A DNA stretch of 59,985 nucleotides from Planctomycetota bacterium (lineage in GTDB: Bacteria > Planctomycetota > Planctomycetia > Gemmatales > Gemmataceae), in assembly GCA_016873095.1 (NCBI GenBank), contig VGYC01000019.1:1-59985 (forward strand), given 5' to 3'. Of the stretch, positions 1 through 59,985 are shown piece after piece. The first letter of the stretch is position 1; each line of letters starts with the position of its first letter. The notes below the pieces were generated by a model, which saw only the letters and a program-made list of their open reading frames with translations, ran no database searches and was not told where the DNA came from. The position numbers were made by a program, and so were the translations under genes.

Positions 1-362
1 CGCGTGCCCGGCCTCTCCGCGCCCGCGTCGCGTCATCCCGTCACCCCGCGGCCCCGCGCCTGCCCCCCCCCGCCGGCCCAGCAACGCAACTGGCTCGCAA
101 AATGCCCCAGACGGCCGTGACGGCACCCTGGAGGGCGTGCGCGACATATCAGACGTAGGGCGCTACCGAGAACTGGAGCCCAAGTCGACGCTGCGACACA
201 AGTGTCCGAGCCGGAAGCATCAGCGCGGTCATTGGATCTTGTACCGTCGCTTACGGTGTCATTTGCCAGTAGCGCGGCTCCCCGCGCAGATAGCGCGAAT
301 CGCTCTCGTGCCCAGCGTGTCCGACACAATTTCACCGTGCCGAAATGCCGGACGGGCGAAGT
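1..362. other. Left-edge non-coding stretch
   Basis: No convincing gene is seen here. It lies downstream of the minus-strand SPFH gene that ends at 363. Some frames are open, but their translations are Arg/Pro-rich and look like GC-rich noise, and none has a ribosome binding site. A run of about ten cytosines occurs near position 63-72. The 3' or 5' end of a gene from outside the window cannot be excluded. Confidence 0.4.
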
Positions 363-1934
363 TCACCGGGGCGCAGGCACGAACATGTTCATGGACTTGT
401 CGCCCATGTTCGTCCAGAACGTCCCCGGGCCGGACTGGAATAGCCGCAGCCGCATCGCCTGGTTCAAGTTTTGCGACATCGTGTAGCGCAGGAACGAATC
501 ACTGTCGCTGCCGAAGACGTCCATCTGCATCTTGTAGAGGCTGCTCTTGGCGACGTTGAGAAGCCTCTTGGATTCGGCGTCCGCCTTGCCCAGCAGTTCC
601 TTGCGCTCGGCGTCCATGATCGACTTCTTGGCGTCGTACTCGTCCTTGAGCTTTTCCACTTCGGCGTCGGTGATAAGGGTGAGGTTCTCTACTTCGCGCT
701 CGATGCCGGCGACCAGTTTCTGAGTGATGGCTTCCACCTTGGCGACCTCGAAGGCGATGGTGCGCTCGGCCGCCACGACTTCGTTCTGCGTCTTGGCCGT
801 CAGCGTCTGCTCCTTCTGTGTGATGGCCTTCTCCCTGGCAAGCTGCTCATCGCGCTTCGGCTTCAAGAAGGCGTCCGGGATGATGATGTTGCGGATGAAG
901 GCGTGGCGGACGATGACATTGTCCGCCTTGCAGGCCTGTTGCAATTCCTGCATGAAGTCGTCCTGGAACTTCTCGCGCTTGACGCCGTCGAGAAAGTCCT
1001 CCGCCCCGTAGTCCTGCCCCTTGTTGCGGCTGATGTTCTTGACATTGAGCATGATGACCGCCGTCTCGATGCGCTTGATGTTGCGAAACTTGGCGACCCA
1101 CTCGGGCCAGTGCTTCGGCTTCAGCTCCCACTCGATGGTGCAGTCGAGCTGGATGCGGTTGCTGTCGCTGGCGTCGAAAACCAGGGCAGTGTTGTCCTTC
1201 GGCTCGGACGAGTAGTGATACGTCGTTTGATAGATGCCGATGTCGCAGGGAATGACCTCGTATTCCTCGGTGTTGATCGGGTACAGGCCGGGTTGCAGGA
1301 TCTCGTCGCGGATGATGCCCTTTTCGCCCGGCTTGGTGGCGAACTCGGTAGCCCCGTCCAGGCCGAGCTTGCGGCGCTTGACGCCCACGTAGCCTTGCTT
1401 GACCTCGACCATGTCCACTAGTTTGACCTCGTAACCGTAGGGATTGAGACGGTACGACCCGGGGAGCAAGACTTCGCGGTGAATGCCCTGCTGCCCCTTG
1501 TCCGCCAGGAACTGTCCCGCGGGCAGCGGCGTGCCGCCCAGCGCCTTGACGATGCCCACCTTGGCCGGCTCGATTCCCTTGGCCGACTTCTTGGCCGCCG
1601 GGACGACGATGTTTGGCTTGATCTCGGTCTTGTAGAAAACAGGCCAGACGAAGTGCCAACCCTCGCCGTACACCTCCTCGCGGATGCCCATTTGTCCCGG
1701 GCCGGCCAGCAGTGGCCCCTCGGCGAGCGGCTCGCCCGACTTGGCGATGACCACCAGCATGTGCCCGGACGGAACGTGGTGCAGGAAGAACTTGCGGAAG
1801 GAATAGACCAGCGACACGCACACGATCAGCACGAACAGGATCAGCAGCCTCGCGTGCCTCGGCTTCAGCCAGAGCAACGCGTGCCCACAGGCGCGGGCAA
1901 GGTTGCCGAGCTTGCTCAAAATCTTGCGAACCAT
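363..1934 (-). CDS. SPFH/band-7 domain membrane protein A (vault-like repeats)
   Basis: Membrane-anchored SPFH (stomatin/prohibitin/flotillin/HflK) family protein of 523 aa, likely forming an oligomeric scaffold at the membrane. A basic N-terminus precedes one membrane segment at about residues 29-46. Three related segments follow at roughly 75-100, 140-170 and 195-225, each built on a 'GxxGI..E(V/I)L.PG.Y..NP..YE' pattern. A band-7 core (about 225-350) and a long charged helical region (about 360-470) come next. I chose the ATG at 1934 because GAGG lies 9 nt upstream; the longer frame adds 22 residues without a binding site. It sits 62 nt after a paralogue on the same strand, so the two are probably co-transcribed and may hetero-oligomerise. 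Substrate and process are unknown. Confidence 0.85.
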   Translation of the reverse strand: MVRKILSKLGNLARACGHALLWLKPRHARLLILFVLIVCVSLVYSFRKFFLHHVPSGHMLVVIAKSGEPLAEGPLLAGPGQMGIREEVYGEGWHFVWPVFYKTEIKPNIVVPAAKKSAKGIEPAKVGIVKALGGTPLPAGQFLADKGQQGIHREVLLPGSYRLNPYGYEVKLVDMVEVKQGYVGVKRRKLGLDGATEFATKPGEKGIIRDEILQPGLYPINTEEYEVIPCDIGIYQTTYHYSSEPKDNTALVFDASDSNRIQLDCTIEWELKPKHWPEWVAKFRNIKRIETAVIMLNVKNISRNKGQDYGAEDFLDGVKREKFQDDFMQELQQACKADNVIVRHAFIRNIIIPDAFLKPKRDEQLAREKAITQKEQTLTAKTQNEVVAAERTIAFEVAKVEAITQKLVAGIEREVENLTLITDAEVEKLKDEYDAKKSIMDAERKELLGKADAESKRLLNVAKSSLYKMQMDVFGSDSDSFLRYTMSQNLNQAMRLRLFQSGPGTFWTNMGDKSMNMFVPAPR

Positions 1935-1996
1935 GATGATGTACCTCGTTATGAATGAATGCGGAATGAACGATTGAAAGTAATGGTGATAAAGCT

Positions 1997-3667
1997 TCAA
2001 TTGCCGTTGGTCGGTGGCGCCTTGCGTGGCGACTCTTCCGACGCCTGCTTGGGAGATGTCTTGCTTTGGGCGGCAGGCGTTTTCCGGCTAGTCAACTCGC
2101 CGGGGGACATGTAGGTCGAGAATAGCCTGGCGAAGTCGCTGGTGTCGGAGGCGAAGATCTCCGACAGCACCGGCGACAGCTTGCGCAGCACGTGATACTT
2201 GGCGAAATGCCCGGGGGACTCGAAGCCCTCGATGGCGGTCTTCATCTCGGCAACCGTAGCGGTGTTCTCCGCATTGATGATGTTGGCCTCCGCCTTGCCG
2301 GCGGTCAGGATGGCCAGGGCGCGCTGCTTCGAGCCGTCGAGCCGCGCCTTCGCCGATTCCAGCTCGGCCTCCAGCTTCGCCTTTTCGTTTCCCGTCCGCC
2401 GCTGGGCCAGTGTCTTGGCCTGCTCGAGCTTGGTGTTGGCGTCGATCACCATCTTGCGCTGGTTGGCAAGCGCCTCCGTGGACTTGAGCTCTTTTTCCTG
2501 ATCGAGCTGCGTCACCTTCTGCTCGTTGGTCTTGCGCGCGATGCGGGCCTGTTCGCGCTCGCGAATCTGGCTGCCCAGTTCTTCGAGGAGCGGGTTCATG
2601 CGCGTCTGGCCGACGGCGATGTAGTCGATGATCACGCCGACCTTCTCCCACTCCGGCCGCACCTTGGCCATCAGCTCCACCTGCAAGCGCTCGCGCGGGT
2701 TGATGCGCTTGGCGTCCTTGTCCGACTGGTCCTTGGGATTGCTGATGTACTCGCGGGCGTCATGCTTGCTTCCCTCGATGCGCACGTAGCCGCGCATCAG
2801 CGGCAGAATGATCTTCTGCAAGATCGGGTTTTTGTGCTGGTCCTCCGGCGTGTCGTCCTGCTGGTGCAGCACGCCTTGCTCGCACAGCATGACAAAGAGC
2901 TCCGGGGCCTTCTCGGCGGCGACCTTGTAACGGACTTGCACGCGCGGCTCGATGGTGAAGCCGTCCTTGGACGGAAACTCAATGTCGTCGAAGACGACGG
3001 TGTGCGCCCGGACATCGACCGGCACAATGCGGGCCAGGTAGGGGTTGACATAGTGCGTGCCGCTGGGGACGAAGGACTTCTGCACGCCGCGCTCGCCGTC
3101 GGCGACGACATAGGGATTAGCGCGGTCCTTGGGCGGCTCCTTGCCCCACATCAAGACCTTGACGCCGACCTGCTGCGACTCGATTTCGACCGCCGGCACG
3201 ATCTCGTAATCGTAGACGTGCGGGTTGAGCCGATACTTGCCGGGCCCCAGGACTTGCTCGACGATGCCGCGCTCGCCGGGTTCGTCGAGGTCGAGCGGGC
3301 TGCGGGCCAGGTAGTCGCCGCGCGTCCGCCGCTCCGGACTGAGCTCCGAGCCGGCCTTGCGGATGAGGACGGCGCAGAACTTCTCCGGAACTTTCAGGAT
3401 CGGATGCGGCTCGAAGGAATAGAAGAGCGGATTGAGAAAATGCCGCCCCTCCGGCAGCACCTTGCGCTGGATGCCCTGGTACGACGCGTCCGGGGCTACG
3501 ATTTCGCCATCAGGCAAAGCCTGGCCCCAGCGGTGCGTGACGACCAGAAACGTGTCCGGCTCCACCTCGACGCGGGCTACCGTCCACATAAAGACCAGCC
3601 AGCCGACAATGAGGAACAAAGCGCACACCGGCGCCGCCACCAGGCAGAAACGAGTTCTGCTGGACAT
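1997..3667 (-). CDS. SPFH/band-7 domain membrane protein B (paralogue of A)
   Basis: 556-aa SPFH family protein and first gene of the pair. It has a short basic N-terminus, one membrane helix at about residues 7-27, three repeats with the same 'GxxGI...L..G.Y/H.LNP..Y' pattern as its neighbour, then the band-7 domain. A long Lys/Glu/Ala-rich coiled coil (about 350-490) and a polar, Lys-rich tail complete it. The ATG at 3667 has GGGAG 6 nt upstream and places the membrane helix at the N-terminus; the longer reading frame is not needed. Known SPFH proteins often act as pairs (HflK/HflC, prohibitins), which fits this tandem. No protease or NfeD partner is adjacent, so the role is open. Confidence 0.85.
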   Translation of the reverse strand: MSSRTRFCLVAAPVCALFLIVGWLVFMWTVARVEVEPDTFLVVTHRWGQALPDGEIVAPDASYQGIQRKVLPEGRHFLNPLFYSFEPHPILKVPEKFCAVLIRKAGSELSPERRTRGDYLARSPLDLDEPGERGIVEQVLGPGKYRLNPHVYDYEIVPAVEIESQQVGVKVLMWGKEPPKDRANPYVVADGERGVQKSFVPSGTHYVNPYLARIVPVDVRAHTVVFDDIEFPSKDGFTIEPRVQVRYKVAAEKAPELFVMLCEQGVLHQQDDTPEDQHKNPILQKIILPLMRGYVRIEGSKHDAREYISNPKDQSDKDAKRINPRERLQVELMAKVRPEWEKVGVIIDYIAVGQTRMNPLLEELGSQIREREQARIARKTNEQKVTQLDQEKELKSTEALANQRKMVIDANTKLEQAKTLAQRRTGNEKAKLEAELESAKARLDGSKQRALAILTAGKAEANIINAENTATVAEMKTAIEGFESPGHFAKYHVLRKLSPVLSEIFASDTSDFARLFSTYMSPGELTSRKTPAAQSKTSPKQASEESPRKAPPTNGN

Positions 3668-3913
3668 GAGAGTCTCCCTGCAAAATGTCGGACAACTCTT
3701 GTTGAAACGGCGACGCGCGGATGGTCGCAGCTTACCGCCTATCATCTGCCGCACGCATGGCGCTGTCAATGTCCCGCACGACTTTTGCAAGCGACGCTGC
3801 CAGCGTCGCCGGGCGCCAAACTTGACGCCCGCGCAGAAACTCGGCGACGTTGGCAGTGGCGCCGACGCGAATTGCTATAATCTCCCGCAGGTTGCCTGCC
3901 CCGGAGTTCTCCC

Positions 3914-4957
3914 ATGTCCATGAGCGAGGCGGCCGAGCGCATTCGCGAGCGCATGCTCGCCGACGATTCCGTGCGCGTGTCGGTCGCGCTGTTCGGGCAG
4001 CCGGGCTGCGGCAAATCGTCGCTCATCAATCGGCTTACCGGGCAGCAGCTCGCCGCCGAGGGCGTGCACAACGATGTCACCACCGAGCGCCGCGATTTCG
4101 AGTGGAACGGCCTGGTCCTGGTCGATCTGCCCGGCTACGACACGGCCATGTTCCCGGCCGACGACTACCTGGCCCGCTTCGGCGTGCTGGATTTCGACCT
4201 GCTCCTGTGCGTCTTCGACGGCAAGTTCCACCAGGCCGACACCGGGCTCTTCCACGCGGTGACACGCCGCGGCAAGGTGTGCCTGTTCGTCCGCAACAAG
4301 CACGACACCCTGTGGCAGGACGGCCAAGAGCTTGCCGAGTTGGAGCGCGAGGTGGCGGACAGCGTCGCCGCCCAGGTCGGCGAGCGTCATCCGGTGCACT
4401 TCACCAGTTGTCGGCTCAACTCCGGGCTTGGGGAACTGGAGCAGGCCATCAAAGCTCAGCTGGAGCCGGCCAAGCAGGAACGCTGGGTGCGGGCTGCCAA
4501 GGCCTACACCCAGGAGTTTCTGCTGGAAAAAAAAAGTCTCTGTGAGCAGCGCGTGACCTGGAGCGCGGCGGTGGCGGCAGCCAGCGGCACCATCCCCGTC
4601 CCCGGCATCAACTTTGCCATAGACCTGCCGGTGCTGCTGTCGCTCTTCCGTTTCATTCGCGACACCTACGGGCTAACCGACAAATCACTGGCAACCAGGG
4701 AATTCGCCGTGCCGGCGCTCGCGCCGCTGGTAAACAGCGTCGTTCGTTATGCCAGCTCCGAGGGCGTCACCTTGTTGCTGAAGGAATCGAGCGGCATGGT
4801 GATCGCCGAGCAAGTCGCCAAGTTCGTGCCGCTGGTGGGCACCGTCATCGCCGCCAGCCTGGGCTTTGCCATCACTCGCAAGGTCGGCAACATCTATCTC
4901 AACGACTGTCATCGACTTGCGGAGGCAGTGTTGAAATCTCAGATTCGAGCGGCCTAG
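3914..4957 (+). CDS. IRG-like (immunity-related GTPase-like) dynamin-type GTPase
   Basis: 347-aa GTPase. The G1 P-loop GQPGCGKS is at residues 28-35, a candidate G2 threonine (T56/T57) follows, G3 is DLPG at 71-74 and G4 is NKHD at 128-131. The C-terminal 150 residues are helical, with hydrophobic stretches around 205-245 and 290-330, giving a probable membrane-associating domain. Spacing of the G motifs and a segment ending 'FRFIRDTYGLTDKSL' resemble vertebrate interferon-inducible IRG GTPases (IIGP family), of which bacterial relatives are known. GGAG lies 7 nt before the ATG. It is a single gene converging on rny, with no obvious partner. It could instead belong to a DUF697/Era-like GTPase group; the GTPase call is firm, the subfamily is inference. 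Confidence 0.75.
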   Translation: MSMSEAAERIRERMLADDSVRVSVALFGQPGCGKSSLINRLTGQQLAAEGVHNDVTTERRDFEWNGLVLVDLPGYDTAMFPADDYLARFGVLDFDLLLCVFDGKFHQADTGLFHAVTRRGKVCLFVRNKHDTLWQDGQELAELEREVADSVAAQVGERHPVHFTSCRLNSGLGELEQAIKAQLEPAKQERWVRAAKAYTQEFLLEKKSLCEQRVTWSAAVAAASGTIPVPGINFAIDLPVLLSLFRFIRDTYGLTDKSLATREFAVPALAPLVNSVVRYASSEGVTLLLKESSGMVIAEQVAKFVPLVGTVIAASLGFAITRKVGNIYLNDCHRLAEAVLKSQIRAA

Positions 4958-5102
4958 CATGCAGGCCGTCACCAGATTGAACGCCATGACGCATCCTGTC
5001 GACAAGACAAGACGTGTTTCGTGGCGCCGTAAGCTATCGATAAACTGCGGGGCGGTATGGTATCCCCGCGCCGCACCGCGGGAAACAGGTCAATCGTGGA
5101 GG

Positions 5103-5125
5103 AAGCTCGCTTGGCAGTTTCGCAC
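5103..5125 (+). repeat. Dispersed intergenic repeat, copy 1
   Basis: One of three near-identical 23-nt intergenic sequences in the window (others at 24698 and 42669), sharing the core GCYTGGCRGTTTCGC preceded by AAGCTY. This copy is the only one with an inverted partner arm next to it. Confidence 0.6.
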
Positions 5126-5151
5126 GCTGTCTCACGCGAAACCGCCAAGCG
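5108..5151. terminator. Long hairpin between convergent genes
   Basis: Arms of 16 nt at 5108-5123 and 5136-5151 are reverse complements with one mismatch, around a 12-nt loop. The structure lies between the 3' ends of the IRG-like GTPase (plus) and rny (minus), so a bidirectional terminator or an RNA 3'-end stabiliser is plausible. There is no clear T-tract on either side, and a mobile REP-like palindrome is the alternative. Confidence 0.5.
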
Positions 5152-5183
5152 ACGTTCAGTCACGCATGTCCAAGCCGGCATGA

Positions 5184-6746
5184 TTAGCGGGCGAACTCCA
5201 CGGAGCGTGTCTCGCGTACCACGGTCACCTTGATCTCGCCGGGGTAGTTGAGCTGCTGCTCGATGGCGCGGGCGATCTCGCGGCAGGTCTTGACGGCCTC
5301 GCTATCGGAAAGCTGGTGCGAGTTGGCGATGACTCGCAGTTCGCGGCCGGCCTGGATGGCATACACCTGATCGACTCCCGGAAAGCCGCAGGCCAGCGCT
5401 TCCAGCTCCTCCAGGCGCTTGACGTATTTTTCCAGCGTCTCCCGGCGCGCGCCGGGACGAGCGGCGGAGATGGCGTCGGCGGCGGCGACCAGCACCGTGT
5501 AGATGTGGTCCACGGTCACGTCGTCGTGATGGCCGGCAATGGCGTGCAGCACTTCCTTGCTGGTCTCGCCGTAGCGGCGGGCCAGCTCGGCGCCGATCTT
5601 GGGATGGCCGCCTTCCATCTCGTGGTCTGCCGCCTTGCCGACATCGTGCAGCAAGCCGCAGCGCCGGGCCAGAGCCCCGTTGAGGCCCAGCTCGTCGGCC
5701 ATCATGCCCGTCAGATGCGCCACCTCCAGGCTGTGTTGCAGGACATTCTGACTGTAGCTGGTGCGGAACTTGAGCCGGCCCAGAAGCTGCATGAGCTTCT
5801 CGTGCACCGGACCGATATTGGCCTCCTGACAGGTCTGCTTGCCCAGTTCCAGGATGTGCCGTTCCATCTCCTCCTGGGTTTCCTTGACCACCTCCTCGAT
5901 CCGCGAGGGATGAATCCGGCCGTCCTGGATGAGCTTGGCGAGCGCCAGCTTGGCCGTCTCGCGGCGGATGTTGTCGAAAGCGGAGACGATGACCACGCCT
6001 GGCGTGTCGTCCACGATGACGTCCACGCCGGTAGCCTTCTCGAAGGTGCGGATGTTGCGCCCCTCGCGGCCGATGATGCGGCCCTTGATGTCGTCGCTGG
6101 GGATGTCCACCGTGCTCACGGTAGTGTCGGCAGTGTGGTCGGCGGCGTAGCGCTGGATGGAAGTGGCAAGCACCTCGCGCGCTTTTTCCTCAGCGGCGGC
6201 ACGCAAGAGCGCCTCTTGTTTCTGGATGCGCGTCGCCACCTCGTCGGCCAGCTGCTTGTCCAGCCGCGACAGCAGCAGTTCCTCGGCCTGCTGGCGGTTC
6301 AGCGTGCTGATCTCGTGCAGCTTCTGCGTCTGCTCCGTGACCAGTCGCTCGGCTTCCTGAACTTTCTTTTCGAGATGATCGCGGCGTTCGTGAACCTTTT
6401 TTTCGGTGTGCTGGAGGTTGCGTTCCTTCTTGACCTGGGCCTGGTGCCTTTGTTCGAGCTGGTCTTCGCGTTTTTCGAGTCGGCGTTCCAGTTCGCGCTG
6501 CTCGTTGCGGGACTGCTCTGCCTCGCGGTTGAACTCCTCGCGAAGCTTGAACATGTCGTCCTTGGCCTTGAGTTCGGCTTCCTTGCGGAGGTTCTCGGCC
6601 TCCTTCTGAGACTGGGCGACGATTTCGGCCGCTCGGTGCTGGGCGCTGCTGAGGTTGAGTCGATCCTGACGGCGCAGGAGCCAGAATGTAGCACCTGCGC
6701 CCACACCCAAGCCACCAAGAGCGGCCAGGATGACGAATTCTGTCAT
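5184..6746 (-). CDS. rny: Ribonuclease Y
   Basis: 520-aa membrane-tethered endoribonuclease that initiates mRNA decay. The layout is canonical: an N-terminal membrane helix (about 3-25), a long coiled coil rich in Glu, Lys and Arg (about 35-185), a KH RNA-binding domain with [11 protein letters not shown] near 222-232, and an HD phosphohydrolase domain whose metal-binding HD pair is near 367-368 (context LLHDVGKA). The C-terminus ends in SVEFAR, as expected for the family. I prefer the ATG at 6746 because GGAG lies 6 nt upstream; the frame opens four codons earlier without a binding site. Length and domain order match the family and nothing looks truncated. Confidence 0.97.
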
Positions 6747-6845
6747 GGGCCACTCCACATTGTGGCCCGCCAGCCTGTCACAAGACGATTGCAGATTTCA
6801 GATTGAGGTCTTACCTGGCTGCACTTACCTGGGCAAACCGTCAAT

Positions 6846-7136
6846 CTAATTGCCGCTAGTGTCGTTCAGTCTGCGCGAGGGCAACCTGCTCCCGTATGGG
6901 AAACTGGAAGTTGGCGGCGGCAAAGGACCGGAGAGCTGCACAGCCGGAGGGGCGTGCGCGCTGACTTGGGCCACTGGCCGATGATTCCTGACAGGAAGTT
7001 GCCAAACGGGGCGGACCAGGACGATCCGCGCTCGTTCCAGTTGATACCATGTGCCGCGCCCAATCGGCCGCTGCGCGAGGCAGGCAAGCAAGCCCCCCAG
7101 CACCAGCGCCACCCCGAATAATCCGATAAGCATCAT
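6846..7136 (-). CDS. Small membrane or lipoprotein-like hypothetical protein
   Basis: 96-aa reading frame with a strongly hydrophobic N-terminus (residues 1-20) that ends in a lipobox-like LLAC, followed by a basic, proline-rich tail with no recognised domain. The ATG has only a weak upstream CGGGAA. It lies downstream of a 250-nt gap and upstream of rny on the same strand. Two other frames overlap it, but this is the only one with a sensible membrane segment. The lack of positive charge before the hydrophobic stretch is atypical for a signal peptide, so the gene is only a moderate candidate. Confidence 0.35.
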   Translation of the reverse strand: MMLIGLFGVALVLGGLLACLAQRPIGRGTWYQLERARIVLVRPVWQLPVRNHRPVAQVSAHAPPAVQLSGPLPPPTSSFPYGSRLPSRRLNDTSGN

Positions 7137-7389
7137 GTTGTTCCCGCGTTTGCGTTGCCCGCGGTTCCGTCTGGTGGTGCGAAAGGTACGGCGTTCGGTT
7201 GAAGGTGCCCGCAGCGCGATCAACGATGCTTGCGCGAAGCCGCGGACCCCATTTCAAGATTGCACGTTAGGAAACTCCGCGCGCCCTCCCTGGCCGGCCG
7301 GACCTTGCCGGCACTCGCGGGCCGGCTTCTTACGCAGCCGGCGTTCTCGTTCTATTATGAAGGGACGAATTGGCCAACGTCAATCGAAA

Positions 7390-8283
7390 TCATAATGGCA
7401 CCGGCAAGTCGCGGCGCGTGAAGATCCGCCAGGCCAGCACATAGCCGGCACTGCCCACCGCCAGCAGCACCGCGAGCCGCAGCCAGATCATGCCTCTCTC
7501 AACCCAGTGCTGGTCAAGGATGATGGCCTGCGGCTGGTAATAGTAGAACAACGTCAAGGGCCGCAGCGCCTCGGCGGCGCTCCAGAGCTGGCCGACCAGA
7601 TTGATCAGAAACTGGAACAGGAAGAGAAGTATGGCGATGCCGAGGACGCGGTTGCGGAAGCGCCCGGCCGCGGACAGGACCATCGTGGCCCCGCTGACCG
7701 CGAACACCATGACAGCGACATTGACGAGCGCTGGCGCGAAGCGCGCCGGATCGGCCCGCAATGCTGCCACGGGCTCGTCGGCCAGGCCGAAGACGCTCGT
7801 GCCCACCAGCGTCCCCGTCCACATGCTCAGGCACAGGATCGGAATCGCGACGAGATCGACGCACAGATGCGCGAGCAGCAACCGGCCGCGCGACAACGGC
7901 TGCGCCAGCAGCAGTTCCATGGTGCCGCGGTCGATCTCACCGGCAATGGCGCCCGCCGCCCGGCCGATTCCCCAGAAGCACAGGATCGTCTGCGTGAACG
8001 GGTGAACGTAGCCGATGGACAGCATGTCCATCGGCCGGCGCAAGTCGATCGTCTCGCCGCCAATCAGCGTCTGCACCAGCTTGGCCGGTCCTTCCTGAAA
8101 TAGCGTTCGCAATAGTGCCTCGACGCCCTGCACGAGCTGGCTATCGAGAAACGGCAGAAGCTGCATGCTGATATTGTGCGTGACGCGTGCCCACAGGCAC
8201 TGAAAGACGCCCAGCAGCAGCGCCACCACCAGTAGCCAGACACGCACATCGCGCAGCAGCTTGCGAATCAGGATGAGCGTCAT
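7390..8283 (-). CDS. ABC-2 type transporter permease
   Basis: 297-aa integral membrane protein with about six hydrophobic segments (near 12-30, 95-120, 140-165, 180-205, 215-240 and 265-285), typical of an ABC-2 exporter or NatB/ABC-2 family permease. The motif region 'GEIDRGTMELLLAQPLSR' is characteristic of this family. Its ATG overlaps the stop of the ATP-binding gene upstream as ATGA (8280-8283) and a GGAG sits 8 nt before it, so the two are translationally coupled. The substrate is unknown; family members export drugs, lantibiotics or lipids, or act in gliding and sporulation. Confidence 0.88.
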   Translation of the reverse strand: MTLILIRKLLRDVRVWLLVVALLLGVFQCLWARVTHNISMQLLPFLDSQLVQGVEALLRTLFQEGPAKLVQTLIGGETIDLRRPMDMLSIGYVHPFTQTILCFWGIGRAAGAIAGEIDRGTMELLLAQPLSRGRLLLAHLCVDLVAIPILCLSMWTGTLVGTSVFGLADEPVAALRADPARFAPALVNVAVMVFAVSGATMVLSAAGRFRNRVLGIAILLFLFQFLINLVGQLWSAAEALRPLTLFYYYQPQAIILDQHWVERGMIWLRLAVLLAVGSAGYVLAWRIFTRRDLPVPL

Positions 8284-9212
8284 GCGGAGGCTCCGTTGCC
8301 CGGGGCGCCATGATAGCGGCGATAGATCGGCGACAGGCCCAGCGGCTCCATGCGCACGCTGTGGGCATCGTGTTCCGCCAGCCAGGAAAGCAGGGGCGCC
8401 AGCGTGCCGGCGCACTCCGCCACGAGCGTATGGCCGTTCCGCTCGACGATGCGCAGGCCCGGCAGCTCAGGCATGATCGCCGGCGGCCGGCCCAGCGCGG
8501 CGCTGACGCGGTGAACTTCGCGCAATTCCCGCATCGACTGTACATGAACAAGCCTGCCTTGTTGCAGGATGCCCACGCGGTCGCAAATCTCTTCTGCCTC
8601 GGCGAGGACGTGTGAGGAGAAAACCACAGCCTGGCCCGCTGCACGGGCCTGCCGCAACTGCTCGAGCAGTTGATCGCGCATCGTCGGATCCAAAGTGTTG
8701 GTCGGCTCGTCGAGAATGAGCAACGGCGTTCGCGGCAGCAGGACGAGCATCAACGCCAGCTTGCGCTTCATGCCCGAGGACAGGTGAGCGATGGGCCGCG
8801 ACAAATCGATGTCAAAAGCATTCGCGAGTCGAGCCAGATCTTGAAGGGGCTTGTCGCCACGCAGCTCACCAAGAAAACCGAGCAGCTGCCGGCCATTCAT
8901 GTTCTCGTAGAGCCGCAACTCGCCCGGCAGATAGGCTACCTGGCGGCGTGCTTGCACGCCCTGCGACCAGCAATCGTGCCCGGCAATGCGCGCCGTGCCG
9001 GCGGTCGGTTGCAGGAAACCCAGGAACAGCCGCAGCGCCGTCGTCTTGCCGGATCCATTGGGTCCAAGCAGGCCGAAGATCTCACCAGGCTTGATCTGCA
9101 GGCTCAAGGCGTCCAGGGCGCGGAACTGGCCGTAGTCCTTGGTAAGCCGGTCGGCGTACAGGATTGCCGCGCTTCCATCGCCGGCCTTGTGTCCTTGCTG
9201 AGCTGAAGTCAT
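8280..9212 (-). CDS. ABC transporter ATP-binding protein (ABC-2 export type)
   Basis: 310-aa ATPase partner of the permease that follows. It shows the Walker A GPNGSGKTT, a signature in the region HLSSGMKRKLAL, Walker B LLILDEPTNTLDP and the H-loop SSHVLAEAEE. The C-terminal extension (about 225-310) is typical of CcmA/NatA-like export ATPases. The start at 9212 places GGAGGAG 11 nt upstream; the frame is open nine codons further with no better site. It ends in an ATGA overlap with the permease gene. Confidence 0.88.
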   Translation of the reverse strand: MTSAQQGHKAGDGSAAILYADRLTKDYGQFRALDALSLQIKPGEIFGLLGPNGSGKTTALRLFLGFLQPTAGTARIAGHDCWSQGVQARRQVAYLPGELRLYENMNGRQLLGFLGELRGDKPLQDLARLANAFDIDLSRPIAHLSSGMKRKLALMLVLLPRTPLLILDEPTNTLDPTMRDQLLEQLRQARAAGQAVVFSSHVLAEAEEICDRVGILQQGRLVHVQSMRELREVHRVSAALGRPPAIMPELPGLRIVERNGHTLVAECAGTLAPLLSWLAEHDAHSVRMEPLGLSPIYRRYHGAPGNGASA

Positions 9213-9316
9213 CGCGTCGAATGCTCCTCCCAACATCATATGGGAGCAGTCTGTCGCAGCGATATGACGAACGCGCCTGCCGATTAGCTGTCAGTGCGTG
9301 GTGCTGGGAGCGAAGT

Positions 9317-10102
9317 TCAAGCGACGAGCAGATCCGGCGTCTCGCCGCCGATGCGGCGCTTGCGCGCTTCGGAGAAGGTGACGTACTCGGCAATGATCTC
9401 CTTGGCCGGGCCTTGCTTGTGAATGGAGCCCTTGTGCATCCAGATGACGCGCTGGCAGAAGTCTTCCATGAAGGAGAGATTGTGGCCCACGACGACAACG
9501 ATATTGGCTCGGTGCAGGAAGTCCTTCATGCGTTGCTCGGCCTTGCGCTGGAAGACGATGTCGCCCGTTGAAAAGACTTCGTCGATGAGCAGGATTTCCG
9601 GATCGCTCGAAGTAGCGATCGAGAAGGCGAGGCGCGTGACCATGCCAGTCGAGTAGCAACGCAGCGGAATCTTGAGGAAGTCGCCCAGTTCGCTGAACTC
9701 GGCGATGGTGGCCACCTTCTCCTTCAAGGTCGCCGGCGTCTCGCCCTGCAAGAAGGACCGATAGTAGATGTTGTCATAGCCGGTTGCGTCGGTCTCGAAG
9801 CCGATGTTGATGTCAAACAAGGAGCAAATGGACCCCTCGAGAGTGCGGCTCCCGGAAGCTGTCGGATAAATGCCGGCGATGGTGCGCAGCAACGTGCTCT
9901 TGCCCGCGCCGTTGTAGCCAATGATGCCGACGCGCTCGCCGTCACGGATGGAGAACGACACGTCTTTCAGAGCGTGGATATGGCGGAAGCCGGTCTTGTG
10001 CCGGTTGGTGAAGACCCGGAGAACAAACTCCTTCAGAGTCAGCCCATGGTTCTCCCGAATGGGATACGACAGGTTGACCTTGTCGAACTCGATGAAGGCC
10101 AT
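9317..10102 (-). CDS. Polysaccharide export ABC transporter, ATP-binding protein (Wzt/KpsT/TagH type)
   Basis: 261-aa ATPase for export of an undecaprenyl-linked glycan across the inner membrane. Walker A is GYNGAGKST, the signature region is RCYSTGMVTRLAF (the YSTGM variant typical of Wzt/TagH proteins rather than LSGGQ), and Walker B is ILLIDEVFSTGD. It stops soon after the nucleotide-binding domain, so it lacks the carbohydrate-binding C-terminal domain found in O9a-type Wzt. AAAGGA lies just upstream of the ATG. The permease gene is immediately upstream, and glycan biosynthesis genes lie divergently, which supports the assignment. Confidence 0.9.
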   Translation of the reverse strand: MAFIEFDKVNLSYPIRENHGLTLKEFVLRVFTNRHKTGFRHIHALKDVSFSIRDGERVGIIGYNGAGKSTLLRTIAGIYPTASGSRTLEGSICSLFDINIGFETDATGYDNIYYRSFLQGETPATLKEKVATIAEFSELGDFLKIPLRCYSTGMVTRLAFSIATSSDPEILLIDEVFSTGDIVFQRKAEQRMKDFLHRANIVVVVGHNLSFMEDFCQRVIWMHKGSIHKQGPAKEIIAEYVTFSEARKRRIGGETPDLLVA

Positions 10103-10184
10103 GGACGTCCTTTCGATGCGAGGCTGAAGCTCAAGGGGAAGGCCGTTACCAGGAAGCGTTGCGGCTCCCGCCGAACGCCCCATC

Positions 10185-11006
10185 TCAAACCCAGAAGACC
10201 AGCGTGCGCTCCATCTTCTTCAGACACCAGACGGCAATGGCGCCGGCGATCATGCACCAGCCCAGCGACCAGGCGTAGGAAGTCAGCGAGGCAATCTCTC
10301 CCTTCCAGATCGGCTGGCGTACGATTTCCAGCACATGCGAGAAGGGATTGAACTCCACGAGCCAGATCGCACGCGTGTTCCGTTGAATCAGGAACGCCGG
10401 ATAATACATGATCGGCGTCAGGTAGAAGATTATCTGAAAGCTGATCTCCAGCAGGTGCCTGGTGTCGGGAAAATGCACGTGGATGATGCCGAACAGCGTG
10501 GCCATGAACAGGGCGATGAAAAAGACCAGGACCAGGGTGGGCAGCAGAGCTATCAGGGCGAACGGGTCCACCCAGCCGTTGCAAGCCACGGAGACGGCCA
10601 GTGCCAGAACCAGCGAGATGCCGCCGTGAATGGCGCAGCCCAGCACGGTGCGCAACGGGAACAGCACCAGCGGCAGTGGCCGCTGTTTGATGTACGCCGC
10701 CCCTTGCATGAAGCTCGAGCACCCGAGCATGCAGGCTTCGGTCAGAAACTGCCAGATGCACATGCCGGTCATGACGAACGGCGCGTATTCGCGAACCTGC
10801 AGGTTCATGAGCCGGCAAAAGATGCCGCAGAAGACGACACTCATGGCCACCGGCCGGATCAGTGACCAGCCGATCCCCAGGAACGAGTGTCGATAGCGCG
10901 TCGCCAGGTCCAGGCGGACCAGGGAGACTAGCAGGAAGCGCATTTGCCAGATGCGGGACAGATAGTTCTCGGCAGTCGGGGCAGTCAAGGTACGCGCCTC
11001 AGTCAT
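10185..11006 (-). CDS. Polysaccharide export ABC transporter permease (Wzm/TagG type)
   Basis: 273-aa ABC-2 family permease with six hydrophobic segments and the cytoplasmic N-terminal motif 'LVRLDLATRYRHSFLGIGW', typical of polysaccharide/polyol-phosphate exporters (Wzm, KpsM, TagG). The segment 'EFNPFSHVLEIVRQPIW' near the C-terminus is also a family hallmark. The ATG at 11006 has a modest AGAGAAG upstream; the much longer open frame adds about 80 residues of non-conserved sequence and is rejected. It works with the ATPase encoded 82 nt downstream. A 238-nt divergent promoter region separates it from rmlC. Confidence 0.9.
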   Translation of the reverse strand: MTEARTLTAPTAENYLSRIWQMRFLLVSLVRLDLATRYRHSFLGIGWSLIRPVAMSVVFCGIFCRLMNLQVREYAPFVMTGMCIWQFLTEACMLGCSSFMQGAAYIKQRPLPLVLFPLRTVLGCAIHGGISLVLALAVSVACNGWVDPFALIALLPTLVLVFFIALFMATLFGIIHVHFPDTRHLLEISFQIIFYLTPIMYYPAFLIQRNTRAIWLVEFNPFSHVLEIVRQPIWKGEIASLTSYAWSLGWCMIAGAIAVWCLKKMERTLVFWV

Positions 11007-11244
11007 GACCGCTTCTCTTTGCAATGTGGTTCCGTTTCCGAAAAAGGCGGCGGGATTAGACAGCAAATCGGTCCAGGAATCAAGGCTGCCAGTGGCTTGC
11101 CGGCGTGATGTCTCGCCCAGCATGCCCGGTCGGTTGCAATTGCATTGTTTCGTTAATTTGAGTAAGCTTTCCCCGCCGCAAACCAGCGAAAATGGAGATT
11201 GTTGCAAAGGACGGGGGAGCAACGCAGACGCACGGAGGAGAGAC

Positions 11245-11886
11245 ATGAAAGTCCTGAGTGTCGAGTCCCTGGTCTTTCCCGAGGTAAAAGTGGTCCGTTT
11301 CGGGCGCTTCGCCGACGAGCGCGGCTATTTCTGCGAGCATTTTCGCAAGAGCGATTTCGAGCGCAGCCTGCCTTTCCTCGACGCGCCCTTCGTGCAATGT
11401 AACGAAAGCTATTCTCGACCGGGCACGCTGCGCGGCATGCATTTTCAATGGAACCCGCATGTCGGCAAGCTGGTTCGCACCGTGCACGGGCACATGATCG
11501 ATCTTGTGCTTGACATCCGCCATGGTTCACGCACCTACGGCAAGATCATTGCACACGACATGCCGGCCGATCATGCCCGGCCAGACAACCAGTGGATCTG
11601 GATCCCTCCCGGTTTCGCGCACGGCGGCCTCTTCCTGCGCGAGACGACCATCGAGTATTACTGCACGGGCGAATACAACCCGGCGTGCGAGGCGGGCATC
11701 TCGCCTCTGGCGGCCGACCTGGACTGGTCGCAATGTGCGCCGACGCTGAAAAGGGCCTTTGATCAGGTGGCCTTCGCGACGCAGTTGCTTTCGCCGAAGG
11801 ACAAGGCGGGCATGACGCTGGCCGCCTGGAGTCACGACGAGCGTGCGCGCCATTTCCTGTACCCCGCCAGTCGCAAGGCAGGCTGA
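11245..11886 (+). CDS. rfbC: dTDP-4-dehydrorhamnose 3,5-epimerase family protein
   Basis: 213-aa cupin enzyme that epimerises dTDP-4-keto-6-deoxyglucose on the way to dTDP-L-rhamnose. Visible features are the RGMHFQ motif with the catalytic-base histidine near residue 66, the WIPPGFAHG segment (about 115-123) and the 'EYNPACEAGI' segment corresponding to the family's Y-x-P-x-x-E-x-G-I. A near-perfect GGAGGAG lies 4 nt before the ATG; the frame is open upstream, but that is the promoter region. It is the first gene of the plus-strand glycan operon. Related 3,5-epimerases for other dTDP sugars share these motifs, so the exact product sugar is inferred from the neighbouring rmlD-like gene. Confidence 0.88.
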   Translation: MKVLSVESLVFPEVKVVRFGRFADERGYFCEHFRKSDFERSLPFLDAPFVQCNESYSRPGTLRGMHFQWNPHVGKLVRTVHGHMIDLVLDIRHGSRTYGKIIAHDMPADHARPDNQWIWIPPGFAHGGLFLRETTIEYYCTGEYNPACEAGISPLAADLDWSQCAPTLKRAFDQVAFATQLLSPKDKAGMTLAAWSHDERARHFLYPASRKAG

Positions 11887-11964
11887 CCGAGGAGTGCGGA
11901 GCACCTTTGATCTTTACGCGCCCGCGCGCTGCGGTTCCCCACAGGATGCCCCAAGGACGGAGCT

Positions 11965-14013
11965 GTGATCTTGAAGACGCATGTCGCCAGTGTCGCGAAC
12001 GCAGACGCCAGGTCGGGCGGCCATCTTGCTGTCGACGACAACTTGCTGCGTTTCTACGAGGACGAGCTTGGCCAGGTCACGCGCGAGCTGATCGAGATAC
12101 GTAACGAATTGGAGTGGCTGCGCGACAGCGTCGGCTGGAAAATCTTCGAGGCCGTTCATCGCCGGCTCAAGTGGATCCTGCCTGCCGCGCTGCGAAGAAC
12201 CCGCTGGTACAAGCGCTGCCGCCAGGGACTGCTGTCCTTCTTCGAGGACGGAGCCGGCACGTTCCTTGAGAAGCTCAAGCACAAGAGCAAGCTGTGGAAC
12301 GCGCTGCACGCCAACCGCGGCACGTCCCGGGGCTGGGACGCAGGCTACGACGACTGGGCGCGCCGCCGCGAGGAAGCCGAACTGGAACGGGCCCGCGCCG
12401 ATCTCAGCCGCCTCGCGCAGCGTCCGTTGATCAGCATTGTCATGCCCGTCTACAACATGAATGCGGAGCACCTTCGCCGCGCCATCGATAGCGTCCGCGC
12501 GCAGATCTATGCCGAGTGGGAGCTGTGCATCTGCGACGACGGCTCGACGGACGGCCAGACGCCGGCTTTCGTCGCCGGACTGCCTGAACTGGACTCACGC
12601 ATCAAGGTCGTCTACGCCGCAAGGAATCAAGGAATCGCCCTGGCCAGCAATCAGGCGCTGGCGCTGGCAAGGGGCGAGTTCATAGCCCTGATGGATGGCG
12701 ACGACGAGATCTCCCCACACGCTCTCTTCGAGATTGCTCGCCATCTCAACGACTCGCCCGAGACGGACTTCATCTATTCGGACCGTGACAAGCTCGACAT
12801 GGCCGGCAAGCGCTTCGAGCCGTTTTTCAAGCCGGACTGGTCGCCCGATCTGTTTCTGAGCTGCAATTATGCATGCCACCTGGTGGCGCTGCGTACCAGT
12901 CTGGTGCGCGAGGTTCGAGGCTTCCGCGCCGTTTGCGAAGGCAGCCAGGATTACGACTTGTTCCTGCGCGTTCTCGAGAAGACAGACGCCATTCATCATC
13001 TGCCCAAGGTGCTCTATCACTGGCGGGTGAGCCCGACGTCGACGGCGGGTGATGGCCGGGTCAAGATGCATGCCCATGTCGCCGCCCGGCTGGCGCTCGA
13101 GGAATCATTCAAGCGGCAAGGCATCGACGCCCGCGTGGAACGTGGTTACGGCGTTGGCTTGTGGCGCATCCGCTATCCGTTTCCGGAGTCGGCGCGCGTT
13201 TCGGTCATCATTCCGGCCGGCGGCAATATTCCGTGCCTGGAACAATGCTTGCGCGGCCTCCGCGAGCAGACGTCCTTTCGCAACTTCGAGATCATCCTGA
13301 TCGACAATTCGCGCGGGTCCGGAGTGGCCGATGCCGGCCGATGCTTCCAGCGGTTGTGGAAGGACTGCCGCTATCTCGATTGCCGCGCGGAGCCTTTTAA
13401 CTACTCACGCCTGAACAACCGCGCCGTCGCCGAGGCGCAGGCGCCGTTCTTGCTCTTCCTCAACGACGATGTTGCGCCGCTCGCTCCCGACTGGCTGTCG
13501 GCACTGCTGGAGCATGCGCAGCGGCCGGAGGTCGGCGCCGTCGGCCCCATGCTGCTCTACGAGGACAAGACGGTGCAGCACGCCGGCATCATCATGGGCC
13601 TGAACGGCTGCTGCGATCATGGCATGAAGAACCTCAACCAGCATGACCTGGGTTACCACAACTTCCACAACATGACGCGCAATTGCAGCGCCGTGACGGC
13701 GGCCTGCCTGCTCACGCGCCGGGAGGTGTTCAGCGACGTCGGCGGCTTCGACGAAGCGTTGCCCGTCGCTTTCCAGGACGTCGATCTCTGCTTGAAGATG
13801 CGCGAGCGCGGCCTGAGCATCGTCTACACGCCTTTTGCCAAGTTGTGCCATTTTGAAGGCAAGACCAAGCAAGTCTTTGGTCTTCAGAAGGTCGCCGGTT
13901 TCGAGGAATCCATCATCGCCCAGCGCTGGGGCCGCGTCATCGCTCGCGATCCGTTTTACAGCCAGAATCTTTCGCGGCAGTTTCCCGGTTACCGGCTCGA
14001 TCTATCCGCGTGA
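11965..14013 (+). CDS. Tandem-domain family 2 glycosyltransferase
   Basis: 682-aa protein with two GT2 catalytic domains. An N-terminal coiled-coil segment contains 'WLRDSVGWKIFEA', a phrase common in glycan-cluster transferases. The first GT-A domain starts near residue 155 (ISIVMPVYN) with MDGDDE as the DxD-type site. The second starts near 412 (VSVIIPAGG) with LNDDV, and its acceptor half includes 'GGFDEALPVAFQDVDLC'. Such two-domain enzymes add successive sugars, often rhamnoses, to O-antigen-like chains. The start is a GTG with GGAG close upstream. Lying between rmlC and rmlD homologues, it probably builds the exported rhamnose-containing glycan. Confidence 0.9.
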   Translation: MILKTHVASVANADARSGGHLAVDDNLLRFYEDELGQVTRELIEIRNELEWLRDSVGWKIFEAVHRRLKWILPAALRRTRWYKRCRQGLLSFFEDGAGTFLEKLKHKSKLWNALHANRGTSRGWDAGYDDWARRREEAELERARADLSRLAQRPLISIVMPVYNMNAEHLRRAIDSVRAQIYAEWELCICDDGSTDGQTPAFVAGLPELDSRIKVVYAARNQGIALASNQALALARGEFIALMDGDDEISPHALFEIARHLNDSPETDFIYSDRDKLDMAGKRFEPFFKPDWSPDLFLSCNYACHLVALRTSLVREVRGFRAVCEGSQDYDLFLRVLEKTDAIHHLPKVLYHWRVSPTSTAGDGRVKMHAHVAARLALEESFKRQGIDARVERGYGVGLWRIRYPFPESARVSVIIPAGGNIPCLEQCLRGLREQTSFRNFEIILIDNSRGSGVADAGRCFQRLWKDCRYLDCRAEPFNYSRLNNRAVAEAQAPFLLFLNDDVAPLAPDWLSALLEHAQRPEVGAVGPMLLYEDKTVQHAGIIMGLNGCCDHGMKNLNQHDLGYHNFHNMTRNCSAVTAACLLTRREVFSDVGGFDEALPVAFQDVDLCLKMRERGLSIVYTPFAKLCHFEGKTKQVFGLQKVAGFEESIIAQRWGRVIARDPFYSQNLSRQFPGYRLDLSA

Positions 14014-14026
14014 CACGGAGCAGGCC

Positions 14027-14896
14027 ATGCGCGTACTGATCATCGGCGCTCGCGGACAGCTTGGGACGGACCTGGTCCGCGAACTGGCTGGCTGGGACGT
14101 GTCCGCTACCACCAGCGCCCAGCTGGACGTGTGCGACTTCGGCGGTACACGCCGCCTGTTGCTTGACCTGCGCCCCGAACTGGTCATCAACACGTCGGCG
14201 TATCATCGCGTCGATGACTGCGAGCATGAGGCCGAGCGTGCCTTTCTCGTCAATGCCCACGCGGTGCGTAATCTTGCCATGGTCTGCGCCGAGTTGGACG
14301 CGGTGCTGACGCATTTCAGCACGGATTACGTTTTCGGCGGCGAGCGCGACCTGCCATACACGGAAAGCGACTTGCCGGGCCCGCTGAGCGTCTATGGCAA
14401 TTCGAAGCTTTCGGGCGAGCACATGGTTCGCGTCTGCTGTCCGCGTCACTTCATCGTCCGCACCTGCGGCCTTTACGGCGTGGCAGGTGCCAGCGGCAAG
14501 GGAGGCAACTTTGTCGAAACCATGCTCCGCCTGGCTCGAGACGGCAAGCCGATCCGTGTTGTTGACGATCAGGTCCTGACGCCGACATACACTCTTGACC
14601 TGGCCAAGAAGATCAAGGAACTGGTTGAGACGGATGCATTCGGACTGTATCACCTGACGAGCAACTCCAGCTGTTCGTGGTTTGAGTTCGCGGCCAAGGT
14701 TTTCGAGCTGACGGGCGTCCGGGCGGATCTGGCCCCGACCACATCAGCTGCCTTCGCCGCCAGAGCGAAACGGCCGGCGTACTCGGTGCTGGATAATACG
14801 CGCATGCGCGCGCTGGGCTTCCAGGACATGCGTCCCTGGCAAGAAGCCCTGGCCGCATACCTGCAAGAAAAGGGGCACATGCGGCTCGCAGCATAG
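14027..14896 (+). CDS. rfbD: dTDP-4-dehydrorhamnose reductase
   Basis: 289-aa short-chain dehydrogenase/reductase-type enzyme for the last step of dTDP-L-rhamnose synthesis. The nucleotide-binding motif is IIGARGQLG (5-13), the substrate-side STDYVFGG motif is at about 98-105, and the catalytic Tyr/Lys pair is in YGNSK (123-127). GGAG lies 6 nt before the ATG and the gene begins 13 nt after the glycosyltransferase stop, consistent with one operon. RmlA and RmlB homologues are not in this window and must be encoded elsewhere if the pathway is complete. Confidence 0.93.
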   Translation: MRVLIIGARGQLGTDLVRELAGWDVSATTSAQLDVCDFGGTRRLLLDLRPELVINTSAYHRVDDCEHEAERAFLVNAHAVRNLAMVCAELDAVLTHFSTDYVFGGERDLPYTESDLPGPLSVYGNSKLSGEHMVRVCCPRHFIVRTCGLYGVAGASGKGGNFVETMLRLARDGKPIRVVDDQVLTPTYTLDLAKKIKELVETDAFGLYHLTSNSSCSWFEFAAKVFELTGVRADLAPTTSAAFAARAKRPAYSVLDNTRMRALGFQDMRPWQEALAAYLQEKGHMRLAA

Positions 14897-14963
14897 GCAT
14901 GACGAAGCCGACGCGTCAGCGAGAGCGGTCGTCTCTTTCGCGTCGGGCTCTGCAAGAATCAAC

Positions 14964-16754
14964 ATGAAACGCATCAAGAACTTGCTGGCGCCTCCTGAGA
15001 CCCGTCGCGGACAGCTGCTCGCGCTGGCAGTGAAGTCGTGGCGCATCGTGCGCGTCAATGGCCCCAGCAACCTGGTGCTACGCGCCTGGCGAAAGCTGTC
15101 GGCGCACATCGGCATGACCGGCACCGGCTATCCATCCGCGACGCGCTATCAAGAATGGCTGGCCTTTCACGAATCGAAAAGTGATCAGGTTCAGCAACGC
15201 GAGCTGAGGTATCGACCGTGCATTCGCGTCATTGCCACGGGCAAGTCCACGCCGGCGCAACTTCGGGCCGCGCTCGATTCACTCATCGCCCAGAGCTATG
15301 AGCATTGGTTCTGTGTGATCGAGGAAGCGGCCGAAGCATCGATTCTGACTGAATACGCCAGACGCGAGCCACGAATTCAGATCTCCAGCGCCTCGACGGG
15401 AGCCTCGCCTTCCGGAAACGCACCCGAGTTGCTCGCATTCCTGGATCTGCGAGACGTCGTTGCGCCGCAGTGGCTTTTCGAGGCGGTACGGCGTTTCAAT
15501 GACAAGCCGGACACGGATATCGTTTACTGCGATGAGGACAGGCTGTCCGCCGACGGTGTGTCGCGAAGCAAGCCCTTGTTCAAGCCAAGCTGGTCTCCGG
15601 ACCTGCTGCTTTCGACGAACTTTCTTGCCAATGCAGTGGTGCGACGCGAACTGGCCGAGGCAGCGGGATCGGCAGATGGCAGCTGCGACTTTTATCTTCG
15701 CTGTGCGGAACAAGCGAGGCGCATCGAGCATGTACCGCGCGTGTATTACCATCGCCATGATGGCTCGGCGTCGTCGCTGGATCCGCTAGCGGTCGAAGGG
15801 CACTGCCGGCGCATCGGCCTGACGGGGGCGACCGCGAACGTCGATGGCAACGGTGTCATGCGTGTCGTCTGGCCGGCCAGCGGCGCTACGGTGTCCATCA
15901 TCATCCCTACCAAGGACAAGGTGGCCTTGCTCCGGCAGTGCGTGCAATCGATCCTGCGGCAAACAGGCTACGCGAATTATGAAATCATCTTGGTGGACAA
16001 CCAGAGCGTCGAGCCGGCCACTCACGCGTACTACGATTCCCTCCGCAGCGATCCGCGGATTCGCATCATCGATTACGCCGAATCGTTCAACTACTCGACC
16101 GCCAACAATATCGGCGTCCGGCACGCGGTCGGCGAGCGCTTGCTCTTCCTCAACAACGACACGGAGGTGCTCGAAGCCGGCTGGCTGGACGAACTGGTCC
16201 GCTGGGCGGACCGTCCGGAGATCGGCGTCGTTGGCGCCAAGCTGCTCTATAGCAATCGCACGGTGCAACATGCCGGCGTCATACTGGGCATGTCTGGCTT
16301 CTGCGGGCACATCTACCGCGGTGTCGCGCCGGATCACGCCGGCATGTTCGGCTCGCTCAACTGGTACCGCAACTACCTCGCGGTGACGGGGGCCTGCCTG
16401 ATGATGCGGCGCGACGTGTTCGAGCGCATCGGCGGCTTCGACGACGGCTATCGGCTTGGCTACGGCGATATCGAGATTTGCCTGCGGGCGATCAAGCACG
16501 GTTACCGCGTGGTGTGTACACCCTTCGCCCCCATGCTGCACCACGAAGGCCGGACGCGCTTCAATCACCTGCCCTTGCCGGACATGCGCCGCGCTTATTT
16601 GGAGATGGGCCCGAGCATCGAGGCCGGCGACCCGTATTTCAATCCGAACCTGTCCTACAGCCATTTTCTGCCGACGCTGGCCGAACCGAACGAGGCCTCG
16701 TGCCGCGAGCGTCTCCGGCAGGTGATGCGCGAATCCGGCGCCGGAAAAATGTAG
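14964..16754 (+). CDS. Tandem-domain glycosyltransferase with eroded first domain
   Basis: 596-aa protein related to the other tandem GT2 enzyme in the operon. The C-terminal domain is intact: VSIIIPTKDK near residue 311, LNNDTE as the metal-binding motif near 395, and the acceptor segment 'GGFDDGYRLGYGDIEIC'. The N-terminal half is recognisable from 'DIVYCDEDRLSADG' and 'LFKPSWSPDLL', but its beginning lacks a clean GT-A nucleotide-binding start and the usual DGDDE is replaced by LDLRDV. It may therefore be a non-catalytic or altered domain. The start ATG lacks a strong binding site. It is the last gene of the operon and nearly abuts the convergent MscS gene. Confidence 0.85.
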   Translation: MKRIKNLLAPPETRRGQLLALAVKSWRIVRVNGPSNLVLRAWRKLSAHIGMTGTGYPSATRYQEWLAFHESKSDQVQQRELRYRPCIRVIATGKSTPAQLRAALDSLIAQSYEHWFCVIEEAAEASILTEYARREPRIQISSASTGASPSGNAPELLAFLDLRDVVAPQWLFEAVRRFNDKPDTDIVYCDEDRLSADGVSRSKPLFKPSWSPDLLLSTNFLANAVVRRELAEAAGSADGSCDFYLRCAEQARRIEHVPRVYYHRHDGSASSLDPLAVEGHCRRIGLTGATANVDGNGVMRVVWPASGATVSIIIPTKDKVALLRQCVQSILRQTGYANYEIILVDNQSVEPATHAYYDSLRSDPRIRIIDYAESFNYSTANNIGVRHAVGERLLFLNNDTEVLEAGWLDELVRWADRPEIGVVGAKLLYSNRTVQHAGVILGMSGFCGHIYRGVAPDHAGMFGSLNWYRNYLAVTGACLMMRRDVFERIGGFDDGYRLGYGDIEICLRAIKHGYRVVCTPFAPMLHHEGRTRFNHLPLPDMRRAYLEMGPSIEAGDPYFNPNLSYSHFLPTLAEPNEASCRERLRQVMRESGAGKM

Positions 16755-16767
16755 GACGGCGGCATTC

Positions 16768-18408
16768 CTACGCCACCAGCTTCAGTTCGGCTGCCTTCAG
16801 TTCGCTTGCCTTCTGCGCCTCGGCAGCCTTCTGCTCGTCGAAGACTTCCTTGAGCATGCGGCGGTACTCGGATTGCATCGCCAGATGAGTGCCGGGCTGA
16901 ACCCGGGTGACGGCGCGGATGATCATGTCGCTGGGAGTGAGATCGACGAGGCCCTTGATGACAGTGTCTCCCAGGACTTCGCGGTGCGACTTGCGCAGCC
17001 GCCGGCCGGCCTCGATCATCGCCTGGAAGACCTCGCTGACATTGCGGTCCGCCGGGACCTTGTAGTCAACCTCGGCGATGACGTAGCCCTTCGAGTAATT
17101 GACGACGGACTTGATCTGTCCGTTGGGGATGATGTGCAGCCGGCCCTGGTCGTCGCGCACCTGGGTATGGCGAATGCTGACTGCCTCGATGCGGCCAGCG
17201 GCGTCGTTCACCTTTACGTAATCGCCGACCAGATACTGATTCTCGAAAAGGATGAAGAAGCCGGAAACCACGTCAGTGACCAGGCTCTGGGCGCCGAGGC
17301 CGCCGGCCAGGCCGAGGATGCCGGCCCCTGCCAGGATGGGGCTCGTCGGCACGCCCAGGACGCCCATGATCATCACACCCGAGCCGAAGTAGAGCACATA
17401 CTGCCCGACGGATTGCAGGAGCGGCACCAGCGTCTGCCCTTTCTGGTCGAGCGGGCGCTCCTCGTCGTACAGGCCGAAGGCCTCGTTGAGCAGCACGGTG
17501 AGCAGTTCGATGACCACACGGGTGCCAAAGAAGATGCCGATGCATTCGACCAGGCGCGAGCCGTAGTCGGCGACAACAGCAATGAACTCCAGTTCGCGGA
17601 TGCACATCGAGGCCGCCGACACGTAAACGGCAGCCTCGAAGCAGCGTTCGCCGAAGGGAAACAGCCGAGTCACACGTTCCCAGTAGTTGCGAAATTTGCC
17701 TTTGCCGAGTTGCCTGTCCCCCCATGCCGACAGGGCGTGCGACAGCGTCCGGCACGACAGCGTCAATAGCTTGGCGATGGAGACGATGGTGACGACGCGA
17801 GTGAGGAAGCCGACGACCGTATCTGCGAGCGGCCCCATGTGGATGATCTGCAGGGCGCACCACAGCGCACCCAGGCAGAGCAACGAAATCCCATAGCGCT
17901 CGAGCAGAAGAAACCAGCGCCGCAGCGATTCCTCGCGATCCTTGGTGACCAGATGAGTTGCGAGATAATCTTGCAGTCTGGGCAGCCAGCGGCGCAGCTG
18001 CCGCGTCCCCAGCCAGATGCCCAGACCGAGCAGGCACAATTCGGCAAGCGCGCGACCCAGCGTGAATGCGTCGCGCCAGGTAAGCTGGGCATACCAGGCT
18101 TCGAAGTCGGCCCGTACGTCCCGTCCGGCAGCAAAGTGATAGATACATCCGCCGAGTATCGTCAACGTCATCGCGCCCAATGTCGCCCAGAAACACACGG
18201 CCTTGAGCCGCCGGCCTGCTTCCTGGCTGAGGCCGTTCAGCCAGTGCAATCCTGTCATGTGCACCAGTTGATTGCTGCCGTTGACGAGCAATCGCCGCAG
18301 AACGATCGGCACAACCAGGCTGGCCACCAGGAGTACGTGGATCGCGATCAGATTGAAGAGCAGCCGGTCGTCGGAAAGGAAATCGCCGATGCGGGAAACA
18401 ATCGCCAT
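16768..18408 (-). CDS. MscS-family mechanosensitive ion channel
   Basis: 546-aa membrane protein, larger than E. coli MscS, with several N-terminal membrane segments (from about residue 12) before the conserved channel module. The pore helix and beta domain are clear: 'AGAGILGLAGGLGAQSLV' is the Gly/Ala-rich TM3, followed by SGFFILFENQYLVGDYV and 'DDQGRLHIIPNGQI'. The C-terminus is an Ala/Lys/Glu-rich helix. GGAGG lies 5 nt before the ATG at 18408; the upstream extension of 23 codons is not needed. It should act as an osmotic safety valve in the inner membrane. It is a single gene, divergent from the dehydrogenase gene. Confidence 0.93.
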   Translation of the reverse strand: MAIVSRIGDFLSDDRLLFNLIAIHVLLVASLVVPIVLRRLLVNGSNQLVHMTGLHWLNGLSQEAGRRLKAVCFWATLGAMTLTILGGCIYHFAAGRDVRADFEAWYAQLTWRDAFTLGRALAELCLLGLGIWLGTRQLRRWLPRLQDYLATHLVTKDREESLRRWFLLLERYGISLLCLGALWCALQIIHMGPLADTVVGFLTRVVTIVSIAKLLTLSCRTLSHALSAWGDRQLGKGKFRNYWERVTRLFPFGERCFEAAVYVSAASMCIRELEFIAVVADYGSRLVECIGIFFGTRVVIELLTVLLNEAFGLYDEERPLDQKGQTLVPLLQSVGQYVLYFGSGVMIMGVLGVPTSPILAGAGILGLAGGLGAQSLVTDVVSGFFILFENQYLVGDYVKVNDAAGRIEAVSIRHTQVRDDQGRLHIIPNGQIKSVVNYSKGYVIAEVDYKVPADRNVSEVFQAMIEAGRRLRKSHREVLGDTVIKGLVDLTPSDMIIRAVTRVQPGTHLAMQSEYRRMLKEVFDEQKAAEAQKASELKAAELKLVA

Positions 18409-18671
18409 CACGCCCTCCTTGGCGCCAGATTGGAAGCTTGCCCGCCGCACGGTACAGGCGTCGCCGACAAGTGTCAAGCGCGCCTCGACCAGGCAAGCTG
18501 ATGAGAATGGGTAGAGGTCGCCCGCGGCAGCGAGGGCGGATGGTCACCCGCGCTCACGCCTCGTGCTCGCTCGATCCGCGCCGCGCACACGAAGGCACGA
18601 CACATTGCCGCCTCGTCCAGGCACCATATGCTGGCAGCAGCCGAGTCGTTCCATGAAGAAAGGTGGCTTCA

Positions 18672-21600
18672 GTGCGTTCGTTGCTTGCAATGCTGCTCCT
18701 TCCTGCGTCGTTATGTCTGCTGCGCGGCGACGGTACCGACAAACAGCCCGATCGTGCCGACAAGGACTACAAGGATGAGCTACCGCGCATTCCGCCGAAG
18801 GAGCCCGCCGAGGCGCTCAGGGCATTTCGGACTCGCCCCGGTTTTCGTGTCGAACTGGTGGCAGCCGAGCCGCTGCTCTCAAGCCCGGTGGCCATCGACT
18901 ACGACGAGAACGGGCGCCTGTTTGTCGCCGAATTCACGGAGTACAACCAGTACGCCAACCCGAAGTTCAAGGGTCGCGGTCGAGTGCGCATGCTCGAGGA
19001 CACGGATGGCGACGGCCGATACGACAAGAGCACCATCTACGTGGATAACCTCGACGCACCCGCGGCGGTGGCATGCTACGATGGCGGCATCTTCGTTGCC
19101 GCGGTCCCGGACATCCTTTATTGCAAGGACTCGCACGGCGACGGCAAGGCAGACGTGCGCATCAAGGTCTTCACCGGCTTCGACCGCGACAAGGCCGGCG
19201 AGGGCATGCTGAACTCGTTCCACTGGGGTCTGGACAATCGCTTGCACATTTCCACCAGTATCGCCGGAGGCATGGTGCGCCTCGCCAGCCAGCCAAACGC
19301 GAAGCCTGTCAATGTCCGTAACCAGAATTTTGTCTTCGATCCTCGCCAGGCGCTGCTCCCGTCAGCGGATAACGTCTTTGAGCTGACCAGCGGCGGCCTG
19401 CAGCATGGCATGTCCATGGACGATTGGGGCCGCGTGTTCGCCTGCGGCAACAGCGATCCGGTGCACGTGATGATGTATGATCGCCGTTACCTGGCCCGCA
19501 ACCCATACCTGGTCGCCCCCGCGCCGGCAGTCAACATCCTGCCCACGGGACGGACGACGAAACTGTTTCGCGTCAGCGCCGTCGAGCCGTGGCGGGCCTT
19601 GCGGACCCGGCTGCGCACCAACAAGGTCGTGCCGGGCTCGGACGAGGGCGGTTCGCCGGCGGGGTTCTTCACCGGGGCCACCGGAGTGACCATCTATCGC
19701 GGCGATGCCTGGCCGGCGCAGTATCGCGGCAATGGGTTCGTCGGCGAGGTGTCCGGCAACCTGGTCTTTCGCGCTGAGCTGAAGCCCGACGGCGTCGGCC
19801 TGGTCGCTCGGCGTGCTGACGCCGGCGTCGAGTTTCTCGCCTCCGTGGACAACTGGTTTCGGCCGGTGCAATTCCGCAATGCTCCCGACGGCGCCTTGCA
19901 TGTCATCGACATGTATCGCGAGCTGATCGAGGGGGCCGCGTTTCTACCGCCGCAGATTCTCAAGCACATGGACGTGAGCGCCGGCGTGGATCGCGGACGC
20001 ATCTACCGCATCGTGCATGAGGACCACAAGCGCCGGGCAGCACCGAGACTCGGCAAGGCGGCCACTGCCGAGCTGGTGGCCTTGCTGGAGAATGCCAACG
20101 GCTGGCACCGCGACACGGCGTCGCGGCTGATCTATCAACGCCAGGATGCCGCCGCCGTCGCGCCGCTGCGGAAGCTTGCGGCCGAATCGAAGTCGCCTCT
20201 CGGCCGACTTCATGCTCTGTATGCGCTCGACGGCTTGAAACGACTGGAGGAAACAGTGCTCCTGCGCGCGCTCGACGATGCCGAACCGCGCGTGCGCGAG
20301 CACGCCTTGCGGCTGGCGGAGCGTTTCGCCTCGTCGCCCGCGATACGGGCCAGGCTGGAACAGATGGTCACCGATGCCGATCTGCGCGTGCGCTATCAGC
20401 TGGCGTTCTCGCTGGGCCAGTTTCCGGGCGACTTGCCGACGCGCAACCTCGTGACACTGGCGAAGTCGGACGGCAAGGACGCGTGGTTTCGGCTGGCGAT
20501 CCTGAGTTCGAGCAACGGCCGCGCCGGTAATCTGTTCCGGCTGGTGCTCGCCGACAGGAAACTGCGTGACGAAACACACGGCAAGAGCTTGCTGGAGGCG
20601 CTTGCAGCACAGATCGGCGCGGCGGGCAAGAAGGACGAACTGGCCGCCGTCGTCCAGGGGCTTGACGGCTTGACCGATGCCGAGAAACGCCTGTCACAGG
20701 CGATCGTTCAGGCACTGGTGAGCCGTCCCTCCGCCGCAGTTCGGGAACTGGGCCTGGACCGCTCCGGCAAGGCGGGCGCGATCCTGACCGACCTGATCCG
20801 CGATGCCCGGCGGACGGCCCAGGACGACAAGCAGGAGATCGCGGCTCGCGTGGCCGCCGTTCGCACGCTGGGATTGAGCCGGCTTGCCGACGTGAAAGAG
20901 CTGTTCAGCGAACTATTGCATCTTCGTCAGCCGCAGCCGGTGCAGTCAGCCGTTTTGGAAACCCTGGGTCGATTCGATCCGCGCGAGGTGTCCGGCCTGG
21001 TGCTGGCCGCCTGGCCGGGCTTGAGCCCGGCGTTGCGGGCCACGGCGGCGGAGACACTATTCTCGCAGCCGGCCGGGGTCGCCGCCTTTCTGGATGCTGT
21101 CGAAAGCAAGAAGGTCGGCCGCGGCGATGTCGATCCGGCCCGCTTGCAGCTTCTTCAGTCGCATGCTGATCCGGCGCTGAAGGCGCGGGCGGCGAAGCTG
21201 CTGGCCGCGACCAAGCTCGCACGCCGGCAGGAAGTTGTCGCCGCCTATCAGAAGGCACTGCAGCTCAAGGGCGAAGCGAAGCGTGGCAAAGCGATTTTCG
21301 TCAAGGATTGTTCCGCCTGCCATCGCCTTGAAGGCGTCGGCAACGAAGTCGGCGCCGACCTGTCCGCCATCCGCAACCGCGGCAACGAGGCGATTCTTCT
21401 CAACATCCTCGACCCAAACCGCGAGGTGCTGCCGAAGTTTCTCACCTACGTGCTGGTCACCGATGCCGGCCGCTCCCTCACCGGCTTGATTGCCTCGGAG
21501 ACTGCCAACAGTATCACCATTCGCCGGCCAGACGGCGCCAGTGAAACCGTCCTGCGCGTCAATATCGACGAACTGCGCAGCACCGGACTATCTTTCATGC

Positions 21601-21674
21601 CGGAGGGCCTGGAAAAGCAGATCGACCTGCAAGGCATGGCCGACTTGATGGCATACCTGAACTCGATCCGCTGA
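18672..21674 (+). CDS. PVC-type membrane-bound dehydrogenase with HEAT repeats and haem c site
   Basis: 1000-aa secreted protein of the large planctomycete family that joins a sugar-dehydrogenase-like beta-propeller, HEAT-like repeats and a cytochrome c domain. It has a signal peptide, then the propeller (about 45-450, e.g. 'PVAIDYDENGRLFVAEFTE'), Leu/Ala-rich helical repeats (about 460-850), and a C-terminal domain with a single CSACH haem-binding motif near residue 880. The electron acceptor and substrate are unknown; the haem could pass electrons to the respiratory chain. I favour the GTG at 18672 because AAAGG is 8 nt upstream and the signal peptide then begins cleanly (MRSLLAMLLL); a GTG three codons earlier is also possible. 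Confidence 0.9.
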   Translation: MRSLLAMLLLPASLCLLRGDGTDKQPDRADKDYKDELPRIPPKEPAEALRAFRTRPGFRVELVAAEPLLSSPVAIDYDENGRLFVAEFTEYNQYANPKFKGRGRVRMLEDTDGDGRYDKSTIYVDNLDAPAAVACYDGGIFVAAVPDILYCKDSHGDGKADVRIKVFTGFDRDKAGEGMLNSFHWGLDNRLHISTSIAGGMVRLASQPNAKPVNVRNQNFVFDPRQALLPSADNVFELTSGGLQHGMSMDDWGRVFACGNSDPVHVMMYDRRYLARNPYLVAPAPAVNILPTGRTTKLFRVSAVEPWRALRTRLRTNKVVPGSDEGGSPAGFFTGATGVTIYRGDAWPAQYRGNGFVGEVSGNLVFRAELKPDGVGLVARRADAGVEFLASVDNWFRPVQFRNAPDGALHVIDMYRELIEGAAFLPPQILKHMDVSAGVDRGRIYRIVHEDHKRRAAPRLGKAATAELVALLENANGWHRDTASRLIYQRQDAAAVAPLRKLAAESKSPLGRLHALYALDGLKRLEETVLLRALDDAEPRVREHALRLAERFASSPAIRARLEQMVTDADLRVRYQLAFSLGQFPGDLPTRNLVTLAKSDGKDAWFRLAILSSSNGRAGNLFRLVLADRKLRDETHGKSLLEALAAQIGAAGKKDELAAVVQGLDGLTDAEKRLSQAIVQALVSRPSAAVRELGLDRSGKAGAILTDLIRDARRTAQDDKQEIAARVAAVRTLGLSRLADVKELFSELLHLRQPQPVQSAVLETLGRFDPREVSGLVLAAWPGLSPALRATAAETLFSQPAGVAAFLDAVESKKVGRGDVDPARLQLLQSHADPALKARAAKLLAATKLARRQEVVAAYQKALQLKGEAKRGKAIFVKDCSACHRLEGVGNEVGADLSAIRNRGNEAILLNILDPNREVLPKFLTYVLVTDAGRSLTGLIASETANSITIRRPDGASETVLRVNIDELRSTGLSFMPEGLEKQIDLQGMADLMAYLNSIR

Positions 21675-21713
21675 TTCAGCGTGTGTCTTCAGCATGGGCC
21701 GAAGATCCACGAG

Positions 21714-22160
21714 TCACATGCGCCTGCTTCGCTGGCGTTGCTCGGTCAATTCCTCGAGCCATTTCTTGACGTCTTCCTCGCTGCCGGCGTCCGGGGTCGA
21801 GGCCGCGACCGGGTTCAGCTCGAACTCGTTGTTGCATGCCCCGCATGTGACGCTCGAACCATGCTCTTCAGACCGGCGTTGCACGCGCTGACCGCAGGAC
21901 GGGCAGGCGAACCAGCTCACGCTGGGCTTCGAAGGCTTGGACGACCTGCCACGCTTGCCACCATGAACCAGCAGGATGACGGCCAGAAACCCGATGAAGC
22001 CCACCGTGATGCGAACCACGGTTTCGGTGAAGGTCACAGCGCGCGTATCGAGTTCGTCCGGCTTGCTGAAATGCTCGTGCAGCAGGTACCAGACGGGGAG
22101 CAAAGCCAGCAGAAGAAAGACGAGCCTGGTTGCCAGGCTGAAGCCTTGCCGATCATCCAT
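21714..22160 (-). CDS. Two-TM protein with zinc ribbon
   Basis: 148-aa protein with two hydrophobic segments (about 10-28 and 48-66), a basic linker, and a zinc-ribbon-like pair of CxxC knuckles (CPSCGQR and TCGACN) at about 85-110, followed by an acidic and basic tail. No enzymatic domain is seen, and the ribbon should face the cytoplasm. The ATG at 22160 has GAGG 9 nt upstream; an ATG five codons earlier is possible. It lies between two large secreted-protein genes and converges on the dehydrogenase gene. Its function is unknown. Confidence 0.75.
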   Translation of the reverse strand: MDDRQGFSLATRLVFLLLALLPVWYLLHEHFSKPDELDTRAVTFTETVVRITVGFIGFLAVILLVHGGKRGRSSKPSKPSVSWFACPSCGQRVQRRSEEHGSSVTCGACNNEFELNPVAASTPDAGSEEDVKKWLEELTEQRQRSRRM

Positions 22161-22310
22161 GGTCTGAAACCTCATCGAATGCCCGCAATCTGTCAGAGTA
22201 GATTGTAAGAAACCGGCATCGTGCGGAGAATCGTTGTCTGCTCGAAGTCCGAACCGATCTTGTGGACTATAATCTCAAGAGACTTCCGCTGGAGGCGTCT
22301 GGAGAAAATG

Positions 22311-24674
22311 ATGACCAACCACCACGCGTCCATTCTTGCCGCAGCTGCAATTCTCCTGGCCAGCTCGACCGGGCATGTCACTGCTCAGGAACGGCGTGCC
22401 AACGTCATGACCACCGCCAGGTCCGGCAACTGGTCGGACCCGGCCACGTGGACCAGCAACAAGGTTCCCGGCACCGGCGCACGCGTGCAGATCAAGCCGG
22501 GGCACGTCGTGATCTACGACCGGGACGCCGACACGGTGTTGCGGGCCGTCCACGTGGCCGGTACGCTGCGGTTTGCGCGGGATCGCGACACGCAACTGTG
22601 CGCCGGGCTCATCACCGTGCAGCCGGGAGACCAGTACATCGAGGACGGCTTCGATTGCTCGACCCATGCGTTTCGCCCGGACCCGGAGCTGCCGCGGGCC
22701 ACGCTCGAAGTGGGCACGCCGGACGAGCCGATCCCCGCCAAGCATCGCGCTCTCATTCGACTCTACTACCTTTATGGCATGAATCGCGACTCGTGTCCGG
22801 CCATCGTCTGCTGCGCCGGTCGCATGGACTTTCATGGCGCTGCCATGAACCGCACCTGGGTGCGCCTCGGTGCCACCGCCAAGAAGGGAGATGACACCAT
22901 CACGCTTGCCGAGCCGGTTTCCGGCTGGAAGGCTGGCGACCGCGTCATCGTCACGGCCACGCAGCGCGACGAGAACGGCGGCGGCACGCGCCGGCCCGGC
23001 GTCGCCAATCGCAACGTCTTCACCGAGGAGCGACTGATCAAGTCCATCGACCGCAAGCAGCTTGTCCTCGACGGGCCGTTGACCCACGAGCACAAGGGCG
23101 ACGGCGACTATCGCGGCGAGGTCGCCAACCTGAGCCGAAACGTCATCGTCGAGTCCGCCAACCCCGCCAAGGGACGCGGCCACACGATGTACCATCGCCA
23201 TTCCGCCGGCTCCATCAGCTACTCGGAGTTTCGACATCTCGGCAAGGAAGGCTTGCTCGGCCGTTACAGCATCCACTATCACCTGTGCGGCGACAGCATG
23301 CGCGGCAGCTTCCTCGTCGGTAACTCCGTCTGGGACAGCGGCAATCGCTGGATCACCATCCACGGCACCAATTACCTCGTCGTCCGCGACAACGTCGGCT
23401 ACGGCAGCGTCGGCCACGGCTTCTTCCTCGAGGACGGCACCGAGGTCTACAACGTCCTCGACCGCAACCTCGCCGTGCAATCGTACCGCTCCAAGCCGTT
23501 GCCCAAGCAGGCACTCCCCTTCGATCAGAACGAAGGCTCCGGCTTCTGGTGGACCAATAGCCTCAACACCTTCACCCGCAACGTCGCCTGCGAGAACGAC
23601 CAGTACGGCTATCGCTACGAGGCGACTTCTGGCAGCTCGTTCCGCACCGTCTTCAACATCCGCCAGCCGGACGGCACGCGCAAGGCCGTCGATGTCCGCA
23701 CGCTGCCCTTCATCCGCTTCGACGGCAACGATTGTCACAGCGACGGGCAGTACGGCTTCAACCTTGGCGAAGGAGTGCAGGGCATCGGCCCGGATTTCCA
23801 TCATCCGTTCATTGTCCGCAACATGAAGATCTGGAACCAGCATTACGCCTTCCGCCCCCAGGTGCCGTCGCTTCTGGTCGAGAACATGAAGATCGACCAC
23901 GTCCATTACGGTGTCTATCACCCCAACTACAACCATCACGTGTACCGCAACATGTACATCGGCCATTCCGGCACCGAGCCGTTCAACCGCGGGCACGACG
24001 ACGACAGCATCCAGTTCGGGTCGCTGAGTGTAGATGGCTTGACATTCGAGGCGTGCACGTCCGGCAGCACGCCGCTCATTCAGCTCACAGACGACAACCC
24101 GACCGGCAACGCCGAGTCGCATTTCCGCAACGTGAAGGTGAAGAACTGGACGGTGAACTCGCGCGACAAGGCGATCGTGAACCTCGGCAGCGGCCCGCGG
24201 CCCGATCCGAAGACGGCCCGCAGCGTCCCGGTGTTCATCCACGACTGGTACGGTCCCGGCCGGCACGTCATGGTCGTGAGCACCCGCTCCGGCGAGTTCC
24301 GCGCCAACCAGGGAAAGTTCCAGGCCGACGCCCCGCTGACCGGCGAAGAATCGCGCGCCATGGAAGTCAAGGGCGTGCCGTTCCCGAAGCTGCTCGCCCC
24401 GGTGGACGACCTGCCGCCGGCCACGGTCATCACTTACTTCAAACAGATGGGCCCCGGCAAGCTGCTGATTCGCGGCGAGACCTCCGACAACGGCGAGGTC
24501 AAGAAGGTCCTCGTCAACAATCGTCCCGCCCGCCCGCTGGCGGAGAACTTCGCGCAGTGGGAGATCGTGCTGGAAAACCTCAAGTCGGGCGACATGAGCG
24601 TCGAGGCCCGCGCCGAAGACGCCGCCGGCAACATGGAACTCACCCCGCACCGCGTGGCCGTCACGATTCGCTGA
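22311..24674 (+). CDS. Secreted G8-domain / right-handed beta-helix protein (CEMIP/TMEM2-like)
   Basis: 787-aa exported protein. After a signal peptide (about 1-26, ending HVTAQ) comes a G8-like domain with its hallmark 'GNWSDPATWTSNKVPGTG', then a long beta-helix rich in His, Asn and Gly. The segments 'SIHYHLCGDSM', 'WITIHGTNYLVVRDNVGYG' and 'GHGFFLEDGTE' recall the core of animal CEMIP, TMEM2 and fibrocystin-like proteins. CEMIP and TMEM2 act in hyaluronan breakdown, so a secreted polysaccharide-binding or cleaving role is an inference. A C-terminal Ig-like domain (about 690-787) follows. Of two adjacent ATGs, the second (22311) is better spaced from GGAG. Confidence 0.82.
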   Translation: MTNHHASILAAAAILLASSTGHVTAQERRANVMTTARSGNWSDPATWTSNKVPGTGARVQIKPGHVVIYDRDADTVLRAVHVAGTLRFARDRDTQLCAGLITVQPGDQYIEDGFDCSTHAFRPDPELPRATLEVGTPDEPIPAKHRALIRLYYLYGMNRDSCPAIVCCAGRMDFHGAAMNRTWVRLGATAKKGDDTITLAEPVSGWKAGDRVIVTATQRDENGGGTRRPGVANRNVFTEERLIKSIDRKQLVLDGPLTHEHKGDGDYRGEVANLSRNVIVESANPAKGRGHTMYHRHSAGSISYSEFRHLGKEGLLGRYSIHYHLCGDSMRGSFLVGNSVWDSGNRWITIHGTNYLVVRDNVGYGSVGHGFFLEDGTEVYNVLDRNLAVQSYRSKPLPKQALPFDQNEGSGFWWTNSLNTFTRNVACENDQYGYRYEATSGSSFRTVFNIRQPDGTRKAVDVRTLPFIRFDGNDCHSDGQYGFNLGEGVQGIGPDFHHPFIVRNMKIWNQHYAFRPQVPSLLVENMKIDHVHYGVYHPNYNHHVYRNMYIGHSGTEPFNRGHDDDSIQFGSLSVDGLTFEACTSGSTPLIQLTDDNPTGNAESHFRNVKVKNWTVNSRDKAIVNLGSGPRPDPKTARSVPVFIHDWYGPGRHVMVVSTRSGEFRANQGKFQADAPLTGEESRAMEVKGVPFPKLLAPVDDLPPATVITYFKQMGPGKLLIRGETSDNGEVKKVLVNNRPARPLAENFAQWEIVLENLKSGDMSVEARAEDAAGNMELTPHRVAVTIR

Positions 24675-24697
24675 CCTGATCAGACAGGCGTGAAGCC

Positions 24698-24720
24698 AAG
24701 CTCGCCTGGCGGTTTCGCGC
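24698..24720 (+). repeat. Dispersed intergenic repeat, copy 2
   Basis: Matches the copies at 5103 and 42669 at nearly all of 23 positions and lies just after the G8 protein stop. No inverted partner arm is seen here. Confidence 0.55.
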
Positions 24721-24783
24721 GCAGTTATCCGGCGCGACCAGGAATAAACCAAGCGCCCGCGCCTCCTATAATTGGAGGAACCA

Positions 24784-25224
24784 ATGAATGAATTCCTTGC
24801 CAACGTGATCGTCGCCATCCACCTCGGCTACCTCCTCTTCGTGATCGGCGGCATGCTGGCGATCGTGCTCGGCATGGTGCTGCGCTGGCAGTGGATCCGC
24901 AATCCCTGGTTTCGCTTCACGCACATGGCCATGATCCTCATCGTGGCCTTCGAGGCGGTGATCGGCTTCGAGTGTCCGTTGACCACCTGGGAGCATGCCT
25001 TTCGCGGCGAGAGCTTTGATTCGCAGACCTTCGTGGGCAAATGTCTGCAATGGCTCATGTTTCCGGAGATTCCGGAGCAGTACCTGAACATGATCTACTA
25101 TCTGTTCGCGGCGGCGGTGGTGGCCAGCTTCATCATCGCCCCGCCGCGTTTCCGGCGCAAGTCGCTGGCGGGCTCACGCACCACGGATTGCACTGATAAC
25201 ACGGATTCAAGGAACATTGCCTAA
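24784..25224 (+). CDS. DUF2784 family membrane protein
   Basis: 146-aa protein with about four hydrophobic segments (8-30, 45-63, and two between 95 and 125). The conserved pattern 'CPLTTWEHAFR' and a later 'GYLLF/ MIYYLF' layout match DUF2784. The ATG at 24784 has GGAGG 5 nt upstream. The last 20 residues (from about GSRTTDC) are not part of the family: they are translated from an intergenic-type repeat that also occurs at 25312-25391, so the natural C-terminus was probably replaced by repeat-derived sequence. The function of DUF2784 proteins is unknown. Confidence 0.85.
   Translation: MNEFLANVIVAIHLGYLLFVIGGMLAIVLGMVLRWQWIRNPWFRFTHMAMILIVAFEAVIGFECPLTTWEHAFRGESFDSQTFVGKCLQWLMFPEIPEQYLNMIYYLFAAAVVASFIIAPPRFRRKSLAGSRTTDCTDNTDSRNIA
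25141..25221 (+). repeat. About 80-bp direct repeat, copy 1
   Basis: Covers the last codons of the DUF2784 gene. Over 25157-25221 it aligns to 25327-25391 without gaps, with 6 differences in 65 bases; the upstream part aligns with a one-base indel. The copies are offset by 171 nt. Confidence 0.8.
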
Positions 25225-25235
25225 CGCATCATTGC

Positions 25236-25300
25236 AACCACGAAGGTCACAAAGATCACAAAGAAATCACGGAACGACAATGCCTTTGTCTTTGTGGTTG
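25236..25300. repeat. Imperfect palindrome built from 9-nt units (CACAAAGA type)
   Basis: The left arm 25236-25263 holds successive 9-nt units resembling NCACAAAGA. The right arm 25284-25300 is the partial reverse complement (CTTTGTCTTTGTGGTTG). It lies in the non-coding gap between the DUF2784 and isomerase genes. Confidence 0.6.
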
Positions 25301-25311
25301 ATCAAAATCAA

Positions 25312-25391
25312 CCGCCGCGCTTCTGGGCAAGTCACTGGCGTGCCCACGAACCACGGATTACACTGATAACACGGATCCAAGGAACATTGCC
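25312..25391 (+). repeat. About 80-bp direct repeat, copy 2
   Basis: Second copy of the segment at 25141-25221, including a remnant of the DUF2784 3' coding sequence in an altered frame because of a one-base indel. It lies between the stop of that gene and the start of the isomerase gene. Confidence 0.8.
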
Positions 25392-25435
25392 CGAGTGATT
25401 CTGTTCCATCCGTGCAATCCGTGACATCCGTGGTT
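25349..25435. repeat. Palindrome built from 9-nt units (CACGGAT type)
   Basis: Arms of 28 nt at 25349-25376 and 25408-25435. The reverse complement of the right arm is three 9-nt units ending CACGGAT; the left arm has two such units and one CACTGAT variant. The 31-nt loop and the run of six T after the right arm could let it act as a terminator on the plus strand. Confidence 0.65.
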
Positions 25436-25459
25436 TTTTGAGGCCAGCGGAGTAACGCC

Positions 25460-26464
25460 ATGTCCGATCCAGCCAATCCCCTCACGCGTCGCGGCGTCTT
25501 GCAATCGGCCATCGCCGTCGGCGGCACGGCGGCGCTGGCGGGAGCCGCGGACGGCGCGGCGCAGGATAAGCCCGATGCACGCCGCGCCTCGCCACGCCGC
25601 TACCAGATGAAGAAGTCCATCAACCTCTGGGCGTTCCCCTACCCGGAGCGCATGAACCTGCGCGAGTGCCTGCAGCTCGCCAGGAAAGCCGGCTTCGACG
25701 GCATCGAGCTGAACTACGACCTGGACAACGACCTGTCGCCGCGGGCCACCGCGAAGGACCTGGCCGGCATCCGCAGCATGGCGGAGAAGATCGGCATCGC
25801 CATCAGCGGGTTGTGCTCGTTTCTCTTCTGGCCGTATCCGCTGTCGAGCAACGATGCCAAGAAGCGGGTACGCGGCTTCGAGCTGGCCGGGCAGATGATC
25901 CAGGCGGCCCATGACCTGGGGACTGAAAACCTGCTCGTCGTTCCCGGCGCCGTGTCCATCCCCTGGCGGACCGATCATGAGCCGGTGGCCAACGACGTCT
26001 GCGACCGCCGGGCCCGCGACGCCGTTAGCCGGTTGTTGCCGCGTGCCGAGAAGCTGCGCGTCCATCTCAACATCGAGAACATCTTCTTCAACGGCTACCT
26101 GATGACGCCCGCCGAGATGAACTCCTTCGTGGACAGCTTCAAGAACAAGCACGTCCGCGTCCACTTCGATACCGGCAATATCATGCTCTTCCAGCATCCC
26201 GAACACTGGATCACCCAGCTCGGCACGCGCATCAAGAACACGCACTTCAAGGAGTTCACGACGAAGGGGACCGATCACTCGCTGGAATCCTTCCGCCCCT
26301 TGCTGGACGGCACCACCAACTGGCCAGCGGTCATGGAAGCGCTCGACAAGGTCGGCTACCGCGACTTCCTCACCTTCGAGTATTTCCACCCTTTCCAGCA
26401 CTATCCGGAGGCGCTCGTCTACCAGACGGCCGATGCGTTGGACCGGATGCTGGGACGGAAATAG
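25460..26464 (+). CDS. Tat-exported sugar phosphate isomerase/epimerase-like TIM-barrel protein
   Basis: 334-aa protein of the xylose isomerase-like TIM-barrel superfamily. The N-terminus has a twin-arginine signal (LTRRGVLQSA, Ala-rich up to about residue 35). The barrel shows 'GFDGIELNYDLDND', 'NIENIFFNGY', 'VHFDTGNI' and 'NTHFKEF', which supply the Glu, Asp and His ligands expected for the metal site; a last conserved Glu is in 'LTFEYF'. GGAG lies 7 nt before the ATG. Planctomycetes encode many Tat-exported paralogues, for which substrates are mostly unknown. The 3' end is followed by a 56-nt gap. Confidence 0.88.
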   Translation: MSDPANPLTRRGVLQSAIAVGGTAALAGAADGAAQDKPDARRASPRRYQMKKSINLWAFPYPERMNLRECLQLARKAGFDGIELNYDLDNDLSPRATAKDLAGIRSMAEKIGIAISGLCSFLFWPYPLSSNDAKKRVRGFELAGQMIQAAHDLGTENLLVVPGAVSIPWRTDHEPVANDVCDRRARDAVSRLLPRAEKLRVHLNIENIFFNGYLMTPAEMNSFVDSFKNKHVRVHFDTGNIMLFQHPEHWITQLGTRIKNTHFKEFTTKGTDHSLESFRPLLDGTTNWPAVMEALDKVGYRDFLTFEYFHPFQHYPEALVYQTADALDRMLGRK

Positions 26465-26520
26465 TTCGCAGGCATGGGGCACGGACTCGCACCACTGACA
26501 CATGTCCAAAGGCGATCGTG

Positions 26521-26853
26521 ATGGCCACGTTGGAGCAAGACCGCTGGACGCTGGATAACGCGGAGAGTCGGCACGCCGAGGCTCCCAGTACGTTCCACAT
26601 CCCGAGTCGGGCCGAGCGCAGTGGGTTGCAAGTCGGTCAGATGGTCCAGCTTCTGTTCCTATTCCTCAACACAGATCCGGACGGATCCCCCGTTGTCGAC
26701 TGCGAGAAAATGTGGGTAACGATCCAGGAGGTCCTCGCTGAGCGGTATTGGGGCCAGCTGGAGTCGCTGCCGGCCACGTCGATCGCTCTTGCTCCGCTTG
26801 ACCGTATTGACTTCGGCCCAGAGCACGTTGCGGCGGTATTCGTCCGAGAGTGA
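26521..26853 (+). CDS. DUF2314-like small protein
   Basis: 110-aa soluble protein. A central segment with 'SGLQVGQMVQLLF', then 'EKMWVTI' and a final 'IDFGPEHVAAV', resembles the DUF2314 pattern of a short beta-rich domain in which bacteria measure or protect against an unknown ligand. Some members are annotated as immunity-type proteins, but there is no toxin next to it here. AAAGG lies 8 nt before the ATG at 26521. The family match is from memory of the motif and is moderate. Confidence 0.65.
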   Translation: MATLEQDRWTLDNAESRHAEAPSTFHIPSRAERSGLQVGQMVQLLFLFLNTDPDGSPVVDCEKMWVTIQEVLAERYWGQLESLPATSIALAPLDRIDFGPEHVAAVFVRE

Positions 26854-26906
26854 TTAACCTCATCGGCGCCGGCGGCTTTGTGCGGCCACTTTACTGGGAG
26901 AAATCG

Positions 26907-27602
26907 ATGTTCTCGCGTCTTCTTGCTTGCCTTGCTCTTCTGGCCATTTTCACCCATCGGCTGCCGGCCGACGACGCCGCTCCCATCCGAATCGTCACCC
27001 TGGGTGATTCGATCACGCGCGGCGTGCGCGGCGGCGTGAAAAAGGAGCAGACGTTCGCCGCCATGCTGGAGGCGAGTCTGAAGGCCAAGGGCGTGAAGGT
27101 CGAGGTCGTCAACGTCGGCATCGGCGGGGAGCGGGCCGATCAGGCGCTGGCGCGGCTCGACAAGGTCATCGCCCTCAAGCCGGCGCTGGTCACGATCATG
27201 TACGGCACCAACGATAGCTACGTGGACAAGGGCAAGAAGGCGCCGCGCATCTCGAAGTATGAGTACGCCAAACATCTACGCGACATCGTTGACAAGCTGA
27301 AGGCGGCCGGCATCCAGCCGGTGCTGATGACCGAGCCGCGCTGGGGAGACGGGGCCAGGAACGGCGCCAACGAGGACCCCAATGTCCGCCTGGAGGACTA
27401 CCTGAAGGCGTGTCGGGCCGTCGCAAAGGAAGCCAGAGTCCCACTTGTGGATCATTACCTTCACTGGTCCAGGGCGCGATCCAAGGGGACCGACATCGCC
27501 AAGTGGACCACCGATCTGTGCCATCCCAATGAGGCCGGCCACCGCGAGATCAATCGCATCTTGCTGCCGGTGATTCTCAAGGCGGTGCAGGCAAAGCGTT
27601 AA
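26907..27602 (+). CDS. Secreted SGNH/GDSL hydrolase
   Basis: 231-aa exported esterase/lipase-type hydrolase. A signal peptide spans about 1-21. Block I is GDSIT (33-37, catalytic Ser), block II includes the glycine in GIGG near 71-74, block III is GTND (100-103) and block V is DLCHP with the catalytic Asp and His near 203 and 206. GGGAG lies 6 nt before the ATG. Members deacetylate or de-esterify polysaccharides and lipids; the substrate cannot be told. The upstream small gene ends 53 nt before it. Confidence 0.92.
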   Translation: MFSRLLACLALLAIFTHRLPADDAAPIRIVTLGDSITRGVRGGVKKEQTFAAMLEASLKAKGVKVEVVNVGIGGERADQALARLDKVIALKPALVTIMYGTNDSYVDKGKKAPRISKYEYAKHLRDIVDKLKAAGIQPVLMTEPRWGDGARNGANEDPNVRLEDYLKACRAVAKEARVPLVDHYLHWSRARSKGTDIAKWTTDLCHPNEAGHREINRILLPVILKAVQAKR

Positions 27603-28002
27603 GGCACACCAGAAAAAAATGCAAGCATTGCTACCCGCGTCGGCTTCCAGCTCCGCCCCCGAAATGGCGCATTTGTCGTAAAGATATATATATCAATGTT
27701 TTGCGTATGAAGCCAGTAATGTCTCAGTAAGTCTGGGTTGAAGCGACCAGGAGAGTCGGCGTCTAATTTGGCCGCGCAGCTGGACGATGCCGTCCGGCAC
27801 ATAGGCCGCTAGGTGCCTGTCGTAATGGCGGCAATGGGCAAGCATTTTTGCCGGGATTATGGGGGAATTTGCCTGCAGTACGGATTTTTCAGATTTTTCA
27901 CATTTTTGCTCGACTTTTTTCTTGACACAGCCCTAAAACCTTGGAAGAATTGTCGGTTGTGAAGGAACCTTTCTTATTCGTCCTTCTTTTCAAGGAGACG
28001 CT
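27603..28002. other. 400-nt leader region of the DUF1559 operon
   Basis: No gene is supported. The region is more AT-rich than its surroundings, with an alternating AT tract near 27683-27693 and T-rich runs at about 27888-27920. It holds a promoter candidate at 27922 and the ribosome binding site of the DUF1559 gene. Confidence 0.5.
27922..27950 (+). promoter_or_regulatory. Candidate sigma-70-type promoter
   Basis: A perfect TTGACA at 27922-27927 is followed after 17 nt by AAGAAT (4 of 6 matches to TATAAT) at 27945-27950. It lies about 50 nt before the DUF1559 start, a sensible distance. The -10 element is weak, so this is a candidate only. Confidence 0.45.
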
Positions 28003-28965
28003 ATGCGTACACTTCTGAGGCGTTGGCGAGGGTTTACCCTCATTGAGTTGCTGGTTGTGATCGCCATCATCGCGATCTTGATCGCGCTGCTGGTTCCGGC
28101 GGTGCAAAAGGTGCGCGAGGCGGCAGCGCGCACGCAGTCGGCCAACAATCTCAAGCAGATTTCGCTGGCCCTGCACACCTGCGATGGCACGCACAAGTTT
28201 ATTCCACTGGTTGCCGGCTCGTTCCCGAGGGATCTGGGCTGGACCACTGGCTGGAGCCAGCCGAACTACGGTTCGGGACACTACGGGACGGCCATGTATC
28301 ACCTGTTGCCCTACATCGAACAGGACCCGATCTACAAGGGGCCGGGCTGGAACAGCCAACCTGCTTGGACGACCTGGACCGGCAGCAGCGTTCCCGTTTC
28401 GACGTTCATCGCTCCCGGCGATGGCACGGTGCCGTCGAACGGCCTAGGCAGCTGGGCCAGTCTGGGCTTGACCAGCTACGTTGGCAACACGCAAGCGCTG
28501 GGCTACATCCCGTATGACGGCAACAACCCGACGAGCTACTACGCCTGGTGGTCCGGTCCAGCCAAGTCGATCGGTAAGTCCTTCCGGGACGGCACCTCGA
28601 ACACGATCGCCTGGGCCGAACACTACGCTGTGTGCGGTAACGGTTCGATCGTTGCTGGCAGCGGCACCGGTCGCGGCGTGGAGACCATGTGGTCGTATTC
28701 CTATTACCAGGGTTCGGGTTATCCGCATGCGCCGGCTTACCTACCACTCGGTAATGAGGCTGCACCGAACCTTGTGGACCTTCCCCAGCTGGCGCCCGTG
28801 GATGCGGATTGTGATCCGCGCCGGCTCCAGTCCTATGGCGCTGGTGGGCTCACCGTCGGCATGGTGGACGGCACCGTTCGTACCATCAACCCGAACATCA
28901 CGTTGACGACCTGGTATCGGGCCTGGCATCCGGCGGACGGCAAGTCCCTGGGTGACGACTGGTAG
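28003..28965 (+). CDS. DUF1559 protein with type IV pilin-like N-terminus
   Basis: 320-aa member of the DUF1559 family, hugely expanded in Planctomycetes. The N-terminus carries a prepilin cleavage motif ([11 protein letters not shown], about 9-19) and a single hydrophobic helix, then '[22 protein letters not shown]' region typical of the family. The C-terminus has '[14 protein letters not shown]', also a hallmark. Export and processing by a type II secretion or pilus-like system are expected. GGAG lies 5 nt before the ATG. A downstream lipoprotein gene is the usual neighbour, and a hairpin lies between them. Confidence 0.95.
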
Positions 28966-28995
28966 TCAAGTAAGTCCATTCAAATCTGATTCACG

Positions 28996-29022
28996 AAATG
29001 GGGAGCGTTTCGCTCCCCATTT
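28996..29022 (+). terminator. Hairpin after the DUF1559 gene
   Basis: A perfect 12-bp stem (28996-29007 with 29011-29022) and a TTT loop, followed by TCAATCTTG. It resembles an intrinsic terminator or attenuator, but the T-tract is short. It may lower expression of the lipoprotein gene relative to DUF1559. Confidence 0.7.
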
Positions 29023-29044
29023 TCAATCTTGTTGAGGGGGTGCT

Positions 29045-29548
29045 ATGAACGGTCATAAGTTGTCGTCCGCATTGCTCATCCTGGTCGGCATCGTTTTCAG
29101 TGTGTCGATCGCTGGATGCACCAAGGGTCCGGCAAAAGGCGTGGGCATGGATGGGAAAGTCACGTACCAAGGCAAGCCCGTGCCAGGCGGCCGTATCACG
29201 TTCCATCCGAAGGATGGTGGGCCAGCTTACACCGCCGAGATTCAATACGACGGCACATTTGCTGCCAAGGATGTGCCGGCTCTTGGCGCGGTGATCGTCA
29301 CTGTCGACAACTCTTTCCTCAAGGGCGCCGAGGGCCCCATCGGTGATCCGACCGTGGAGGCCAAGGCAAAGGGGGAGAACATCAAGGTCGATCCCAAGAT
29401 GCTTCAGCAAAAGGAAAACGTGAAAGTGGACACAAGCAAGGCCAGGAAGTACATCGAACTCCCGGCCAAGTACGCAAAGAAAGAGTCGTCCGACCTGACC
29501 TGGGATATCAAGGCCGGCAATGCGCCCACGACAATTGAACTGAAATAG
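29045..29548 (+). CDS. Small lipoprotein accompanying DUF1559
   Basis: 167-aa lipoprotein. The signal peptide ends in the lipobox SIAGC (cysteine near residue 25). The mature part starts with 'GKVTYQGKPVPGGRITFHP', a carboxypeptidase-regulatory-like (transthyretin-fold) beta-sandwich common in planctomycete lipoproteins encoded after DUF1559. The C-terminal half is rich in Lys and Glu. GAGGGGG lies about 5 nt before the ATG. It probably sits in the periplasmic face of a membrane; its partner or function is unknown. Confidence 0.9.
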   Translation: MNGHKLSSALLILVGIVFSVSIAGCTKGPAKGVGMDGKVTYQGKPVPGGRITFHPKDGGPAYTAEIQYDGTFAAKDVPALGAVIVTVDNSFLKGAEGPIGDPTVEAKAKGENIKVDPKMLQQKENVKVDTSKARKYIELPAKYAKKESSDLTWDIKAGNAPTTIELK

Positions 29549-29560
29549 TAATCTCCGTGC

Positions 29561-29671
29561 GCGCTTCAGCAGCGGGAGATAGCTCGTAGTTCCGCCTTCC
29601 GGCGGTTAGGGTTCCACGGCAGGAAAACTGCCAGACGGCGGAACTACGAACGGGCCGCTGCTGAATGGCGC
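29561..29671. repeat. 111-nt nested palindrome
   Basis: Outer arms 29561-29575 and 29655-29671 pair with a 2-nt bulge; inner arms TCGTAGTTCCGCC (29584-29596) and its exact reverse complement (29637-29649) pair perfectly. Two small hairpins occupy the centre. The element fills most of the gap between the lipoprotein and TPR genes and may be a terminator or a mobile palindromic element. Confidence 0.7.
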
Positions 29672-29699
29672 ATGCCGATCTAGATCTCGGCCGTTCACC

Positions 29700-31028
29700 A
29701 TGATGTTTCCATCGCGGTCAAGCCTCGTTCGTTGCGCAATTCGGCAGCCGATCGTATTTCTGCGGCGCTGGCCCAAGACGGGGGTGGTCGTTTGCGCCAT
29801 CACCCTCGGGCTGGTGGCTGTCCTCTCTGTATTCGTCTGGACAAGGTACCACTATCGCGCCGCCCTGTGGTGCCTGCATAACGACCTGCTCAAGGACGCT
29901 CGCCGTCATCTCGAGCTGAGCCTGCAGGTGTGGCCACACGATCTGGAAACCAATCTCCTGCTGGCACGCGTCTGTCGCATGGGCGGAGACTACATTCAGG
30001 CCGAGCGGCAACTCGACGAGTGCAAGCGCATTGGCGGCATGTCCGATAGGATCCAGCTGGAATGGGTGCTGATGAAGGCTCAGTCCGGCGAGATCCTGCG
30101 CTGGGAGCCTGGACTGCGCCGCTGCCTCGAAGAGAAGCATCCCGATTCCGTGTGGATCCTGCAGACGCTGGCGCACCGTCACCTCTCGGACCTGCGCTTC
30201 ATGGCGGCCCTCGGCTATCTCGACGAATGGCTCAAGCATGACCCCGACAATCTCCGGGCCCTGAGCTGGCGCGGCTGGGTGCGCGAAAAGATGGAGAACG
30301 TGGAGGGAGCTTATGATGATGCCGTTCGCATCCTTCAGATTGCCCCCGACCGCTGGGAGATTCGCCTGCGTTTGGTGGAATACTTGCTCGGCGGCCGAAA
30401 GGTGCCCGAGGCGGAGGAGCACCTGGAGATCCTGAGACGGGACCATGCGGACGACACCCGGGTGATGCATGCCTGGGGCCAGTACCAGTATCACAACGGC
30501 AATCTGGACGAGGCTCGCCAGACATTCGACGCGCTGCTGCAAAAGGCCCCTGATGACGCCAAGGCTCTTTTCGAGCGTGGCCAGATCGAGATTCAGGAAG
30601 GCAGGCTGGACACGGCGGAGAAGTTCCTGCGCCGTTCCATCGAAACGGACCCGGGCAACGTCGATGCCCAGTACGCGCTCTTTTTCACCTTGCAGAACAA
30701 CCCCAAGCGCAAGGGATCTGCCAAGCAAGCCCTGTCGGAATACAAGACCGTTCAGGAGGCAGCCAAGAAGATCCGTCAGCTTCTGAAAGACCTTGATCGC
30801 ATGCCTGGCAACACCAATATCATGGTCGAGACCGGGAAGGTCTTCCTGTTACACGGCAATGCTAAGCTGGGGGCGCAGTTCCTCAATCGTGCCCTCAATG
30901 TGAATCCCTATCATAAAGAAGGGCACGAGTTGCTGATCGATTACTACGAGAAGACGGGCGACAAGAAAAAGGCAGATATCCATCGCAAGGCGCTCGTCGA
31001 TCTGTTTCCGAGTCCGCCGGTTCCCTGA
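29700..31028 (+). CDS. Membrane-anchored TPR protein
   Basis: 442-aa protein with an N-terminal membrane helix (about 28-48), then a chain of tetratricopeptide-like helical repeats from about residue 55 to the end. Clear units include 'GNLDEARQTFDALLQKAPDD' and 'GRLDTAEKFLRRSIETDPGN'. It is a protein-protein interaction scaffold on the periplasmic side. Two adjacent ATGs (29700, 29703) have no strong binding site. It lies 24 nt before the first FG-GAP gene, and TPR plus FG-GAP/ASPIC proteins are often clustered, which suggests they act together. Confidence 0.85.
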   Translation: MMFPSRSSLVRCAIRQPIVFLRRWPKTGVVVCAITLGLVAVLSVFVWTRYHYRAALWCLHNDLLKDARRHLELSLQVWPHDLETNLLLARVCRMGGDYIQAERQLDECKRIGGMSDRIQLEWVLMKAQSGEILRWEPGLRRCLEEKHPDSVWILQTLAHRHLSDLRFMAALGYLDEWLKHDPDNLRALSWRGWVREKMENVEGAYDDAVRILQIAPDRWEIRLRLVEYLLGGRKVPEAEEHLEILRRDHADDTRVMHAWGQYQYHNGNLDEARQTFDALLQKAPDDAKALFERGQIEIQEGRLDTAEKFLRRSIETDPGNVDAQYALFFTLQNNPKRKGSAKQALSEYKTVQEAAKKIRQLLKDLDRMPGNTNIMVETGKVFLLHGNAKLGAQFLNRALNVNPYHKEGHELLIDYYEKTGDKKKADIHRKALVDLFPSPPVP

Positions 31029-31052
31029 GTCGCTCGACTCCAGGAAAATGCC

Positions 31053-33431
31053 ATGTTTCGTGGCGTGCTGAGCTTTGGTTTACTGCTGCTAATCGGCCTG
31101 GGCGCCTGGCTCTGGTTCGGCGGCGCGCCGCGTGAGAACGGCGACGAGCGCGAAGCGGTCATGTCCGCCGAGGAACGGCAGTACATCTGGGATGTCGAGC
31201 ATCATGTCCTCGTCCTGAGCAAGTTCTGGTTCCGTGATCTGGCGGAAGCTCTGAAGAACATGGACCGCGCCAGGCTGCTGAGCCTCCTGGCCCCTGACTT
31301 CAAGGGGAGCAAACCCAGCAATCCGCTCGAGGAACGCCGGAATCTTGGCTTCGGCAAGATCCTTCGCCAGAAAGACGACTCATCGCCTCCAGCAGCGCTT
31401 TCCCGGGAGGCCTTCGTCGATCAGCTATTGGCATACCGCAAGCTGTTCTCGGCGCCGCCCCAGGTCAAGCTGAATCCGAAGACCGTGGCGCCGCGGCAAC
31501 GCAATGATCTCGAGAGTGTCTGGCAAGGGGCGGGCGTCCTGCGTCTGTGGGGCGAGATCCAGCCCGGACAGCCGGGCGAGGTCGTCGTTCAAGTGCAGTT
31601 TTCGCTGCCGCGCCCGCAGAACAACCATGAAGCCGGCTGGCTGCAGGCATGCGGCATCACGCAGGTGCAGCAGGCCAGCGCCACGCGCTTTCTCCTGCAC
31701 GACGTCACGCGTGAACGCGGCATCGATCCCACGCTGTTTCATGACAACTGGGACAAGAAAACGACCGTTCCCTCGACTGGCGGCGTCTATCTGTGCGACT
31801 TCGATCGCGACGGCTGGATGGATGTCCTGATCACGGACCTGGATCGGATTGCGCTTTATCGTGGGCTGCCGGGCGGCAAGTTTCAGGACGTCACAGCGGA
31901 TCTTGGCTTGCTCGTCTATCCCTCGCGCTCGGCGGCGTTCACGCTTGCCGCCTTTGTGGACATCGACGGCGATGGCTGGGAGGATCTGGTCGTTGCCGGC
32001 CACATTTATCGCAATGAGGCCGGCAAGCGCTTCGTCGCCGCCAAGACCAATTTGCGGATCCCCATGGACGCGGTCGGCCTCGCCCTGGCTGATTACGATG
32101 GCGACGGCCTCGTGGACATTTACATCACCCGCCCGGGCAAGACCAAGAAGGGTTCCTGGCTGGACGGCAAGAGTGCGGATCCACGCGGCAACCAGCTATG
32201 GCGCAACCTCGGCAACTGGAAGTTCGAGGATGTGACCGTGGCCAGCAACACCTCGGGCGGTCAGCGTTCCGTCTTCAGCGCCGTCTGGCTGGACATCAAC
32301 AACGATGGGCGACCAGACCTGTATGTCCCCAACGAATTCGGCAACGGCGTGTTGCTGCTGAACAACGGCAAGGGCGCCTTTACCGAGAAGACCCTGGTCC
32401 CCGGCCCCGGTGATTTCGGCACGATGGGCATTACCTGCGGAGACATCGACAATAACGGCCAGATCGACATCTATCTCGGCAACATGTATTCCAAGACCGG
32501 CAGCCGCATCATTGGCAACGTCAAGCCGGGGACTTATCCAGAAGACCTGATGGCGAAGATGCGCCGTTTCGTATCCGGCAGTCAGCTGTATGTGAACCAG
32601 GGCGACTTGAAGTTCACGCCGGTCGCACAGAAATGGCAGATGAACGACGTCGGCTGGGCCTACGGGCCGGCGCTGCTCGACCTGGACAACGACGGCTTTC
32701 TCGACCTGTTCGCGACCTCGGGGTTCATCAGCCTCGATCGCGACAAGCCCGACGGCTGAAGCTGCTTGTGGCAGGCTGTAGTTGCACAGCCATTCAATCG
32801 CGGCGCCAGGCTCTGCGCTCCCGGAAAGGTGGATCCGACCATCGACGAGTTCTGGGTGGATAATCCATGGGACATCGTCGGGGCCGGCTTCAACCTGAGC
32901 AATCATGAACGCCAGCGCTTCTACATGAACCTTGCCGGCACCGGCTTCGTGGACCTCAGCTATCTTTCCGGGGCCGACGCCGAGGGCGATGGCCGCTCGG
33001 TCGTGGGCGCCGACTTTCGCAACAACGGGAGCATCGATCTGATCGTTCGCAAGGTCGGCGGCGGCGCGGTGACGCTCTATGAAAACCGGCTGCTTGACGC
33101 GGGGCACAAGCGCCACTACCTGCACGTTTCCCTGCGTGGGCGCACCAGCAATCGCCTTGGCATCGGCGCACGTCTCACTGCCTACGCGAAGGGCCGTCAG
33201 ATCGTGCGCGAACTCTACCCGCTCAACAGTTACATGTCGCAGATGCCCAACCAGGTGCATTTCGGACTGGCCGACGCCGACTCCGTGGATCGCTTGACCA
33301 TCCGCTGGCCCTCCGGTCAGGTGCAGGAATTGACAAACATCCGTGCGGACAGGCATATCGTCGTCGAGGAAGGAAAAGAGGGCAACGCTGCGGTGGAGAC
33401 CGTGATTCCAGGGAAAACCATCGCCCCCTAG
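31053..33431 (+). CDS. FG-GAP/ASPIC (CRTAC1-like) protein with in-frame TGA, candidate selenoprotein
   Basis: Single gene read through an in-frame TGA at 32757-32759, giving 792 residues with residue 569 as proposed selenocysteine. Residues 5-22 form a membrane or signal helix. A non-repeat domain (about 30-215) is followed by FG-GAP/VCBS repeats with calcium-binding motifs (DFDRDGWMD, DIDGDGWED, DYDGDGLVD, DINNDGRPD, DLDNDGFLD). After the TGA come 'SCLWQAVVAQPF', a further FG-GAP part and an ASPIC/UnbV domain ('RLGIGARLTAY', 'IRWPSGQVQEL'). Without readthrough the C-terminal third has no start or binding site of its own. The residue gives a U-S-C motif. A nonsense mutation is the alternative, in which case the parts are 31053-32759 and an untranslated 3' remnant. 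Confidence 0.75.
32774..32791 (+). promoter_or_regulatory. Candidate bacterial SECIS hairpin
   Basis: Stem GGCTGT/ACAGCC (6 bp, perfect) with loop AGTTGC. The loop begins 20 nt after the TGA and has G at its second position. As I recall the general bacterial SECIS model, it calls for a small apical loop with a G in the first two positions about 16-37 nt after the UGA, which this meets. Lower-stem pairing is poor. Confidence 0.5.
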
Positions 33432-33460
33432 AAGCGCCGGACGGCGCGTGTGAGAGTTGC

Positions 33461-35305
33461 GTGCTCAAGAGTAGCTGGTTACTTGCCCTGGGGACCGTGG
33501 TGCTTGCGGCACTCGGGGCCTATTTCCTGATACGCCAGCCCGACCATTCAGCGCCGCCCCGGGGCGGCAAGCAGCCGACTGGCAACTTCCGCGACATGGC
33601 GGCGGAATGTGGCCTCGATTTCCGCATGGCCTTTCTTCCCAGCGAGCAGGGCGAAAACTTCAAGATCAACCTCTATGACCACGGCTGCGGAGTCGCGGTC
33701 GCCGACTTTGACGGCGATGGCTACGAGGACATCTACTTTGTCAATCAACTCGGTCCCAATGCCCTGTACAGAAACCGGGGCGATGGCACCTTCGTCAATG
33801 TCTCGGAAAACGCCGGCGTGGCGGTTGGCGATCGCATCTGCGTCGGCGCCGCCTTTGGCGACATCGATAACGATGGGTATCCGGATCTCTTCGTGACTTC
33901 GATCCGCGGCGGCAACATCCTGTTTCGCAATCTGGGCAACGGCAAGTTCAAGGACGTGACCAAGGAAGCCGGTCTCACCTGGATCGGGCACTCGCAAACG
34001 GCCGCGTTTTTCGATTACGACAAGGATGGTTTTCTCGATCTCATGCTGACCAACACCGCCAACTGGACGTTTCCCGATCGTGAGCCGGCGGCGTTCTACT
34101 ACCCGGGAGTGAAGAATCTCTGGGGACTGGCCGCCAGCCCCAAGGAATACAACGTCCTGTATCGCAATAACGGCGATGGCACATTCACCAATGTCACTGA
34201 CAAGGCCGGCGTCAAGGGCCAGGGCTGGGGCGGCGACGTCGCCATCTTCGACTACGACGAGGACGGCAACCTCGACATGCTGATCACGAACATGTTCGGC
34301 CGCAGCCAGCTCTGGCGAAACAATGGCAACGGCACGTTTAGCGACGTCACGCGTGCCGTCCTGGGCCGCACGTCCTTTGGCGCCATCGGCTCCAAGGCGT
34401 TCGACTTCAACAACGATGGCAAGCTGGATCTGATCATCGTGGACATGCACTCCGACATGTGGACTGGCTTCGTGCTGGGCATGACGCCGCCGGAGCTGCA
34501 GCTTTCGGAGAAGAAGAAATTTGCCAAGCTGAGCGGGCCGATGGAACTGGCCTCCTTCGAGGGGCTAGCCGGCGAGAAGCTGGAACAGAAGCTCGTGGAC
34601 GTGTTCCAGGTGCGCTACGACGAGGTGCTGTTTGGCAACACCCTCTTCAAGAATGTGGGCGGTGGCAAGTTCACCGAAATCTCGGAACAGGCCGGAGTGG
34701 AGACGTTCTGGCCATGGGGCGTGGCCACCGGAGACTTCAACAACGACGGCTTCGAGGACGTGTTCTTGCCATCGGGAATGGGTTACCCATTTTTCTACTG
34801 GGGAAACCGCCTGCTCATGAACAACGGCAATGAGACTTGTTCGGAACGTTCTCGCCAGGACGGCATCGAGCCGCCGCGACATGGCATCTATCTCGCCGAG
34901 AAGATCGGCGGCGAGAGTGCGTCACGCAGCTCGCGCTGCGCCGCGACCGCGGACTTCCGCAAGATCGGCCGGCTGGATATCGTCACCAACAACTTCAACG
35001 ACAGTCCTTATTTCTTTCAGAACCATTTTCCGAGAAAGAACTTCATCACCTTTCAGCTTCAGGGAACGAAGAGCAATCGCGATGCCGTCGGAGCGCTGGT
35101 CACGGCGCACCTCGGCAAGGAGGTGTTGGTCCGGCAGGTTCCGGCAGCGGGCGGTTACCTGTCTCAGTCATCCAAGAACCTTCATTTCGGACTTGGCAAT
35201 CGCGAGCGCGTTGACCGCGTGGAGATTCGCTGGCCGAGCGGCAAGCATCAGGAAATCCTCAACCCCGCCATCAATCAATGGCATCGCGTTGTGGAACCCA
35301 GGTGA
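33461..35305 (+). CDS. FG-GAP/ASPIC (CRTAC1-like) protein
   Basis: 614-aa secreted paralogue of the upstream gene. It has an N-terminal hydrophobic signal or anchor (about 3-22), multiple FG-GAP/VCBS repeats with calcium-binding loops (DFDGDGYED, DIDNDGYPD, DYDKDGFLD, DYDEDGNLD, DFNNDGKLD, DFNNDGFED), and a C-terminal ASPIC/UnbV domain ending 'IRWPSGKHQEI'. The start is a GTG preceded by GAGAG, 29 nt after the previous stop. Residues about 458-468 ('ETCSERSRQDG') look shifted: the +1 frame there reads like the family consensus, so two compensating indels are possible. It likely binds surface ligands with the TPR protein. Confidence 0.88.
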   Translation: MLKSSWLLALGTVVLAALGAYFLIRQPDHSAPPRGGKQPTGNFRDMAAECGLDFRMAFLPSEQGENFKINLYDHGCGVAVADFDGDGYEDIYFVNQLGPNALYRNRGDGTFVNVSENAGVAVGDRICVGAAFGDIDNDGYPDLFVTSIRGGNILFRNLGNGKFKDVTKEAGLTWIGHSQTAAFFDYDKDGFLDLMLTNTANWTFPDREPAAFYYPGVKNLWGLAASPKEYNVLYRNNGDGTFTNVTDKAGVKGQGWGGDVAIFDYDEDGNLDMLITNMFGRSQLWRNNGNGTFSDVTRAVLGRTSFGAIGSKAFDFNNDGKLDLIIVDMHSDMWTGFVLGMTPPELQLSEKKKFAKLSGPMELASFEGLAGEKLEQKLVDVFQVRYDEVLFGNTLFKNVGGGKFTEISEQAGVETFWPWGVATGDFNNDGFEDVFLPSGMGYPFFYWGNRLLMNNGNETCSERSRQDGIEPPRHGIYLAEKIGGESASRSSRCAATADFRKIGRLDIVTNNFNDSPYFFQNHFPRKNFITFQLQGTKSNRDAVGALVTAHLGKEVLVRQVPAAGGYLSQSSKNLHFGLGNRERVDRVEIRWPSGKHQEILNPAINQWHRVVEPR

Positions 35306-35320
35306 TGATTCATTCGTCCG

Positions 35321-36328
35321 TCACGAGGGCACGGCGTCCAGGTCGCTGGCGGCCCAATCCCGACGGCGCCATTTCTCGACAGTGATGGCTGCCATGGCCG
35401 CGTTGTCTGTGCACAGATCCATGGGTGGAATGAATAGCTCGACGCCGCGTTGGCGGGACATTGCCTCGAGGGCATTGCGCAGGCAGCGGTTGGCCGCGAC
35501 CCCGCCGCCAACCGCAAGGCACGTCAAGGCAGTACTTTCCAGGGCCTGGCCCGCCTTGGCCGTCAGCACATCGACGACGGCCTGCTGAAAGCTGGCCGCC
35601 AGGTCAGCACGTCGTTGCGGCGTCAGCGGCGGCCCGCCGCGCGTCGCACCCTGTCCGTGCACCGCGTACAGCACCGCCGTCTTCAGGCCGCTGAAGCTGA
35701 AGTCGAGACGCTCCTCGCGCAGGAACGATCGGGGGAAGCGAAACGCCTTCGGATCACCGCTGATCGCCTCTCTTTCAACCGCCGGCCCACCAGGAAAGCC
35801 GAGGTCCAGAATGCTCGCGACCTTGTCGAACGCTTCGCCGGCGGCGTCGTCGATGGTCGCGCCCAGCAGATCGAAGGCAAGCGGCGACCGGCAATGAAAC
35901 AGACTCGTATGCCCGCCGCTGACGACGAGTCCGACGCACGGGAAGATATCTCTCCCCGCCGCCAGCCGACACGCGTAGATGTGCGCCTCGATATGGTTGC
36001 CGGCCACCAGCGGCACATCGAGCGCGAGCGCCAGAGCCTTGGCGGCGCTGACGCCGACCAGAAGAGCGCCCACGAGCCCCGGAGAGTTCAGCACGGCGAT
36101 GCAACCGACTTGCTGGAGCGTGATGCCCGCCTGACGCAAGGCGTCGTCGATGACCGGCAGGAGTCGCTGCAGATGCGCCCGGGCCGCCACCTCCGGCACG
36201 ACACCGCCGAAGCGGGCATGCAGGTCCGTCTGCGAGGCCACGACGTTGGCGAGGATGGTCAGGTCCTCGGTGAAAACGGCGGCGGCCGTCTCATCGCAGG
36301 AGGTTTCGATGGCGAGGAAGTATGTCAC
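35321..36328 (-). CDS. tsaD: tRNA N6-adenosine threonylcarbamoyltransferase
   Basis: 335-aa catalytic subunit for the t6A37 modification of ANN-decoding tRNAs. Visible are ETSCDETAAAV (8-18), the metal-binding histidines in GNHIEAH, 'GLVVSGGHTSL', 'GEAFDKVA' and 'LAVGGGVAANRCLR', all typical of TsaD/Kae1. The length is normal. The start codon is GTG with no clear binding site, so translation may be modest. It converges with the FG-GAP gene (15 nt gap) and is divergent from the DnaK-like gene. It is essential or near-essential in most bacteria. Confidence 0.97.
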   Translation of the reverse strand: MTYFLAIETSCDETAAAVFTEDLTILANVVASQTDLHARFGGVVPEVAARAHLQRLLPVIDDALRQAGITLQQVGCIAVLNSPGLVGALLVGVSAAKALALALDVPLVAGNHIEAHIYACRLAAGRDIFPCVGLVVSGGHTSLFHCRSPLAFDLLGATIDDAAGEAFDKVASILDLGFPGGPAVEREAISGDPKAFRFPRSFLREERLDFSFSGLKTAVLYAVHGQGATRGGPPLTPQRRADLAASFQQAVVDVLTAKAGQALESTALTCLAVGGGVAANRCLRNALEAMSRQRGVELFIPPMDLCTDNAAMAAITVEKWRRRDWAASDLDAVPS

Positions 36329-36473
36329 GGTTTAGGTGTGCGTCACGTGCCCGTATGTGCGATTGCTGCGGTCGTGAATGAGCGATAATAATATTCTACC
36401 GAGTGCACTTCGCCGCTGCTGCGCCGACGTAGAATTTGCCGCAGCACACGGCGAATTCCTGAAAGATTCTTGC

Positions 36474-37913
36474 ATGAACACCATCATCGGCATCGATCTG
36501 GGGACGACCAACTCGGTGACGGCGCATCTAACGCAAGATGGCCCGATGGTCATTCCCAACGCGCTGGGCGAATCGCTCACGCCTTCTGTCGTGGGAATTG
36601 ATCCGGACGGCAAGCTGCTGGTCGGCCGGGCGGCCAAGGAATTGCAGATCCTGCATCCCGATCGCTGCGCGTCGGTCTTCAAGCGTCACATGGGCTCGGA
36701 CTGGACGGCGACGCTCGCCGGCCGGACCTTCAACCCGGAGGAACTGTCGAGCCTCGTGCTGCGCTCACTGCGCGAGGATGCCGAGGCGTACCTGGGCGAA
36801 AAGGTGGACCGCGCCGTAATCACCGTGCCTGCTTACTTCAATGATCATCAGCGCAAGGCCACCTTGAACGCCGGCAAGATCGCCGGACTCAAGGTCGAGC
36901 GCATCGTCAACGAGCCGACGGCGGCTGCCATGGCCTACGGCTTCCACGAAGGCCGGAAAGAGAAGCTCTGGCTGGTCTTCGACCTGGGTGGCGGCACGTT
37001 CGACGCTTCCGTGGTCGAGGTCTTCGAGGGCGTGCTCGAGGTCAAGTCATCCGCCGGCGAGACTTTCCTGGGCGGTGAGGATTTCACGCGCTCACTGGCG
37101 GCGCGCGTGCTGGAGGCGGTCGGACTGTCCTTCGAGCGTACGGAACTGGTGGCGCCGCGCTTGGTATCCCGGCTCATGCAGCAGTGCGAGATCGCCAAAT
37201 GCCGGCTCTCGCGCGAGGAGGCGACGACCATCCGCGTGCCGAGCAACGACGGTGATCTGGGGCCCGACTGCCGGCAAATCACGGTCACGCGCGCCCAGTT
37301 GCAAGAATGGACGGCCAACACGTTGGCCCGCGTGGAACTGCCGATTCGCCGGGCACTAGGCGATGCCGGCATCGGCTGGAAAGATCTCGATGAGGTCGTG
37401 CTCGTTGGCGGCGCGACGCGCATGCCGGCCGTCGTCGCGCGCGTGACGCAGCTATTCGGCAAGCCGCCACAATGCCGGCTCGATCCCGACGAGGTGGTGG
37501 CCTGGGGAGCGGCGGTGCAGGCTGGCCTGATCGCCTGCGATCGCGCCGTCGATGACCTGGTCGTCACCGACGTCGCTCCCTTCACCCTCGGCATCGGCAT
37601 CAGCAAGCTCTTTGGCTCGGAACGCCGTGACGGCTACTTCCTGCCGATCATTCATCGCAACACACCATTCCCGTCAGCCGCGTTGAGCCGGTGGCCACGA
37701 TGGAAGCCAATCAGACCGAGGTTGTCGTCCAGATTTACCAGGGCGAGAATCGCCGGGTCGAGAATAACCTGCTGCTGGGCGAGTTCGTGCTGTCGGGAAT
37801 TCCGCGCGGCCCGGCCGGTCAAGCCGTGGAGGTCCGCTTCACCTATGACCTCAACGGCGTGCTCGAGGTGGAAGCCACCGTCGTGGAGACACGGCACAAG
37901 ACGACGCACGTGA
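36474..37913 (+). CDS. DnaK/Hsp70-like chaperone, N-terminal part (frame broken near 37670)
   Basis: Starts [14 protein letters not shown], the standard Hsp70 phosphate-1 motif. The ATPase domain is complete: '[15 protein letters not shown]' (phosphate 2), '[11 protein letters not shown]' (connect 1) and '[13 protein letters not shown]' (adenosine). At about residue 400 the sequence reaches 'IHRNTPFP', after which this frame becomes Arg/Trp/Ser-rich nonsense to the stop at 37913. The correct continuation lies in the -1 frame from 37670, so one base seems to be missing in a CCC run. The family's next segment is encoded by the following reading frame. It is co-oriented with two chaperone-like partners. 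Confidence 0.85.
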
Positions 37914-38221
37914 TCGCGCGGCATGCGCGCGGCATGTCGGCCCGGCAGATTGCCAAGGCTGTGCAAGCCATGGAAAGCTTGAAACGCCACCCGCGCGAGG
38001 AAAGCGGCAATCGCCTGCTCATCCGCCGCGCCGAGCGCATCTTCAAGGAACTGTCGCCCGGCGAGCGCGACATGCTCGGGCAGCTGCTGGACAGCTTCGA
38101 GGGGGCGCTGTCCGATCGCGATCCTGAAGCCATCGCGCGTATCGGCGCACTCGTGACCAGCTTTCTGGACCGTTTCGACGGCGGCGAGGAACGTGAGGAG
38201 TCCGCTGATGCAGATCAATGA
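37700..38221 (+). CDS. DnaK/Hsp70-like chaperone, C-terminal part (shifted frame)
   Basis: Continuation of the DnaK-like gene in another frame. In frame from 37670 the translation reads [20 protein letters not shown], then '[18 protein letters not shown]', matching the start of an Hsp70 substrate-binding domain, then a short helical lid to the stop. As a free-standing gene it would need the ATG at 37700, which has no good binding site. Taken together with the upstream part, the intact protein would be about 582 aa, somewhat short for DnaK and more like planctomycete Hsp70 paralogues. It overlaps the next gene by 14 nt. Confidence 0.75.
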
Positions 38222-39149
38222 CACGGTGGCTGCCGAGCTGCGCGCGTGGGGCGCCCGCTACCTGGGCAGCACGGCAGCCCTCAGTGAGGCCGAAGCCCGG
38301 GCGGCGCTATTGCAACGCGTGCAGGATGAAGGCGGCGTGCCGGACCGCCGCGCGGTCAGCGCCTATCAGCTTGTCGCCGGCGCGGCGCTTGCCGCCCCCC
38401 GCGGCGCCCAGGCCGATGGCCTTGCCGATCTGGAAACGCAGCTGCGCGGCGAGCTCGACGACTTCGCCCGGTCGTTCTTCATGCTGGATGTCGTCGCGCG
38501 ACGGTCACGCTGGCAGGCGCTGAAGCGTCGCGGCGACTGGTTGGGCCCGGTGCAGGCGCGACTGGAACATCTGCGGACCGCCCTCGACCTCGACCCGGCA
38601 CGGATCGAACACGCCGATCCGCTCGTGCCGCGTTTCGCAGACTTCCTGGCCGAGCTCTTTGTCTTGCGCGCCTGCCCACGTGCCTTGCGCCGCCAGGAGA
38701 TCCTTGGGAAGATCGACGACGATCTCGCCAGCTGGAAGCAGGCAGCGCGCACTCTCGAAGCGCAATGGCCCAGGATCGCCATGCTGGATGAGCTGCTGCT
38801 GAGCCTGGTCGCCCATCCCGAGGCGGAGGCAAAGAGCCGCGAAGCGCGGCGGACCTATGGCACTTTCGACCTGGCCGCTGCGTATGGCACGCAACGCACT
38901 TTCGAAGTCGCGCCTGACCGCAGCCAGCCTCGGGCCACCGCCAATCAGGGGTCGGGGACGAACTGGCTTCTGCTCGTGATCTTGCTCGTCATCGGCGGTG
39001 CGCTGCGCTTGGCATACAATGCGCCACCCGAGCCGTCACCGCCGCCGAGGGTTCAACCAGTCAACCCAAAGCACGTGCGACCGCTTGAAATCAAGGATCC
39101 CGAGCTTCAGAAGTTCATCGAGATGTGGCGAAAAGACACGAAGCAGTAA
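38208..39149 (+). CDS. Hypothetical membrane protein in the DnaK/J cassette
   Basis: 313-aa protein with no recognised domain. About the first 245 residues are helical and rich in Ala, Arg, Leu and Glu. One hydrophobic helix (about 252-268) follows, and then a proline-rich stretch and a charged C-terminus. GAGGAG lies 7 nt before the ATG at 38208, which overlaps the DnaK-like gene end, so translation is coupled. Sandwiched between an Hsp70 and a J-like gene, it may be a membrane tether or cofactor for the chaperone. That is inference from position only. Confidence 0.75.
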   Translation: MQINDTVAAELRAWGARYLGSTAALSEAEARAALLQRVQDEGGVPDRRAVSAYQLVAGAALAAPRGAQADGLADLETQLRGELDDFARSFFMLDVVARRSRWQALKRRGDWLGPVQARLEHLRTALDLDPARIEHADPLVPRFADFLAELFVLRACPRALRRQEILGKIDDDLASWKQAARTLEAQWPRIAMLDELLLSLVAHPEAEAKSREARRTYGTFDLAAAYGTQRTFEVAPDRSQPRATANQGSGTNWLLLVILLVIGGALRLAYNAPPEPSPPPRVQPVNPKHVRPLEIKDPELQKFIEMWRKDTKQ

Positions 39150-39161
39150 CGGCACGGGCCG

Positions 39162-40568
39162 ATGAGCGAATTTCACTTACCCGATGACTTGACGCGCTGG
39201 CCGCGCGATCCGTACGAGGTGCTGGGCGTGTCGCCGGACCTCGACGCCAAGGAGATTCGCCGTGCCTACGTGCGACTAATCCGCCGCTTCAAGCCGGAGC
39301 AATATCCGGAACAGTTCCGGCGCGTGCGCGAGGCTTATGAAGCGGCGTCGCTCTACGGTCAATGGCTGCCTCGCCTGGGAGGCGATTTGGGGCCGATTCC
39401 TGCGGCGACCCCCGCCGGAGAGGAAGCCAACCCTCGTGCGGGCGAGGCAAACATTCCAGTCCGGAGCATCGGGCTCGACGCCGTTGACCTAGACAAGGTC
39501 TGGCGACAGGCGATCAACGGCAACGAGCGGGCCGCTTATGCCAGTCTGGTCGCGCAGCTGGATAGCTGCGGCCCAAACCTGGAAGTCACGATGCGCCTGT
39601 ACTGGCTGCTGTTCGTAAGGCCCGAGCTGGACGACCGACGGGAGCGCTGCGACTGGCTGGTCCGCGGCTTGCTCGATCACGGCATGTGGACAGGTTGCCG
39701 CGAGCTCTATCGACGTGAAATCGAGGAAAGACCGGAGGAGGGGTTGAGCGGGCGCTTTCGCCGCTTGCTGGAGGCCATGCCAAGCGGCCGTGACGTTGAG
39801 GACTTGCTCATCTGGCGCTGGCAGGCGGCGGGCCGATTGCATGATCATCACACGATTGGCAGCGATATGAAGGCGCTCCGTACGCGCATGGCGAGTGCGG
39901 ACGAAAGTTGGGCACGAGCGCTCTTGGTGGCGGCGGACGAGCTAGCGTGGATGCCGGCGGCGGCGGCCCGGGCTTTGTTCGACGCTTGCTGTCGGGAGAT
40001 TGACGGCTTTTCGCACCTGCATACCCGATTGGGCGAGGCGCTCACGCGCCTGGACCAGTTGCGCGAGTTGTCTAACTCCTGGCAAAGGAACATCCAGGAC
40101 CATCGCGTGTTGAGGGACTTGCTCCAACTTGTGCCCATGCTGTGGAGCCGGTCGCCTCACGAGTATCGCTTGTCGCTGTTGCGTTATCTCGGCGTGGCCG
40201 CCCGTGACCCGCGCATTTTTCTACAAAACCTTGACTTGGCCCAGCGCGATGCCGCCGCCGAGCTGGCGATCATCGGCCAGGGCCTTTCCTGGATCTGGAG
40301 CGGAGTGCGGTCCGGCGAGGAGCGCAGCGAGGACGAGCTGGCCTGCGAGATCGACCTGTTCTTGCAGCAAGCCACGCCGGCGGAATACTTCTTCGGTTTT
40401 CGCACGGACCTACTGGAGTTTTGCACACGCGCGCAAATTCCGCCGGAATCCGTCGCCGCCGCCCTCGACAGGAAGTGCACGTACAACTTGACCGCGCTTC
40501 CCGAGGACATCCGCAATGATTGGCCGCTCCGCTGCACGTGCATGGCATACGAATTGGTATGGGGATGA
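39162..40568 (+). CDS. J-domain-like protein lacking the HPD motif
   Basis: 468-aa protein. Residues about 15-62 follow the J-domain pattern ('DPYEVLGVSPDLDAKEIRRA', then 'FRRVREAYEAA'), but the HPD tripeptide between helices II and III is replaced by KPE (RRFKPEQYPEQF). The rest is mainly helical and has no known domain. HPD is needed to stimulate Hsp70 ATPase in classic DnaJ proteins, so this may bind the neighbouring DnaK without stimulating it, or do so differently. It starts 13 nt after the previous stop with a weak binding site and is the last gene of the cassette. Confidence 0.8.
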   Translation: MSEFHLPDDLTRWPRDPYEVLGVSPDLDAKEIRRAYVRLIRRFKPEQYPEQFRRVREAYEAASLYGQWLPRLGGDLGPIPAATPAGEEANPRAGEANIPVRSIGLDAVDLDKVWRQAINGNERAAYASLVAQLDSCGPNLEVTMRLYWLLFVRPELDDRRERCDWLVRGLLDHGMWTGCRELYRREIEERPEEGLSGRFRRLLEAMPSGRDVEDLLIWRWQAAGRLHDHHTIGSDMKALRTRMASADESWARALLVAADELAWMPAAAARALFDACCREIDGFSHLHTRLGEALTRLDQLRELSNSWQRNIQDHRVLRDLLQLVPMLWSRSPHEYRLSLLRYLGVAARDPRIFLQNLDLAQRDAAAELAIIGQGLSWIWSGVRSGEERSEDELACEIDLFLQQATPAEYFFGFRTDLLEFCTRAQIPPESVAAALDRKCTYNLTALPEDIRNDWPLRCTCMAYELVWG

Positions 40569-40612
40569 CACAGGCGCATTGGGGAGGATCTTCGCCGCTG
40601 TCGTCAGCGCGC

Positions 40613-41479
40613 TCACTGTGTCACCTTTTCCTTCCTGCGTGACTGCGATTCCTTCCTTTCCTCGCCCGTCTCGGCCGGCCAGTCTTGCCAGCGATTGCTT
40701 TGTCGAAAGAACGCCAGCGGATTCTCGTAGACGATCTTGCGGATGGCGGCTTCCGGATGGCCGCGGCGTTTCATTTCCTGGATCATCTCGGGGACGGCCA
40801 GCGGGTTCGACTTGCCCCAGTCGCCGGCCGAGTTGGCCATGATGCGTTCGGTGCCGACCATCTCGATGATGTCCACGGCTCGTTCCGGCGTGCATTTCGT
40901 GGTGGGATACAGCGTCATGCCGCACCAGAAGCCGTTGTCGAGCGCCTGCCGTACCGTGTGCTCCTCGACGTGGTCGATGAGCACGCGCTGGGGATCGACG
41001 CGCTTATCCTCCTTGAGCATATCGATGATCATCCGCGTCCCCTTGTACTTGTCTTCCAGATGGGGAGTGTGGATGAGGATCAGCTCGTTGGTCTTCATGG
41101 CAAGATCGACGTGTTCCTGGAAGATCGTGGCCTCGTTGCGCGTGTTCTTGTTGAGGCCGATCTCGCCGATGCCGAGGACATTGGGCTTGTCGAGATACTC
41201 GGGGATGAGAGCGATGACCTCGCGCGACAGGGCGACATTCTCGGCCTCCTTGGCGTTGATGCACAGCCAGGCGTAGTGCCGGATGCCGAACTGCGCGGCC
41301 CGCTTTGGCTCGACCTCGGTGAGGTGGCGGAAGTAATCGCGAAAGCCCTCCGCCGAACCTCGGTCAAAGCCGGCCCAGAACGCCGGCTCCGAGATGGCCA
41401 CGCAGCCGCACTGCGCCATGCGCTGGTAGTCGTCGGTGACGCGGGAGATCATGTGGATGTGTGGATCGATGTAGTACAT
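40613..41479 (-). CDS. TatD-like metal-dependent hydrolase
   Basis: 288-aa amidohydrolase-fold enzyme. The metal-binding 'YIDPHIHM' is at the N-terminus, 'GIGEIGLNK' supplies the bridging Glu, 'LILIHTPH' and 'VLIDHVEEHT' give further His ligands, and 'ANSAGDWG' gives the final Asp. The pattern recalls the TatD-family member of the ebo (eustigmatophyte/bacterial operon) cluster, but no other ebo gene is recognisable here, so that link is weak. The ATG at 41479 has GAGG 8 nt upstream; the longer frame is not used. It is the last gene of a three-gene minus-strand operon. Confidence 0.85.
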   Translation of the reverse strand: MYYIDPHIHMISRVTDDYQRMAQCGCVAISEPAFWAGFDRGSAEGFRDYFRHLTEVEPKRAAQFGIRHYAWLCINAKEAENVALSREVIALIPEYLDKPNVLGIGEIGLNKNTRNEATIFQEHVDLAMKTNELILIHTPHLEDKYKGTRMIIDMLKEDKRVDPQRVLIDHVEEHTVRQALDNGFWCGMTLYPTTKCTPERAVDIIEMVGTERIMANSAGDWGKSNPLAVPEMIQEMKRRGHPEAAIRKIVYENPLAFFRQSNRWQDWPAETGEERKESQSRRKEKVTQ

Positions 41480-41502
41480 GGTGTATTCCTCGGTATGTGG
41501 CG

Positions 41503-41760
41503 TCAGCGCGGTCGTTGCCACCTGGGGTCGTAATCTAGCGAGAAGATCTGCTGGATGCGTTCGGCCCGGCCGCCGCTCTGGTCATGCAGGACATCGAGGG
41601 CCTCGCGGATGCGTGCCAGCCGCGGGTCTTCACCCACGGCAGCGGCGTCCTTGCCCCGGCCGATACGATCGAGAATCGCGGCCAGATCGAGGATGCGGCA
41701 GCGGGCCTCGAGAAAGTACGTATCCAGGGCCCTGGGTGCGGTCAGCGGTGTCATGATCAT
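41503..41760 (-). CDS. Small conserved-looking hypothetical protein
   Basis: 85-aa soluble protein, helical, rich in Arg, Leu, Ala and Asp ('LEARCRILDLAAILDRIGRG', ending DYDPRWQRPR). The ATG at 41760 overlaps the larE stop as ATGA, and a second in-frame ATG follows two codons later; GGGGCGAG is just upstream. Position between larE and the TatD-like gene on one strand suggests a shared process. I do not recognise the family. Confidence 0.7.
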   Translation of the reverse strand: MIMTPLTAPRALDTYFLEARCRILDLAAILDRIGRGKDAAAVGEDPRLARIREALDVLHDQSGGRAERIQQIFSLDYDPRWQRPR

Positions 41761-42623
41761 CTCGCCCCTATCTCATTGACGCGTGTCATGGGTTGTGCAA
41801 ACAGGCGCTGCTTCTCAAGATCGACGAGCGCGTTCATGCTGCCGGAACGAAAGCCCTCCAGGTCCAGCGTCACGAAGCGAAATCCCAGTTCCTTGAAGCG
41901 GCGTGACAGTTCCTCGCGGACGGCTGGTTCCGCCAGGCGGGCAATCTCGGCCGTCGGCGCCTCGATCCGGGCCAGCTCGTTTTCGTGAAGGCGGACGCGA
42001 AACTCGCGCAGTCCAAGCGTGCGCAGAAACGCCTCCGCCTGCTCGACCCGGCCGGTGCGTTCCGGCGTGACGGTGACGCCCGGCGCCAGCCGGCTCGACA
42101 GACAGGGCGACGCCGGCTTGTCCCAGACCGGCAGGCCCCAGTGCTTCGCCAGCTCGCGAACCTCGGCCTTCGTCAAGCTTGCTTCTTGCAGCGGATGCCG
42201 CACGCCGTGCTCGGCCGCCGCCTTCAGACCTGGACGATAGTCGCCGAGGTCGTCGAGGTTGGCGCCGCTGCATAGTACGGCATCGCCGAGGTCCGGCAGC
42301 GCCGCGATCCGGTCGTACAGCTCGTCCTTGCAAAAGTAGCAGCGCGTGCCGTCGTTACGGACGTAATCAGGATTGCTGAACTCGTCGGTCGAGACCAGGC
42401 GATGGCGGATGCCGATGTCACGGGCGAGCTGCACGGCTTGCGCGATTTCCGACCTCGGCACGCTGGGACTATCCGCTGTCACAGCGCATGCCTGTGCGCC
42501 AAGCGCCAGCTGGGCCGCCTTGGCGACGACGGTACTATCGACGCCGCCGCTGAAAGCCACGGTGACGCACTTCATATCGCGCAGGATTTCCAGCAGCCTG
42601 TCACGCTTCTGATCAAACGCCAT
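41757..42623 (-). CDS. larE: ATP-dependent sacrificial sulfur transferase LarE-like protein
   Basis: 288-aa PP-loop ATP pyrophosphatase. The PP-loop SGGVDST is at 25-31. Three cysteines of the expected kind are present: the pair in GTRCYFCKDE (95, 98) and the one in SPCLSSR (174), the position of the sacrificial or cluster-binding cysteine in LarE. LarE activates the pyridinium cofactor of lactate racemase; no larB or larC gene is in view, so this may serve another nickel-pincer enzyme or be a related thiolase. The ATG lacks a strong binding site. It is first in its operon. Confidence 0.88.
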   Translation of the reverse strand: MAFDQKRDRLLEILRDMKCVTVAFSGGVDSTVVAKAAQLALGAQACAVTADSPSVPRSEIAQAVQLARDIGIRHRLVSTDEFSNPDYVRNDGTRCYFCKDELYDRIAALPDLGDAVLCSGANLDDLGDYRPGLKAAAEHGVRHPLQEASLTKAEVRELAKHWGLPVWDKPASPCLSSRLAPGVTVTPERTGRVEQAEAFLRTLGLREFRVRLHENELARIEAPTAEIARLAEPAVREELSRRFKELGFRFVTLDLEGFRSGSMNALVDLEKQRLFAQPMTRVNEIGAR

Positions 42624-42668
42624 ACTCGCATGATAGATGACAACTCACCCCTCGGACAAGCGTAGTTG

Positions 42669-42691
42669 AAGCTTGCCTGGCGGTTTCGCGC
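42669..42691 (+). repeat. Dispersed intergenic repeat, copy 3
   Basis: Third copy of the 23-nt element, in the gap between larE and the ATP-binding gene of the amino acid transporter. One base in the AAGCTY part differs from copies 1 and 2. Confidence 0.55.
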
Positions 42692-42701
42692 ACGTGGTCG
42701 G

Positions 42702-43517
42702 TCACGCCAGAACGCGGCTAAGGAAGGCGCGGACACGGTCCGTGCCCGGGTTGTCGAGAACCTGCGTCGGCGGGCCGTCTTCGAGGATACGGCCATCGGC
42801 CAGCACCACCACGCGGTCGGCGGCACGGCGGGCAAAGCCGATCTCGTGCGTCACGACGATCAGCGTCATGCCCTCGCTCTTGAGCTTCTCCAGGACTTCA
42901 AGCACTTCGTGCTTCAGTTCCGGATCGAGCGCGCTGGTGATCTCGTCGCACAGCAAGCCGCGCGGCTGCATGGCGAGGGCGCGGGCGATCGCGATGCGCT
43001 GCTTCTGCCCGCCGGAAAGCTGCCGCGGCCAGGCATGGGCATGGGAGGATAGACCGACGATCTCCAGCAATCGCCCGGCACGTTGCATGGCTTCCTGGCG
43101 AGGCAGGCCGAGGACGCGCAGCGGCGCTTCGACGATGTTCTGCAACGCCGTCAGGTGCGGGAAAAGCTGAAAATCCTGGAAGACCATGCCAAAGGTCCGG
43201 CGCATTGTCTGGATGGCGGAGCCATTGCCGCCGGCGGAGGCCGGCGTCAGCACGTGGTCGCCAACCTGGATGCGCCCGGAGTCAAAGGTGCTGAGCCCGT
43301 TGAGGCAACGCAGCAGTGTGGACTTGCCACCACCGCTGGGACCGATGAGCGCCACCGTCTCGCCCGGCTGAATTGTCAGGCTGACGCGGTCAAGGATAGT
43401 GCGGTCCCCGTAGCGTTTGCTGACATCGGTCAACTGAATGCGCAGATCGGCGCCTGCACTGAGTGGGGGGGATGGCGGCCCGGCATGAGCCGCGCCCTCC
43501 CATGCATCGCTAGCCAT
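42702..43517 (-). CDS. Polar amino acid ABC transporter ATP-binding protein (GlnQ-like)
   Basis: 271-aa ATPase. Walker A is GPSGGGKST, the Q-loop region is GMVFQDFQLFPH, the signature is LSGGQKQRIAIARAL, Walker B is LLCDEITSALDPEL (Glu follows Asp as usual) and the H-loop is THEIGFA. This is the GlnQ/HisP subfamily for amino acid import. The ATG has GGAAGG close upstream and overlaps the end of the binding-protein/permease gene by 8 nt, indicating translational coupling. About 25 residues precede the conserved domain, longer than usual. Confidence 0.92.
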   Translation of the reverse strand: MASDAWEGAAHAGPPSPPLSAGADLRIQLTDVSKRYGDRTILDRVSLTIQPGETVALIGPSGGGKSTLLRCLNGLSTFDSGRIQVGDHVLTPASAGGNGSAIQTMRRTFGMVFQDFQLFPHLTALQNIVEAPLRVLGLPRQEAMQRAGRLLEIVGLSSHAHAWPRQLSGGQKQRIAIARALAMQPRGLLCDEITSALDPELKHEVLEVLEKLKSEGMTLIVVTHEIGFARRAADRVVVLADGRILEDGPPTQVLDNPGTDRVRAFLSRVLA

Positions 43518-45033
43518 GGCCCTTCCCCCAGCGTTTTTCCAGCCCGCGCGACAGGTAGCCGAGCGGTACGGACATGATCAGGTACAGGGCGGCCGTCGTC
43601 AAACCGATCTGCAAATAACCACCGCCCGATTTGGTGAGGATCTGATACTGCTTGCTCAGCTCGACGACGGCGATGATGCTGACCACGCTTGTATCCTTGA
43701 ACAAGGCTACCAGGTCGTTGGTCATCGGCGGCAAGATGAGACGAACAGCTTGCGGCAAGATGATCCGGCGAAAAGCGAGCGGGGTGGACATGCCAAGCGA
43801 GGCGGCCGCCTCCCACTGGCCCACCGGGATGGAGTCGATGCCGGTGCGATAGATCTCCGCCTCGTAGGCGGCGTAGTTCAAGCCGAAGCCGAGAATGGCT
43901 GCCTGCAATGGCCCCAGGCTCAACTGCGGAGCGATGCCCGCCAGCCCGAAGTAGAGAAAATACAGCAGCAGCAACACCGGAATGCCGCGAAAGAACTCGA
44001 CGTACATTGTCGCCAGCCCGCGCAGGACCGCCGGGCCGTAAAGCCGGCACAGAGCGAGCGGCAGCCCCAATGCGATCGCCAGCACCATGCTGGCCAGCGT
44101 GATGAGGATGGTCGTGCCGGCCCCTTGCAGGAGCAGTGGAAAATACTGGGCAAATGACATGGCTTCGGCATGGCCCTCGACGCGGGTGGTCGTGTACAGC
44201 AGGTACTGGTTCGAATCCCACAGCTGCCAGCGCAGCAGGATACGCTTGAGCGCGCCGCTGTCTTGCAGTTTCTGCAAGGCCCGGTCGATCTCGTCGGCCA
44301 GTTTGTCATTGCCCTTCTTGACGGCGATGCCGTAGTAACCCTCGGCGAACGCCGGCCCGGCGAATTGCAGGTTATCCGCCGCCTTGCGCCGCGAGTACTT
44401 GAGGTTCGGGTCCGGGGCCGCGTAGTACAGCGCCGCCGGCAGGTCGAGCAACACCCCGTCGATCCGGCCACGGGCGAGATCGAGGTAAGGACCGTCCTGC
44501 TCGTCATAAGTTCGCCTGTCGATCTGCATCTTTTCCAGGATGCGCTCGGCGACGGTGTTTCCCAGCGTACCGATGACGAATGTCTTGTCGCGGCAGTCCT
44601 CGATGGTCTTGAAGCGATTCTCCCCGACGCGGACGACGAGTTGCTGCTGGTAGAGGTAGTAGGGGCGCGAAAAGCGGACGCGTTGCTGCCGGTCCGGGGT
44701 GATTTCGATGCCGTTCATGGCCAGGTCGAAATCTCCGCGCTCCAGGCCCGGGATCAGCGAGTCAAAAGCGTATTGTCTGAAGAGGATGGGGCGGTTCAAT
44801 TCCCTGGCCAGGGCGTCGGCCAGATCCTTCTCGAATCCAATGACTTCCCTGGGATTGTCGGGATCTTGAAAGACGAAGGGGATACCGCCGTCGGCATCGC
44901 CAGCCCAGAGCAGCGGTTGCGGGCGGTTCGGCTGTGCGAACGAGTTTGCGGCTGTTGTTCCGACCAGGACGACAACAAGCGCCAAGCGTGACAGCGGACT
45001 CAAGTTTCGACCCTCACCAGCTTTCCCTGCCAT
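43510..45033 (-). CDS. Fused amino acid ABC binding protein and permease
   Basis: 507-aa protein joining a periplasmic binding domain (about 40-275, SBP family 3, with 'GFEKDLADALARELNR' and 'GDFDLAMNGIEITPDR') to an integral membrane permease domain (about 285-507) that has the EAA-like segment 'WEAAASLGMSTPLAFRRIILPQA'. A signal peptide spans about 1-33. Such SBP-permease fusions are known for Gln/Glu-type importers. I chose the ATG at 45033; a TTG-initiated frame upstream is possible. It pairs with the ATPase whose start overlaps its stop. Confidence 0.92.
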   Translation of the reverse strand: MAGKAGEGRNLSPLSRLALVVVLVGTTAANSFAQPNRPQPLLWAGDADGGIPFVFQDPDNPREVIGFEKDLADALARELNRPILFRQYAFDSLIPGLERGDFDLAMNGIEITPDRQQRVRFSRPYYLYQQQLVVRVGENRFKTIEDCRDKTFVIGTLGNTVAERILEKMQIDRRTYDEQDGPYLDLARGRIDGVLLDLPAALYYAAPDPNLKYSRRKAADNLQFAGPAFAEGYYGIAVKKGNDKLADEIDRALQKLQDSGALKRILLRWQLWDSNQYLLYTTTRVEGHAEAMSFAQYFPLLLQGAGTTILITLASMVLAIALGLPLALCRLYGPAVLRGLATMYVEFFRGIPVLLLLYFLYFGLAGIAPQLSLGPLQAAILGFGLNYAAYEAEIYRTGIDSIPVGQWEAAASLGMSTPLAFRRIILPQAVRLILPPMTNDLVALFKDTSVVSIIAVVELSKQYQILTKSGGGYLQIGLTTAALYLIMSVPLGYLSRGLEKRWGKGHG

Positions 45034-45379
45034 GGGTTGGATTGTACCAGGCAACAATGCCGTCGTCCCAATCGAAAAGCCAGAATTCGGTCATGCGTGA
45101 ACCTTGATAGCAAGTGCAAAAACGCAGAACTTGGACGGTGTCGTCCACAGCACTTTCGTGACACTTCGTACGATAGCGTCGGACGCGATTTGCATGAGTA
45201 TCGGGCAAACATTTCGCAGTCGATGTATCCGGCAAATCTTGACAACCGGTCGTAGGATTCGTGACGCCTGATCGCTCGACGAGCGCTGCTCGATGGACGA
45301 CGTGCTTACAATTGGCTGGCGGCCCTGCGCGGGCGGGCCGATTGAGGAGAGAGAATCCACTACTCTTTGAGACTACACC
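45034..45379. other. Divergent intergenic region
   Basis: Lies between the amino acid transporter gene (minus) and the subtilase gene (plus). It must hold both promoters, but no convincing -35/-10 pair, repeat or RNA gene stands out. A 72-codon plus-strand frame crosses it with no binding site and no sensible domain, and I do not call it. Confidence 0.4.
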
Positions 45380-46756
45380 ATGGGTTTCCTTTCCCTCGGG
45401 TGCGGTAGACGGGGCATGTTGACCGTCGGCGCACTGGTTTTGTCCATTCTGGGGAGCTTGCTGCTCCTGAACTTGCCGGGCCGGTGGCTCGATCTGGCAG
45501 CGCCATTCACCTGGACTCACGAAGAAGCGACGCCGGAAAGCGCAACGCCGATCAGCACGGGCCCGCCGCGGCAGTTGCGGCTGGCACACCTGGCGGCGCT
45601 GGGCGCGGATTCCTGGCACAAGCAAGGGTTGCGCGGCGACAAGATCAAGGTTGCCATCCTTGACAGCAGTTTTCGCGGCTATCGTGACTTCCAGGCCAAC
45701 GGCCTGCCCGCAGACCTCGGTCTGCGCTCCTTCCGCATGGACCGCAATCTCGAGGCCCGCGACAGCCAGCACGGGCTGCTGTGTGCCGAAGTCGTGCATG
45801 CCATCGCTCCCGGCGCGGAACTCTTGCTGGCCAACTGGGAACCGGATCGGCCCGAGTCGTTTCTCGATGCCGTTCGCTGGGCTCGCAGTCAGGGCGCCAA
45901 GGTCATTTCCTGCTCGTTGATCATGCCGAGCTGGAGCGACGGCGAGGGGGGCGGGCCGATTCACGGCGCCCTCGAAAAACTGGTCGGCACCGGTGACGCG
46001 TACGGCGACCTGCTGTTCTTCGCCTCGGCCGGCAATATTGCCCAGCGCCACTGGGCCGGTTCATTTCGCCCCGACGATCAACACCTCCATCAATGGGTTC
46101 AGGGCAAGACCGGTAACACGCTGCGGCCCTGGGGCAAGGACCGGGTTGCCGTGGAACTCTATGGCAAGATCGCCGCGGAGTACGAGTTGACCGTGATCGA
46201 CCGGCAAGCGGGAATGACGGTCGGTCAGGCGGTACTGCGGCCATCGTCGGGCAAGAAGAAAGGCGAGTCGTGCTGTGCCGGGGTGCGCTATCTGCCGCGC
46301 GTCGATCGCACCTACGAGGTTCGCGTGCGGCAGCTCTCTTCACGGCCTGGACAGCGGCATGACAAGTTCCATCTCGTGGTGCTGGGTGGTTTCCTGGAGC
46401 ATTCGCGGGCCGGCGGCAGCATTCCCTTTCCGGGTGATGGTGCATGTGTGCAAGCGGTGGGCGCCGTGGACGCAAATGGCCGGCGGCTGTTCTACAGTGC
46501 GTGCGGTCCCAATTCGAAGCGCCTCAAGCCGGACTTTGTAGCCCCGGTGCCGTTTCCCAGCGAATTTCGGGAGCGTGCCTTCGCGGGCACGTCGGCCGCC
46601 GCCCCGCAGGCCGCCGCCCTCGCCGCCCTCATGTGGTCACGCAATCCTGGCTGGACTGCCTCGAAGGTGCGCAACACCATGCAATTGTGCGCCCGAGATC
46701 TCGGCCCCGCAGGCCACGACTGGGAGACCGGCTTTGGAGCCGTGCACCTGCCGTGA
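45380..46756 (+). CDS. Membrane-anchored S8 (subtilisin-like) peptidase
   Basis: 458-aa serine protease. A hydrophobic N-terminal helix (about 13-33) serves as anchor or signal. The catalytic Asp is in VAILDSSF (D95), His in DSQHGLLCAEVV (H131), the oxyanion Asn in FFASAGN (near 217), and Ser in FAGTSAAAPQ (S405). A beta-rich insertion (about 225-370) separates Asn and Ser. No prodomain is obvious. The ATG at 45380 lacks a strong binding site, and an internal ATG at residue 13 is possible. It stands alone, divergent from the amino acid transporter. Confidence 0.88.
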   Translation: MGFLSLGCGRRGMLTVGALVLSILGSLLLLNLPGRWLDLAAPFTWTHEEATPESATPISTGPPRQLRLAHLAALGADSWHKQGLRGDKIKVAILDSSFRGYRDFQANGLPADLGLRSFRMDRNLEARDSQHGLLCAEVVHAIAPGAELLLANWEPDRPESFLDAVRWARSQGAKVISCSLIMPSWSDGEGGGPIHGALEKLVGTGDAYGDLLFFASAGNIAQRHWAGSFRPDDQHLHQWVQGKTGNTLRPWGKDRVAVELYGKIAAEYELTVIDRQAGMTVGQAVLRPSSGKKKGESCCAGVRYLPRVDRTYEVRVRQLSSRPGQRHDKFHLVVLGGFLEHSRAGGSIPFPGDGACVQAVGAVDANGRRLFYSACGPNSKRLKPDFVAPVPFPSEFRERAFAGTSAAAPQAAALAALMWSRNPGWTASKVRNTMQLCARDLGPAGHDWETGFGAVHLP

Positions 46757-46782
46757 TCAGTTTCTTCTTCCGCTAGCTTTCG

Positions 46783-47784
46783 TCACGCTTGTCGATGCAC
46801 GACGCGCACCGTCAGGCCAGCGAGCAGGTCGCGAGATTCGGACGCGGGCAGGCACTCAAGACAACGGCGGGCACGACGCGCGAACTCCTCGGCCGTCGCG
46901 CGTGCTTCCTCCACGGCGCCGCTGGACGCCAGATCGGGGGCCAGCGCCTCGCGCTTGTGGTTTTCCTGCTGCCGAAGCACCTGTCGCACGCGGTTGGCCT
47001 GCGCTTCCGGAGCGCGTGCCAGCAAGCGAATCAACGGCAACGTGAGCTTCTGCTGGTCCAGATCCGTGCCGAGAGATTTGCCGGCACGATTCTCGTCGCC
47101 AACCAGATCAAGCAGGTCGTCGGCAATCTGGAATGACAGGCCGAGATACCGGCCGAAGCTGGCCAGCAGTTCGACCGTTTCGGCGGGTACGTTGGCAAAC
47201 AGGGCGCCCAGCCGGCAACAACAGGAAGTCAGCTCCGCGGTCTTGGCGTCGATGATGGCCAGATACTCTTCCTCGCCAAGGCAGAGATTGCCCCGAGCGC
47301 TGATCTGGTGCAACTCGCCGGCGCAGACTCGATTTGTCGATTCGCCGATGATGCGGCAAGCGCGTGGATCGTCCAGCGTGCTGCACAGGTGAAAGGCATG
47401 CGTGAACAGGTAATCGCCCAGGAGAATGCTGGCCTGATTGCCCCAGGCGGCGTTGACCGTGGCGGCGTGCCGGCGCACACTGGCGCTATCCAGTACATCG
47501 TCGTGCACCAGCGTGGCCGTGTGAATCATCTCGACGACGGCGGCAAGCACGTGGTGCGCGGGCGCGACCGTTCCACACGCCCGAGCAGTCAGCAGCAACA
47601 GGGCCGGCCGTAGACGCTTCCCTCGATAGTTGTCCAGATGGCTGAGTAACCGGGCCACGCCCGGTCGAGCGCTCGATAAATGGCAGTGCAGGATGCGCTC
47701 GACCTCGAGCAGGTCGTCGGCAATGGGCTCATGAAAGCTGTCCGCCGCGACAGGTGCTCGCGACGGGTTAAGCAAAGCGGACAT
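46783..47784 (-). CDS. Polyprenyl diphosphate synthase (IspB/HepT type)
   Basis: 333-aa trans-polyprenyl synthase making the long side chain of a quinone. The first aspartate-rich motif is HDDVLD (D95 onward), with GKRLRP (55-60) before it and the second motif, QIADDLLDLVGD, near 220. The 'GTDLDQQKLTLPLI' segment is also typical. GGAGG lies 9 nt before the ATG. Chain length cannot be deduced reliably. It converges on the subtilase gene and is divergent from tmk. Confidence 0.93.
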   Translation of the reverse strand: MSALLNPSRAPVAADSFHEPIADDLLEVERILHCHLSSARPGVARLLSHLDNYRGKRLRPALLLLTARACGTVAPAHHVLAAVVEMIHTATLVHDDVLDSASVRRHAATVNAAWGNQASILLGDYLFTHAFHLCSTLDDPRACRIIGESTNRVCAGELHQISARGNLCLGEEEYLAIIDAKTAELTSCCCRLGALFANVPAETVELLASFGRYLGLSFQIADDLLDLVGDENRAGKSLGTDLDQQKLTLPLIRLLARAPEAQANRVRQVLRQQENHKREALAPDLASSGAVEEARATAEEFARRARRCLECLPASESRDLLAGLTVRVVHRQA

Positions 47785-48094
47785 GGCGTAACTCCTCCGC
47801 GCCGATGGTGGACCCCGCCGGGCGGGGCCGAAGGCGATGGCGACCTGGACACGGCCGCCGGGCGGATTCCGTTGCCGACAGCAACGGGCTTACCAGACTA
47901 CAACCGCGAAAGAAAGGGGCGGACAACCCGCAAGTTCAGAAGTTTCAAATCCTTTTGAAGGTTTATGAAATGGGGGAAAGAGAATCAATGCAGCCGCATG
48001 CCGGCTCGCTTACCTCAGGTACCGGCGGGGAAATCGACGTGCTGACCTGACAGGTCCAGGCATGTCGTTCGGCGCTCCATAGACTGATCCCATC
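47785..48094. other. Divergent region between the polyprenyl synthase and tmk
   Basis: No firm feature is supported. A 20-codon frame at 47988-48050 (MQPHAGSLTS...) has a purine-rich GGGGGAAAGAG stretch upstream and could be a small peptide or leader, but it has no other support. The region is otherwise promoter space for both genes. Confidence 0.3.
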
Positions 48095-48712
48095 ATGACA
48101 CGCGGCTTGTTTCTGTCCCTGGATGGTCTCGACGGCGCTGGCAAATCCACGCAGTCCCGGCTGCTGGCTGAGTGGCTGTGCGGCCGCGGCTGGGAAGTCA
48201 CGACATGTTCCGACCCGGGCGGCACCGAGATCGGCAAGCTGTTGCGCGAATTGCTGCTCGATCGACGTCGGCAAATGACGCTGGCCTGCGAGGCGTTCCT
48301 GTTCATGGCCAGCCGCGCGCAGCTGACGGCCGAGATCATTCGTCCCGCGCTCCAAGCCGGTCGCGCCGTCATCTCCGATCGCTTCCTGCTGGCCAATGTC
48401 GTCTACCAGGGCCATGCCGGTGGGCTCGACCCGGGATTGCTGCACGCGATGGGCTTGCTTGCAACAGGCGGACTCGAGCCGGACTTGACGCTGGTGCTGG
48501 ACCTGCCGGTAGATACCGCGCTCTCGCGGCGTCAAGGTCCGGCGGACCGCGTCGAAAGCCGGGCCGGCGATTATCACGCCCGCGTACGCGCCGGCTTCCT
48601 CGCCGAGGCCCAGCGCCAACCGGAGCGCATCCGCATTCTCGATGCGTCGCGGCCCGTCGCCGACGTGCATGACGAGATCTGCCGCGCCGTACTGGACCTG
48701 GCCAAGCGTTAG
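48095..48712 (+). CDS. tmk: Thymidylate kinase
   Basis: 205-aa kinase phosphorylating dTMP to dTDP. The P-loop is DGLDGAGKST (10-19), the substrate-side 'ISDRFLLANVVYQG' carries the DR motif (about 92-93), and 'LTLVLDLPVDTALSRR' leads into the lid. Length and motif spacing are normal. The ATG has only a weak binding site. It lies 15 nt before the nicotinate phosphoribosyltransferase gene. Confidence 0.94.
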   Translation: MTRGLFLSLDGLDGAGKSTQSRLLAEWLCGRGWEVTTCSDPGGTEIGKLLRELLLDRRRQMTLACEAFLFMASRAQLTAEIIRPALQAGRAVISDRFLLANVVYQGHAGGLDPGLLHAMGLLATGGLEPDLTLVLDLPVDTALSRRQGPADRVESRAGDYHARVRAGFLAEAQRQPERIRILDASRPVADVHDEICRAVLDLAKR

Positions 48713-48727
48713 GCGCAGGAGGTTTGC

Positions 48728-50197
48728 ATGACACCTTCTGATCCATTTGCCGTCAAGCGGGCGGCGATGCGCGCGGAGTTCTTCGACCGTTTCTTCCTCC
48801 TGGGCGGCTGGCTGGGCGGGACCGACACGTACAAGCGAACGATGTGGGCGGCAGTGCCGGACATCGCCGTCGCCCGGGCAGGGTATGCCTTGACGATGCG
48901 CAAGGGACTGCCGGAACCCGACGCGGCGAATCAGCTCATCATGGCCGGCCACGAAGCCATGCTGGCCCAGTGGTTTCAGCGTCCGCTCCGCCGTGCGGAC
49001 ATCGAACTGGCGGGACAGTGGTTCGAGCGGCAGTCCGCCGTCAAAGCTTTTCCGAAGCATCTCTGGGACACGATCCTCCGGCAACAGGCTGGCGCCGACA
49101 TTTTTCTGCCCATCGATATCTGGGGTTTTCCCGGCGGACAGACGTTTTTGCCAGGAGTACCGTGCCTTTTCTTTGAAGGCATGGGCGGGGCAATCTCGTA
49201 CCTGGAGCCGGCGATGTGCCGCTACTTCGCGCCGGTCATCCAGGCGACGAAAGGGCGTATCATGAAGCTGGCCGCCGGCCGCGACGCCGAGTTCGGCCTG
49301 CGCTCCGCGCCCAATGAACAGGCCAACATCTTGTTGTTGCTGGCACGCTACGTCGGCGGCCGGGGGCAGTTGACCTCCAATGACACTGCCGAGTTCCTGT
49401 TTCCGGAATTGTTCCGTTCAGTCGGCACCATCGGTCACGAGATGATGTGCGCCGCTCAGTCTTTCGAGCGCTCTCTCGGCGATGCCGAATACGAAATGAT
49501 GGACCGTTTCGTCGCCGCCCTCGGCTTCGGTTCGCTGCTATGCGACCTGGTGGATGCCGAGACGGTGGGGCTGGAAAATGCCCTGCGCGTCATGAGGGCA
49601 CATCCCGCGACCGATCAAGTTGGCATTCGCGTCGATTCCGGCGACATCGCCGGGCAATGCGTGCGCTACTTCCAGCGAATCAAGGCCGCGGGCCTGTCGC
49701 CACGGCTGATTGTGTTCGAGGACGAGGTGACGCCGGAGGCGGTGCGTCGCGTCTACGGACATTTTCGCGAAATGACCGGCGAGGAGCCAACCATGCTGTT
49801 CCCCGGCGCCGGCGGCTACTGGTGGCGGCTGGTGCACCGCGACACGCTCGCCGCCGCCTTCAAGCGCAGCGCCACCGAGGATCGCCCCAACGTCAAGTTT
49901 TCCAACTCGCCGGGCAAGGAAACGCTGGGCGGCTACCTGCGCGTATACGGGGAAGGCGACACGTTGATCGTTGCCGACGCCTCTGAGCCCCCCTACGGCG
50001 AAGCGCTGTTCGTCAAGCTCGTCGAGCAAGGCCGCATCGTCCATCGCGAGAGCTTCGAGGCGCAAGCCGACCGGGCCGACCGTACCTGGGGACGCTACAA
50101 GCAGGTTCGCCTCTCCGAAAAAATCAGCGAATATCGAGATCGCTTCCAGGCGATGCGGCAAGCGGAGATCGGCAGGGTACTGACAGGTCGCGGGTGA
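48728..50197 (+). CDS. Nicotinate phosphoribosyltransferase family protein
   Basis: 489-aa enzyme of the NAPRTase/NAMPT fold, which makes nicotinate mononucleotide from nicotinate and PRPP for NAD salvage. Visible are 'GGTDTYKRTMWA' near the N-terminus, 'GTIGHEMMCAAQ'-like active-site His region, 'GIRVDSGDI' (phosphate binding) and 'KFSNSPGKETLGG' (family KxSxxPxK). Some of these diverge from PncB, so it may be a sister subgroup. GGAGG lies 5 nt before the ATG. It is probably co-transcribed with tmk. Confidence 0.86.
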   Translation: MTPSDPFAVKRAAMRAEFFDRFFLLGGWLGGTDTYKRTMWAAVPDIAVARAGYALTMRKGLPEPDAANQLIMAGHEAMLAQWFQRPLRRADIELAGQWFERQSAVKAFPKHLWDTILRQQAGADIFLPIDIWGFPGGQTFLPGVPCLFFEGMGGAISYLEPAMCRYFAPVIQATKGRIMKLAAGRDAEFGLRSAPNEQANILLLLARYVGGRGQLTSNDTAEFLFPELFRSVGTIGHEMMCAAQSFERSLGDAEYEMMDRFVAALGFGSLLCDLVDAETVGLENALRVMRAHPATDQVGIRVDSGDIAGQCVRYFQRIKAAGLSPRLIVFEDEVTPEAVRRVYGHFREMTGEEPTMLFPGAGGYWWRLVHRDTLAAAFKRSATEDRPNVKFSNSPGKETLGGYLRVYGEGDTLIVADASEPPYGEALFVKLVEQGRIVHRESFEAQADRADRTWGRYKQVRLSEKISEYRDRFQAMRQAEIGRVLTGRG

Positions 50198-50232
50198 TTT
50201 TGGACAACCTTCATTGCAGCTAGCAAGGAGAA

Positions 50233-52167
50233 TCACCGCTCGTCCCACGTCAATGTCACGCGGGACACCGGCCCGGCGACGCGCAAGCGCATGAAGTCAA
50301 GCTTGCTGAGCACATTCGGCTCACGCTCGATGACCACGCGGCTGGGAAGCGCACGCATGCCTGACTGGTAGTGCAGGCTCAAGACGATCACGCCGTCTTC
50401 GGGAACGACGTCGGCCAACGTGATATGATGTGCATCGGCATGGACCAGTTGCGCTTGCCCCTTGAGCGTGAAGGTCGGTAGGTGCGGTTGGACAGCGAAC
50501 AGCCAACCGTTGCCGGCCTCGCTGACCTTCGCGACGAGCTTGGCGGATGACCAGTTCGCAAGCCGCTTTCCCGTGGCGGGGGACCAGGCGACAATCCAGC
50601 CGACGTTGTATAGCCGGCAGTACTGCTCGAGTTCGAGGTCGCTCATTGACGACAGCGGCAAGTCGTTGAGCTTGTCGCCGACCAGACCGATTTTCGCGTG
50701 CTGGATGGTATGAACCGGGTCAAGGGCGCCGATGTACGATCGCCCTGTGAGCAAGGTCAACAGCGCGGTCCAGTGCGACATCTCGCCGGGGCGGCTTTCC
50801 CAAAGGATGCGTGCCTCCGGGCCGGTGTAGAGGATCAGCCTGTCCACGATGGACTTTTCCTCGCGCCCTAATCCGATCGCCAGCGGCTCGGCAATCGACA
50901 GCCGGGTCCAGAGTTGCGCCAGCGCCGGCTGCACAAACCATCCGACACCGGCGGCAGCGACCAGACCGAGGACGCAAGTGCCAAGGCCGCCGATCCGGCT
51001 TCGCCCGAAGCACAGGACGCGCGTCCAGGCATGTGCGGCAGGAAAGGCCGCGAACCACAGGGCCGGCAAGAGCAAGCCAAGATGGCCCACCTGACCCAAC
51101 GCCTCGCAGGATACGCCGAGGAAAGCGAGCAAGAGCATGGTGCCGCCGCCGACAGCAAGCATGCGCGCCGCCGGCCGTTGCTTGCCGCGATGCAGCATCC
51201 AGATGCCGGCGAAGCCGCTGGCCAGAAGTCCGACCGCCGCGGCACGGTCCAGGGCCCCACCCCATAGCGGCGCTTCCCACAGGGTCCGCAGAGTCCGATG
51301 AGGCAGCAAGCACGACGCCCCGTCACACGGCGCGCGTAGCCACCAGAACGTCAGCCAGTCGCGCAGCCAGAAAGCGTTGATCGCCAGCGCCGCCACCCCG
51401 TTGGCCAGCAGGGCGACGTGCCAGAGGAGCATGCGATGCTTGGCGCCGACCGAAAAGTAATAGGCAAGTCCCAGGATCGCGAAGAAGGGCATGAGCAGCG
51501 GCTGCGCGAAGCAGCCAAGCCCCGCGGTGGCGACCAGTCCCAGCCAGCAGCCGACGCCGGGGGCGCAGTGAAAGCGGATGAGCAAACCGGTATGCGCCAG
51601 CAGGGCCATGGCGCCCAGCCAGATTTCCACCTCGCCTTCGCGCAGGGCGTGGTGTTGTGGCTGTCCCCACCACAACACGAGAGCAGCCGTTGCCGCCATG
51701 GCGGTGGCGGACCATGTCAGGCCGAAGCCGCGGCCGGCGACCAGGAGCAGCAAGGGCGTCAGCAGGCACGTGAGTGCCAGGCCGACCTTGTATGCAGCCG
51801 GCTGATAGCCGGTCCCTGCAGCCAGCAAAAAGACTTGCGCCAGCCGGCTGCCGCTATGGATGGGGGTTACCGGGCAGCCGCCGTCGTTGGCCGGGTCGTA
51901 ACAGCACCCGCTGCCGGTTGCCGATAGTGCCCGGGCAGTGATGGTTCCCAGGTAGAGATTGGCCGGGTGCTTGCCCGTGACGATCGGCTCGTCGCTGAGC
52001 AAGCGCTGCCATGCCGCCGACACCGGCAGGGGCCCGAACAAACTCAGCACCATCCAGCCATGCCAGGCGAATAGCAGGATCAAGCAGCCCACGGGGACCA
52101 GGAAAGCGCGGCAAGCAGGCGCGGGCGTCGGCGGGGTGTCCGGATTGAGTTTGGCAGCCGCAAGCAT
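50233..52167 (-). CDS. Polytopic membrane protein (glycosyltransferase/YfhO-like)
   Basis: 644-aa protein with about 11 to 12 hydrophobic segments between residues 20 and 420, then a soluble C-terminal domain (about 440-644). An early extracytoplasmic loop has DEP and 'GKHPANLYLG', and the C-terminal part has 'GWIVAWSPATGKRLANW'. The layout of many membrane helices plus a periplasmic beta-rich tail resembles GT-C-type or YfhO-like proteins of planctomycetes, but no catalytic motif is certain. The ATG has no clear binding site. It lies downstream of the Rieske gene on the same strand, with hairpins between them. Confidence 0.75.
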   Translation of the reverse strand: MLAAAKLNPDTPPTPAPACRAFLVPVGCLILLFAWHGWMVLSLFGPLPVSAAWQRLLSDEPIVTGKHPANLYLGTITARALSATGSGCCYDPANDGGCPVTPIHSGSRLAQVFLLAAGTGYQPAAYKVGLALTCLLTPLLLLVAGRGFGLTWSATAMAATAALVLWWGQPQHHALREGEVEIWLGAMALLAHTGLLIRFHCAPGVGCWLGLVATAGLGCFAQPLLMPFFAILGLAYYFSVGAKHRMLLWHVALLANGVAALAINAFWLRDWLTFWWLRAPCDGASCLLPHRTLRTLWEAPLWGGALDRAAAVGLLASGFAGIWMLHRGKQRPAARMLAVGGGTMLLLAFLGVSCEALGQVGHLGLLLPALWFAAFPAAHAWTRVLCFGRSRIGGLGTCVLGLVAAAGVGWFVQPALAQLWTRLSIAEPLAIGLGREEKSIVDRLILYTGPEARILWESRPGEMSHWTALLTLLTGRSYIGALDPVHTIQHAKIGLVGDKLNDLPLSSMSDLELEQYCRLYNVGWIVAWSPATGKRLANWSSAKLVAKVSEAGNGWLFAVQPHLPTFTLKGQAQLVHADAHHITLADVVPEDGVIVLSLHYQSGMRALPSRVVIEREPNVLSKLDFMRLRVAGPVSRVTLTWDER

Positions 52168-52335
52168 GGCGGCCGGATCGTAGCCCGCAAGTGTGCCTGC
52201 GACAAGATGAATGCATGCACAACGATTACAGCTTGCGTCGCCATTGTGATTACTCTTCCCATTTTCCTACACCATGCGCATCGTTCTCGTGAGAGAGTGG
52301 AAGAAGTGCGGGGGGACAGGAAGCCTGGCAAAGTC

Positions 52336-52370
52336 GCTACCGGCTCGGTAGCCGATTCCGTAGCGGAATC
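52336..52370. repeat. Two tandem short-loop hairpins
   Basis: GCTACCG-GCT-CGGTAGC (52336-52352) and GATTCCG-TAG-CGGAATC (52354-52370): perfect 7-bp stems with 3-nt loops separated by one base. They sit between the Rieske gene end and the polytopic membrane protein start, both on the minus strand. No T-tract follows; an RNA-processing or attenuation role is possible. Confidence 0.5.
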
Positions 52371-52429
52371 CGCAACAATTCCGCCAATCCAGATCCGGCA
52401 GACCTTTCCGTCGGAATTTGCGAGTTCCG

Positions 52430-53533
52430 CTACGCGTCTGCTTGCAGCGCTCGTCCCAGAAGCTGATGAAAGTGGTAGCCGCCCGCCTCGCGTTTGACGC
52501 TGAATCGGCCGGTGGAGTAGGACCGGCTTTTCAAGCCGCGTTGCACTTCCTCGCATACGCCCATGTCCTCGATCTGCACCTGATCGGCGACGGCGATGCT
52601 GTCGGCAATGTACTTCTGGGCATCAACTCCATCGACGTCGGCGAAGTAAAAGTCGAACAGGATCTTGCAGCGATCCGGACCCAGCGGCAGCACCAGATTT
52701 GTATCCATCACGCCCTGGTAGAGATTGATCATGAGATTGGGGTAGATCCACCAGTAATACGCCGTATCTCCGGTGCGGACCTTGCCGACCGTGGGGTCGT
52801 CGGCCGGCTTGAGCGGGCTCACCTGCACGCTGCACCGGGCGAAGACGTCGGTGTGGTAGCGCGAGTAGTCGATGGCCCCCGCCAGCCCGGGATGCACGGT
52901 GTTGACGTGATAGCCGCCGTCGAGATAGTTATCGACGAAGACCTTCCAGTTGCAGCCCAGTTCGTAGTCGCGGCGGGCGACGCATTGCAACCGCTCCAGG
53001 CCGACAGGCGCGACCTTGTCGGGAAACGGTGCGAGGAACTCCGGCAGCGGCTGTGGCGGCGCACCGGCATGCACGAAGACCAACGGCCCGCAAACATCGA
53101 CGGCCATCGGCACCAGGCCATTGTCTTCGCGGCAAAAATCCTCGACGCCCGCGAATTCCGGCGTGCCGCGCAGCCGGCCGCTCAGATCGTAGGTCCAGCC
53201 GTGATACCGGCAGCGAAACGTCCTGGCCGTGCCTTGCGGCTCATTGATCACCTGGGCGGCTCGATGCCGGCAGACGTTGTGAAAGGCGCGCAGTGTCCCT
53301 TCCTCGTCGCGACAGACCAGGACAGGTTCACCGGCCATCTCGATGGTAAAGAAACTGCCGGGTGCTGCCACTTGCTCGGCTCGTCCCGCCGCCAACCAGC
53401 TACGGCCGAAGACTTGCCGCCGCTCAAGGTCATGGATGTCTTCATCGAAGTACCACGCGCTGGGGATGGTGCGGGCCCGCTCCAGCGGCAAGGTCGGATC
53501 GAAGTCGCGGAGCTTTTCAGACAGGGTTGCCAT
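52430..53533 (-). CDS. Rieske non-haem iron oxygenase, alpha-subunit type
   Basis: 367-aa oxygenase. The Rieske [2Fe-2S] ligands are C88 and H90 (CRHR) and C108 and H111 (CRYHGW). The mononuclear iron ligands are H209 and H214 in 'DGGYHVNTVHP', with an Asp/Glu in 'IEDMGVCEEVQRGL' later. This is the ring-hydroxylating or choline/carnitine-type (CntA-like) family; the 'YHVNTVHP' motif fits either. No reductase gene is adjacent. GAGGAG lies 7 nt before the ATG at 53533. It is divergent from the DUF1501 gene. Confidence 0.9.
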   Translation of the reverse strand: MATLSEKLRDFDPTLPLERARTIPSAWYFDEDIHDLERRQVFGRSWLAAGRAEQVAAPGSFFTIEMAGEPVLVCRDEEGTLRAFHNVCRHRAAQVINEPQGTARTFRCRYHGWTYDLSGRLRGTPEFAGVEDFCREDNGLVPMAVDVCGPLVFVHAGAPPQPLPEFLAPFPDKVAPVGLERLQCVARRDYELGCNWKVFVDNYLDGGYHVNTVHPGLAGAIDYSRYHTDVFARCSVQVSPLKPADDPTVGKVRTGDTAYYWWIYPNLMINLYQGVMDTNLVLPLGPDRCKILFDFYFADVDGVDAQKYIADSIAVADQVQIEDMGVCEEVQRGLKSRSYSTGRFSVKREAGGYHFHQLLGRALQADA

Positions 53534-53710
53534 GGCCGATCTCCTCACCCAACATTCTATGGCAGCGAACGTCGCCTGCGGTCTTGCGCACTCGTGCGCT
53601 TGCAGTCGCGCAAGAGCGCAAGCGCTGAAAAATGCAGTTCTCGGTGTCGGCCCGTCTCGTTTCCGTGTAAGATTGAGTTGTTGCCGTCAACAAGGCCGAA
53701 GGAAATCGTC

Positions 53711-55207
53711 ATGCTGCGAGTCCTTGGATCGCCGAAGCGATTTTGCGATGGCATCACGCGCCGCGATATGCTGCTGGCGGGCGGCCTCGGCACGATGGGC
53801 CTTGGCCTGCCGGAGTTCTTGCAGTTTGCGGAGGGACGGACGGCGGCGACGGCGGCGCGCAGCTTCGGCCGGGCCAAGTCGTGCATCCTGCTCTTCCTCT
53901 ACGGTTCGCCGAGCCAGCTAGAGCTTGCCGACATGAAACCGGATGCCCCCGCGGAGATTCGCGGCGAGCTGCGCCCCATCCGGTCCACCTTACCGGGCTG
54001 CGATGTCTGCGAGTTGTTGCCAAACACTTCGCGCGTCATGGACAAGCTGACGGTCGTGCGGTCAATGACGCACCCGTATCCCATTCACGGTGTCGCCTTC
54101 GCGACCACGGGTATTCCGCAGATCGACGTGGCAATGGAGTTGAGCCCGCGCGACGGACGGCACTGGCCGTTCATGGGCTCGGTCGTGGACTACGTGCAGC
54201 GCGAGCGGGAACAGGGCCGACCGCGCCGCGGCGTGCCGGACAACATCGCTCTCCCCTGGCAATTCAGCAGCCAGCGCGTCGGCGAGGTGCCGCGCGCGGG
54301 CCCCTACGCCGCCTTCCTGGGCAACGCCCACAACCCGCTCTGGACCGAATTCCATGGCCAGGCCACCGGCCACATTGTCAAGACGCTTGGCGAGCAACGC
54401 CTCGACGTTCTGGAGCCATATGTCGGCATCACTCCGGACAGTCGTTTTGAGCTGGCGACCACGTCGCAGCTGGCCCCCGAGATTACACTGGACCGGCTCA
54501 GTCGCCGGCGCTCGCTGGTCGAGCAGTTCGATCGCGCCCGGCAACGGCATGACGAGGAAGGCGTCACGCGCGGCATGGATCGCTATCGCGAGATGGCGTA
54601 CAACATGATCGGCTCGGACCGGATTCAGCGCGCCCTCGATATCGGCCGCGAGCCACGCAACCTCCGCGAGTCGTATGGCATGACGGTATTCGGACAAGCG
54701 TCGCTGGCGGCCCGACGGCTGGTCGAGGCCGGCTCGCGTTTCGTCACCGTCTTCTGGGACGAGTTCGGGCTGGCCGGCTCCGGCTGGGACACCCACTGGG
54801 AACATTATCCGCGCATGAAGAACGAACTCATGCCCGGATTCGACATGGCTCTTTCCGGGCTCATTCGCGACCTGGATGGGCGCGGCATGCTGGACGAGAC
54901 GCTGGTGCTGGTGCTGAGCGAGCATGGCCGCACGCCTCGCATCAACAGCGCCCGTGGCGGCGGCCGCGATCACTGGTCGGAAGTCTACAGCATCCTCATG
55001 GCCGGCGGCGGCGTCGCACGCGGCCGCGTCGTCGGTCGCTCCGACCGCCACGGTGCCACCGTCGCCGAACGGCCCGTTTCACCCAAGGATATTCTGGCCA
55101 CCACGTACCACCTCCTGGGCATCGACCCGGAAACGACGGTCACCGACCGCATCGGCCGGCCGCTGCCGCTGGTATCTGGCAACGTGGTGTCAGAGGCGCT
55201 GGCGTGA
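53711..55207 (+). CDS. DUF1501 (Tat-exported sulfatase-like) protein
   Basis: 498-aa member of the DUF1501 family, abundant in planctomycetes. A twin-arginine signal (GITRRDMLLAGGLG, about 15-28) leads. Conserved segments include 'LFLYGSPSQLELADMKPDAP', 'LGNAHNPL', 'GWDTHWEHY', 'VLSEHGRTPRI' and 'GRDHWSEVYS', typical of the family and suggesting an alkaline-phosphatase-like fold with metal-binding Asp and His. AAGGA lies 7 nt before the ATG; the frame is open far upstream only by chance. DUF1501 genes often sit beside DUF1549 cytochrome genes, but none is present here. Its role is unknown. Confidence 0.92.
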   Translation: MLRVLGSPKRFCDGITRRDMLLAGGLGTMGLGLPEFLQFAEGRTAATAARSFGRAKSCILLFLYGSPSQLELADMKPDAPAEIRGELRPIRSTLPGCDVCELLPNTSRVMDKLTVVRSMTHPYPIHGVAFATTGIPQIDVAMELSPRDGRHWPFMGSVVDYVQREREQGRPRRGVPDNIALPWQFSSQRVGEVPRAGPYAAFLGNAHNPLWTEFHGQATGHIVKTLGEQRLDVLEPYVGITPDSRFELATTSQLAPEITLDRLSRRRSLVEQFDRARQRHDEEGVTRGMDRYREMAYNMIGSDRIQRALDIGREPRNLRESYGMTVFGQASLAARRLVEAGSRFVTVFWDEFGLAGSGWDTHWEHYPRMKNELMPGFDMALSGLIRDLDGRGMLDETLVLVLSEHGRTPRINSARGGGRDHWSEVYSILMAGGGVARGRVVGRSDRHGATVAERPVSPKDILATTYHLLGIDPETTVTDRIGRPLPLVSGNVVSEALA

Positions 55208-55512
55208 AATGTCAGCAAGACATTGCACGCAACCGCGACCCGGGTAACATTCGTTGCATTGCTACCCCCCTCTCAACACCCCGGCAATGAATCCGCCAGC
55301 CTGCTTCAATCTGCGGGAGGACTGGTTTGCGCCCGTTGGTCGTCGGTGCCAGAGTTGCTGGCCAAACGACCCATCGCCATGTGGCGGGCAACTTGCCGTC
55401 GCAAACTGTTGCTTGCGAATTACGTGCGGCACGCTTTCGAGTTTTGTCGGCGAAGCCGCGTTCAGAGGCCAAACGCCTCTGCATTCTGACGCCCAGTTGG
55501 GGCGGCAAACAC
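55208..55512. other. Convergent intergenic region
   Basis: Between the DUF1501 and FGE genes. No gene is supported. It holds a short hairpin at 55463-55481 and a GC-balanced stretch with no recognisable element. Confidence 0.4.
55463..55481. terminator. Short hairpin downstream of the FGE gene
   Basis: A perfect 7-bp stem CAGAGGC/GCCTCTG with a 5-nt loop, about 30 nt past the FGE stop. There is no T-run, so the terminator role is tentative. Confidence 0.35.
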
Positions 55513-56733
55513 TTAACGGGATCGGTTGACTGTCCGGGCACAGCGGAAGCCGATGTGATTGGCGGTGCTTTCGAGATCTCCCTTGCCGCGACCGCCCATC
55601 TTGAAGCGGACGCAATAGTTGTCGCAGCACAGGAACGAGCCGCCGCGCTGCACGCGCTTGGGCACGCCCGGTTCGGTCGGGTCGTCGCTATCCGGCGGTC
55701 CCACCGGGTTGCGCAACTCTGGGTGCGGCGAATAGCGTGGCTGATACCAGTCGGCACACCATTCCCAGACATTGCCGGACATGTCGTGCAGGCCGAAGCC
55801 ATTGGCCGTGAATGAGCCGACCGGCGCCGTGCCGCGGTAGCCGTCCTCGAGCGCATTGTGATACGGAAACTCGCCTTGCCAGGTGTTGGCCATCGGCTTG
55901 CCATGTGGCATGAGCTGGTCACCCCAGGCGTAAGGCTTGCGATCGAGGCCCCCGCGTGCGGCGAATTCCCACTCGGCCTCGGTCGGCAGACGCTTGCCGG
56001 CCCAGAGGGCGAATGCCGTTGCGTCCTCAAAACAGATGTGCACGGCCGGATGGTTGTCACGGCCCTTGAGGTCACTGTTAGGCCCCTCAGGATGCTTCCA
56101 GCACGCCCCGGGAACAGCTCGCCACCATTGCCTGAAGTCCGCCTTCAACGGTTCCAGTCGACTCTCGACTCTGTGAAAGACAAGAGAGAACGGCCGGAGC
56201 ATGGGCCGGGCAAGAAACAGGCCAGCCCAGGGCAGCCCGGCGATTCCCGACTCAGGCGTCACGCCAAGACATGCCAGATAGTCCGGCTGAAACCCGAATG
56301 CCTCGGCCCGGAAGCCCTGGTATTTGCGTGGATCCAGCGGCCGCTCGACAACGGTGACATACCCGGTCGCCTCGATGAACCGGGCAAACTGGGCATTGGT
56401 TACCTCAGTGCGGTCCATCCAGAACCCGTCCACGTAAGCTTTGTGGACCGGCCGGGCATCGCCGAACTCGTCACTGCCCATCCAGAATGTGCCGCCGGGA
56501 ACCCAGACCATGCCTGCAGGCGCCGGTTCCGGAGCAGCTGCAACATTGATCTGCACAGGCCCGAGTTCATCAGCAGTCCAGTAGCGCGGGAAGAAGTGTC
56601 GCCTGACGGTTGGCACCGCCAGGGCAACGACGCTCAGTAGCAGCAATGCGAGCAAACCGATGAACCAGCGACGCTGGCCAGATGCTTCTGCCGGCGTCGC
56701 CGGACTCGGTCGAGGCAAGGCATTTTTTGACAC
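55513..56733 (-). CDS. Membrane-anchored formylglycine-generating enzyme (SUMF1 family)
   Basis: 406-aa enzyme that oxidises the sulfatase active-site cysteine to formylglycine. An N-terminal membrane helix (about 23-42) precedes an FGE-sulfatase domain from about residue 72 (MVWVPGGTFWMGSDE). Its hallmarks are 'PTEAEWEFAARGG', 'MSGNVWEWCADWY' and 'GGSFLCCDNYC', where C369 and C374 keep the C-x4-C spacing of the catalytic pair. The start is a GTG with a weak site, 8 nt after the preceding stop. It is in one operon with the sulfatase, its probable client. Confidence 0.93.
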   Translation of the reverse strand: MSKNALPRPSPATPAEASGQRRWFIGLLALLLLSVVALAVPTVRRHFFPRYWTADELGPVQINVAAAPEPAPAGMVWVPGGTFWMGSDEFGDARPVHKAYVDGFWMDRTEVTNAQFARFIEATGYVTVVERPLDPRKYQGFRAEAFGFQPDYLACLGVTPESGIAGLPWAGLFLARPMLRPFSLVFHRVESRLEPLKADFRQWWRAVPGACWKHPEGPNSDLKGRDNHPAVHICFEDATAFALWAGKRLPTEAEWEFAARGGLDRKPYAWGDQLMPHGKPMANTWQGEFPYHNALEDGYRGTAPVGSFTANGFGLHDMSGNVWEWCADWYQPRYSPHPELRNPVGPPDSDDPTEPGVPKRVQRGGSFLCCDNYCVRFKMGGRGKGDLESTANHIGFRCARTVNRSR

Positions 56734-56741
56734 GGCAACAC

Positions 56742-57185
56742 TCAGCGGGCGCGGACCATCTTCCAGATCGCCTTGTCTCTGGCGAAGGCGAACTCGACAA
56801 TCAAGGAGTTTTCGGTCAGTTCACGGATAATGCTCTTGCGCGTCTCGTCGCGCCCCGTGCTGGGATTCTGCGTGGTGGTCAGCAACACCTTGCCATCGAG
56901 CGCGACACGTGCGTTGAGAATGAACTCGTTACCCTGGTTGTTGAGACGAGCTTCCAGCGACCCGTTGCGATAGAAGTCGAAGGTGGCGCCATCCTGGTCG
57001 CCGGGCTCGATCACCACCCATTTGCCTATCAGTTCGGGCGGCAGTACATTCCAGATCACCAACTCGCAAAAGGCCCAGGTGGCCGTGCCCGCGATCAGCA
57101 AGCACAGCAGTGGCAAGGTCCAGCGTGGCCAGCGCTGCCCGGGTTGCTTGTTTGCCTTGGGGCGAGGCCTGGCGTCGGCTTTCAT
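56742..57185 (-). CDS. Membrane-anchored small protein between sulfatase and FGE
   Basis: 147-aa protein with a basic, Pro-rich N-terminus, one membrane helix (about 24-44), and a small extracytoplasmic beta-rich domain starting 'ELIGKWVVIEPGDQDGATFD' that resembles planctomycete lipocalin-like (TIGR03066/TIGR03067-type) domains. GGGGAG lies 4 nt before the ATG; the longer open frame has no site. It starts 14 nt after the sulfatase stop, so the three genes form an operon. Its function is unknown. Confidence 0.8.
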   Translation of the reverse strand: MKADARPRPKANKQPGQRWPRWTLPLLCLLIAGTATWAFCELVIWNVLPPELIGKWVVIEPGDQDGATFDFYRNGSLEARLNNQGNEFILNARVALDGKVLLTTTQNPSTGRDETRKSIIRELTENSLIVEFAFARDKAIWKMVRAR

Positions 57186-57199
57186 GCGTCTCCCCTGGT

Positions 57200-59683
57200 T
57201 CAATCGCGCATTGGCGGCTGCGGTGCTGGCGCTCCTTCGTTGCCAGTCTCCACTACCACACGACGGATCACGCCGGTAAATGGATACTCGCCGCGATAGT
57301 CGGCGCTGACCGGGGTAAGCGAGTCGCGGCCGCAGCACAGGCCGTCGCCGGAAAGTCCATAAGCGATGGCGCATGTCACCGGAATCTTCCCCTCACCGAC
57401 CTGAACGCCGTTGATGAACAGTTTGCCCGTTCCTGGCGCGCCCTTGCCGATTGCAAGGTTGGGCGGTCCGGTCACGCTGAATTGCCAGCGCATCGTCACC
57501 TTGCCAGCCGGAATCTTCTCGGTGGAGATGATCTTGTACTCGTTGAGCCCGACGTAGTTGTGGGAGAATTGCAGCTTCCGCTCCTTGTTGACAAAAAACG
57601 TATAGCCGCCGAAGCTGCTGCCGTGAGCCAGCAGCACGCCCTCGGCGCCGTCCTCGGGGACCTCAACATCCGCGGTGATCGTGCAGGAGCGGCTGCGAAT
57701 ATCGACGGCATTGGACGATTCAATCTCGCCCGTGCCGGGATAGTAGACGTACCTGTTGCGCGGCGCCGACATCTGCGGCCTCGGAGTGGCGAGACGTTCG
57801 ACGCCGCTGCCGTCCAGCGGCAGGACCTTGTACTTGCTGGCCTGGATCCACCATAGCTGCTTGAGTTCTTCCAGCTTGGCCGGGTACTTGGCCGCCACAT
57901 CCGTAGATTCCGAGAAATCCTCGTCGATGTGGAAGAGCATCCACTTGTCGTTGGCCAGGTCCTTGGCCGTGATCTGCTTGCCGAACTCCCAGGGCGCGTA
58001 AGCCCGCCAGCCGTCCACGTAAAGGGCGCGCTGAGCGAACATCTCGAAATATTGCGCTTCACGCGGAATCTTGGCCTTGCCGCTGGCAAAGGTCGGCGCA
58101 AAGCTGACTCCTTGTAGCGGGTTTTGCACCACGCCGTTGATCGACTTCGGCATTTTGGAATGAAGAGCGTCGAGCACAGTGGGCACCAGATCGGTGGCGT
58201 GAGTGAACTGCCGGCGAATGGCGTTCTTCTCCTTGATGCCCCTGGGCCAGTGCACGATGCACAGGTCCGCGGTGCCGCCGCGCGTCACTTCGCGCTTCCA
58301 GCGGCGGAAGGGCGAGTTGGTGGCCCAGGCCCAGCCCCACGAATAATGCGGATACGTCGATGGATCGCCCCAGCGCTTCAGGTGCTTGAGGTTTTGCTTC
58401 AGGCTGTCGGGCACGTTGTTGAAGAACAGGTTTTCGTTGAACGACCCGTGCGGGCCGCCCTCGGCGCTGGCGCCGTTGTCCGACACTGTGATGATCAGCG
58501 TGTTGTCCAGCTGGCCCATCTCGGTGAGGAAGGCGATCAACTCGCCAATGTGATGGTCCACGTAGGACAGGTAGGCGGCATAGACTTCCATCTGCCGCGC
58601 GTACAGCTCCTTTTCTTCCCTGCCAAGCTTGTCCCATTCCGGCACGTCCCGGTCGCGCGGCGACAGCCTGGTGCCGGCAGGGCAGATGCCCAGGGCGATC
58701 TGGTTGGCCAGCGCCTTCTCACGGTAGTCGTCCCAGCCGGCGTCGAACTTGCCCTTGTACTTGGCGATCCACTCTTTCGGAGCATGGTGGGGAGCATGGC
58801 AAGCGCCCGGGCAGAAATACATGAAGAACGGGCGATCCGGCGCGACCTGCTTCAAGTCCGCGATAAACTCCTTGGCCTTGTCCACCAGATCGGGCACGTT
58901 ATGGTAGCCCTGCTCCGGAGTTTTCGGCGGTTTGATGAAGTGATTGTCGTAGGCCAGCCACGGAGTCCACTGATCGACCTCTCCGCCCAGGAAGCCGTAG
59001 AAGCGATCAAAGCCGCGGCCCAGAGGCCACCACTTGCGATTGGCCCCCAGGTTCATGTCTTCTGCCGGCGTCAGGTGCCACTTGCCGATGGCAAACGCCG
59101 CCCAGCCGAACGGCGTGAGCATCTCCGACAACAGCCCGTTGGCCAGCGGCACGCGCCCATAGGAACCCGGATAACCGGTCGAGCCCTCGGTGATGCACGC
59201 CATGGCGTTGGAATGGTGGTTGCGGCCGGTCAGAAAGCAGGACCGGCTTGGCGAGCACAGGGCCGTGGTGTGGAAGTTATTGTAGCGCAGGCCGTTCTTG
59301 GCCAGCTTGTCAAGGTGTGGCGTCTTGACGACCGGCGAGCCGTAGCAGCCCAGGGCCGCATAGCCCACGTCATCCAGCACGATCAACAGCACATTCGGCG
59401 CGTCCTTGGGTGCGGTGGCCTGCAACGGCCAGTCGGAGGTCGACTCGCCGATGGTGCGGCCAATTCTTCCCTTGAAGGTTGGCTCCCCCGGAGGCGGCGC
59501 CACGGGACCCGTGTCGGACGTTCCCGGCGGTGAGAAGATGCCGCCCGACTGCTTGTCTGCCTGCTTGCTCGGCGACTGCGCTTGCGCGACGGGGCCGATC
59601 ATGCCGCTTCGAAAGGCAGCGATGCCGAGACCCAGTAACGCGCCGAGGCTCAGAAACAGCACCGCCTCCAGCTTACGTCGCAT
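57200..59683 (-). CDS. Secreted arylsulfatase with C-terminal lectin-like domain
   Basis: 827-aa sulfatase. An N-terminal signal/anchor (about 7-28) and a linker precede the sulfatase domain. It has the metal-binding 'VLLIVLDDVGYAALG' (Asp pair) and the formylglycine motif CSPSR near residue 143, which the neighbouring FGE should modify. Later motifs include 'GKWHLTPAED', 'DNTLIITVSDNGA' and 'FFMYFCPGACHAPHHAP'. A C-terminal beta-sandwich (about 650-815) resembles a concanavalin-like domain. The ATG at 59683 has AAGGAGC 6 nt upstream. It probably removes sulfate from sulfated polysaccharides. Confidence 0.95.
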   Translation of the reverse strand: MRRKLEAVLFLSLGALLGLGIAAFRSGMIGPVAQAQSPSKQADKQSGGIFSPPGTSDTGPVAPPPGEPTFKGRIGRTIGESTSDWPLQATAPKDAPNVLLIVLDDVGYAALGCYGSPVVKTPHLDKLAKNGLRYNNFHTTALCSPSRSCFLTGRNHHSNAMACITEGSTGYPGSYGRVPLANGLLSEMLTPFGWAAFAIGKWHLTPAEDMNLGANRKWWPLGRGFDRFYGFLGGEVDQWTPWLAYDNHFIKPPKTPEQGYHNVPDLVDKAKEFIADLKQVAPDRPFFMYFCPGACHAPHHAPKEWIAKYKGKFDAGWDDYREKALANQIALGICPAGTRLSPRDRDVPEWDKLGREEKELYARQMEVYAAYLSYVDHHIGELIAFLTEMGQLDNTLIITVSDNGASAEGGPHGSFNENLFFNNVPDSLKQNLKHLKRWGDPSTYPHYSWGWAWATNSPFRRWKREVTRGGTADLCIVHWPRGIKEKNAIRRQFTHATDLVPTVLDALHSKMPKSINGVVQNPLQGVSFAPTFASGKAKIPREAQYFEMFAQRALYVDGWRAYAPWEFGKQITAKDLANDKWMLFHIDEDFSESTDVAAKYPAKLEELKQLWWIQASKYKVLPLDGSGVERLATPRPQMSAPRNRYVYYPGTGEIESSNAVDIRSRSCTITADVEVPEDGAEGVLLAHGSSFGGYTFFVNKERKLQFSHNYVGLNEYKIISTEKIPAGKVTMRWQFSVTGPPNLAIGKGAPGTGKLFINGVQVGEGKIPVTCAIAYGLSGDGLCCGRDSLTPVSADYRGEYPFTGVIRRVVVETGNEGAPAPQPPMRD

Positions 59684-59787
59684 CTTGCCGCTCCTTGGTA
59701 TTCCGCACAAAGATTTGGGATTCACCGAACACGAACTGTCCAGCTAGCGTCCTTGATCCCCAGAAGTTATCTCGTTTGAGTCAAGTT

Positions 59788-59985
59788 TCATGCAGGCACT
59801 TTCTGGGCCTCGATCCAATGGTCGATGTCTGCGTCAAGGCGTTCGAAGCTGTGGCGTAACGGATTGTCACTGTCAGGTTCGTCGGCGCAGACGTGGGCCA
59901 GGCCGGGGCGCAGGATGCGGTTATAGGTGCGCGTACAGAACATGGCGGTGCGCCAGCCCTGGTCTGTGACGCGGTAGCGGTGGGT
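59788..59985 (-). CDS. C-terminal end of a protein truncated by the window edge
   Basis: Minus-strand frame open from the edge to a stop at 59788-59790, giving 65 codons of sensible composition: 'THRYRVTDQGWRTAMFCTRT', then 'ILRPGLAHVCADEPDSDN' and a final IEAQKVPA. The 'YRVTDQGWRTAMF' segment resembles the wing of a winged-helix DNA-binding domain, with a helical tail. No start is visible, so the family is not called. Low evidence, but the frame is consistent throughout. Confidence 0.5.
   Translation of the reverse strand, partial: THRYRVTDQGWRTAMFCTRTYNRILRPGLAHVCADEPDSDNPLRHSFERLDADIDHWIEAQKVPA

Follow-up and report, generated by a model that had tools for sequence, protein, structure and literature searches.

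Selenoproteins usually, though not obligatorily, have homologues with cysteine in place of selenocysteine (Sec). The bacterial SECIS (bSECIS) type of element is a stem-loop located just 3' of the UGA codon, whose small apical loop contains a G (PMC1088965). Selenoproteins as such are already known in planctomycetes (PMC4807772), and among the 119 prokaryotic selenoprotein families and subfamilies inventoried in 2026 (PMC13188914), none is of the FG-GAP, ASPIC or propeller type. A selenoprotein family of the FG-GAP/ASPIC type is mentioned neither in deep-Sep (PMC12013277) nor in PMC9312934. Text searches of the literature retrieved no description of one, although an earlier mention is possible, for example in subscription papers.

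The window considered here is the whole analysed stretch of planctomycete DNA, 59,985 nucleotides long. It contains a gene of the FG-GAP/ASPIC type with an in-frame TGA, a candidate Sec codon. The gene, its elements and its neighbours are the following.

29045..29548, plus strand: 167-aa protein heading the gene cassette, no Pfam match; an equally long ORF precedes the paralogue
29700..31028, plus strand: TPR-repeat gene upstream in this cassette, with TGA as its normal stop; similar order by the paralogue
31053..33431, plus strand: full gene of the putative Sec protein, 792 aa via TGA readthrough, comprising an N-terminal membrane anchor or signal, FG-GAP beta-propeller, Sec loop and UnbV_ASPIC (frame, Pfam, structure model)
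31740..32733 (approximate), plus strand: FG-GAP (integrin/CRTAC1-type) beta-propeller repeats (Pfam PF13517, PF01839; best PDB fold match 9etn)
32757..32759, plus strand: in-frame TGA, residue 569, proposed selenocysteine (aligned TGA in 51/51 subset homologues)
32763..32765, plus strand: TGC, encoding Cys at U+2, the putative resolving residue of U-x-C (Cys in 56/57 of the subfamily)
32774..32791, plus strand: SECIS-like hairpin GGCUGU-AGUUGC-ACAGCC, +18 to +35 from the T of TGA (pairing, covariation, codon entropy)
32780-32785, plus strand: loop of this hairpin, with GU
33159..33356, plus strand: UnbV_ASPIC domain, residues 703-768, 3' of the TGA (Pfam)
33461..35305, plus strand: downstream FG-GAP/UnbV_ASPIC gene, without in-frame stop; FG-GAP similarity also follows the paralogue

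The frame opens with ATG at 31053, immediately preceded by AGGA, and runs through the TGA at 32757-32759, its sole interruption, to TAG at 33429-33431. The same coordinates had been given in the initial annotation. The 792-aa readthrough product contains FG-GAP_3 in five stretches (Pfam, E 7.7e-42) followed by UnbV_ASPIC (E 2.2e-21), as in the CRTAC1/ASPIC-UnbV family; both matches are above the gathering scores. NCBIfam 20.0 has no model for this protein. The UnbV_ASPIC domain, whose presence downstream of the TGA had been correctly recognised, would thus be made only when the TGA is decoded. The claim that this part could not be expressed alone holds in so far as no Shine-Dalgarno sequence is visible, but the TTG at 32766 is formally a start codon (ORF 32766-33431). 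The residues around the TGA are DKPDG-U-S-C-L-W-Q-A-V-V-A-Q-P, with U-S-C at positions 569-571. No thioredoxin fold with CxxC was detected by Pfam at the C-terminus.

In the structure model, whose mean pLDDT is 75.6, the window protein has an N-terminal helix suited to a membrane anchor or signal, and a Sec loop of low pLDDT. Its best PDB fold match is murine CRTAC1 (9etn; E 3.8e-23, TM 0.69 by target), which is also the sole PDB sequence match. The N-terminus, together with what is known of the family, suggests that the protein is membrane-anchored or exported. A 386-aa open frame on the minus strand (32196-33356) spans the TGA; it probably arises as a by-product of GC-rich codon usage rather than being a gene.

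The genome contains a paralogue (L010) with 62% amino acid identity and a TGA at the matching place. The gene order is alike at both loci: the 167-aa protein, the TPR protein, the Sec protein and a region of FG-GAP similarity. The DNA around the TGA is nearly identical in the two genes although the remainder has diverged: codons are identical at 13 of 14 identical residues near the TGA, compared to 223 of 444 elsewhere (p 0.001). Both the TPR gene and the downstream FG-GAP gene of the window terminate at TGA as an ordinary stop, and thus the genetic code is not altered as a whole. Genome-wide recoding of UGA is ruled out by these neighbours and by the fact that nearly all family members have one in-frame TGA.

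Close relatives were found in 39 of the 397 genomes of the class, and every match covering the site has an in-frame TGA. In an aligned subset from many families of the class, the TGA occupies one common column in all 51 loci, in two of them once the pairwise alignment had been corrected by one residue. Across the phylum, where 392 genomes were searched with a profile of this region, 105 genomes had matches. Among the 150 matches listed, 135 contain TGA at the site (134 with one, and one with three) and 15 do not; neither TAA nor TAG was observed there in any of the 150. There are up to seven family copies per genome. One member was found in an Acidobacteriota contig (L076, Pyrinomonadaceae). 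A further Sec member comes from a contig labelled Dehalococcoidia UBA7891 (L075, DLRJ01000056.1); it branches within the planctomycete clade and may reflect a misbinned contig or horizontal transfer. The locus with three in-frame TGA codons (L227, G416:C78:22600-27400; positions U, U+21 and U+25) is otherwise open through a TlpA-like domain, and represents either a protein with several Sec residues or a decaying gene.

The region 3' of the TGA contains a candidate bSECIS element: the hairpin directly follows the codon and has a G in its small loop, as in the described type. Two forms exist. In the branch of the window gene, the hairpin has a 6-bp stem and a 6-nt loop at +18 to +35, with the pattern GGCUGU-cGUguC-ACAGCC. 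The sister branch has a 6-bp stem and the loop GGUCG at +15 to +31, with the pattern GCGrCA-GGUCG-UGUCGC. The dinucleotide GU is present in the loop of nearly all. All six pairs are formed in 77 of 84 UGA genes and in 0 of 15 non-UGA paralogues, and a six-pair hairpin is observed at 0.9% of other in-frame positions within the same genes. Compensating both-sided changes occur in two pairs of the window-type hairpin, where 97.5% of cells are paired, and in three pairs of the sister type, paired in 100% of its 23 rows; since these rows were preselected for at least five of six pairs, the latter figure is partly due to selection, which does not apply to the compensating changes. Codon entropy was compared in 112 conserved amino acid columns, and its four lowest values are at +6, +7, +8 and +10 after U, all of them in the hairpin. 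The non-UGA paralogues retain the protein motif but not the hairpin, and thus the constraint acts on RNA. The folding energy is unremarkable (z -1.16 for the window gene, mean z -1.15 for UGA genes). As it is weak evidence for a SECIS element, the test was rebuilt on pairing in a fixed register, covariation and codon entropy.

Some loci deviate from these forms. In two genomes of one genus (G250 and G318), the UGA is retained and the hairpin is eroded to three or four of the six pairs (L051 and L055). No selB was found in these incomplete assemblies. A second copy in G250 (L155) has a normal hairpin. One locus (L230, G654:C52:46200-54200) is a tandem pair of Sec members with divergent hairpins that lie outside both fixed registers and fold locally.

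The machinery of Sec incorporation is largely present. Of the four genes named in the initial annotation, selB and selA are adjacent on contig 81 of the window genome and selD is on contig 117, all above the curated cut-offs. However, tRNA-Sec, the product of selC, was not found in this assembly (548 contigs, 95.5% complete) by Rfam, by patterns or by a custom covariance model; the searches matched ordinary tRNAs (Ser, Leu, Gly) or nothing. Of ten gene-bearing genomes tested, seven have a tRNA-SeC with anticodon UCA according to ARAGORN. At a threshold of E <= 1e-60, selB occurs in 33 of the 39 gene-bearing genomes compared to 196 of 397 overall (p 2e-6, relatedness ignored). Six gene-bearing genomes lack a selB match; completeness does not exceed 83% in four of them, and tRNA-Sec is present in G351, one of the remaining two. 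The SelD of the window genome (L039, G000:C117) is fused to an NADH-dehydrogenase-like flavoprotein and makes up the C-terminal portion of the combined protein.

Alignment of homologues had been expected to show either U/TGA or Cys at this position. The TGA was found throughout the subset, but Cys never occurs in the Sec column of the 15 non-UGA paralogues, and no Cys-containing homologue was seen; the residues are N (four), E and A (three each), R and Q (two each) and D (one). A tree of 99 members requires three changes of the UGA label, and well-supported branches make these necessary. As the UGA members flank the deepest split under midpoint rooting, the UGA is best read as ancestral and lost about three times.

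The U-S-C triplet had been interpreted as a redox spacing. Indeed, 56 of the 57 window-branch members have Cys at U+2, but none of the 27 sister-branch members does; these have U-S-F or similar, and this rules out U-x-C as a universal motif of the family. Instead, the sister-branch proteins have a C-terminal thioredoxin-like domain (AhpC-TSA/Redoxin in Pfam) matching the PDB sequences of TlpA (1jfu) and ResA (4nmu) and, below the cut-off, the TlpA/ResA models of NCBIfam. CxxC is present in 26 of 26 UGA members with this domain and in 0 of 9 non-UGA members with it (p 1.4e-8, relatedness ignored); in the other six non-UGA members the domain is undetectable. Each of the approximately three losses of UGA on the tree is accompanied by the loss of CxxC or of the entire domain. 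This joint loss is the strongest sign of a redox centre, and counts against readthrough with another amino acid. It is likely that Sec is redox-active, in U-x-C in the window branch and with the TlpA-type CxxC in the sister branch. We infer that in the latter Sec contacts CxxC; pLDDT in the AlphaFold models is low for the Sec loop and for the greater part of the thioredoxin domain, and proximity of Sec and CxxC is not discernible.

Several other explanations can be considered. A TGA in a lone contig could be an error, and a nonsense mutation or sequencing error, with a pseudogene or misread gene producing only the 568-aa propeller, would not require selC. However, the frame 3' of the TGA is intact and conserved, and the occurrence of the TGA in the diverged paralogue, in all 51 subset homologues and in most relatives in the phylum is far beyond chance and no local mutation. 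This conservation rules out the explanation, which we consider practically without probability. An unrelated sense residue at this position had been named as a sign of such a defect. It is formally present in 15 of the 150 listed matches, but these form about three derived lineages that have also lost both the hairpin and CxxC, and thus they favour Sec over a nonsense mutation. Readthrough of a conserved UGA with another amino acid, such as Trp, Arg or Gln from a near-cognate tRNA, with the hairpin as a general stimulator, would agree with the replacements observed (E, D, N, Q, A or R, not Cys) and with the missing tRNA-Sec of the window genome. It is very improbable nevertheless: a leaky stop would accept TAG or TAA, the hairpin is at the bSECIS position and has a GU loop, selB co-occurs with the family and most of the gene-bearing genomes tested for tRNA-Sec contain it, and the joint loss of UGA and the redox CxxC is sensible only if the residue is redox.

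The two remaining alternatives accept Sec and differ as to its role. The stop is near the boundary between the propeller and ASPIC, and thus both the short and the full product are plausible folded units. Selenium supply might then decide whether the 568-aa propeller or the full-length form including ASPIC (and TlpA) is made, so that Sec would be chiefly regulatory. This is improbable, as the co-conserved U-x-C and CxxC indicate chemistry at the residue itself. A role as a ligand of a metal or cofactor, and not as a dithiol-type redox centre, is somewhat less improbable but still unlikely. FG-GAP loops bind metal ions, and the absence of Cys replacements may be expected if selenium itself is required. 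On the other hand, the joint loss with the thioredoxin-like CxxC and the nearby Cys in the other branch suggest thiol reduction.

The conservation of UGA, the compensated hairpin, the Sec machinery, the co-occurrence with selB and the joint loss with the redox CxxC support the original proposal that the TGA at 32757 is read as Sec. On this comparative evidence Sec is very probably inserted there, and with similarly high confidence the product is predicted to be a selenoprotein of a new family. At the UGA, the hairpin about 15 nt further 3' would recruit SelB with Sec-tRNA(Sec), and Sec would be inserted in place of termination. The resulting protein, anchored in the membrane or exported, would combine an FG-GAP beta-propeller with an ASPIC domain and have Sec in the loop joining the last propeller blade to ASPIC. 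There it would most likely be redox-active in an extracytoplasmic setting. In the window branch, Sec may cycle by forming a selenenyl-sulphide with the Cys at U+2. The reductant of Sec in the sister branch may be the protein's own C-terminal thioredoxin domain of the TlpA/ResA-like type. We lean towards the broader view that this is an ancient class of extracytoplasmic beta-propeller selenoenzymes spanning Planctomycetota and Acidobacteriota, in which Sec is not exchangeable for Cys and one branch has its own thioredoxin-like reductase in the chain.

The family is large and apparently undescribed, and is spread across Planctomycetota and at least one further phylum. It is a sizeable addition to the selenoproteins, on a scaffold with none listed, and the expected selenoproteome of Planctomycetota grows accordingly. 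Many FG-GAP/ASPIC genes of this phylum are probably annotated too short or as pseudogenes. As no Cys form was seen, searches for Cys/UGA pairs would overlook the family. The joint loss of Sec and CxxC points to a redox partner that is directly testable, and offers an initial clue to the role of bacterial CRTAC1-like proteins.

With described bacterial selenoproteins, such as formate dehydrogenase H with its SelB/bSECIS system, the family shares the in-frame UGA, the immediate 3' hairpin with a G in the apical loop, selA, selB and selD in the genome, and redox-type Cys partners. It differs in having no Cys homologue, the replacements being E, D, N, Q, A or R, and in its beta-propeller scaffold, missing from the 119 families and subfamilies of PMC13188914. 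The FG-GAP propeller with UnbV_ASPIC is common to CRTAC1/ASPIC-UnbV proteins (9etn and bacterial CRTAC1-like proteins). Unlike these, the window family has a Sec loop, PDG-U-x-C-x-W-x-A-V-V-x-Q-P, inserted between the propeller and ASPIC, as well as an N-terminal extension; the sister branch adds the TlpA domain and TPRs. The C-terminal TlpA/ResA-like domain with CxxC links the sister branch to the TlpA/ResA/DsbE oxidoreductases, including the UGC-containing TlpA selenoproteins, whereas the window gene has no such domain. In contrast to the TlpA selenoproteins, the Sec of the sister branch is about 250-300 residues upstream, in the propeller part and outside the thioredoxin fold.
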